A DNA stretch of 37,992 nt, taken from NCBI GenBank assembly GCA_017381715.1, contig JAFOBR010000060.1, forward strand, positions 1-37,992. Reading direction: 5' to 3'. Under the pieces are notes generated by a model. That model searched no databases and was not told the DNA's origin. It was given only the letters and a program-made list of their open reading frames with translations. The stretch is from Clostridia bacterium. GTDB lineage: Bacteria; Bacillota; Clostridia; Oscillospirales; CAG-382. Of the stretch, positions 1 to 37,992 are shown piece by piece (within the stretch, counting starts at the first letter, position 1; each line of letters opens with the position of its first letter). The position numbers and the translations under genes were made by a program.

Positions 1-35
1 ATAAAAAAATATATAAAAAAGAGAGCGTATCTGTT

Positions 36-2636
36 ATGAAGAAAAACGTTTTTTTCAGGATTGTTTCACTTGTGCTTTTACTCGCCTTGGGCCTTATTGC
101 TTCCTGCGAAGGAAAAGGCGGGGAAAGTGCGCCCGACGAAAGCGACGACGTTTCCGAGCAGGACGCTCCTTCTTTTGTTCTGAGCGAAACCGTGGCGGAA
201 ATAAAGGGCTATATGACCAAGGAAATTGACCGGAGCCTTAAGGTGAAAAATGTCTTCAGCGGGCTTAAATACACGCCCAGCCGTCCCGCCGACGATTATT
301 ACAGCGATTCCGCCTGCCAGAAGCTTACCGACGGAATGTATATGGACTTGGTATACGCTCCCCACATTTACGCAGGCTGGAACGGCGGCACCGCCCTTGA
401 TATCACCTTCGATACGGGGGATTCGGAGTACGCCATTGCGGATATCTACGTTGGCTGCTATAAAAACAATTCCTCCGGCGCGGCGCTTCCCTGGAATGTG
501 ACCGTTAAGGTTTCCGATGACGGCGAAAACTACACCAAGATAGGCAAAATAATTACCCCCGCGGACACCGAGCAAAGCGGAAAATATACCTATAACTTTT
601 CTTTTCCCAAGGCGGTAACGGCAAGATATATCAAGATATGCTTTTCCGGTCAAGGCGGAAATATGCTGTTTGTTGACGAAATAACCGCATACGAATACTG
701 CGAAGACGGGGATATTTACAACAAGCTTGGCACCTGGGCAGATTATTTTTATCCCGTAACGGATTTTTACGAATACGAGCTTAATACCGGCGCATCCGAA
801 GTCAAGGTAAGTCCCGATGACGCGGATTACGATACTCTGCAAAATCTTGCCAGATTAAAGGGCGTGGATTTTCAGATACAGCATTTTGACCCCATAATCA
901 AAAACCATTCCAACAGCGGAATGGACAAGATATCCCTGCTTACCGACGGAAAGCTTCACGGCAGCTACGATAAGGATTACTTTATCTTTTACCGCGGCGC
1001 CGGACGGCACGTTGTGGCTGATCTGGGCGAAATAATGTCGGTTAAGGGCTGTACCGTATCCTTTATGGACAAATACACCTGGGGAATTTCCACTCCCCCC
1101 GTGTATTATATCAGCGTGAGCGAAAACGGCGCCGATTGGGTGACGGTTTTTGCGGAGCACAACCCCGAATACGGTATCACCGAAAAGGGCAACGATACCA
1201 AAAATATTGAATTTGAAGACAGCTTCCTTGCGCGCTACGTGCGTATAACCTTCCCCACCGTGCCGGATAACGAAATTTCCAGCTCGGTCTATATGGGCGA
1301 ATTTGAAATTTGGGGCAAAAAGAACGTTGCAGGCGCGGTAAAAGCCTACGAACCTAATGACCTGATTTACGGCACTTATCCCGATGCGGAGGAATTGGGG
1401 GTAAACGATATACTGTTTACCTGCATTACCGACGGATACGGAAAGGTGTGCGAGGACGTACACGTTCTTACCCTTGAAAACGCGTATAAATACCTTGCCC
1501 ACCGTGACAGCGAGGGCAACGCTTTGGGAGTGCTTTTCGATTCCCTTGCCTTTACCACAAGAGGAGCGCTTAATTCCCATCCCGACAGAAACGAAAGCAC
1601 GGAGTGGTTTTATTCCGAATTGTTCCGCGAAGGAGTTAATCTTGACGCGGCGGATGCGGCAAAGGGTATGCTTAACAAAGCGCTGGGCGCGGACGATAAG
1701 GAAATGATATGGATATCCGTCAACTGCCCTGCTATCGGAGAGACTTTTAACGGAAAACAGATACTCACCGCAGAGGATTATATTGAATGTCTTAAATGGC
1801 AGGCAGACGAAGCCATACGCAGATTTAACGAAAAGGGCTATAAAAACCTCTGCCTTGCGGGATTTTATTGGCAATCCGAAAACATACGTCCCAACAAGCA
1901 TTCGCCGGATGAAGCCTACGATAAAGAAGCGGTTATTGCCTTTAACGAATACTTACATTCTATGGGATATATGTCCCTCTGGTGCCCTTATTACAACTAC
2001 GTAAACGGTATATGGAACAGCAAGTATTACGGATTTGATATTACCTGCTGGCAGCCCAACCGTATGTTTGATCCTACCGACCCCAACAGGCTTTCCACTA
2101 TTTCCGAGCTTGCAAAGCTTTACGGCGTGGGAATTGAGATAGAAACGGACAGCATTGAGCAAAGCAAGCAGACCTTTGCAATGTACAGAGAATATCTTAA
2201 CGCAGGCTTTGAGTACGGATTTATAAATTCGGTAAACGCATATTATCAGGGCGCTATTCCCGGCGCGTATATCGGATTTGAAAACAGCGACAGACCCTAC
2301 AGAGCCACCATGTTTGAAGAATCCGTAAAATATATTACCGGCACTATGGATGATACCTTCGGCAAGGCGGAGAAAAAGGATCTTTCCGTCTTTGAGGACA
2401 TTTCTCTTACCGTTAAAAACGGCGAAAGGGTAAAAGCAGAGCTGGGCAAACTTTACGATATCCTGCACAGATTTGAGCTTACGCCCATGTTCGGCAACGT
2501 TCAACTTGATGAAAGCGGATCGCTTACATATTCGGCAATGAAGGGCTATGCGGGCGAGGACGAAATTAAAATTTCCCTTTACGACGGCGTGGAAGAAGTA
2601 AAAACGATAACCGTAAAAATAACCGTAACGGAATGA
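36..2636 (+). CDS. Secreted lipoprotein with discoidin-like domains and a DUF4855 region
   Basis: An 866-residue lipoprotein. The N-terminus has a basic stretch, a hydrophobic run and a lipobox ending at Cys24, so the mature protein should be tethered to the outer face of the membrane. Two F5/8 type C (discoidin)-like segments follow, about residues 50-220 and 270-430, each with the pattern of a ligand-binding beta-sandwich (VSDDGENY, ISVSENGADW, then ARYIKICF and ARYVRITF near the end). Residues about 445-780 resemble the DUF4855 family, with the opening LFTCITDGYG and a TIM-barrel-like pattern; about 790-866 may be a further beta domain. DUF4855 proteins are thought to act on or bind polysaccharide, but no reaction is established; the link to glycans is inferred from the discoidin domains. 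The ATG has only a weak GAGAG ribosome site, and any promoter lies mostly outside the window. No operon partner is visible. Confidence 0.8.
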   Translation: MKKNVFFRIVSLVLLLALGLIASCEGKGGESAPDESDDVSEQDAPSFVLSETVAEIKGYMTKEIDRSLKVKNVFSGLKYTPSRPADDYYSDSACQKLTDGMYMDLVYAPHIYAGWNGGTALDITFDTGDSEYAIADIYVGCYKNNSSGAALPWNVTVKVSDDGENYTKIGKIITPADTEQSGKYTYNFSFPKAVTARYIKICFSGQGGNMLFVDEITAYEYCEDGDIYNKLGTWADYFYPVTDFYEYELNTGASEVKVSPDDADYDTLQNLARLKGVDFQIQHFDPIIKNHSNSGMDKISLLTDGKLHGSYDKDYFIFYRGAGRHVVADLGEIMSVKGCTVSFMDKYTWGISTPPVYYISVSENGADWVTVFAEHNPEYGITEKGNDTKNIEFEDSFLARYVRITFPTVPDNEISSSVYMGEFEIWGKKNVAGAVKAYEPNDLIYGTYPDAEELGVNDILFTCITDGYGKVCEDVHVLTLENAYKYLAHRDSEGNALGVLFDSLAFTTRGALNSHPDRNESTEWFYSELFREGVNLDAADAAKGMLNKALGADDKEMIWISVNCPAIGETFNGKQILTAEDYIECLKWQADEAIRRFNEKGYKNLCLAGFYWQSENIRPNKHSPDEAYDKEAVIAFNEYLHSMGYMSLWCPYYNYVNGIWNSKYYGFDITCWQPNRMFDPTDPNRLSTISELAKLYGVGIEIETDSIEQSKQTFAMYREYLNAGFEYGFINSVNAYYQGAIPGAYIGFENSDRPYRATMFEESVKYITGTMDDTFGKAEKKDLSVFEDISLTVKNGERVKAELGKLYDILHRFELTPMFGNVQLDESGSLTYSAMKGYAGEDEIKISLYDGVEEVKTITVKITVTE

Positions 2637-2640
2637 TTAA

Positions 2641-2667
2641 TTACCCCTAAAAAAATCACCCCTAAAA
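2641..2667 (+). repeat. Left half of a hairpin-repeat unit, interrupted by an insertion
   Basis: A 25-nt stretch (2643-2667) matches 3392-3416 at 24 of 25 positions: ACCCC, a run of seven A, TCACCCC, TAAAA. It ends in the first arm of a hairpin unit and is cut off where the inverted-repeat element begins. The missing right half of the unit (TGCTGCGGATTTTTGGGG) resumes at 3374, directly beyond the other end of the element. Confidence 0.7.
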
Positions 2668-2727
2668 GGCTGGTTCTCATAAGGAAGTTATATTTTCCTT
2701 GTAGGGACAGGCGTCCCCGACTGTCCG
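2667..2727 (+). repeat. Left terminal inverted repeat of the 704-bp element
   Basis: It begins AGGCT, shares TTCTCATAAGGA (2674-2685) exactly with the right end, and ends in a 29-nt core (2699-2727) that differs from the right copy at one position. The core can itself fold, GGACAG pairing with CTGTCC around a 10-nt loop. Confidence 0.75.
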
Positions 2728-2764
2728 AAAAGACAAAAATTTGATACGCAGAAAACAAATAATT

Positions 2765-2796
2765 AACGCCGACAGATTTCGAAATCTGTCGGCGTT
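2765..2796 (-). terminator. Perfect 32-nt palindrome, probable terminator of the small membrane-protein gene
   Basis: Sixteen bases on each side are fully complementary, so it folds into a long stem with almost no loop. Read on the minus strand it lies just past the 2827-3102 gene and is followed by the T-rich sequence AATTATTTGTTTTC. On the plus strand the following bases are less T-rich, but it could also stop transcripts from the lipoprotein gene. Confidence 0.65.
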
Positions 2797-2826
2797 CGTT
2801 ATTCTATAAATTGGAATTTGACGTGG

Positions 2827-3102
2827 TCATTTCTGCTTTCGTTTAAGTGAATGAGCCACTAAATAGGCAATGACTGTTAGAATTATACCAATCACGATAT
2901 GCCCGGGCATCACCAATATAAAGAACATTGCTCTATGCTCACCATAACTAATTATGGTTGGCATTTCAATGGCACTGTAAGCAACAGCAAATGCTGTCGA
3001 AACCAACGGAGAAATCCAAAGTAGTTTTCTCTTAATGAAGAAAACTACAGCCACCGTAAGAACGGGTATTACACCCCAGAAAATGATACTCCACCAATCC
3101 AT
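2827..3102 (-). CDS. Small membrane protein carried by the inverted-repeat element
   Basis: This 91-residue protein is not recognised. About three hydrophobic segments are visible: residues 4-21 (WSIIFWGVIPVLTVAVVF), about 25-45, and about 57-82 including MPGHIVIGIILTVIAYLVAHSL, with a basic C-terminus KRKQK. I chose the ATG at 3102 because AAGGAG lies about 8 nt upstream; an upstream TTG at 3123 would add seven residues but has no better site. A promoter-like sequence (3254-3282) and a downstream palindrome suggest the gene is transcribed alone. It lies inside the 704-bp element, and its wording and base use look more AT-rich than the neighbouring operons, consistent with acquired cargo. No function can be assigned. 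Confidence 0.6.
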   Translation of the reverse strand: MDWWSIIFWGVIPVLTVAVVFFIKRKLLWISPLVSTAFAVAYSAIEMPTIISYGEHRAMFFILVMPGHIVIGIILTVIAYLVAHSLKRKQK

Positions 3103-3220
3103 ACATTCACACTCCTTTGTCAAATTCTTATTTATCGTTCTGTTTTATCGCAAGTTTCGCCTTTGTATTACAAATGCTTCGGGCAAAGCCCATACCCCTA
3201 AGATTGCACGAACCCAGAGG

Positions 3221-3293
3221 CTCCCTCCGGGAGGGAGGCTTTTCGCTCACCTCATTATAACGCAAATCGGCAGAGAAAACAAGTTCTCTGCCG
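3221..3293. other. Two hairpins in the 5' region of the element's gene
   Basis: CTCCCTC-CGG-GAGGGAG at 3221-3237 forms a 7-bp GC-rich stem, and CGGCAGAGAA with its complement at 3268-3293 forms a perfect 10-bp stem with a 6-nt loop. The second overlaps the -35 box of the candidate promoter of the small gene. The remainder of 3103-3307 holds no gene I can support. Confidence 0.5.
3254..3282 (-). promoter_or_regulatory. Candidate promoter for the element's small gene
   Basis: On the minus strand TTGTTT (3277-3282) and TATAAT (3254-3259) are separated by 17 nt. The transcript would carry a leader of roughly 145 nt, including the GC-rich hairpin at 3221-3237. Confidence 0.45.
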
Positions 3294-3307
3294 AAATTCT
3301 TTTGTTG

Positions 3308-3370
3308 CGGACAGTCGAGGACGCCTGTCCCTACAAATGTTGTGTTAAACATCCTTATGAGAAGGAGCCT
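3308..3370 (-). repeat. Right terminal inverted repeat of the 704-bp element
   Basis: Inverted copy of 2667-2727: the 29-nt core at 3308-3336 has one mismatch, TCCTTATGAGAA at 3352-3363 is exact, and AGCCT at 3366-3370 mirrors AGGCT at the left end. The middle section is diverged and 2-3 nt longer. Confidence 0.75.
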
Positions 3371-3456
3371 AAATGCTGCGGATTTTTGGGGACCCCCAAA
3401 AAAATCACCCCTAAAATCCTGCGGATTTTTGGGGACCCCGAAAAAATCACCCCAAG
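3371..3456 (+). repeat. Tandem hairpin-repeat units, same family as at 29055-29157
   Basis: Repeated word: GGATTTTTGGGGACCCC, then C or G, then A6-7, then TCACCCC, with a period of 43 nt. The complete hairpin is at 3408-3434: CCCC, T, AAAATCC, loop TGC, GGATTTT, T, GGGG. The first unit is the right half of the one split by the 704-bp element. Nothing here looks coding. Confidence 0.75.
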
Positions 3457-3474
3457 AAATCTTTCTGCAAATGC

Positions 3475-3503
3475 AAAAAATCATCCGATATGATCGGAGG
3501 ATT
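3475..3503 (-). terminator. Terminator of the yqeG-to-psd operon
   Basis: Stem of 11 bp with one mismatch (3479-3489 with 3493-3503) and loop ATG. On the minus strand it is followed by a run of six T (3475-3480). It sits 8 nt beyond the psd stop codon. Confidence 0.75.
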
Positions 3504-3510
3504 TTTGTGT

Positions 3511-4374
3511 TTACTGTATCTTTTTGCCTATCTTGGAGCCGTATTTTACTGCGGTTTCGTGGCCGGCAAGGGAATTGCGGATAATATCCTCGTCCAATTC
3601 CACCACGCCTTTTTTGAAAAGCAGTACGATGGTGGACCCGCCAAACTCGAAATAGCCCTTTTCGTCCCCTTTAGCAAATACGGTGCTTACTCTGTTGCGA
3701 ATTCTGCCCACAAGAGTTGCCCCCACCTCTACCTGAATAACGTCGCCGAAATTCTCTGTATGTAAGGTAGTATAAACGCGGGAGTTGCGCTTGAAATAGT
3801 TTCTGCCCAGCCCGTCCACATGGGAAACGGTGTACAGAACTCCCTTTATCTTGCGGTAGCTTTCACGGGTGCCCTTGTCTATATAGCAATATCTGTGATA
3901 ATCATCTACCGAAAGACGGAAGATAAGACACATACCGCCGATATATTCTTCACACACGCTGTCTCCGCCCAAAAGCTCGCTCACCGTATAAGGAGCGCCC
4001 TTTATGATATAATCCTTTGCCGCGTTTATAGTGAATGCACGAAGCTTACTGTCGCAAGGGGCAATAAGATGCTCCGGTGTCATATCCACGGGACGGCAGG
4101 AGGGCTTTATTTTGCGGGTGAAGAAATCGTTATAGCTTTTAAATTTTTGTTTTTCGTATTCTTCCAGATTGATTCCGTATTTTTTTACAGCCTTGTATGC
4201 TTTTCTTCTGGAAAGCGGACTGTTCATATACGTACCCACCAAGCGGGAGGAATTGCGTCTTGCAGAAATCCAGAGCATAGGTTTACCCAGTCTTCTGCCG
4301 TACATAAATTTAAGTAGTTTATCCGGCATAACCGTTGCGGGAACGATATTGCCGTTACGATCGTATATAAGCAA
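3511..4374 (-). CDS. psd: Phosphatidylserine decarboxylase
   Basis: This 287-residue enzyme removes CO2 from phosphatidylserine to give phosphatidylethanolamine at the membrane. The proenzyme cleaves itself to create a pyruvoyl cofactor, and the cleavage motif is seen as FGGST with Gly246-Ser247. Other family marks are APCDSK (Asp108), DDYHRY (His160) and the VEVGATLVGRI strand. The TTG at 4374 is taken as the start because AAGGGGA lies just upstream and the family-typical opening IYDRNGNIV would be lost from the next ATG (4326), which lacks a ribosome site. It is the last gene of the seven-gene operon, 24 nt after the FAD oxidoreductase. No phosphatidylserine synthase is in the window, so the substrate source is elsewhere. 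Confidence 0.9.
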   Translation of the reverse strand: MLIYDRNGNIVPATVMPDKLLKFMYGRRLGKPMLWISARRNSSRLVGTYMNSPLSRRKAYKAVKKYGINLEEYEKQKFKSYNDFFTRKIKPSCRPVDMTPEHLIAPCDSKLRAFTINAAKDYIIKGAPYTVSELLGGDSVCEEYIGGMCLIFRLSVDDYHRYCYIDKGTRESYRKIKGVLYTVSHVDGLGRNYFKRNSRVYTTLHTENFGDVIQVEVGATLVGRIRNRVSTVFAKGDEKGYFEFGGSTIVLLFKKGVVELDEDIIRNSLAGHETAVKYGSKIGKKIQ

Positions 4375-4398
4375 GAGTTTATCCCCTTAAATGCATTT

Positions 4399-5778
4399 TT
4401 AGATATCCTGATATTCTGCGCCGAGAGAAATCATGGTTTCTCTTACCTTTTTTCCGTCTACTTCGCGTGCGGGAATGCCTGCATCAATAGCCATAGCAGC
4501 GGCGATACCTGCGGCTTCGCCGGAGGAACGTACGGAATGCTGTACACGGAGAGAGGACTGAACGATAAATTCTGCGCCCAAGCATCTGCCGGTTACGAAA
4601 AGGTTATCCACACCCTTTACGACGATGGAACGGTAAGGAATATCGTACCAAGGACGAGCTTCGTCTTTTTCGATACCGTCAAAGGAGCAGTTGTGAGCCT
4701 TGCAGTGTACGTCGATAGGATAGTTGGACTGGCAGAACATATCCTCAAACTTGCGCTGTGCGAACAGGTCGCGGGCTTCCATAACGTATTCGGTAACGAT
4801 TTCGCGGCTTTCTCTCATACCTACCATTGCTGCAATTTCTGCAACGTATGCGTTTTCAAAGCCGGGGAAATGCTTTCTGTAGTACATAAGCTGACGGAAG
4901 ATAGCCTTTTTACCCTTAAGCTGAGAAATGGTAAGATCATCGGGATTGGTAGCGTCTATATTTTCAAAGAATTCGGGGCAGTTAAAAGCAAGTCCGTCTC
5001 TTCTGCCGGGAATGGTGAATACCTGCCAGTATGCCTTGTCCATAGGCTCAAGCTCGCCGGATGCTATACCTGCATCAAACCATTCGGTAAGTGCCCAGGG
5101 CTTGGATGCAACGCCGCCTGCGTACAAGGTGTTGTAAGGATCTTCTTCCTTGCAGTAAGCTCCGATAAGACCTGTGCGTTCTGCTTCGCCGCGCAAGAAT
5201 GCGCCTGCTTTGGGAATATCGATACCGCCAAGTATGTAACGGAGGGACATAGGCTGGTTAATGCCGGTTTCGGGGTTACCCTTGGTATATGCGGCGCCTG
5301 CCATTACGCTTACGTCACCGTCACCGGTAGCGTCGATAAACATTTTACCCTTAACAAGCTGTTCGCCTGCTTTGTTTACTATCTTTACTGCGGTAACGGA
5401 ACCGTTTTCTACTTCTACGTTTGCGATATAGGTGTGGTAAAGAAGGTTTACGCCTGCCTCTACGCACAGCTCTTCAAGAGCCAGACGGAGAACGAGAGGA
5501 TCGAACATATTGCCCTTTTCGTTACAGCCGGTGTACTTAAGCTGTTTTTCTACCAGCTTTTTCTGGATGTAAGAGCACTGAGGGTCGGTGCGCATGTGGG
5601 TATGCATTACGGGAGTAACAAGGCCGTTTGTTGCGGTGCCACCCAAAGAGCCGAACTGCTCTATAACCAGTACCTTTTTGCCTTGCTCTGCTGCCGCAAT
5701 AGCAGCAAAAGCGCCTGCAGTACCGCCGCCGCATACGACAACGTCTGCTTCCATATAAACGGGATATGCTGTTTTCAT
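4399..5778 (-). CDS. FAD-dependent oxidoreductase (FAD_oxidored family)
   Basis: A 459-residue flavoprotein. An N-terminal Rossmann motif (VVCGGGTAGAFAA, about residues 13-25) is followed by the acidic end of strand two (VLVIEQ) and SLGGTATNG, which together mark the PF12831-type FAD_oxidored family. The second FAD-contact motif is near the C-terminus, DNLFVTGRCLGAEF, and the helix that follows is SSGEAAGIAAAMA. Members are widespread in anaerobes and often sit beside carbohydrate genes, but their substrates are mostly unknown, so none is assigned. The ATG has a good AAGGAG site. It lies 13 nt after ligA and 24 nt before psd, so it is probably cotranscribed with both. Confidence 0.8.
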   Translation of the reverse strand: MKTAYPVYMEADVVVCGGGTAGAFAAIAAAEQGKKVLVIEQFGSLGGTATNGLVTPVMHTHMRTDPQCSYIQKKLVEKQLKYTGCNEKGNMFDPLVLRLALEELCVEAGVNLLYHTYIANVEVENGSVTAVKIVNKAGEQLVKGKMFIDATGDGDVSVMAGAAYTKGNPETGINQPMSLRYILGGIDIPKAGAFLRGEAERTGLIGAYCKEEDPYNTLYAGGVASKPWALTEWFDAGIASGELEPMDKAYWQVFTIPGRRDGLAFNCPEFFENIDATNPDDLTISQLKGKKAIFRQLMYYRKHFPGFENAYVAEIAAMVGMRESREIVTEYVMEARDLFAQRKFEDMFCQSNYPIDVHCKAHNCSFDGIEKDEARPWYDIPYRSIVVKGVDNLFVTGRCLGAEFIVQSSLRVQHSVRSSGEAAGIAAAMAIDAGIPAREVDGKKVRETMISLGAEYQDI

Positions 5779-5791
5779 AGTAATTACTCCT

Positions 5792-8724
<2,933 letters not shown>

Positions 8725-8736
8725 AAATATACTCCT

Positions 8737-9417
8737 TTAATCCCAGCTTGCGGAGGCTTCTCCGAAAATGGGAATACTATCGCCCAGATATTTGGGGTTT
8801 GGCTTGAAAACAGCGTTGAAAACCGCCTTTACTCTTGCCATAGGCTCACGCACGTGGGTGGTGAAAAGAGCAGGTCGGTAGTTTTCTTCACTGCAGGTTA
8901 CACCGTAAGTTTCAAGTCCCAAGGCGTTGCCCAGAAAAACCGCACGGTTGATATGAAACGCCTGGGTTACCACCACTACCTTTTCGCAAAGAAATATTTT
9001 CTTTGCTCTGTACATAGAATCGTAGGTATCAAACCCTGCGTGGTCGGTAAAAATGTGTTCCTCCGGCACGCCCTTGGAAACGGCGTAGGCTTTCATGGCG
9101 TTTACTTCGTCATAATCCGTTCTGCCGTGGTCGCCGGACATTATAATTCTGTCCGCTACACCGCTGAAGTAAAGTTCGCACCCTTTATCCAATCTGGCTT
9201 TTAAAATGGCAGATGGGGTATCGCCCCGCACCATTGCGCCGAGGATAACAATCGCATCGCACTTGGGAACGTCTTGCGTGTTTACCTTTTTTTGGGAACT
9301 CCAAATTACGGTAAGGTTGCAAACGGAAACAAAAAGCGTAAACAATCCGCCTATAAAAAGTGCGGTAAGAAACAGATTTTTTATAAATTTAATTATTTTT
9401 CGCTTTCTCATACTCAT
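8737..9417 (-). CDS. SanA/ElyC/YdcF family (DUF218) membrane-anchored protein
   Basis: A 226-residue protein with a basic N-terminus, one membrane segment (about residues 13-32) and an extracellular DUF218 domain. Recognisable pieces are CDAIVILGAMV, ARLDKGCELY, DRIIMSGDHG, YDEVNAMK, and the conserved serine region FDTYDSMYRAK followed by VVVTQAFHINRA. The family includes E. coli SanA, linked to envelope barrier function; the biochemical activity is not settled. There is a second in-frame ATG two codons in. The start overlaps the preceding gene by 29 nt and no ribosome site is evident, pointing to coupled translation. Confidence 0.85.
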   Translation of the reverse strand: MSMRKRKIIKFIKNLFLTALFIGGLFTLFVSVCNLTVIWSSQKKVNTQDVPKCDAIVILGAMVRGDTPSAILKARLDKGCELYFSGVADRIIMSGDHGRTDYDEVNAMKAYAVSKGVPEEHIFTDHAGFDTYDSMYRAKKIFLCEKVVVVTQAFHINRAVFLGNALGLETYGVTCSEENYRPALFTTHVREPMARVKAVFNAVFKPNPKYLGDSIPIFGEASASWD

Positions 9418-10243
9418 TTTTTAAAATTTTTGCGTCATAAGACTGGGTTCCCGCAGATTCGCAGATGATGGTGGGAGAAAGCCCCTTTCTTGCGATTACC
9501 TGCGCCAAAGATTCAGGCGAAGGGCCGTAAAGCTCATCCTCAAAGGTGAGATGCTTTTTCTCGCCCATACCCGTGTATTCGATCTTGGAAAAATGGCAAT
9601 GCAGGGTGTCTGCATATTCTTTTCCCAGACGGCGGGAAATTTCGTCAAAAATATACTCGTAATCCGCCTCTGTCTTTATACTGCCCAGAGTTCTTGCGTT
9701 TAAATGGCCGAAATCCACCACGGGCACAAAATTTTCCGAAAGGGTGCAGAGGGTGAGCACCTCATCAAGAGTGCCGAGCTGGTTTATTTTGCCCATGGTC
9801 TCTATACCCAATTTTACTTTAAAGCCGGATTCTTTTAAGGCTTTATCTGCCATAAGCAGTGTTTCGGAAGCGTATTCCATTGCCTGCTCTCTTGTTATCT
9901 TTGCGCAGGAGCCGCAATGCACCACCATAACGGATGCCCCCAAAAGCTCGCTTGCGGCGGCGGATTCCATTATGTATCCTACGCTTTTTACACGCTTTTC
10001 CTTTTCCACAGAAGAAAGGGATATAAAATAAGGGGTGTGGAAGGACATATTTATGCCCAATCTTTTTGAGTTTTCACCCATTTCCGCAAGCAGCGAGGGA
10101 GATGCGTGTATACCTCTGCCCGCTTCGTATTCATAAGCATCCAGCCCGTAATCCTTCACCCACTGAGGAGCGTAAAGAGAGCTTTTTAATCCGCTTTTCG
10201 CAAATTCTTCGCAATTGCCGCCGGGGCCGAAAAGTGCGCTCAT
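9389..10243 (-). CDS. Endonuclease IV-like TIM-barrel protein
   Basis: A 284-residue TIM barrel of the AP endonuclease family 2. The expected metal ligands are visible in order: SFHTPY, VVHCGS, GIETMGK, VDFGHLNAR, HCHFSKIEY and ICESAG. Endonuclease IV cuts DNA 5' to abasic sites with a trinuclear zinc centre; the full ligand set and the location two genes upstream of ligA suggest base-excision repair. Sugar isomerases share this fold, so a non-DNA substrate is not excluded. The ATG at 10243 is chosen because AGGAGG lies 8 nt upstream and the family's FGPGG start follows; an open frame continues to 10312 but has no conserved residues. The start overlaps the yqeG stop in a TAATG. Confidence 0.8.
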   Translation of the reverse strand: MSALFGPGGNCEEFAKSGLKSSLYAPQWVKDYGLDAYEYEAGRGIHASPSLLAEMGENSKRLGINMSFHTPYFISLSSVEKEKRVKSVGYIMESAAASELLGASVMVVHCGSCAKITREQAMEYASETLLMADKALKESGFKVKLGIETMGKINQLGTLDEVLTLCTLSENFVPVVDFGHLNARTLGSIKTEADYEYIFDEISRRLGKEYADTLHCHFSKIEYTGMGEKKHLTFEDELYGPSPESLAQVIARKGLSPTIICESAGTQSYDAKILKNEYEKAKNN

Positions 10244-10749
10244 TAAGCCTTCCTCCTTTTGAAGTGACGGATATGGGGTTTTTCGAAAATACGCTTTACC
10301 TTTACAAACCATCCCTCGTCCTTACGGTCGATAGGCTCAACAATATAGGCACGCACGCCTGCGCGGTGAGCGCAGAGGCAGTCTGTAAAGAGCTGGTCGC
10401 CGATAACCAGTGTCTGCTCTTTTGATGCACCGAACTTACGCATAATTTTACGCACCGCACGGCGGGAGGGCTTCTTTGCCTTGCTTATGGTAAAAAATCC
10501 CAAGGTGCGGTTAAACTTTTCTACCCGCTGTCCATCGTTATTGGAAGCAAACGCCACGTTTATGCCGTTATCACGCAGAGAAAACAGGTATTCCGACATT
10601 TCCTTGGTGGGGTGTGCCACGCTGTAGGGAGCGATGGTATTATCTACATCAAAGATAACGGTGGTTATTCCGTCCGCTTTCAAAAGAGCGGGAGTTATCT
10701 CGTATATATTATCAAACATCTTATCCGGAGCAAGTGAAATTTTGCTCAT
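10243..10749 (-). CDS. yqeG: YqeG-family HAD phosphatase
   Basis: A 168-residue HAD IIIA phosphatase-like protein. Motif I is FDVDNTIAPY with both catalytic aspartates. Motif II is at FASNNDGQR, the lysine is at KKPSRRAV, and motif III is VIGDQLFTD. This matches the YqeG family of Firmicutes, usually found in housekeeping operons; its physiological substrate is not established. The ATG at 10749 has GAGGA 5 nt upstream; a GTG at 10761 would add four residues. First gene of the operon that ends at psd, with an AT-rich divergent promoter region behind it. Confidence 0.9.
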   Translation of the reverse strand: MSKISLAPDKMFDNIYEITPALLKADGITTVIFDVDNTIAPYSVAHPTKEMSEYLFSLRDNGINVAFASNNDGQRVEKFNRTLGFFTISKAKKPSRRAVRKIMRKFGASKEQTLVIGDQLFTDCLCAHRAGVRAYIVEPIDRKDEGWFVKVKRIFEKPHIRHFKRRKA

Positions 10750-10782
10750 TGTATTCCTCACAGTATTATTCAGTTTATTTTA

Positions 10783-10854
10783 ACATTATAATGTAAAAAA
10801 GTAAAGTAAAATATTATAATTTTACTTGAAAAGATATACACTTTATTTTATAAT
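10783..10854. promoter_or_regulatory. Divergent promoter region between yqeG and the recD2/uronate operon
   Basis: On the plus strand TTGAAA (10826-10831) and TATAAT (10849-10854) are 17 nt apart, a close match to a sigma-A promoter. Transcription would then start near 10861, trimming the GGAGG site of the first gene, so a second -10 hexamer (TATAAT, 10815-10820) may be the one used. On the minus strand TATAAT (10785-10790) lies in a perfect 12-bp palindrome but has a poor -35. A 7-6-7 inverted repeat, GTAAAAT/ATTTTAC at 10806-10825, could be an operator. Confidence 0.5.
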
Positions 10855-10871
10855 TGGAGGTGAAGTAATAT

Positions 10872-11126
10872 ATGGAAATTCTTACAGCCTTTCTGGTGTG
10901 TATCGGAGTGTGTTTTGTAATGGCAATAGCCTTTGAAAAAAAGCGCACGGAGGTTACCGAAATATACATTCCCGCAGAGGAGGATACCGAGCAGACGGTA
11001 AGAGAAAAGCTGTATGACAGCTCCTTGCGGGGCAGTAAGGTTATTATATGCCGTACTGCCGCAGACAAAGAAGAAATTTTAAAGCGTATGTCGGAAGAAT
11101 ACGGAAAAATATATAAAAAGGGGTGA
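10872..11126 (+). CDS. Small single-pass membrane protein of unknown function
   Basis: This 84-residue protein is not recognised. Residues 4-20 (LTAFLVCIGVCFVMAIA) form one membrane segment; the rest is a charged cytoplasmic tail with an acidic patch (AEEDTEQ) and a short strand-helix pattern (SKVIICRTAADKEEILKRM). GGAGGTG precedes the ATG. It stops only 6 nt before the recD2 start, so it should be cotranscribed with it. Its size, start site and position make a real gene likely. Confidence 0.7.
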   Translation: MEILTAFLVCIGVCFVMAIAFEKKRTEVTEIYIPAEEDTEQTVREKLYDSSLRGSKVIICRTAADKEEILKRMSEEYGKIYKKG

Positions 11127-11132
11127 AAAGCT

Positions 11133-13319
11133 TTGGAGCAGGTTACGCTGGAGGGCGTGGTTGAAAATATTGTCTTTACAAACGAAGATAACGGCTACAC
11201 CGTATGCGAATGCGCCTGCGGAGGAGAGCTTATCACCTTGGTGGGGATCATGCCCTATCTTAACGAGGGAGAGAGCATAAAAGCCCAGGGCGTATGGCAG
11301 GTTCACGCTACCTTCGGAAGACAGTTGAAGGTGGAGTATTTTGAAAAAAAGCTTCCCACGGACACGGAGGCTATATATAAATATCTTTCATCCGGTGCGG
11401 TAAAGGGAATAGGCCCCGTAACCGCCGCCAGAATCGTGGAAGCTTTTGGGGCAGATACCTTCGACGTTATGGAAAACAACCCCAAATGGCTGTGCGATAT
11501 TAAGGGAATCTCCCCAAAAAGAGCAAAGGATATTGCGGAAAGCTATGCGGCGCAGTTTGGTATGAGAAGCGTTATGCTGTTTTGCTCCAGATTTTTCGGG
11601 CCCTCGATTTCCGCAAGGATATACCGGAAATACGGTGCCGCCGCTACCACCATTATAGAAAAAGACCCTTACCGACTGATCGGTGATATTGAGGGAATAG
11701 GCTTTGAAAAAGCGGACACGGTGGCACAACAGCTCGGCTTTCCCTCGGACAGTCCCGAGCGTTTGGAGGCAGGGGCAGAATATATCCTTTCCGCCGCCGC
11801 ATATTCGGGAGGACATTGCTGTCTGCCCGAAAAAGAGTTGGTCGCAAAAACGGCGCAGGCGCTAAGAGTACAGCCCGTTTTGATTGCTGCCGCCATTGGC
11901 AGACTGTGCGAAAAAGGGGATTTTGTACGCACCGAAGAGGAATACGTATATTTAAAAGAATATAAAGAGGCGGAAAATTATATTACCGCAAAGCTTAAGC
12001 TTTTGCGTGATACTCCCCGTCCCGAAAGATATGAGGGCGTGGAGGAAGCCGTAAAAGAGCTTGAGAAAAAATACGGCATTACCTATGCAAGTGAACAAAA
12101 CGAAGCTATTTTAAGCGGAATTACAAACGGTATAACCGTAATTACCGGCGGTCCCGGTACGGGAAAGACCACGGTTATAAAAGCCCTTACGGAACTGCTT
12201 TTATCGCTTAAAATATCATTTTGCCTTGCGGCGCCTACGGGCAGAGCGGCAAAACGTATGAGCGAAGCAAGCGGTGCGGATGCAAAGACCATACACCGTT
12301 TGCTTGAAACCGAGTTCGATACCGCCCACAGACCGAAATTCGGCAGGGACGAAGGAAATCCCCTACCCGCTTCGGTGGTGATAATAGACGAAATGTCCAT
12401 GGTGGATCTTTTGCTGTTTTCATCCCTGCTCAAAGCGGTAAAAAGAGGAAGCACTTTAGTGCTGATCGGAGACGTGGACCAGCTCCCCCCCGTGGGTGCG
12501 GGACAATGTCTTAAAGACATTATAGAAAGCGATGCTTTCCCTGTGGTAAGGTTAAAGCATATATTCCGTCAGGCGCAGCAAAGCCTTATCGTAACCAATG
12601 CCCACGATATTAACGAGGGAAAAATGCCCGTGCTTAACGAAAAGAAAAACGATTTCTTCTTTTTGGAAAGAAACAACGCAGAGGATATACGGCAATTACT
12701 GCTTTCTCTCTGCAAGGACAGGCTTCCCAAAACCTATGCGCTTGACAGCTTTTCGGATATACAGATACTCACCCCCACCCGAAAAGGGGAATTGGGCACG
12801 AAAGCCCTTAACGAAGTGTTACAGGACGGGCTTAACCCCAAAAGCTTTAAAAAGCGGGAAAAGAAGATCGGCTCTGTTCTGTTCCGTGAAGGGGACAAGG
12901 TTATGCAGACCAAGAATAATTACGAGATAGAATGGGACAAGGACGGAACCCGAGGTCAAGGCATATTCAACGGCGACGTGGGACGGATAATTTCCATAGA
13001 TACCCAAAGCGAAACTATGGTTATTAATTTTGACGACCGTGTGGCGGAATATGATTTCGCACTGCTTGACGAATTGGAGCACGCATTTGCGGTGACAGTT
13101 CACAAAAGCCAAGGCAACGAATACCCCGTGGTGCTTATGCCGGTTTACGATTGCCCATACCCTCTGATGACGAGAAATCTGTTTTACACCGCAGTAACCC
13201 GTGCAAAGCAGATACTCATACTGGTGGGAACACAAAAAAGTATTTCCATTATGGTGGAAAATGATAAAAAAACACACAGACACGGCTTTTTGAAAAAAAA
13301 GCTTTCCGAAAGTATTTAA
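11133..13319 (+). CDS. recD2: RecD2-type ATP-dependent DNA helicase
   Basis: A 728-residue 5'-3' superfamily 1B helicase, the RecD2 type found in bacteria without a RecBC partner. The N-terminal section has an OB-like strand pattern and helix-hairpin-helix segments (VKGIGPVTAARIVEAFG, CDIKGISPKRAKDIA, IEGIGFEKADTVA). The helicase core begins with Walker A GGPGTGKTT near residue 339, Walker B IIDEMSMVD near 418, GDVDQLPPVGAG, and ends with motif VI HKSQGNEYP and YTAVTRAKQ. The start is a TTG with AAGGGG 7-8 nt upstream. It is 17 nt from the next gene with no terminator between, so a DNA-repair gene shares a transcript with sugar catabolism. Confidence 0.93.
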   Translation: MEQVTLEGVVENIVFTNEDNGYTVCECACGGELITLVGIMPYLNEGESIKAQGVWQVHATFGRQLKVEYFEKKLPTDTEAIYKYLSSGAVKGIGPVTAARIVEAFGADTFDVMENNPKWLCDIKGISPKRAKDIAESYAAQFGMRSVMLFCSRFFGPSISARIYRKYGAAATTIIEKDPYRLIGDIEGIGFEKADTVAQQLGFPSDSPERLEAGAEYILSAAAYSGGHCCLPEKELVAKTAQALRVQPVLIAAAIGRLCEKGDFVRTEEEYVYLKEYKEAENYITAKLKLLRDTPRPERYEGVEEAVKELEKKYGITYASEQNEAILSGITNGITVITGGPGTGKTTVIKALTELLLSLKISFCLAAPTGRAAKRMSEASGADAKTIHRLLETEFDTAHRPKFGRDEGNPLPASVVIIDEMSMVDLLLFSSLLKAVKRGSTLVLIGDVDQLPPVGAGQCLKDIIESDAFPVVRLKHIFRQAQQSLIVTNAHDINEGKMPVLNEKKNDFFFLERNNAEDIRQLLLSLCKDRLPKTYALDSFSDIQILTPTRKGELGTKALNEVLQDGLNPKSFKKREKKIGSVLFREGDKVMQTKNNYEIEWDKDGTRGQGIFNGDVGRIISIDTQSETMVINFDDRVAEYDFALLDELEHAFAVTVHKSQGNEYPVVLMPVYDCPYPLMTRNLFYTAVTRAKQILILVGTQKSISIMVENDKKTHRHGFLKKKLSESI

Positions 13320-13336
13320 AGGGAGGAAAACAAAAA

Positions 13337-15355
13337 ATGAAGGAACTTTTCAGATTTTCCGCAGGATACCTTGCAGTAGCAATTGAAAAAACGGGGGACG
13401 GCATACGTCTGTACTCTATAAGGGACAAAGAAAACAAAAAGAACCTGCTTACGCAGGCATGCCCTTTGTTCCGCTTATACGCAGAAAACCTTGAAGACGG
13501 AACTTGGGTAACCCTTTCCTCCCACACGGGTTGGAAACAGGCGGACACCTTTAAGACCGAAGAGGGCGCTGTGATAGTGCTTTCCGGCAACCGTGAATTA
13601 CCGGGAATAACCGTAACTCTTACCGCAGTATGCACCCACAATTGTATAGAATGGAAGACTACGGTAAGCTCCGTAAACGAAAAATACACAGTGACGGTGT
13701 GCGATCATCCCATGCTGTCCTTCGACACGGGTGAAAACGTGTGTATGTTCTTCCCCTACGGATGCGGCGAAGTATATACAACCGAAAAAAACAAAGAGCT
13801 ACACAACCTGCAAAGATACCCCTCATACGGCGTTTCTATGCAGTATATGGCGTTTTACAACAAACGCACAAAACGTGGTATTTACTACGGTATCCACGAT
13901 ACCGCCCCTGCATATAAGGAATTCAGCTTCAGCAAAAAAGCGGGAGAGAAGTTTATGTCTATGGTGGTGGGACAGCCACTCACCCATATAGACAGAGGCT
14001 GCAATTCCCAGTCTCTTTGCGGCAAATGCGTATGGAAGATGTTTGACGGCGATTGGTACGATGCCGCCGTTATTTACAGAGAATGGGCGGAAAAAGAAGC
14101 CGAATTCTTAAAAAGAGACAGAAAAGAGCCTGAATGGTTTACAAAAGCACCTCACTGGTGGCTCGTGCATATTAACGAAGACGCTTCCTTTGCGGACGAT
14201 ATTATAGAAGCCACCAAAATGCTTGGCACGGACAGCCCTATTCACCTGTATCTGTGGCATAACGCTCCCTTTGATAACGATTACCCCCACTACTTCCCCG
14301 TGCGTGACGTTGCCAAGGAAGGTCTTAAAAAGCTTAAAGACGCAGGCATAAAGGTTATGCCATATATTAACGGCAGACTTTGGGATACCAGAGATAAAAA
14401 AGCAGAGGATTTTGAATTTACCTCCGTTGCAAAGAAATGGGCTACCAAGGACAGAAAGGGAGTTTGCTTTACCGAAACCTATTCCTCCAAGGAAGAGGAC
14501 GGAAGCAAGGTTTGCCTTTCCATTATGTGTCCTTCCACCGCTTTGTGGCAGGAAAAGATGGCATATACCGTGGGCAGACTTATCAATGACGAAGGCTTTG
14601 ATGCAGTGTATATGGACCAGATAGCCGCCGCACAGCCCTATTCCTGCTGTGATCCCGCACACCCTCACGCACCCGGCGGAGGAGACTGGTGGTGCCGTTC
14701 TTACAGAGGACTTCTTGACAGAGTGTATCGCGCTATCCCCGAAGATGCGGTGCTTACCACCGAATGTACAGCAGATCCCTTTATATCCCATATGGGAGGA
14801 TACCTCTCTTGGCTGTGGGTAAGAAATAATCAGGTTCCCGCATTCCCCGTAATATATTCAAAATACATCTCTATGTTCGGCAGATGCTACGGTGCGGATT
14901 CCGACCCCGATTGGACGGGATTCAGAATATTTATTGCACAAAGCCTTGTTTACGGCGAACAGCTTGGCTGGATATCACCCCGTAAATACAAGGAAAGTCC
15001 TTACAGAGATTTTTATACCGAATGTGTGCGCACCCGCGCAAAGCTGGGCAAATATTTCTGGTGCGGAACCGAAACTTTGCGTCCCCCCGTTATAGAAACA
15101 AGCCTGCCCCGTCTGCGTACCGAAAAATGCTCTCAGGCAATAAACGGTATTTCGGAAGAAAACGCTGTAATTGGCTGTATACGCAAAGCGGAGGACGGCA
15201 AAAAGCTGCTGCTTTTGGTCAATGCCGCTAAAGAGGGCGGAAACGCTGTTATTTATGCCGACCTGCCCGACGGAGTATACGGAGATATTATCTTTAAAGA
15301 CGGAAAAGCCGAAACCTATATGGATGCGCTTTCCCTTAAATACGCTGAATTTTAA
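13337..15355 (+). CDS. Glycoside-hydrolase-like protein (DUF6259-type)
   Basis: A 672-residue cytoplasmic protein with no signal peptide. An N-terminal beta-sandwich of about 250 residues precedes a TIM barrel (LYLWHNAPFD, VMPYINGRLWD, DAVYMDQIAAAQPY, LTTECTADPF) and a C-terminal beta domain. The barrel resembles DUF6259 proteins, which sit among retaining glycosidases. Asp427 in YMDQ and Glu476 in TTEC are candidate catalytic acids; this is inference from their strand-end positions. The neighbouring genes degrade hexuronates, so the likely job is releasing a uronic acid or a related sugar from an imported oligosaccharide. GGGAGG precedes the ATG and uxuA follows after 18 nt. Confidence 0.75.
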   Translation: MKELFRFSAGYLAVAIEKTGDGIRLYSIRDKENKKNLLTQACPLFRLYAENLEDGTWVTLSSHTGWKQADTFKTEEGAVIVLSGNRELPGITVTLTAVCTHNCIEWKTTVSSVNEKYTVTVCDHPMLSFDTGENVCMFFPYGCGEVYTTEKNKELHNLQRYPSYGVSMQYMAFYNKRTKRGIYYGIHDTAPAYKEFSFSKKAGEKFMSMVVGQPLTHIDRGCNSQSLCGKCVWKMFDGDWYDAAVIYREWAEKEAEFLKRDRKEPEWFTKAPHWWLVHINEDASFADDIIEATKMLGTDSPIHLYLWHNAPFDNDYPHYFPVRDVAKEGLKKLKDAGIKVMPYINGRLWDTRDKKAEDFEFTSVAKKWATKDRKGVCFTETYSSKEEDGSKVCLSIMCPSTALWQEKMAYTVGRLINDEGFDAVYMDQIAAAQPYSCCDPAHPHAPGGGDWWCRSYRGLLDRVYRAIPEDAVLTTECTADPFISHMGGYLSWLWVRNNQVPAFPVIYSKYISMFGRCYGADSDPDWTGFRIFIAQSLVYGEQLGWISPRKYKESPYRDFYTECVRTRAKLGKYFWCGTETLRPPVIETSLPRLRTEKCSQAINGISEENAVIGCIRKAEDGKKLLLLVNAAKEGGNAVIYADLPDGVYGDIIFKDGKAETYMDALSLKYAEF

Positions 15356-15373
15356 ACAGAGGTAAAAAACAAA

Positions 15374-16429
15374 ATGAATATGAAATTATCTTTCCGCTGG
15401 TACGGTGAATCCGACCCTGTAACACTTACAAATATTTCCCAGATTCCCGGAATGCGCTCTATCGTTTCCGCAGTATACGATGTTAAGCCCGGCGGTGTTT
15501 GGGGCGAAGATACCCTTTTGCGTATGAAGACCCTTTGTGAAGAAAACGGTCTGGTATTTGACGTGGTGGAATCCATTCCCGTTCACGAGGACATTAAGCT
15601 TGGCAGAAACAACGTGGACGAGCTGTTGGAGGTTTACTGCGAAAATATTCGCCGCTGTGCAAAATACGGCGTAAAATGCGTAACCTACAACTTTATGCCC
15701 GTTTTTGACTGGACAAGAACACAGCTTGATAAAAAAGCACCCGACGGTTCCACCAGCCTTGTAATGTATTGGGACCAGATGAGAGGACTTGACCCCTTAA
15801 AAGACGATATACATCTTCCCGGCTGGGATGCAAGCTATACCCAAAGCGAGGTTCGTGAGCTTATTACCGCTTACGGCGAGCTCGGTGAAGAAGGACTCTG
15901 GAAAAATCTTGAAAAGTTTTTAAAGAAGGTTATTCCCGTGGCAGAGGAATGCGGTGTGAGAATGGCAATACATCCCGATGATCCTCCCTACCCCATCTTC
16001 GGCTTGCCCAGAATTATTACAAACGAAGAAAACCTTGACAGATTTCTTAAAATCGTTGACAGCAAGGCGAACAGCCTTTGTCTGTGCACCGGCTCTCTGG
16101 GCTGCGCAAAGACAAACGACGTTGTTAAGATGGTGCGCAAGTATGCCGAAATGGACAGAATTGCATTTATGCATATAAGAAACGTAAAGATAATGGAAGA
16201 CGGCTCTTTTGAAGAAACGGCTCACCTTTCCTCCTGCGGTTCTATGGATATTTACGAAATTGTAAAGGCGCTTGTTGAAAACGGATTTGACGGATACGTA
16301 CGTCCCGACCACGGCAGAATGATATGGGGCGAAACCGGCAAGCCCGGCTACGGTCTGTATGACAGAGCCTTGGGTGCGGCATACATCAACGGTTTGTTTG
16401 AGGCGGCGGAAAAGGAGCTTAAGAAATGA
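15374..16429 (+). CDS. uxuA: Mannonate dehydratase
   Basis: It dehydrates D-mannonate to 2-keto-3-deoxy-D-gluconate (KDG) with a divalent metal. The 351 residues fit the shorter Firmicutes type. Family marks in order: KLSFRWYGESDPV at the start, the PGGVWG segment, CVTYNFMPVFDWTRT, HPDDPPYPIFGLPRI, FMHIRNVK, and RPDHGRMIWGE near the end, which contain the His, Cys and Asp ligands expected for the metal. The ATG (15374) has an AGAGGTAAA site; a second ATG lies two codons in. Its stop overlaps the next start in an ATGA. Confidence 0.95.
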   Translation: MNMKLSFRWYGESDPVTLTNISQIPGMRSIVSAVYDVKPGGVWGEDTLLRMKTLCEENGLVFDVVESIPVHEDIKLGRNNVDELLEVYCENIRRCAKYGVKCVTYNFMPVFDWTRTQLDKKAPDGSTSLVMYWDQMRGLDPLKDDIHLPGWDASYTQSEVRELITAYGELGEEGLWKNLEKFLKKVIPVAEECGVRMAIHPDDPPYPIFGLPRIITNEENLDRFLKIVDSKANSLCLCTGSLGCAKTNDVVKMVRKYAEMDRIAFMHIRNVKIMEDGSFEETAHLSSCGSMDIYEIVKALVENGFDGYVRPDHGRMIWGETGKPGYGLYDRALGAAYINGLFEAAEKELKK

Positions 16430-17277
16430 ACGTAAACGTACTTAATACCGATCTTACGGGAAAAGTTGCGGTAATAACCGGCGCAGGCGGTGTGCTTTGC
16501 AGTAATTTTGCCGCTGTGCTTGCCCGTGCAGGCGCAACCGTTGCTCTGCTTGACCTTAACGAGCAGGCGGCGCAGGAATTCGCGGACAAAATCAACGCTG
16601 AGGGCGGAAAAGCGGTTGCCTACAAATGCAACGTGCTGGATAAAGAGATATGCGAAAGCGTGGCTTTGCAGGTGGAAAAGGATTTGGGCAAATGCGATAT
16701 CCTTATAAACGGCGCAGGGGGAAACAACCCCAGAGCCACTACCGATAAGGAATATTTCGAGATCGGCGATATCGACGCTGATACAAAGAGCTTTTTTGAT
16801 CTTGATGCTTCCGGCGTGGAATTTGTGTTCAACCTTAACTTTCTCGGCACCCTTATTCCCACCCAAGCCTTTGCAAAGCAGATGGTGGGCAGAGAGGGAT
16901 GCAATATTATAAACATTTCCTCTATGAACGCATTTACCCCTCTTACCAAAATACCCGCATACTCCGGTGCAAAAGCGGCAATAAGCAACTTTACCCAGTG
17001 GCTTGCGGTGCATTTTTCCAAGGTGGGAATTCGTGTAAACGCCATTGCTCCCGGATTTTTTTCCACAAAGCAAAATGCGAAGCTCTTGTGGAACGAAGAC
17101 GGCACCCCCACTCCCCGCACAGGCAAGATACTTGCCGCTACCCCTATGGGCAGATTCGGGGAAGCCGACGAGCTTGAGGGAAGCCTGCTGTTCCTTGTAA
17201 ACAACAAAGCCGCAAGCTTTATTACCGGCGTGGTTATTCCCGTGGACGGCGGTTTTTCCGCATATTCCGGCGTGTAA
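16426..17277 (+). CDS. SDR-type D-mannonate oxidoreductase (fructuronate reductase)
   Basis: A 283-residue short-chain dehydrogenase, probably interconverting D-fructuronate and D-mannonate with NAD(H). The cofactor motif is VITGAGGVLCSNFA (about residues 16-29), with LDLNEQ as the adenosine-ribose acidic site, NGAGG next, the catalytic serine in NISSM, and Tyr-x3-Lys in PAYSGAK. The C-terminus is typical, FITGVVIPVDGGF. It replaces the unrelated E. coli UxuB; Bacillus uses the same SDR type. Position between uxuA (ATGA overlap) and the KDPG aldolase supports the role. Other mannonate-like substrates remain possible. Confidence 0.85.
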   Translation: MNVNVLNTDLTGKVAVITGAGGVLCSNFAAVLARAGATVALLDLNEQAAQEFADKINAEGGKAVAYKCNVLDKEICESVALQVEKDLGKCDILINGAGGNNPRATTDKEYFEIGDIDADTKSFFDLDASGVEFVFNLNFLGTLIPTQAFAKQMVGREGCNIINISSMNAFTPLTKIPAYSGAKAAISNFTQWLAVHFSKVGIRVNAIAPGFFSTKQNAKLLWNEDGTPTPRTGKILAATPMGRFGEADELEGSLLFLVNNKAASFITGVVIPVDGGFSAYSGV

Positions 17278-17290
17278 AAAGAGGTAAAAT

Positions 17291-17872
17291 ATGATAAACG
17301 ATTTTAAATTTATTCCCGTTGTGGTTATAAACGATATAAACGATACCGAAAAAACTCTTGGCGGTCTTTGCGAAGGCGGGCTTCCTTGCGCGGAAATAAC
17401 CTTCCGCACACCCTGCGCCGCAGACGCAATAAAGCTTGGAAAACAGCTTTTCCCCCAAATGTGTATCGGCGCCGGCACGGTTATTAACCTTGACCAATGC
17501 TTAAAGGCGCTGGAAGCAGGGGCGGAATTTATTGTTTCCCCCGGACTGTGCGAAGAGGTTGCGGTATACTGTGTGGAAAAGGGTATTCCCTATTTCCCCG
17601 GATGTGTTACCCCCACCGAGATTATGAAAGCGATCTCTTTGGGTATTACCACGGTAAAATTCTTCCCTGCGGGAATTTACGGCGGTCTTAAGGCGATGAA
17701 AGCCCTTGCCGCGCCTTTTCCCCAGATAAAGTTCGTTCCCACCGGCGGTGTGGATATGAGCAATATTGCCGAATATCTGGCGTTTGATAAAATTCAGGCC
17801 ATCGGCGGTTCCTTCATAATGAAGGGCGATATTGCGGAAAACACTAAAAAGCTTATGGAGATAATAAAATGA
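17291..17872 (+). CDS. eda: KDPG aldolase
   Basis: A 193-residue class I aldolase cleaving 2-keto-3-deoxy-6-phosphogluconate to pyruvate and glyceraldehyde 3-phosphate. The Schiff-base lysine is Lys123 in TVKFFPA. The substrate-binding Glu and Arg are in AEITFRTPCA, and GAGTV, FPGCVTPTE and PTGGVD are all in their usual places. Length is slightly below the usual 200-210. AGAGGTAAA precedes the ATG, and the stop overlaps kdgK in an ATGA, so the last two steps of the pathway are translationally coupled. Confidence 0.95.
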   Translation: MINDFKFIPVVVINDINDTEKTLGGLCEGGLPCAEITFRTPCAADAIKLGKQLFPQMCIGAGTVINLDQCLKALEAGAEFIVSPGLCEEVAVYCVEKGIPYFPGCVTPTEIMKAISLGITTVKFFPAGIYGGLKAMKALAAPFPQIKFVPTGGVDMSNIAEYLAFDKIQAIGGSFIMKGDIAENTKKLMEIIK

Positions 17873-18894
17873 GCAAGAAAATTGTAACCTTTGGCGAGCT
17901 TATGCTCCGCCTTGCACCCGAGGGGTATTTGAGATTTGTTCAATCCGATAAATTTGAGGCTACATTCGGCGGTGCGGAAGCAAACGTGGCTGTGAGCCTT
18001 GCAAATTACGGCGAAAACGCAGTTTTCGTTACCAAGCTTCCCTCCCACGAGATAGGTCAGATGGCGGTAAATTCTCTGCGCAAGTTCGGCGTGGACACTA
18101 CAGAAATAGTTCGCGGCGGCGAAAGAGTAGGTATTTACTACTGTGAAAAGGGTGCGTCCCAGCGTCCCAGCAAGGTTATATACGACAGAGCAGGTTCCGC
18201 TATTTCCAAAGCAGACATTCAGGATTTTGATTGGGAAAAGATATTAAAAGGCGCGTCCTGGTTCCACGTAACGGGAATTACCCCCGCTTTAAGCGAAAGT
18301 GCGGCGGAAATAACCGTTGCCGCCTGCAAAAAAGCAAAGGAAATGGGCATTACCGTTTCTACCGACCTTAACTACCGCAAAAAGCTGTGGTCAAAGGAGC
18401 AGGCAAACAAGGTTATGACACAGGTTTGCAAATACGTTGATTACTGTATTGCAAACGAAGAGGATGCGAAGGACGTATTCGGCATCGAAGCGGACAACAC
18501 GGATATCGAAAGCGGAAAGCTTAACCGTGAAGGATACATAAGCGTTGCGGAAAAGCTTACAAGCGCTTTCGGTTTCAAGGGTGTTGCAATTACCCTGCGT
18601 GAGAGTATAAGCGCAAACGACAACAAATGGAGCGCAATGCTTTATACCGATAAAAACGCATATTTTTCCAAAAAGTACGATATGCATATAGTTGACCGTG
18701 TGGGCGGAGGAGATTCATTCGGCGCAGGACTTATATACAGTCTGCTTAATGGTTACGATAACCAAGCCGCCATAGAATTTGCGGTAGCCGCATCCTGCTT
18801 GAAGCACAGCATTGAGGGAGATTACAATATGGTAAGCGTTGCCGAGGTGCAGGCTCTTGCCAAGGGCTCCGGCAGCGGACGTGTGCAGAGATAA
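17869..18894 (+). CDS. kdgK: 2-keto-3-deoxygluconate kinase (PfkB family)
   Basis: A 341-residue sugar kinase of the PfkB/ribokinase fold that phosphorylates KDG to KDPG. The N-terminus KKIVTFGELMLRLAPEG and FGGAEANVAVSLA give the sugar-binding side. STDLNYRKKLW is characteristic of KDG kinases. The catalytic aspartate and anion hole are in VDRVGGGDSFGAG. The assignment to KDG rather than another sugar rests on STDLNYR and on its coupling to eda. It is the last gene of the uronate operon; a strong terminator begins 14 nt after its stop. Confidence 0.92.
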   Translation: MSKKIVTFGELMLRLAPEGYLRFVQSDKFEATFGGAEANVAVSLANYGENAVFVTKLPSHEIGQMAVNSLRKFGVDTTEIVRGGERVGIYYCEKGASQRPSKVIYDRAGSAISKADIQDFDWEKILKGASWFHVTGITPALSESAAEITVAACKKAKEMGITVSTDLNYRKKLWSKEQANKVMTQVCKYVDYCIANEEDAKDVFGIEADNTDIESGKLNREGYISVAEKLTSAFGFKGVAITLRESISANDNKWSAMLYTDKNAYFSKKYDMHIVDRVGGGDSFGAGLIYSLLNGYDNQAAIEFAVAASCLKHSIEGDYNMVSVAEVQALAKGSGSGRVQR

Positions 18895-18907
18895 ATAAAC
18901 AACAAAA

Positions 18908-18949
18908 ACGGCGAAGAAGCATAAAGCTTCTCCGCCGTATTTTTTGTTT
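18908..18949 (+). terminator. Terminator between the convergent kdgK and dehydrogenase genes
   Basis: ACGGCGAAGAAGC pairs with GCTTCTCCGCCGT around loop ATAAA (one mismatch), followed by ATTTTTTGTTT. The reverse strand is followed by TTTTGTTGTTTATTT, so it can serve both directions. Confidence 0.85.
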
Positions 18950-18962
18950 CTTGGGGTAATAA

Positions 18963-19949
18963 TTATGCCATGCGTGCGAGTTGTTCTTTTGTTACTTCGC
19001 ACATCATTTTTTCGCCATTAAGGAAGCGTTCTATCTCTTCGCAGCAATGCTTGCCGATCTTTTTAAGTCCATTTGCGGCAAGACCTGCAAGGTGAGGTGT
19101 CATTATCACGTTGGGGAGAGAACGAAGAGGATGATCAGCTGCGGGAGGTTCGGGGTCGAACACGTCAAGACAAGCATATTTAAGGTTACCCGCCTTCATA
19201 TGCTCGTAAAGCGCTTTTTCGTCTATAATGCTTCCGCGGGCGGTATTTATGAGCACCGCATCCTTTTTCATCATTGCAAGAGTCTGTGCGTTGAACATTT
19301 TGTCCGTTTCGGGAATGGAGGGAGCGTGAATGGATATAATATCCGATTCCTTTAAAACCTCTTCCAAGGATGCCTTTTTACAGCCCATTTTTTCGCACTG
19401 TTCTTCGGTAACGAAGGGATCGTAAAGAATGATATCCACATCAAAAGCCTGCATAAGCTCTATGTAATGTCTGCCTGCCCAGCCGCCGCCGATAACGCCG
19501 ACGGTAAGCTCGTACAGTTCGCGGATATTCTCTTTTCCTTCTGCCCACAATCCATTATGCAGGTTTTCGTTAAGAGCAAAGAAGTTTTTGGAAGCGGCAA
19601 TGGTAAAGCCCAAAGCGGTTTCGGAAACGCCCATGGAAAGCATAGCGGCAGATGCGGTTACACGCACGCCTTTGTTCCAAAGGTCATCGCAAACGATAGG
19701 CTTAACGCTTCCTGCGGCGTGGCAAACCAGCTTAAGGTCGGGACAAACAGACAGAATGTCTGCATCCAGTTCGGTGTTTCCCCAAGTGGTAATGGCGATA
19801 GTTGCGCCGGCAAGTGCTTTTTTAACGGATTCTCTGTCGCTACCCGTGCCGAAAACCACCTCGCCGATTTGCTCCATACGCTTGATGGAACGGGGGCTGA
19901 TAACAAGATTCCTTGCGGAATCGCCCATGATAAGTGCTATTTTTTCCAT
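18963..19949 (-). CDS. D-isomer-specific 2-hydroxyacid dehydrogenase
   Basis: A 328-residue NAD(P)-dependent dehydrogenase of the D-2-hydroxyacid family. The cofactor motif is VGVIGGGWAG (Gly154, 156, 159), and the catalytic triad is visible as Arg238 in NTARGS, Glu267 in FDPEPP and His286 in MTPHLAG. D-3-phosphoglycerate dehydrogenase shares the fold, but no serine-pathway neighbour or regulatory ACT domain is present, so the substrate is open. The ATG at 19949 follows AGGAAT and lies 4 nt beyond the stop of the enolase-superfamily gene; the longer open frame to 20015 would overlap that gene without gain. The tight spacing suggests the two enzymes act in one pathway. Confidence 0.85.
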   Translation of the reverse strand: MEKIALIMGDSARNLVISPRSIKRMEQIGEVVFGTGSDRESVKKALAGATIAITTWGNTELDADILSVCPDLKLVCHAAGSVKPIVCDDLWNKGVRVTASAAMLSMGVSETALGFTIAASKNFFALNENLHNGLWAEGKENIRELYELTVGVIGGGWAGRHYIELMQAFDVDIILYDPFVTEEQCEKMGCKKASLEEVLKESDIISIHAPSIPETDKMFNAQTLAMMKKDAVLINTARGSIIDEKALYEHMKAGNLKYACLDVFDPEPPAADHPLRSLPNVIMTPHLAGLAANGLKKIGKHCCEEIERFLNGEKMMCEVTKEQLARMA

Positions 19950-19953
19950 ATTT

Positions 19954-21249
19954 TTATTCCTTTCCGAAATATTTATAATAGCCGTTTTCTCCCGTAAGGA
20001 GAGAAAGTCCGCCAAAGAATTGTGAATTCAATTGGAATGCGCCCTTGTTTTCCTCGGAAACAGAGTAGCCTGCGGGCAAAAGGGATTTCATTTCATTCCA
20101 GCGGGTATAGTTTGCATCTCCGTTTATTTCGATACAGCCAACGTTCATAACGTCCAAAGCGGGAGAAAGAGAAGCAAACTGCTTGTTCCATTCTGCAAGG
20201 AAGGGGTTTACCGTAAGGTCTGCACAAAGTACACCGCAACCCTTTTCACGGGCGGCGGTTATCATATCAAAGGATACGGACACGGTTTTTGCGATAGGCT
20301 TTAACGCCACTGCTTTATATCCCATTTCAATGCGCTTTTTAACGTCCTCTACCGAATGGGCGGATTCATCCGCATTGAACACATAGGGATAATTACCTAC
20401 GTAATATTCTTTTTCTGCGGAAAAAGGCTCTTCGATAAGAGCGATACGATCGGATGCGCCCATCTTTTCTATCCCCTCAAGCAACTGTTCAAGACGGGTA
20501 AGGGTATCGTATCTTCCGTTTGCATCCAGATAATACATTATCTTTCCGTTTTTGGTAAGAGGGGTGGAAATATCCTTAACGAGATTATGTATGGCGGATA
20601 TACGGTCTATATCTTTTTCCACCATTATCTGCATATCTTCTTCGCTGCCCGGTTCTTTTCCGGAAGGGGCGCCTATTTTTATCTTCATAAGAGCAGTGCC
20701 GGTTTCTCCCAGCCGCTTTATCTCATCCGCAGATACACCATAGGAAACCAGCGGTATGCGGGCAAGACTTTGGTGGCAGGCGTTCATAGCGGTTTTTGCC
20801 TTTTGAGGAACCATATCCCCAAACCGTTTTATCCCATGCTTTTGGCACCATACCGACCACAAGGCGATATCCACACCCACGAGGGAATTTAAAATAAAGG
20901 TTTCTGCCACCTCAAATCCCGCAAGGGTAAATGCGTGCTTTTTAAGTGCGGGCAAAAGCGCGGGAATAAGCTCATCGGGAGTGTTAAATGACATTCCCTC
21001 AAGCATTTCACAAGCTTTTTTGGTGACGGAAAGCATAATTTCGTCCCCTTTTTCACCGGGGAAAGCGCTAAACACCTTTGGGTCCGACCAAAGGACGCTT
21101 TGTGTGCAGGGAGAAGCGGCAAAATAACCGTCACATTCAACCTTTACCACACTTTGCCAAAGCTGTGTAAGATATCCTCCTTTAAATCCAAAGGGGGAGA
21201 TCAAGGCTTCTTTTACGTGGGCAACGTTACATTTTTGTATTTTCAGCAT
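19954..21249 (-). CDS. Enolase-superfamily enzyme (mandelate racemase/muconate-cycloisomerase type)
   Basis: A 431-residue enzyme. The KxK motif appears at MKIKIGAP, and the metal ligands at YYLDANGR, ALIEEPF and NADESAHS. A further lysine at VALKPIAK would face the KxK pair, as in the muconate cycloisomerase/dipeptide epimerase subgroup. Such enzymes abstract a proton next to a carboxylate; the product may be an epimer or dehydrated acid, and no exact substrate can be read. GGAGAG sits about 6 nt before the ATG, so the 23-nt overlap with the end of coaD appears genuine. The following dehydrogenase begins 4 nt past its stop. Confidence 0.75.
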   Translation of the reverse strand: MLKIQKCNVAHVKEALISPFGFKGGYLTQLWQSVVKVECDGYFAASPCTQSVLWSDPKVFSAFPGEKGDEIMLSVTKKACEMLEGMSFNTPDELIPALLPALKKHAFTLAGFEVAETFILNSLVGVDIALWSVWCQKHGIKRFGDMVPQKAKTAMNACHQSLARIPLVSYGVSADEIKRLGETGTALMKIKIGAPSGKEPGSEEDMQIMVEKDIDRISAIHNLVKDISTPLTKNGKIMYYLDANGRYDTLTRLEQLLEGIEKMGASDRIALIEEPFSAEKEYYVGNYPYVFNADESAHSVEDVKKRIEMGYKAVALKPIAKTVSVSFDMITAAREKGCGVLCADLTVNPFLAEWNKQFASLSPALDVMNVGCIEINGDANYTRWNEMKSLLPAGYSVSEENKGAFQLNSQFFGGLSLLTGENGYYKYFGKE

Positions 21250-21703
21250 AAAATCTCTCCGTTAGTTCCCAAGCGGGACAAAGACTTTTTATTTCCTTTC
21301 CCGCCCCAAGACTTTCTCTTACCAGCGTGGAGCTTATATTTTCAAATTCTTCCTTTGCGGGCATCATTACAGTTACAGCGCGGCAACGGGCGGAATTATA
21401 CTCCGCCATTTCGGTTTCGTACTCCATATCGCCTCTGCGCACACCTTTAACAATGTGGGTGTACCCCTGTTCATTACAAAGATCAAATAGCATTCCTTCC
21501 CATATTATAACGGGAATATCCGTGCCCTCAAGGGCTTCTTCCAAAAGGGCTTTCTTTTGTTCGGGGGTAAAAAGATACTCTTTTTCGGGGTTAAAAAGTA
21601 TTCCCACCGTTACGTCCCCGTAAAGCTGTTTTGCACGGAGTATAATATCCAGATGCCCTTTTGTTACGGGGTCATAGCTTCCCGGCAATATTGCCTTTGC
21701 CAT
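21227..21703 (-). CDS. coaD: Phosphopantetheine adenylyltransferase
   Basis: It makes dephospho-CoA from 4'-phosphopantetheine and ATP, the fourth step of coenzyme A synthesis. The 158-residue length is normal. The nucleotidyltransferase motif GSYDPVTKGHLD (residues about 8-19) carries the TxGH signature, and VKGVRRGDMEYE and ENISSTLVRE (the ISSTxxRE motif) complete the active site. The ATG is 1 nt after the rsmD stop, and rsmD-coaD is a standard gene pair. Its last codons lie inside the next gene. Confidence 0.97.
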   Translation of the reverse strand: MAKAILPGSYDPVTKGHLDIILRAKQLYGDVTVGILFNPEKEYLFTPEQKKALLEEALEGTDIPVIIWEGMLFDLCNEQGYTHIVKGVRRGDMEYETEMAEYNSARCRAVTVMMPAKEEFENISSTLVRESLGAGKEIKSLCPAWELTERFYAENTKM

Positions 21704-21704
21704 T

Positions 21705-22247
21705 TTAATTTCTTCTCATTACCGTAACGGCAGTAGAACCGTAGCGGTAGCCTTTGCATTCCCATCCGTCCGGAGGTACGGGAACGCCGTCAAAAGCGGA
21801 TTCGGCAATAATGATGCAATCATCTTCCAGAATATCCGTCTGGAACATACGCTTTAAAACCTCGTCTATAAAGCCTTCCTTATAAGGAGGGTCGAGAAAA
21901 ACAAGAGAAAACTTTTGCTTGTTTTCTGCCATACGAAGATAATCCTTCCAATCTGCGGTAACTATACGGCAATCGGGAAGCAGTTTTGTTTTTGCAGCGT
22001 TGTTGCGTATAACCTCTGTTGCGGCGCGGGAATTATCCACGATAACTGCGCTCTGCGCCCCTCTTGAAAGTGCCTCCAGTGCCATCTGACCGCTTCCGCC
22101 GAAAAGATCCAGCACGGTTCTGTCGCCTATATCAAACTGAATTGCGGAAAAAATTGCCTCTTTTACCTTTTCCGAGGTGGGACGTGTTGCCTCGCCGGGG
22201 AGAGTTGTAAGACGGGCGCCTCTGGCTTTTCCGGTTATAATTCTCAT
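21705..22247 (-). CDS. rsmD: 16S rRNA (guanine966-N2)-methyltransferase
   Basis: A 180-residue SAM-dependent methyltransferase acting on G966 of 16S rRNA. The N-terminus MRIITGKARGARL and TRPTSEKVKEAIF are characteristic of RsmD. The SAM-binding motif is VLDLFGGSGQMALEAL, and the catalytic N-methyltransferase motif is DPPY in LVFLDPPYKEG. GGAGAA precedes the ATG, 2 nt after the uvrC stop. Confidence 0.96.
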   Translation of the reverse strand: MRIITGKARGARLTTLPGEATRPTSEKVKEAIFSAIQFDIGDRTVLDLFGGSGQMALEALSRGAQSAVIVDNSRAATEVIRNNAAKTKLLPDCRIVTADWKDYLRMAENKQKFSLVFLDPPYKEGFIDEVLKRMFQTDILEDDCIIIAESAFDGVPVPPDGWECKGYRYGSTAVTVMRRN

Positions 22248-22249
22248 TT

Positions 22250-24049
22250 TTATTCTCCTTCAAAATAGCTTATAATACTGTCTGCGGTTTTTTCGCTTAA
22301 GCCTTTAACCTTTAACAGCTCTTCCTTTGTCGCCTGTTTTACGGCTTTAAACGAGCCGAAATGCCCTAAAATTGCGGCAGCGGTCTTTTCCCCCACACCC
22401 TTTATGGCGGTGAGTGAGCTGGAGCTTACGGATTTACGGCGTTTTTTATCCATTCTGTCAAGAGAAAATCTGTGAACTTCCTCTTGTATACGGTATATGA
22501 ACACAAAAAGATCCTGCCTTGTGGTAAGACCTATTTCGTTTTCCCCGTCGGTAAGTGAACGGGTCTTGTGGTGCTCATCCTTTATCATACCGAACACGGG
22601 TATGTGGGAAAGCCCTTTTTCTTTAAGCACCTTTTTTGCAACAGCCACGTGCTGTACGCCGCCGTCCATAAGTAAAAGGTCGGGCGCATCCCATTCGCTG
22701 TGGGAAAATCTGCGGGACAGCGCTTCTTCCGTTGCGCCGTAATCATTTTGCGCGAATTCTTTTATATTAAACGTGCGGTAATGCTTTTTCACAAACCGAC
22801 CGTTTATAAGCACGGTCATACCTGCGGTGGTATATTCTTCCCCGGAATTGGAAATATCGAAAGCCTCTATACGCTCGGGCACGGTTTCAAGCATAAGGAA
22901 GGATGCAAGATTGGTAAGCACCGCCACGTCCTTTTCCTCTGCTTTGCGCTTGTGCAAAAGCAATTCCTTTGCGTTGGTCTGCGCCATTTCCGCAAGAGTC
23001 TTTTTATCACCTCTGCGGGCGATTTTTAAAGAAACCTTAAGGGAGGAAAAATCCTTTGCCCACTGCTCAAACAGACTTATATCCGTTTCCTCAAGCTCAA
23101 AGGTGGTGTAAATATCTCTGGGAATATATCCTCGGAGGGTATACAACCGCTGAAGCAGAGAGATAACGGCAGAAGAATCCAAAATTTCGTCCGCACCGAA
23201 GTAAAGGCACTCTCTGTCTGCGATAGCGCCGTGACGCACGAAGAAAAGATTAACGGCAGAGCCGAGATCATCACGGTATACGCCGATAAAATCTCCCTCG
23301 AAATCCGGCGCTCCGACAATATGTTGTTTATCGCCCAGACGCTTTACGGCGTTAATGCGGTCTCTGTATTTTGCGGCACGCTCGTAGTACATATCCTCTG
23401 CCGCCGCATTCATTTTTTCTGTGAGTGATTTTATTAAAAAAGTATATTCGCCGTTTAGAAAACGGGAAAGCTCTGAAAATATTTCTTTATATTCCGAAGA
23501 GCTTATATTCCCCGAGCAGGGAGCTACGCAAAGCCCTATCTGTGCGTTGAGGCAGGGCCGCTGCTTGCCTATATCCTTTGGAAAAACACGGTTGCAGGTG
23601 GGAATACCAAAGGTGCGACGTGCCGTTTCGGCAATATTTCTGGCAACGATGTAAGATGAAAAGGGGCCGAAATAACGGGCTTTATCGTCCTCCCGTTTAT
23701 ACACGGTAACAAGACGGGGGTACTCTTCGTCGATTATTTTAAGATAAGGATAGCCGGAGGAATCCTTAAGCTTTATATTGTATCTGGGCATATACTGCTT
23801 TATAAATGAGTTTTCAAGCAGCAACGCCTCTAATTCCGTATCGGTATGGTAAACCTCAAAATCGTGGACTGATGCCACCATACGGGCGGTTTTACCCGTA
23901 TGAGTCTGGGCAAAATATGAGCTTACGCGGTTGCAAAGCGCCTTGGATTTGCCCACGTAGATAACCTTGCCGGATTGGGAATGCATTATATACACGCCGG
24001 GGGTTGGGGGAAGCAAGCGCGCTTTTTCAAGTAATTGCTCTTTGGTCAT
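22250..24049 (-). CDS. uvrC: Excinuclease ABC subunit C
   Basis: It makes both incisions in UvrABC nucleotide-excision repair. The 599 residues show the GIY-YIG nuclease domain at the N-terminus (PGVYIMHSQSGKVIYVGKSK), the cysteine segment PCLNAQIGLCVAPC, the UVR motif at AAEDMYYERAAKYRDRI, the RNase H-like second nuclease domain (EAFDISNSGE and LLLMDGGVQHV), and a C-terminal double helix-hairpin-helix (AIKGVGEKTAAAIL, KVKGLSEKTADSI). Length is typical. AAGGACG precedes the ATG. The gene begins only about 20 nt downstream of the ptsH terminator, and no clear promoter lies between, so transcription may depend partly on readthrough. Confidence 0.96.
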   Translation of the reverse strand: MTKEQLLEKARLLPPTPGVYIMHSQSGKVIYVGKSKALCNRVSSYFAQTHTGKTARMVASVHDFEVYHTDTELEALLLENSFIKQYMPRYNIKLKDSSGYPYLKIIDEEYPRLVTVYKREDDKARYFGPFSSYIVARNIAETARRTFGIPTCNRVFPKDIGKQRPCLNAQIGLCVAPCSGNISSSEYKEIFSELSRFLNGEYTFLIKSLTEKMNAAAEDMYYERAAKYRDRINAVKRLGDKQHIVGAPDFEGDFIGVYRDDLGSAVNLFFVRHGAIADRECLYFGADEILDSSAVISLLQRLYTLRGYIPRDIYTTFELEETDISLFEQWAKDFSSLKVSLKIARRGDKKTLAEMAQTNAKELLLHKRKAEEKDVAVLTNLASFLMLETVPERIEAFDISNSGEEYTTAGMTVLINGRFVKKHYRTFNIKEFAQNDYGATEEALSRRFSHSEWDAPDLLLMDGGVQHVAVAKKVLKEKGLSHIPVFGMIKDEHHKTRSLTDGENEIGLTTRQDLFVFIYRIQEEVHRFSLDRMDKKRRKSVSSSSLTAIKGVGEKTAAAILGHFGSFKAVKQATKEELLKVKGLSEKTADSIISYFEGE

Positions 24050-24069
24050 AAAAGGCGTCCTTTTTAACT

Positions 24070-24102
24070 AAAAAAAACAAACGGGAGGGGCAAGCCCCTC
24101 CC
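24070..24102 (-). terminator. Terminator of ptsH
   Basis: On the minus strand GGGAGGGGC pairs perfectly with GCCCCTCCC around a two-base TT (24083-24102), then GTTTGTTTTTTTT follows. It is one of the strongest hairpins in the window. Confidence 0.88.
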
Positions 24103-24136
24103 CCTGAAAGTTGAGATGACGATATTTGCTTAAAGC

Positions 24137-24400
24137 TTAATCGGCAAAGCCGCTGAGTATCAAAGAGCAAAGTCCTTCGAGTGCCTCGTTTTCGTCTATT
24201 CCGTCTGCGATAAGTGTAACGGAATCACCCTGACGTACGCCAAGGGAAAGAACACCCAGCAAGCTCTTTGCATTTGCACGGCGGGAGTTATTTTCTATCC
24301 ACACGGAGCATCTGTATGAGTTTGCTTTCTGTATAAAGAAAGTGGCAGGGCGCGCATGCAGTCCTACACTGTTAACCAATGTTATCTCCTTTGAAAGCAT
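24137..24400 (-). CDS. ptsH: HPr phosphocarrier protein
   Basis: An 87-residue phosphocarrier of the PTS. The phosphorylated histidine is His15 in GLHARPA, and Ser46 in NAKSLLGV is the site used by HPr kinase in Firmicutes for catabolite control. Since both are present it could act in phosphotransfer and regulation; the Crh paralogue, which lacks His15, is ruled out. No enzyme I or sugar permease lies in the window. GGAGGA precedes the ATG, and the gene has its own promoter and terminator, forming a single-gene unit. Confidence 0.93.
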   Translation of the reverse strand: MLSKEITLVNSVGLHARPATFFIQKANSYRCSVWIENNSRRANAKSLLGVLSLGVRQGDSVTLIADGIDENEALEGLCSLILSGFAD

Positions 24401-24436
24401 TTTATATTCCTCCGTAATAAACTAATATAATAACAT

Positions 24437-24465
24437 ATTATAATTGAAAACCACTTGATTGTCAA
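24437..24465 (-). promoter_or_regulatory. Sigma-A promoter of ptsH
   Basis: TTGACA (24460-24465) and TATAAT (24437-24442) on the minus strand, both perfect hexamers, separated by 17 nt. The leader would be about 30 nt. Confidence 0.85.
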
Positions 24466-24483
24466 GCATTATTTTATTCCGAT

Positions 24484-24996
24484 TTATTCGGAAATATTGT
24501 TTCCTTCCGTTTTGGAAGAAGTTTCCGCTTGAGTAACGGATTTTACCGTAAGATCAAAGGCTACAAGGGTTCCTTCTGCGGATATAACGTCACCTGCGGA
24601 AATAACTTTTCCGTTTTCAAGGCAGAACACTCCGTCACGGTAATATCCCTCTACCGTAAGAACGCCGGATACTACGCTTTTTTCAAGCTCTACGTCGGCT
24701 TCGTAGCTTCCATCCTCCATCTGAACCAAAACGGGTGCCAGTATTTTTGAAAGTTTATCCGTCTTGCCCAGATAAGTATCCGTTCCTGCAATGTAAAGGT
24801 CATCTCCCGTTAGGAAATAACTGTAAAACACGGTGGGCACGGGCTCGGTTTCAAAGGCGATCTCCATAGTTACCGTTTCTTCTCCCGAAACAAGACGGAT
24901 AATATCCGTACGGAAGAATGCGCCTGCGATTATGGCAACGATAAGAACTATGATAACTATATCCAATACGTTGAATTTTTTAAGCTTATTCCTCAT
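24484..24996 (-). CDS. DUF4330 membrane-anchored protein (second copy)
   Basis: A 170-residue protein with a short basic N-terminus, one membrane segment (LDIVIIVLIVAIIAGAFF, about residues 11-28) and an extracytoplasmic beta-rich domain. This matches DUF4330, whose function is unknown. It is a paralogue of the gene directly upstream (NVLDIVIIV versus NALDALIIV). The two frames overlap by 11 nt, so translation is probably coupled. It is last in the run that begins at ylxM; the membrane polymer-ligase gene nearby suggests an envelope role, which is inference. Confidence 0.75.
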   Translation of the reverse strand: MRNKLKKFNVLDIVIIVLIVAIIAGAFFRTDIIRLVSGEETVTMEIAFETEPVPTVFYSYFLTGDDLYIAGTDTYLGKTDKLSKILAPVLVQMEDGSYEADVELEKSVVSGVLTVEGYYRDGVFCLENGKVISAGDVISAEGTLVAFDLTVKSVTQAETSSKTEGNNISE

Positions 24997-25477
24997 CAGA
25001 CTTTACCCCCGTAATTCCGGCAAAATATCCATTGGCGGAAAAGCCGTTTATATAAAACTCTATATCCCCGTTCACCTTTAAGTTAACGCCGTTGACGGAA
25101 TATCCGCGGGAATCGGATTCCGCGTCTATTTCCACTGTCATAACGATACGGCTATGGTCGGGAACCTCCACCGTAACCAAGGGCCAGCGGTTGCCGCTGT
25201 CCACACGGGTGTCCGCATAAACCTGAGTAGCCTTGGCGGTATAGGATTTTTTAACCACACCTATAAAGGTTCCGTCAGTGTTGTAGAGCATATCGCCTTC
25301 GTTGATTTGGGCGATAATATCGTTGGGAACGCAATCCGCAATCACGGTTACCTGAACTTTTTCCGTGCTCCAGCCTGCTTCGGAAAGGGTCTTAACCCCC
25401 AAAAACACGAATATTGCAACAAATGCAACTATTATTAAAGCATCAAGAGCGTTAAAGGTTTTTTTATTCCATTTCAT
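24986..25477 (-). CDS. DUF4330 membrane-anchored protein (first copy)
   Basis: A 163-residue protein with one membrane segment (LDALIIVAFVAIFVFLGV, about residues 11-28) and an exported domain with repeated short strands (TVIADCVPNDI, MLYNTDGTFIGVV, RIVMTVEIDAE, NGVNLKVNGDIEFYING). DUF4330 proteins commonly sit by cell-surface polysaccharide genes. The ATG overlaps the stop of the O-antigen-ligase-like gene in an ATGA. Confidence 0.75.
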   Translation of the reverse strand: MKWNKKTFNALDALIIVAFVAIFVFLGVKTLSEAGWSTEKVQVTVIADCVPNDIIAQINEGDMLYNTDGTFIGVVKKSYTAKATQVYADTRVDSGNRWPLVTVEVPDHSRIVMTVEIDAESDSRGYSVNGVNLKVNGDIEFYINGFSANGYFAGITGVKSDEE

Positions 25478-27234
25478 ATTTCATCGCCTGCCTCTCTGTC
25501 ATAAATTCTGGGTAGTCCGCATATACAGCCGCAGACCGCCGAAAACAAAAGTGTGTTTTCCCACATATTCCATACTCCGCCGAATATACCGCAAATCAAA
25601 AGAGAAAATAGGGTGGCTACCGCCGCAGCGGCGGAATGCTTTAATTTGCCTGTGGTTTTGCCGGAAACGGTAATCAGTCCTCGGCGCAGTATCAATACCA
25701 CAGTTGCGGCAAACAGCATAAAGAGAAGGATTCCTCCTCCGATAATCAAAGCCGAATACATATCTCCGCCGGCGGAAGCACCGTAGCCTGCGCTCTTAAA
25801 AGCGAAATTAAAGGCGTTTTCACCTAATCCCACGCCGGAAAACAGATATTTAAAGGCTGTTTTTGCGGCGAAGGGATAAACGGGAATTTCTGTAACCGTA
25901 CTGCCGTTTATTATTCCCGTGCTGAACAGCACGAGCACTGCCGCGCAGGAGATTACAGCGCCGAAAATTATTCCCATACGTTTGCGGAATGCAAATATCA
26001 AATACAAAGCAGTTGTGCAAATTACCGCAAGATACATCCATTCGGAAAAGCTTAAAGCCGCCGCAACGTATATTGCCAGGCAGGCAAGCGGGCCCGAGGA
26101 AAATGCGCCTCTTGAAAAAGCGGTGGAAAGGGCGGCGGGAAGAAACAGGGGCAAAAGAAGGATATGAACGCTCTTTTGCGCCAGATAATCGCCGAAAGCG
26201 CCAAGATTGCCCCCGAACAAAAATGCAAAAATACAGCAAAGGCCAAGTATTAAAGCGCCGCTGTTTATTACGCTCATAAGGCGGTAAAGCTGCTCACTGC
26301 TGCGCATAAGGTTTGCGCACAGAATATATAAAACGGCTACCGTAATTACGGTCAAGCCTATATTTTCATAGCCAAAGGGTGTTATTTTCCCCGCGATGTA
26401 AGCGGAAAAAGCAAACAGCAAAGCAAAAATATCTGCCGCGGTAAAATAAAAATTACGCTTGCCGATAAGAAGCTTGAACAGATAGCTTACACCCGCTGTC
26501 AACGCCACGCAGGCGGAGATACGGATATCGGCAAAGGGTAAAAGGAACAGAGAAATATATAATCCCCCTTCGGGAGAGTATATTATGACCGCAAAAGCGG
26601 CAACTGCAAGTAAAAACAAAAGTATATTCAAAGGGGATACGAAAAATCCCAAAACGCCTGCAACAGTGCCGAAAAGCACTCCCCACGCCAGACGCTTTTT
26701 GGGCGGTCTTCTTTCCTCCAAAGCGTAACGGCTTACAGAAAACATTTCTCTTGCCACGTAGGAGGTTAAGATACCGTCGCTTATACAGGTGATCATACTG
26801 CGGCGCAGAGGCATAAGCAAAAGCCCCGAAAAAGCGATAACCGCAGAATATATAAGGGAAAACAGTTCGTATTCACTGCCCGCATACAGCTTTACAAAAA
26901 AAGCGGCAGCGGAATACAGACCTGTAAAAAACAAAAATACTCCGAAACTGCCGACGGAGGTATCAAGCAAGGCTCTGCAAAGAGATGCCGTTATGGACAC
27001 CACACGGCTTTTTTCTGCGTGCAATGCGCAAAATCTGCGCACACGGGAGGCACCGTGGGTGAATTTTTTATATAAATATCCCAGCATACTGCTTTCGAGC
27101 AGGTTATCTTCCTTTAACAAGGCATCGCTCTTGGCTTGGGGCGTTTCTCCCTTACCGGAAAAAAAGCGCGACCAAATACGGCTCCCACCTGTGAGCCGTG
27201 AGATATACGAGCCGATTTTGCCGCGTTTTAACAT
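25474..27234 (-). CDS. O-antigen ligase-like polytopic membrane protein
   Basis: A 586-residue protein with about a dozen hydrophobic segments, starting near residue 90, after a basic cytoplasmic N-terminus. The layout, including the segment GVGLGENAFNFAFKSAGYG shortly before the last membrane helices, resembles the O-antigen ligase/Wzy_C family that joins or polymerises surface glycans at the outer membrane face. Low-complexity membrane sequence limits certainty, and the substrate is unknown. The start overlaps the trmD stop, so it is translated with the tRNA-modification gene; the two DUF4330 genes that follow are likely partners. Confidence 0.65.
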   Translation of the reverse strand: MLKRGKIGSYISRLTGGSRIWSRFFSGKGETPQAKSDALLKEDNLLESSMLGYLYKKFTHGASRVRRFCALHAEKSRVVSITASLCRALLDTSVGSFGVFLFFTGLYSAAAFFVKLYAGSEYELFSLIYSAVIAFSGLLLMPLRRSMITCISDGILTSYVAREMFSVSRYALEERRPPKKRLAWGVLFGTVAGVLGFFVSPLNILLFLLAVAAFAVIIYSPEGGLYISLFLLPFADIRISACVALTAGVSYLFKLLIGKRNFYFTAADIFALLFAFSAYIAGKITPFGYENIGLTVITVAVLYILCANLMRSSEQLYRLMSVINSGALILGLCCIFAFLFGGNLGAFGDYLAQKSVHILLLPLFLPAALSTAFSRGAFSSGPLACLAIYVAAALSFSEWMYLAVICTTALYLIFAFRKRMGIIFGAVISCAAVLVLFSTGIINGSTVTEIPVYPFAAKTAFKYLFSGVGLGENAFNFAFKSAGYGASAGGDMYSALIIGGGILLFMLFAATVVLILRRGLITVSGKTTGKLKHSAAAAVATLFSLLICGIFGGVWNMWENTLLFSAVCGCICGLPRIYDREAGDEI

Positions 27235-27932
27235 TTTTTCTTTTCCTCGGTAACCGTCTTTATAAGGTCGGGACGTTTTTTAAGGGTGCGAAGCAGAGAT
27301 TGCTCTGCCTGCCACTTTTTTATTTCTGCGTGGTTGCCGTTTACCAACACCTCCGGCACCTCCAGCCCTTCAAAAACTCTGGGGCGGGTATACTGGGGAT
27401 ATTCCAGCAAGCCATCCGACAAGCTTTCTTTTTCATAACATTCCGGATCCTTGAGCACGCCTTCCAGAAGTCTGGCGGTAGCATCCACCACGATCTCTGC
27501 GGCTATCTCTCCTCCGGTAAGAACGTAATCGCCTATAGATATCTCTTCGTCTATTTCCAGCTCGATAACGCGCTCGTCAATACCCTCGTAATGACCGCAA
27601 AGTAAAATAAGGTTATCATACTGCAAAAGCTCCTTGGCTTTCTGCTGGTTGAACAGACTGCCCTGAGGAGAGAAATATATGGTGCGCACGCTTCCGTTAA
27701 GACGCTTCTTAACATCCCGTATGCAATCCACAATAGGCTGACACGCCATAACAAGACCAAAGCCGCCGCCGTAGGGAGAATCGTCCACACGGCGGTGCTT
27801 ATCTTTGGTATACGATCTGATATCGTTTGTATTAAGTGTAAATAATCCTTTTGCGCGCGCTCTGCCGATAATGCTGGTATTAAAATAATTATCCAGCATA
27901 TCGGGGAACAGGGTAAGTATTTCGTAATGCAA
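27228..27932 (-). CDS. trmD: tRNA (guanine37-N1)-methyltransferase
   Basis: A 234-residue SPOUT-class enzyme that methylates G37 of tRNAs reading CNN and some other codons, preventing frameshifts. The trefoil-knot region is clear: LCGHYEGIDERVIE then SIGDYVLTGGEIAAEIVVDA. The N-terminus YEILTLFPDML is conserved, so the TTG start at 27932 is used; AGGAAG precedes it, and no usable ATG keeps those residues. The rimM-trmD order is standard; rplS, which usually follows, is absent here. Confidence 0.95.
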   Translation of the reverse strand: MHYEILTLFPDMLDNYFNTSIIGRARAKGLFTLNTNDIRSYTKDKHRRVDDSPYGGGFGLVMACQPIVDCIRDVKKRLNGSVRTIYFSPQGSLFNQQKAKELLQYDNLILLCGHYEGIDERVIELEIDEEISIGDYVLTGGEIAAEIVVDATARLLEGVLKDPECYEKESLSDGLLEYPQYTRPRVFEGLEVPEVLVNGNHAEIKKWQAEQSLLRTLKKRPDLIKTVTEEKKKC

Positions 27933-27937
27933 AAATA

Positions 27938-28438
27938 TCAGCTTCCTATCCTGAGTCCTTCGTCCAAACGGACGTGTATGCCCTTTTCCACATCGACGGA
28001 GACAATATATCTGTCCACCGCGGGCATAAGATATTCTTTTTCTTCCCCTGCGATATAATATAAAAATCCGCCGATCGTTTCGTCAATACGGGCAAGCTTT
28101 CCAACCTGCTCGCCGCTGTCCGCATCGAACACGGGGAGATCGATAAGATCGTCGTTATAAATTACGTCCGTGGGAAGAGCCGGATCGTAACGGTCAAAAT
28201 AAACTGTCCTGCCGGTAAGCACCGCGCAGGAGGTACGGTCCTCGTATCCCTCAAAAACAATAGAGGGTATGTTGGGACGGTACAAAGCTATTTTAAGCTT
28301 TTTTTCGCCCTTTGGGTCCAGATAGAGATATTCCACTCCCTCCAGATAATCGGGGCTGTCACACCAGCAGGAAAATTTCAGTTCCCCTTTTATGCCTCGG
28401 GGAGAATTAAGCCTGCCTGCTTCCAAAAATCTTTTCAT
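27938..28438 (-). CDS. rimM: 16S rRNA processing protein RimM
   Basis: A 166-residue ribosome maturation factor for 30S head assembly that binds S19. The N-terminal beta-barrel has the signature EAGRLNSPRGIKGELKF, and the C-terminal PRC-barrel has the family pattern (DLIDLPVFDADSGEQVGKL, EYLMPAVDRYIVSVDVEKG). The ATG overlaps the khpA stop by one base (TAATG); trmD starts 5 nt after it. Confidence 0.94.
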   Translation of the reverse strand: MKRFLEAGRLNSPRGIKGELKFSCWCDSPDYLEGVEYLYLDPKGEKKLKIALYRPNIPSIVFEGYEDRTSCAVLTGRTVYFDRYDPALPTDVIYNDDLIDLPVFDADSGEQVGKLARIDETIGGFLYYIAGEEKEYLMPAVDRYIVSVDVEKGIHVRLDEGLRIGS

Positions 28439-28668
28439 TAGTCAACAATATCTACGATAACGCGCTTGTTTTCCTTGGCTGCAGCCGCACGCATAACCAC
28501 ACGTATGCACTTTGCGATTCTGCCGCCGCGGCCGATAACCTTACCCATATCGGACTTGGCAACGGAAAGTTCCAGAATGACCGTATCACCGCTGACTTTT
28601 TCGGTAACCGCTACCTGCTCGGGATTTTCCACGATAGCAGATGCGATATCAATAAGTGTCTGCTTCAT
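28438..28668 (-). CDS. khpA: KH-domain RNA-binding protein
   Basis: A 76-residue single type II KH domain. The GxxG loop is GRGGR in KVIGRGGRIAKCIR, and the flanking strands and helices match KhpA (YlqC), an RNA-binding protein that pairs with KhpB and affects cell division and sRNA biology in Firmicutes. AAAGGA precedes the ATG. It sits between rpsP and rimM, its usual place. Confidence 0.93.
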   Translation of the reverse strand: MKQTLIDIASAIVENPEQVAVTEKVSGDTVILELSVAKSDMGKVIGRGGRIAKCIRVVMRAAAAKENKRVIVDIVD

Positions 28669-28702
28669 CAGATAACCGTCCTTTCAAAAAAATCGGCATA
28701 TT

Positions 28703-28738
28703 TCACCCCTGAAAATCCGATTAAGGATTTTCAGAGGC
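28703..28738 (-). repeat. Hairpin-repeat unit between rpsP and khpA
   Basis: CACCCC is followed by CTGAAAATCC, loop GATTAA and GGATTTTCAG (28709-28734), a perfect 10-bp stem, then AGG. It has the same CACCCC lead-in and the same AAAATCC arm as the unit at 3408-3434. Not followed by a strong T run, so it is not a standard terminator; it could be an RNA processing or stability site between rpsP and the downstream genes. Confidence 0.6.
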
Positions 28739-28750
28739 TATGTTTTGTTC

Positions 28751-28993
28751 TTACTGTACGCCGGTTTTCTTAAGAAGGGCTCTAACGGTATCGGTAGGCT
28801 GTGCACCCTTTGCGATCCAATCCTTTGCCTTTTCGCCATCAATGCTGATAACTGCGGGCTCCTTCATAGGATCATAGTAACCGATCTCCTCGATAAATCT
28901 GCCGTTTCTGGGATAACGGGAGTCTGCTACAACTACTCTGTAAAAGGGAGCCTTCTTTGCGCCCATTCTTCTGAGTCTGATTTTTACTGCCAT
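28751..28993 (-). CDS. rpsP: 30S ribosomal protein S16
   Basis: An 80-residue S16. The N-terminus [26 protein letters not shown] and the following [14 protein letters not shown] are characteristic; S16 is needed for 30S assembly. TGGAGGAAA precedes the ATG. The gap from ffh holds hairpin repeats, and the next gap before khpA holds another, so this gene is bordered by structured repeats on both sides. Confidence 0.98.
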
Positions 28994-29054
28994 GATGTTT
29001 TTCCTCCATAAAGGTGTTTTTTTATTTTTATTTTTTTATTTTTTGTTAATCAGT

Positions 29055-29157
29055 GGGGTGTGTTTTGTGGGGTGATTATCTCGGGGTCCCCGAAAACGCT
29101 TTGCGTTTTTGGGGTGATCATTTCGGGGTCCCCGCAAATCTGTGATTTGTGGGGTGA
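29055..29157 (-). repeat. Tandem hairpin repeats in the ffh-rpsP intergenic region
   Basis: Units with a period of 42 then 40 nt, built as GGGGTGA, a short spacer, GGGGTCCCC (29083-29091; 29125-29133) and a variable stem. Hairpins: 29088-29114, CCCC-G-AAAACGC-TTT-GCGTTTT-T-GGGG; 29130-29154, CCCC-G-CAAATC-TGT-GATTTG-T-GGGG. The arms differ in sequence but still pair within each unit. The array starts 3 nt after the ffh stop on its transcript strand. The remainder of 28994-29054 is A/T rich with no gene. Confidence 0.8.
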
Positions 29158-29160
29158 AAG

Positions 29161-30507
29161 TTAAAAGCCGAAGCCGCCCATGCCGCCGAAGCGCATTTTC
29201 TTGCTTCCCTTGCCGGTCTGCTGTTTTGCCATCTGCTTCATAAGCTTGTTTATCTGCTCGTACTGCTTAAGCAGGCGGTTTACCTCTTCCACCGTTCTTC
29301 CGCAGCCTGCGGCGATACGCTTTTTGCGGGAAGAGTTTATAATATCCGGCTTGGCTCTTTCCTTGGGTGTCATGGAAAGGATTATAGCCTCCATGTGAGC
29401 CATTTGCTTTTCGTCGATCTTCGCATCCTTGAGCTGGGAGGGCTTTATTCCGGGCATCATACCCAAAAGCTGCTCCATACTGCCCATATTCTTGATCTGA
29501 CGGAACTGGTCCAGATAATCATCAAGAGTGAATGAGGATTCCAAAAACTTCTTTTCAAGCTCTGCAGCTTTCTTTTCGTCAAACTGCTGTTCCGCTTTTT
29601 CGATAAGGGATAAAACGTCGCCCATACCGAGGATACGGGAAGCCATTCTGTCCGGATGGAAGGGCTCTATATTTTCTATCTTTTCGCCCACGCCGATAAA
29701 CTTTATGGGTTTGCCGGTTACGTATCTTACGGAAAGCGCCGCACCGCCGCGGGTGTCGCCGTCCAGCTTGGTGAGAATAACGCCGGTTATATCAAGGAGG
29801 TTATTAAAGCTTTCCGCTACGTTTACCGCATCCTGACCTGTCATGGCGTCTACTACCAGAAGGGTTTCGGTGGGGTTGACTTCGTCACGTATACGCTTTA
29901 ATTCCGCCATCAGAACTTCGTCTATATGAAGTCTGCCCGCGGTATCCACAAATACCATATCGTGTCCGTACTTTTTTGCGTGGACAAGAGCTTCTCTTGC
30001 TGTTTTTACAGGATCCTGCGTGCCTCTTTCAAAGACCTGAACGCCTGCCTGACCGCCAACTATTTTCAACTGGTCGATAGCGGCGGGACGGTAAATATCA
30101 CACGCTACAAGCAAGGGATTTTTGCCCTGCTTTTTATACATACGGGCGAGCTTTGCGCAATGGGTGGTCTTACCGCTACCCTGCAGACCGCACATAAGCA
30201 CTACCGTGGGAGGTACGGAGGAAATGGTAAGTTTGGAATTGCTCCCGCCCATAAGAGCCACAAGCTCTTCGTTTACTATTTTTACTATCTGCTGTGCGGG
30301 AACAAGGCTTTGCATAACGTCTGCGCCCACAGCACGCTCGGACACCTTTGCAACAAATTCCTTAACGACCTTGAAGTTTACGTCCGCTTCAAGCAACGCC
30401 AGCTTTATCTCACGCATACCCGCCTTTACGTCGGCTTCGGTGAGTCTGCCCTTGTTGCGGAATTTCTTCAAAGCACCCGCCATTTTATCTACAAGACTCT
30501 GAAACAT
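29161..30507 (-). CDS. ffh: Signal recognition particle protein Ffh
   Basis: A 448-residue SRP54 GTPase that binds signal sequences on nascent chains with the SRP RNA and delivers them to FtsY. The N domain helical bundle is followed by the G domain: GLQGSGKTTHCAKLA (P-loop), DTAGRLHIDE and TKLDGDTRGGA, then the C-terminal methionine-rich M domain with RRxKRIAxGxG (SRKKRIAAGCGR). The ATG at 30507 has GGGAGAA upstream and starts the usual MFQSLVDKM; an open frame continues to 30567 but overlaps ylxM. It begins 1 nt past the ylxM stop. Confidence 0.97.
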   Translation of the reverse strand: MFQSLVDKMAGALKKFRNKGRLTEADVKAGMREIKLALLEADVNFKVVKEFVAKVSERAVGADVMQSLVPAQQIVKIVNEELVALMGGSNSKLTISSVPPTVVLMCGLQGSGKTTHCAKLARMYKKQGKNPLLVACDIYRPAAIDQLKIVGGQAGVQVFERGTQDPVKTAREALVHAKKYGHDMVFVDTAGRLHIDEVLMAELKRIRDEVNPTETLLVVDAMTGQDAVNVAESFNNLLDITGVILTKLDGDTRGGAALSVRYVTGKPIKFIGVGEKIENIEPFHPDRMASRILGMGDVLSLIEKAEQQFDEKKAAELEKKFLESSFTLDDYLDQFRQIKNMGSMEQLLGMMPGIKPSQLKDAKIDEKQMAHMEAIILSMTPKERAKPDIINSSRKKRIAAGCGRTVEEVNRLLKQYEQINKLMKQMAKQQTGKGSKKMRFGGMGGFGF

Positions 30508-30508
30508 A

Positions 30509-30820
30509 TTATTCTCCCAGCAGGGATTCGGCAACCGAACGGATCTCGGAAGAATCTGTAAGCGCAATAATTCTTTCCGCCGCGTTTTTTACCGCTTGTC
30601 CCCTTTCATATACGTGAAGACATTCCTCAAGCTCGTACAATCTTTCTTCACCGTGCTTTATGAGATCCCTTACTGCCTGACGGGTGATCCCCGTTTGCTC
30701 GGCTATTTCCGCCAAGGAAAGATCCTCGTTGTAATAGAGATCCAAAGCATCCCTCTGACGGGAGGAAAGCACGCGGGAATAGCAATCAAACAGAACAAGT
30801 ATGCGCTCTCTTCCGTTCAT
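30509..30820 (-). CDS. ylxM: YlxM-family SRP-associated DNA-binding protein
   Basis: A 103-residue protein with a sigma-70 region 4-type helix-turn-helix (LSLAEIAEQTGITRQAVRDLIKHG) and a C-terminal coiled helix. YlxM is encoded next to ffh across Firmicutes and is reported to influence SRP assembly. AGTCGGGA lies near the ATG. A well-formed promoter and two hairpins form the leader upstream. Confidence 0.92.
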   Translation of the reverse strand: MNGRERILVLFDCYSRVLSSRQRDALDLYYNEDLSLAEIAEQTGITRQAVRDLIKHGEERLYELEECLHVYERGQAVKNAAERIIALTDSSEIRSVAESLLGE

Positions 30821-30840
30821 AAAATTCCCGACTCCTCATA

Positions 30841-30860
30841 AAAATCACCCCTTTCGGGGT
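30841..30860 (-). other. GNRA-loop hairpin with T run in the ylxM leader
   Basis: On the minus strand ACCCC-GAAA-GGGGT is followed by GATTTTTATG. The same CCCC/GGGG and TCACCCC blocks define the hairpin-repeat family, so this may be a shortened unit reused as a terminator or attenuator, 21 nt before the ylxM start. Confidence 0.55.
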
Positions 30861-30873
30861 ACCAAAAACGTAT

Positions 30874-30900
30874 GCCTGTAAAGTTTTTTTCTTTACAGGC
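30874..30900 (-). terminator. Hairpin beyond the Clp gene, at the start of the ylxM transcript
   Basis: GCCTGTAAAG pairs perfectly with CTTTACAGGC around a 7-nt A loop, followed on the minus strand by ATACGTTTTTGG. It can end the Clp transcript 30 nt past its stop codon, but it also forms the first bases of RNA made from the ylxM promoter. Confidence 0.65.
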
Positions 30901-30904
30901 ACAT

Positions 30905-30933
30905 ATTATATCCGTTATATGGCGATTTGTCAA
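30905..30933 (-). promoter_or_regulatory. Sigma-A promoter of the ylxM-ffh operon
   Basis: TTGACA (30928-30933) and TATAAT (30905-30910) on the minus strand, both perfect, 17 nt apart. The -35 box overlaps the Clp gene stop codon. Transcription should start near 30898, giving a leader of about 78 nt that begins in the 30874-30900 hairpin. Confidence 0.85.
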
Positions 30934-33029
30934 GTACTTTTTTGATATTCTCTAACTTTTTTGCTTTGTTTTTCCCACATTTTTTCTTGGGTAAGCCTTG
31001 TTATGTCACGGCAGAGGGTGCGGGCGCTTCCTTTGCAGTTTTTTACCGCATCAAGTACGGTTTCCCGCGGCAAAAATATATCCTCTCCCCGTTCCCGTGC
31101 GAGCGCTGACAGCTTTTCGGCACGGTCGAAGCCTATACGCTCAAGGGAGCAAGTGTCAAGGGGAGCAAAAAAGATAATATCATCCACCCTTTCGGTTATT
31201 TCTGCAGGGAGCAGTGACGTTACATCCCTGCCCGCTTTTCCGCTGTAAAAGCCTGCACGGGCAGCACCGCTGTCATCGGACACGGTTATGATCACCGTAG
31301 CATCCTCAAAGGAAACGGCGAGCCCATCGGAATCGGTAAGAACGCCTTTATCCAGAATACGGGATATAAGGCTTTTTACATCGGGGTGGGCTTTTTCCGC
31401 ATTATCGAACAGTACCGTGGAAAAGGGGGTGCGGCGCACCGCCTCGGTAAGCACTCCTCCCTCTCCGCTTCCCGTATAACCGGGAGGAGCGCCGATAAGG
31501 CGGGATACGGAGTGTGGTTCGGTGTATTCCGACATATCTATGGAGATAAGCCCCTTTGAGCTTCCGCTTAAAGCAAAGGCAAGCTTTTTTGCACACTCTG
31601 TCTTGCCCACTCCGTTTGGCCCGTAAAACAGCATACTTCCGCCGGGACGGCATGGCTCGGATATACGGGAATGCCGCCGTTTTATCCCGCCGATTATTGC
31701 GGAAATAGCCGCATCCTGCCCGATAATACCACTTTTTAAAGCGGCTTCCGCCTGACTCACCCGCAGGCAATCGGAATCGGTAATAAATTCCAAAGGAACT
31801 CCCGACATTTCCTCCGTAAGGCAGGCAATATCCTCTTCGGACACACGGCCGCCTTTATTCATACGCTTGGCGGATGCGGCTTCGTCTATAAGGTCGATAG
31901 CTTTATCGGGAAGGTATCTGCCGGAAATAAAACGGTGGGAATATTCTGCCGCCGCCGCGATCGCCTCATCGGAAATGCAGACTCCGTGGTATTTTTCGTA
32001 TTGACCTCTTAAAGCGTATAATACGGTTTTGCATTCCTCCACCGAAGGCTCGTTTATATTTACCTGCTGAAACCGACGGCACAAAGCCCCATCCCTTTCT
32101 ATGCTTTTTTTGAATTCCTTGGGGGTGGTGGCGCCGATAAGCTGTATCTCCCCTCGGGCGAGGGCGGGTTTTAATATATTTGAAGCGTCTACCGCGCCCT
32201 CCGCCGCTCCTGCGCCCACAAGGGTGTGAATTTCGTCTATGAAAAGTATTACATCTTTATCCTCGGTGGCTTCACGTATGATATTGCGCAGCTTTTCCTC
32301 GAATTCCCCTCTGTATTTGGTGCCTGCCACCAGACACGCCATATCCAAAGACAGTATGCGGCGGGAAAGCATTTCTGCCGGAACGTCCCCTTTGGATATA
32401 CGCAAGGCAATGGATTCCGCCACGGCAGTCTTGCCCACCCCCGCTTCGCCTATTAAAAGAGGATTGTTTTTGCGGCGGCGGAGAAGTATGCGCAAAATTC
32501 TTTCCTCTTCCTTTTCTCTGCCCACGACCGGGTCTATTTCTCCAAGTATCGCTTTTTCCGTAAGAGATACCGAATACCTGTCAAGGTTAGGGGTGGATAA
32601 ACGTACTTCTCTTTTTGCGCCCATTTTGGTTTGCTTTTTCCTTTCCAATGCCTTTTTTAAATTTTCCGTATCTATATCCATATCGTCAAGCAGACGGACA
32701 GCCACGCAATCTGCGCTAAGCAGAGCTATGAATATGGTAACGTTATCCGTTTCTTCTCCCAAGGGCGTAATATCTGCCGCGCGGGACAAAACGCCTTTTA
32801 AGGCGGGAGTCATATCTTCGGCGGATAAAAAGGTGTTTTTTCCTTTATCCGAAATCTGCTCTATTCTTTTAAGTATATCTTTTTTATCAAGTTCGGCGGG
32901 AAATCCATCCGCCTCTACAAGTGCGTACAGCAAATGCTCGGTGCCCACGTAAATGTGTCCTAAATCCGAAGCTGTCTTTATTGCCAGATTAAGCGTAGAA
33001 TATGAATGATCCGAAAATCTGCCCTGCAT
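30930..33029 (-). CDS. ClpA/ClpC-type AAA+ ATPase with a degenerate second domain
   Basis: A 699-residue Hsp100 protein. An N domain (about 1-140) is followed by AAA domain 1 with Walker A GEAGVGKT (194-201), Walker B ILFIDE (Asp265-Glu266) and the arginine finger in ALCRRF, all intact. Domain 2 has Walker A GPNGVGKT (470-477), but its Walker B reads [10 protein letters not shown], with Asn543 where Glu is expected, and the sensor 1 TSN is replaced by TVSDD (582-586). The coiled middle domain that ClpC has between the two AAA domains is missing, which explains the length against about 810. ClpC-type proteins unfold substrates for ClpP; this one could be an unfoldase or a disaggregase with regulation altered. 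Assignment to the family is certain, to the subtype less so. Confidence 0.88.
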
Positions 33030-33068
33030 ATATCCATCTCCCTCGGTATGTTTTACCGTTTCAAATAC

Positions 33069-33098
33069 ATTTTATGTGTTTTTGCGAATTCTTGTTAA
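33069..33098 (-). promoter_or_regulatory. Candidate promoter of the Clp gene
   Basis: TTAACA (33093-33098) and TAAAAT (33069-33074) on the minus strand, 18 nt apart. The leader would be about 35 nt. Confidence 0.4.
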
Positions 33099-33124
33099 AA
33101 CCTCTTCCCAAAGGCTGTAGGATA

Positions 33125-33133
33125 TGTTATAAT
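33125..33133 (+). promoter_or_regulatory. Extended -10 promoter of the divergent membrane-protein gene
   Basis: TGTTATAAT: a consensus TATAAT (33128-33133) with the TG extension at 33125-33126. The -35 region is poor, as is usual for extended -10 promoters. Confidence 0.55.
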
Positions 33134-33159
33134 ACCTTAAGAGGAAGGAGGTATGCTCT

Positions 33160-33909
33160 GTGGCATTAAAGAAAACGGTTAAAAAAAGCAAAAAGCTTTT
33201 GGTTAAAAAGCCTGCCGCAAACGAACCCGTTCAAAACAAACGCCCCTTGACAGAAGAAGAAAAATACCGTCGGGATGCACGCAAAGCCGAGTCTATACGT
33301 CGCAAGCGCGCAAGACGGGAAAAGACGGTTGCCGTAATAGCTGTAATGCTTGCGGTGTATGTGGGCGTTATCGGAATTATTGCCGCATACGGCATACTTT
33401 CATTCAATTCCGTTGCGGAAAGTTCAAAGGTATATTCCGTGGAGGGATATATGGGGGAAACAAAGGTGTTTACCGTTTCCGCCGCAAACGCAAACAATTC
33501 CTACGGACTTTACATTCCCTTTTCCACCCTTACAAAGCTTTGCCCCATGTCTATTGCGGGGGATAAAGACGCTGTGGCAATAATTTTGCCGGAAAGCGGC
33601 GATTATATTAAATGCTTTTCCAATTCCTCTTCCATCTGGGTGAACGATGCGCCCTGCAGACTTTCCGCCCCCGTGCTTTTTGAGGAAAGCGATTGGCTTA
33701 TTCCCGTGGAAATGCTGGAATATATAAACGGAATAACCGTAACCTACGGCGAAAACAGAGTGTGTACCGTATATATTAAAAACAGTTCACAGTTTCTTTC
33801 CGCTTCCCATTCCCTGCCCGTGGGTATAGATAATATTGAGTTCAGTCCCCTTTACGATACCGATTATATATACGGCGAAGAAAGCGAAGAAGAAAGCATT
33901 ATAGAATAA
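33160..33909 (+). CDS. Membrane-anchored protein with copper amine oxidase N-like domain
   Basis: A 249-residue protein. Residues 1-58 are strongly basic and cytoplasmic (KKSKKLLVKK, RRKRARREK); one membrane segment lies at about 59-80 (VAVIAVMLAVYVGVIGII); the rest is outside the cell. The stretch SSIWVNDAPCRLSAPVLF then LIPVEMLEYINGITVTY follows the pattern of the small copper amine oxidase N-terminal domain, common on Clostridia surface proteins as a wall-binding or structural module. The start is a GTG preceded by AAGGAGG; a nearby ATG at 33153 is out of frame and stops quickly. A terminator follows. Function is unknown. Confidence 0.75.
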   Translation: MALKKTVKKSKKLLVKKPAANEPVQNKRPLTEEEKYRRDARKAESIRRKRARREKTVAVIAVMLAVYVGVIGIIAAYGILSFNSVAESSKVYSVEGYMGETKVFTVSAANANNSYGLYIPFSTLTKLCPMSIAGDKDAVAIILPESGDYIKCFSNSSSIWVNDAPCRLSAPVLFEESDWLIPVEMLEYINGITVTYGENRVCTVYIKNSSQFLSASHSLPVGIDNIEFSPLYDTDYIYGEESEEESIIE

Positions 33910-33912
33910 CAC

Positions 33913-33938
33913 AAAAAGCGGCACAGTGCCGCTTTTTT
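33913..33938 (+). terminator. Terminator after the copper-amine-oxidase-like gene
   Basis: AAAAAGCGGC pairs with GCCGCTTTTT around ACAGT, ending in a run of six T. It lies 3 nt past the stop codon. Confidence 0.85.
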
Positions 33939-34028
33939 GATTTTTCGGAATGATTTTAATAAAATGTAAATAATGGTAAAAAAATATGAAAAACATTGAA
34001 AAACAAAATAATATATGATAACATATAG

Positions 34029-34057
34029 TTGACGTTGAACACGTTATAAAATATAAA
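34029..34057 (+). promoter_or_regulatory. Candidate promoter of the PEESK-repeat lipoprotein
   Basis: TTGACG (34029-34034) and TATAAA (34052-34057), 17 nt apart. The expected transcription start (about 34064) is right at the AAGGAG site, so the leader would be very short. The upstream 33940-34028 is very A/T-rich and holds no gene. Confidence 0.5.
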
Positions 34058-34077
34058 AACAAAAGGAGACGATGTGA

Positions 34078-35550
34078 ATGAAAAAGATAATACTTGCCGC
34101 TATTGCGATTTGCTCTTTACTGTTGCTGTTTGCTTGTGCAGTTGATGACACCTCAAGCGTTTCACAGCCCGACACGCAGGTTTCTGACCATACTTCTGAA
34201 GAAGACGCCGTTTCCGAGTATGATGATAAGTCCGACAGTATTCCGGAAACGAGCGAACCTGAAGAGAGTAAGCCGGAGGAAAGCAAACCGGAAGAAAGCA
34301 AGCCCGAAGAGAGCAAACCCGAAGAGAGCAAGCCCGAAGAAAGCAAGCCCGAAGAGAGCAAACCCGAGGAAAGCAAGCCGGAAGAAAGCCTGCCCGAAAT
34401 TTTTTATAACAAGCCCGAAACGCCGGAAAACATTACTGTTCCCGAAGGATATGAAAATATATATTCCCTTATAGACCAAGGAGAATACGAGCAGGCGTAC
34501 GATCTGCTTAAACAAAAGGAATACGATATTTACGCCGAAAAGCTGCTTGAACGGTTTACCACCTTTTATAAAGAATACAAAAACAATTACCGTTGGTTTA
34601 ACAGCGGAAACTCTTGGGAAATTCACAAATACACCTTTGATGAGCAGGGACGCCCCATCCAATACAGCTCTGCGGATGCCCTTGAAGATAATACGCCCTG
34701 GCTGCGCGATTACCGTTATGGCCCAAACGGATTGCTAATAGGCTTTGATCGGGACGACTACACATACGACAGGAATAACCGTTTGACAGAAGCAAAAACC
34801 ATAGACAGCGACGGTAAAGTATCCTACCTCATAAAGCTGCGGTGGTATGATAACGGTATGCTTGCCCGAGTGGAAAAATATTTCGCATCCGATAAAGAGA
34901 ACGAGCCAAGCAGAGCATACGAGTATTATTATGACGGAAACGGCAGAATAATAAGAATAGATCACCACAAAAACGGCGTTTTCAACAACGTTACTCAGTA
35001 CGAGCACGGCGATGACGGACGGAAAGAAAAAGAAACCGTTACCTACAGCAACGGCAAGACGACGGTTTACACCTACAAATATAACGGAATCGGCGGCAAG
35101 ATAAGCGAAATTGAAACCGTGAATACGGACGGCTCCGTTCACGTTGAATACTTTGAATACACCGAAAAAGGATTACTGTGCGCCAATTACCAGGTGAACG
35201 AAAACGGCGGGGAAATTTTCAGATACGGTTATGAATACGATGAAAACGGACATATCCGTGTGCAGACTCGAACAGACACCAGACATCTTGAAACCGATTA
35301 CGACACTACCGTGTGTACCACCGATGAAAACGGAAATATTATCAAAGAAGAAACAACAGGATATAATGACCACAACGGAAATGTTCACATCCTGACCACA
35401 AGAGGGTTTGATGAAAAAGGCAACCTTTTGTGGATGAACTCCGAATGGGTAGGCACACCCGGACACGAATCGGAAGTTTGGTCAAAAGCCACTTACAGCG
35501 GATACACAGTATATTATAACGAATTTCTGGCGTATCTCCCTTCGCTGTAA
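34078..35550 (+). CDS. Lipoprotein with PEESK repeat linker and YD-like repeats
   Basis: A 490-residue surface lipoprotein. The signal ends in the lipobox LFAC with Cys20. A Ser/Asp/Glu-rich linker leads to nine PEESK-type units (residues 61-105), which would form an extended charged stalk. A short helical segment (about 120-160, YSLIDQGEYEQAYDLLKQKEYD) follows, then a long C-terminal half of degenerate YD/RHS-like repeats: YTFDEQGRP, YRYGPNGLL, YTYDRNNRL, YYYDGNGRI, YKYNGIGGK, YEYDENGHI. In larger RHS proteins such repeats form a beta-spiral shell, but no toxin tip or transport genes are seen here, so a surface role such as adhesion is only a guess. AAAGGAG precedes the ATG. Confidence 0.75.
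   Translation: MKKIILAAIAICSLLLLFACAVDDTSSVSQPDTQVSDHTSEEDAVSEYDDKSDSIPETSEPEESKPEESKPEESKPEESKPEESKPEESKPEESKPEESKPEESLPEIFYNKPETPENITVPEGYENIYSLIDQGEYEQAYDLLKQKEYDIYAEKLLERFTTFYKEYKNNYRWFNSGNSWEIHKYTFDEQGRPIQYSSADALEDNTPWLRDYRYGPNGLLIGFDRDDYTYDRNNRLTEAKTIDSDGKVSYLIKLRWYDNGMLARVEKYFASDKENEPSRAYEYYYDGNGRIIRIDHHKNGVFNNVTQYEHGDDGRKEKETVTYSNGKTTVYTYKYNGIGGKISEIETVNTDGSVHVEYFEYTEKGLLCANYQVNENGGEIFRYGYEYDENGHIRVQTRTDTRHLETDYDTTVCTTDENGNIIKEETTGYNDHNGNVHILTTRGFDEKGNLLWMNSEWVGTPGHESEVWSKATYSGYTVYYNEFLAYLPSL
34258..34392 (+). repeat. Nine-copy 15-bp repeat coding for PEESK
   Basis: Nine contiguous 15-bp units: eight give PEESK and the last PEESL. The units differ mainly at third codon positions (GAA/GAG, AAA/AAG, CCC/CCG/CCT), showing selection on the peptide. 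Being in frame, unit gain or loss would change only linker length. Confidence 0.9.
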
Positions 35551-35571
35551 ACAACACACTATTAAAACTAA

Positions 35572-35602
35572 AAACGGCGAGAGAAAAATTCTCTCGCCGT
35601 TT
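35572..35602 (+). terminator. Bidirectional terminator between the lipoprotein gene and purC
   Basis: A perfect 14-bp stem, AAACGGCGAGAGAA with its complement, around loop AAA. T-rich sequence follows on the plus strand (TTTAATATTGCTTTT) and A-rich sequence precedes, so it can serve the two convergent genes. Confidence 0.8.
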
Positions 35603-35616
35603 AATATTGCTTTTAA

Positions 35617-36306
35617 TTAAAGACCCATTTTCTCGATAAGCATCTTGGAACAATCGAGCTGGTTGGGGATATTGCCGTTTTCATCGCGCACGCGCCAGAT
35701 ATCGGGAGTGATCTCGTCTGCAACGTACATCTTGCCGCTTTCATCATAGCCTACTTCGATCTTGAAATCGATAAGAGTGAGGTTAAGAGTTGCAAGGTAT
35801 TCCTTGAGCACTTCGCCTACGCGGAGAACGATGCTCTGCGCTTCGTCGTACTGACCTTCTTTAAGAAGACCCTTCATAATGCAAAGACGCTCGCTGATAA
35901 GGGGATCGCCCTGAATATCGTCCTTAAGAGTAACTTCTGCGTAAGGAGGATCGAACACGATACCTTCCTCCAAAGAGAAGCGGCGGCACATACTGCCTGC
36001 AGTGTAATAACGAAGCACGAATTCCAGCTTGGGAACGGTGAGGTTGCGAACCTGCATAAGTCCCTTGTCTACGTCTGCTGCGATGTAGTGGGTGGGAACT
36101 CCGTTTTTCTCCATAAGTTCAAAGAAGAACTTGGAAATTGCAAGACCGATCTTGCCCTTGCCCTCTACGCTTCCGCCAACGGTGTTGGAGCCGGGATCGA
36201 ACACGCCGTTTTCGCCTGTCATACTATCCTTGAACAAAAGGTGAACTATGTTCTTTTCCTCGTCAAGTAAAACGTCCTTTGTTTTGCCGGTGTAAAGTGT
36301 CTTCAT
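35617..36306 (-). CDS. purC: SAICAR synthetase
   Basis: It condenses CAIR with aspartate, using ATP, in purine synthesis. The 229 residues match the short bacterial form: YTGKTKDVLLDEE at the start, FKDSMTG, the SAICAR synthetase signature VRNLTVPKLEFVLRYYTAGSM, LIDFKIEVGYDESG and ADEITPDIWRVRD. It stands alone rather than with other pur genes, with its own promoter about 60 nt upstream. Confidence 0.96.
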   Translation of the reverse strand: MKTLYTGKTKDVLLDEEKNIVHLLFKDSMTGENGVFDPGSNTVGGSVEGKGKIGLAISKFFFELMEKNGVPTHYIAADVDKGLMQVRNLTVPKLEFVLRYYTAGSMCRRFSLEEGIVFDPPYAEVTLKDDIQGDPLISERLCIMKGLLKEGQYDEAQSIVLRVGEVLKEYLATLNLTLIDFKIEVGYDESGKMYVADEITPDIWRVRDENGNIPNQLDCSKMLIEKMGL

Positions 36307-36363
36307 ACTTGGTAAAACCTTCTTTTTATCATAGATTTGTTTATTATCCTAATAGAACGATTA

Positions 36364-36392
36364 ATTATATCACAGCGTTAAAATTTTGACAA
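36364..36392 (-). promoter_or_regulatory. Promoter of purC
   Basis: TTGTCA (36387-36392) and TATAAT (36364-36369) on the minus strand, 17 nt apart. The 50-nt leader is too short for a purine riboswitch. The remainder of 36307-36437 holds nothing else recognisable. Confidence 0.8.
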
Positions 36393-36437
36393 GTACGTGA
36401 ATAAAAAAAATTGACCGTCGTACATAAAAATTTTTAG

Positions 36438-37247
36438 TTATTTTATATACCCGCGTATTTTTTCAAAGGTGCGGTTAAGAGAATCGAAATCAATAACCCC
36501 GTTTTCGTCAAACGAAGTGGCTTCCACGGTGAAATCACCGCTGTAGCCCTGCTCTTTTAAATATGCAAACAGCTTATCAAAATCCACCTTGCCCTTTCCT
36601 ATATGAAGGGTTTTAAGGTTTGACCAATCCATATACTCTCCGCCGTAATCGTTTATATGAAAATGCTTTATACGGCGGAAAACCTCTTTGTTTTGGTACA
36701 GCTTTTCTGTCTGACTATGGAACTGGGACATTTTTGTATCGAAGGTAAAAGAAATATCGGGAAACTTTTCTGAAAGAGTAACAAGGTGTGTAAACGGATC
36801 CAAATGGTTGCACACCACGTTTTCCACCGTTAAAACAAGACCGAAGGACAAAGCGATTTTATTCAGAGTAACGTATAATTCCATATTGTGGGGCATATCC
36901 TTATCCGAATCCAGCCCGCTCCACAAATGTAGAACCAAAAGCTTTGAACCAAACGCCTTTGCAAGACGGCAGTTTATATCAAAAAGCTCCAACGCTTTTT
37001 CCGTATCCCCTTCTCCGTTGCGGCTGATACGGTCCCCAACCTGCTTCTCCACATGGAAAACCGGAAAGGACGCGCCGGTGCGCAAGGCTACCTCTTTTAC
37101 TTCCTCCACCTTATCATACCAGGTGCTGTACATCATAAATTCAAACCCATCGCATTCAAGCTTGGGTACACATTCTTCCAGCAGATATATATTTCTTCCG
37201 TTGGGTCTGCCGATAACAGCCCCCGTGGAGCAAAATATACGGTTCAT
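36438..37247 (-). CDS. TIM-barrel sugar isomerase/epimerase-like protein
   Basis: A 269-residue protein of the xylose isomerase-like TIM-barrel superfamily (AP_endonuc_2 type). Expected metal or substrate residues occur at strand ends: FPVFHVEKQ, LLVLHLWSG, TVENVVCN (Glu), FTFDTKMSQFHSQ (Asp), HFHIND (His) and TVEATSFDE (Glu). This family isomerises keto sugars or related compounds; the substrate is not identifiable here. The ATG at 37247 is chosen because GGAGGTG lies about 9 nt upstream, its own promoter is at 37275-37303, and the longer open frame to 37376 would run across both promoters. Confidence 0.7.
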   Translation of the reverse strand: MNRIFCSTGAVIGRPNGRNIYLLEECVPKLECDGFEFMMYSTWYDKVEEVKEVALRTGASFPVFHVEKQVGDRISRNGEGDTEKALELFDINCRLAKAFGSKLLVLHLWSGLDSDKDMPHNMELYVTLNKIALSFGLVLTVENVVCNHLDPFTHLVTLSEKFPDISFTFDTKMSQFHSQTEKLYQNKEVFRRIKHFHINDYGGEYMDWSNLKTLHIGKGKVDFDKLFAYLKEQGYSGDFTVEATSFDENGVIDFDSLNRTFEKIRGYIK

Positions 37248-37274
37248 TCCAAAAACACCTCCGTCCATAAGGGC

Positions 37275-37303
37275 ATTATACCCCCAAAAGGGGTAAAATT
37301 CAA
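37275..37303 (-). promoter_or_regulatory. Promoter of the TIM-barrel gene
   Basis: TTGAAT (37298-37303) and TATAAT (37275-37280) on the minus strand, 17 nt apart; leader about 20 nt. Confidence 0.65.
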
Positions 37304-37336
37304 TATAATATACAAAAAATGGCACCTTTGCCCCTA

Positions 37337-37365
37337 TTGACAAGGGTAACCGACTGTGGTACAAT
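37337..37365 (+). promoter_or_regulatory. Promoter of the sdpRI operon
   Basis: TTGACA (37337-37342) and TACAAT (37360-37365), 17 nt apart. It is back to back with the TIM-barrel promoter. Confidence 0.85.
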
Positions 37366-37367
37366 AC

Positions 37368-37394
37368 ATTTAACAATTAGGTTAAATGTTAAAT
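37368..37394 (+). promoter_or_regulatory. Likely SdpR-type autoregulatory operator
   Basis: ATTTAAC (37368-37374), a 6-nt spacer and GTTAAAT (37381-37387) form a perfect inverted repeat over the transcription start; a second GTTAAAT follows at once (37388-37394). A bound repressor would block the promoter and the ribosome site at 37395-37400. Confidence 0.65.
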
Positions 37395-37405
37395 GAGGTG
37401 AACAC

Positions 37406-37681
37406 GTGGGACTTCAAAATACCTTAAAAGCCCTCTCCGACCCTATACGCAGAGAAATACTTAATATGCTGAAAGGCGGCAGGAAGTCTGCCGGGGAAAT
37501 ATGCGAGCGGTTTTCGGTTACGGGAGCTTCGGTATCCCGCCATTTGTCGGTTTTAAAGGAAGCGGATCTTATAAGAGATACCCGTGAGGGAAAATATATT
37601 TACTACGAGCTGAACGCATCCGTTTTAGAAGAAATTATGCTGTGGATAACCGATCTGAAAGGAGAAAAGGCTGATGATTAA
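37406..37681 (+). CDS. sdpR: ArsR-family autorepressor of the SdpR type
   Basis: A 91-residue winged-helix repressor: LQNTLKALSDPIRREILNMLKGG, then the recognition helix in VTGASVSRHLSVLKEADLI and the wing REGKYIYYELN. No metal-binding cysteines are present, as in SdpR rather than the metal-sensing ArsR members. The start is a GTG with GAGGTG 5 nt upstream. Its 3' end overlaps sdpI by 8 nt. In Bacillus subtilis SdpR represses its own operon until SdpI captures it at the membrane; the same arrangement is likely here. Confidence 0.85.
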   Translation: MGLQNTLKALSDPIRREILNMLKGGRKSAGEICERFSVTGASVSRHLSVLKEADLIRDTREGKYIYYELNASVLEEIMLWITDLKGEKADD

Positions 37682-37992
37682 AAAGAATAAACTAACGATA
37701 ATTTTTGCAAATATCCTGACTCTGCTTCCCATAGTTTCGGGAATCGTCCTTTGGAACAAGCTGCCCCCGTACCTGCCCATACACTGGAACCTGGCGGGAA
37801 ATGCCGATTCCTACGGAAGCAAAGCTTTTTTCGTGTTCGGATTACCCCTTATAATGCTTGCACTTTTGTGGGTGTGCATTCTTTTAACTGCTTTGGATAA
37901 AGAAAGCAAAAAGCAAAATCCCAAGGCTTTTTCCGCGATGCTGTTGATAATCCCCCTGCTTTCCTGCTGTTTAAGCGGATTGACGTACGGCG
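37674..37992 (+). CDS. sdpI: SdpI-family membrane protein (cut by the window end)
   Basis: The first 106 codons, running off the window. The ATG at 37674 overlaps sdpR. The N-terminus gives a membrane segment (LTIIFANILTLLPIVSGIVLW), then LPPYLPIHWNLAGNADSYGSK, the DUF1648 signature, and two more hydrophobic segments (FFVFGLPLIMLALLWVCILL, FSAMLLIIPLLSCCLSG). In B. subtilis SdpI gives immunity to the SdpC toxin and sequesters SdpR. No sdpABC genes are in view; such orphan pairs are common and may sense membrane stress. Confidence 0.85.
   Translation, partial: MIKKNKLTIIFANILTLLPIVSGIVLWNKLPPYLPIHWNLAGNADSYGSKAFFVFGLPLIMLALLWVCILLTALDKESKKQNPKAFSAMLLIIPLLSCCLSGLTYG

Follow-up and report, generated by a model that had tools for sequence, protein, structure and literature searches.

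A probable RAYT-encoding transposon family of uncultured Clostridia, located in terminator loops and carrying an exchangeable gene

RAYTs are regarded as domesticated transposases with immobile genes, and the spread of REP-type hairpins remains open. REPtrons are described as single copy and as not transposing as a unit, without evidence for mobility of tnpAREP (PMC6006769, PMC8266576), and GTAG-tagged hairpins inside the RAYT gene have been reported for subclass 2.4 (PMC6006769). Elements of the IS200/IS605 group are known to insert strand-specifically on folded or single-stranded DNA. Here, we describe a family of elements which likely represents an undescribed gene-swapping system; no cargo-bearing RAYT element was found in the open PMC literature searched.

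Like REPtrons, the family has an HUH Y1 protein of the REP-associated type and GTAG-tagged hairpins beside and within its gene. Unlike in REPtrons, the RAYT belongs to elements that are dispersed, carry terminal repeats and a cargo gene, and have a defined target. The REPtron criterion (single-copy RAYT, no unit transposition) is not fulfilled, as the RAYTs are found at different terminators within elements that have terminal repeats. HUH Y1 enzymes, hairpins near the ends and the lack of a fixed duplication are shared with IS200/IS605, whereas the terminal inverted repeats, the cargo slot, the terminator-loop target and the RAYT-type enzyme are not. The respective test (a transposase between subterminal hairpins, without inverted repeats at the termini) failed due to the inverted terminal repeats. 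The copy studied here meets the test for mobile insertion cassettes (MICs; transposon ends, passenger gene, no transposase) and resembles, e.g., MIC231 in its transposon-like ends around a passenger gene. RAYT-bearing elements share these ends; no RAYT gene was found in the genome carrying this copy, and an action of such a RAYT in trans is hypothetical. In contrast to MICs, autonomous relatives carry a RAYT instead of a DDE transposase, and a conserved promoter, core and terminator frame the exchangeable gene. REPINs/BIMEs and MITEs are similar in having two inverted REP-like hairpins and short cargo-less relatives (here L074, L082, L085 and others), but lack the gene and the conserved core of the present element.

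The element in the window and its host flanks

The window, i.e., the whole stretch of DNA analyzed, comprises 37,992 nucleotides of a Clostridia bacterium, whose genome is a 1.8-Mb assembly in 102 contigs. An earlier note, made from the sequence alone, had proposed an inverted-repeat element at 2667-3370 inside a hairpin unit. This claim held, as both pairs of inverted arms are present (2667-2689/3348-3370, 87% identity; 2699-2741/3294-3336, 84% identity), and in a search of the element's own genome its ends were matched jointly (79% over 64-66 nt, E 5.8e-8). The cargo strand is the minus strand, with the "head" at 3370 and the "tail" at 2667. The following features were assigned:

2667-3370, minus strand: whole inverted-repeat element (inverted repeats, and paired ends in relatives)
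3348-3370, minus strand: head end repeat AGGCTCCTTCTCATAAGGATGTT, with the conserved end TTCTCATAAGG
2667-2689, plus strand: tail end repeat, which repeats the head in inverted form
3308-3336, minus strand: REP-like GTAG and hairpin (TTGTAGGGACAGGCGTCCTCGACTGTCCG) on the head side, also in frame within RAYT genes of relatives
2699-2727, plus strand: REP-like GTAG hairpin on the tail side, in opposite orientation
3254-3282, minus strand: promoter-like TTGTTT-17 nt-TATAAT, preceding the RAYT gene in RAYT-bearing relatives
3268-3293, no strand assigned: perfect palindrome CGGCAGAGAA...TTCTCTGCCG over the -35 box (z -6.4)
3143-3199, minus strand: conserved core with hairpins GGGC-TTT-GCCC and GCMTTTGT-AAT-ACAAAKGC, then GAAACTKGCGATAAA (sequence models and counts)
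3119-3142, minus strand: cassette half-site on the 5' side of the gene, CAGAACGATAAATAAGAATTTGAC
2827-3123, minus strand: gene carried as cargo, encoding a small membrane protein (91 aa when started at ATG 3102; 98 aa from TTG)
2799-2822, minus strand: cassette half-site on the 3' side of the gene, GTCAAATTCCAATTTATAGAATAA
2741-2798, minus strand: conserved terminator hairpin CGCCGACAGATTTCGAAATCTGTCGGCG plus GTTAATTATTTGTTTTCTGC (model R1)
2641-2666, no strand assigned: host flank with half of a terminator-like hairpin that is split by the element (on the cargo strand, the 3' arm)
3371-3402, no strand assigned: host flank with the remaining half of this hairpin (on the cargo strand, the 5' arm)
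3403-3456, no strand assigned: intact copy of the split hairpin unit, which is dispersed in the genome
3511-4374, minus strand: host gene upstream in cargo orientation, phosphatidylserine decarboxylase

The claim of a 91-residue membrane-protein gene with its own promoter-like and terminator sequences was likewise confirmed. The ORF (2827-3102, minus strand; the TTG-started form reaches 3123) was judged by its sequence to encode a small membrane protein and had no match in Pfam or NCBIfam. Both the promoter-like TTGTTT-17-TATAAT and the terminator-like hairpin are kept in relatives whose cargo is unrelated. The match of the left flank to the intact unit (24 of 25 positions) was reproduced at 96% over 25 nt. 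The empty site, said to be readable from the flanks, could be reconstructed as the loop of a CCCCAAAAATCC...GGATTTTAGGGG hairpin; on the cargo strand, the split hairpin reads CCCCAAAAATCC...TTTTAGGGGTGATTTTTTT. TAAA does occur at both junctions in the window, but a fixed target-site duplication is not supported, as the flanking T/A run differs in length across the element family.

The CCCC...GGGG hairpin unit (3383-3456), the target of the insertion in the window, is dispersed at approximately 25 other places of the genome and has the appearance of a terminator-type repeat. Between promoter and core, where the RAYT is found in relatives, the window reads GCCTCCCTCCCGGAGGGAGCC (3200-3253), and several RAYT-less relatives have longer nested hairpin repeats in this interval.

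The element family and its RAYT gene

A search of 60 relatives with the window element yielded matches whose left and right blocks pair up around differing interiors; an alignment of 15 of these matches showed constant parts and one variable gene. Based on models of the terminator (R1) and of the 57-nt core (R2), the core is present in 32 of the 295 genomes of the order and in 6/391 genomes of the class. The architecture recurs: on the cargo strand, an end repeat, the promoter, the double-hairpin core, one cargo gene, the terminator and an end repeat follow each other, with the terminator motif on the same strand after the core in most loci with sufficient downstream sequence. Many loci originate from fragmented metagenome assemblies, and numerous ends fall at contig breaks. 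Among named public relatives, the core pattern was found in MAGs of uncultured Clostridia/Oscillospiraceae, the majority of which are labeled herbivore gut. Neither the core nor the terminator nor the junction site introduced below matched Rfam, and phage, plasmid and viral collections gave no informative match to the core. A covariation test on the core relies on a single varying pair (C-G to A-U).

The cargo is diverse. From the 147 core loci examined (132 distinct), 72 distinct cargos were obtained. They fall into 55 sequence families, and 42 of these are singletons. Pfam matches include GNAT, NUDIX, HAD, EamA, peptidase S51, SF0329, HTH_3, DUF3795, a nucleotidyltransferase and a kinase of the phosphomethylpyrimidine type, among others, and many cargos are orphans. 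A role of the cargo in defence is not claimed, since only three PADLOC families were found among 38 cargos.

In longer relatives, an intact gene lies between promoter and core (L049, L061, L065, L077, L084, L088, L098, L103, L164, L174 and others). Its product matches NCBIfam NF047646 REP_Tyr_transpos (E 1e-14 to 1e-18), albeit under the 80-bit equivalog cut-off, as well as TnpArep in the PDB (4er8, 2e-6), and HxH and DYE are conserved. The membership test (match to the RAYT/TnpAREP protein family, HUH motif and catalytic Tyr region) is thus met by these relatives, and we conclude that the gene encodes a RAYT, i.e., a REP-associated HUH transposase. In RAYT-bearing relatives, the RAYT stop codon marks the start of the core and, judged from coordinates only, 12 RAYT genes terminate 1-3 nt ahead of a core. 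Because core-adjacent RAYTs went into the search profile, the ranking of hits is biased, but the adjacency is not. The GTAG hairpin found close to the two element ends is also present, in frame, within RAYT genes. A recognizable RAYT is retained at only about 13% of the core loci.

The earlier note had taken the element for a non-autonomous mobile cassette without transposase, and this is supported by the recurrence of the paired ends around other cargos in many genomes. It had proposed to search relatives for the 61-nt ends, which were found as pairs around different cargos, and for a matching transposase, for which the RAYT gene inside longer versions with the same ends qualifies. It had also proposed to look for an empty site at the same locus, but no clean empty allele was seen among the compared genomes: G004 and G002 lack the element, but G004 also lacks the hairpin array, and apart from G004 only G001 was comparable, in which the site is occupied. 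Neither of the outcomes named as refuting, namely the small gene at this site without the repeats or ends never paired elsewhere, occurred. The terminator-loop target, the exchangeable cargo slot and the cassette pool of the cargo with its palindromic junction sites were beyond the view of that note.

Short cargo-less relatives were also observed (L074, L079, L081, L082, L085, L086, L089, L091, L094, L096 and L100, own genome C29:5700). They consist of the head ATGGGTGATGTCCTTATCGGAGAAATAAGAT, the core and a short terminator, followed by long hairpin arrays with variable stems, in which a constant 9-mer separates the hairpins (AGTGATATT, or AGTGAAGTT in the genome of the window and ATGAAATC for L096). 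No right ends of these short elements were found. As cargo-less elements retain the core, a purely mRNA-based function of the core in cargo expression is disfavored. A Gut-1 RNA (RF01706; L041:204-280) adjoins one element.

Location in the loops of intrinsic terminators

For 32 elements with both ends available, the two host flanks together form a terminator stem, with a mean of -19.5 kcal/mol compared to -9.4 for crossed pairs. None of 20,000 permutations was as good, and 26 of the 32 elements lie beyond the 5% tail. Five of the 32 are RAYT-intact elements (L061, L065, L077, L084 and L164), each located in a different terminator. Of 46 upstream genes, 40 have the same orientation as the element (40:6), and the upstream gene often ends just 13-50 nt before it. 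Location in terminator loops with an orientation bias is shown and, like the family itself, the hairpin loop as insertion target is well supported.

These data bear on a first alternative, in which the elements are classical mobile insertion cassettes, moved by a DDE transposase acting in trans on the inverted ends, with the RAYT as an unrelated passenger. Terminal inverted repeats of approximately 23-60 nt and the lack of a transposase in the window copy would fit. However, no DDE gene was present in any element examined, in 12 independent loci the RAYT is found at one fixed place, its stop codon abutting the core, and there is no constant target-site duplication. Further, targeting of terminator loops in one orientation suggests folded single strands. 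We therefore regard this explanation as unlikely.

Cargo replacement and the cassette pool

Replacement of the cargo was directly apparent at the locus of the window, where the sister genome G001 has an element with a 284-aa cargo instead of the window's gene, while head (approx. 110 nt) and tail (approx. 120 nt) are identical. In L049, L164 and L065 the RAYTs are 94-98% identical but the cargos are unrelated; across RAYT and core, DNA identity in 30-nt bins is close to 30/30, and it drops to background level right after the core. L077 and L174 show the same pattern, losing identity after the core. The breakpoint of cargo replacement is, thus, at the core. Conversely, near-identical cargos occur in different terminators and in elements with and without RAYT (L061/L144, L066/L077, L060/L070/L178), and RAYTs of 94-98% identity occur in different families.

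A second alternative, which we hold less likely than not, assumes that the elements are not currently mobile but represent old dispersed sites, whose genes are swapped by homologous recombination between conserved flanks. Conserved head, core and tail supply the homology, and both the same-site replacement (G000/G001) and the breakpoints at the edge of the conserved core agree with it. On the other hand, elements are found in many different terminators, including the same cargo at different sites, and therefore insertion must also occur. For the swap step alone, homologous recombination at core and terminator remains possible and is a serious alternative.

A homolog of the window's cargo gene, absent from the searched congeners, was found in G069, a genome of another family (86% identity). 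It is part of an array of co-oriented genes (VOC, the homolog, GNAT, alpha/beta hydrolase, lipoprotein and another small gene), with a 45-bp palindromic site between the genes; this array is without a core. The homology runs from the end of the core to the end of the gene, and the two halves of the 45-bp junction site flank the cargo in the window. Among 45 scorable elements, 12 have both half-sites and 22 have neither (rates in shuffled sequences 2% and 0.2%; Fisher p 0.0015). The junction site was detected in 16/295 genomes of the order, mostly between small co-oriented genes, and some gene families are common to arrays and elements. The model of the site (R3) has its pairs one column off and acts as a near-sequence model; its sites were checked by eye.

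These arrays raise a third alternative, a true integron system in which an integron integrase moves the cassettes and the core acts as attI. In its favor, each gene of the multi-gene arrays is followed by a palindromic site with a G-TTAG-like center, and the gene content is integron-like; as in integron cassettes and CALINs, small genes without promoters form a pool that has palindromic junction sites, and the gene types are similar (GNAT, NUDIX, VOC, GrpB and HAD). However, the attC test (R''-L''-loop-L'-R') was not met: R'' and R' boxes should be separated by L boxes and a loop, while the center of the 45-bp palindrome is GTCGAAC-A-GTTAGAT, with approximately 1 nt between the GAAC and GTTAG boxes. 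No integrase was recognized in the listed gene neighborhoods (ORF lists only, without a genome-wide HMM search), and the lack of an Rfam match for the site also counts against it. In addition, RAYT elements differ in carrying one gene each, with their own promoter and terminator. An integron is, thus, an improbable explanation.

We favor the reading, which we consider likely, that the window element arose by deletion from a RAYT-encoding transposon, although catalysis by the RAYT and the mechanism of swap or capture are inferred. The full-length form would consist of end repeat, promoter, RAYT, core, cargo, terminator and end repeat, would insert, in one orientation and shortly after the end of a gene, into the loop of an intrinsic terminator hairpin, and would carry one exchangeable gene. 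The window copy would have lost the RAYT but retained promoter, core, cargo, terminator and ends, and therefore be mobile only if a RAYT is supplied in trans. The RAYT is predicted to catalyze the movement and to act on single-stranded DNA, with folded hairpins serving both as the target and as the ends. Genes in the slot between core and terminator would be drawn from a cassette pool, also present as the multi-gene arrays, and be swapped by recombination at the core and the junction hairpins. Several points speak against this reading: no movement was observed, the clean empty allele is missing, many loci are from fragmented assemblies, about half of the scored elements (22/45) have neither half-site, known RAYTs are described as non-mobile and few core loci keep one. 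Moreover, known HUH Y1 elements do not have long terminal inverted repeats.

A bolder reading, which we put forward tentatively and with less than even confidence, is a RAYT-based gene-capture platform, functionally integron-like but run by an HUH single-strand transposase. Such a platform would land in terminator loops, capture one cassette at the hairpin core beside the RAYT stop codon and express it from its own promoter, and the pool of cassettes with palindromic sites would be shared in herbivore-gut Clostridia. A RAYT clade inside mobile elements with a defined target makes substrate and target testable. An exchangeable slot together with cassette arrays would be a route of gene exchange in uncultured gut Clostridia, in which integrons are not well documented, and would explain the shuffling of small orphan genes between families.

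Cassette-like arrays with the site CAAATTCCAATAGGTCGAACAGTTAGATAAATAAGAATTTG between small co-oriented genes were seen at L232:17300-19950, L233:1-640 (G069:C22) and L256-L273, with neither a core nor a recombinase noticed nearby. One array gene (L267:4428-4922) matches the aminoglycoside-2''-adenylyltransferase family; this is a family match only, from which the function is inferred.
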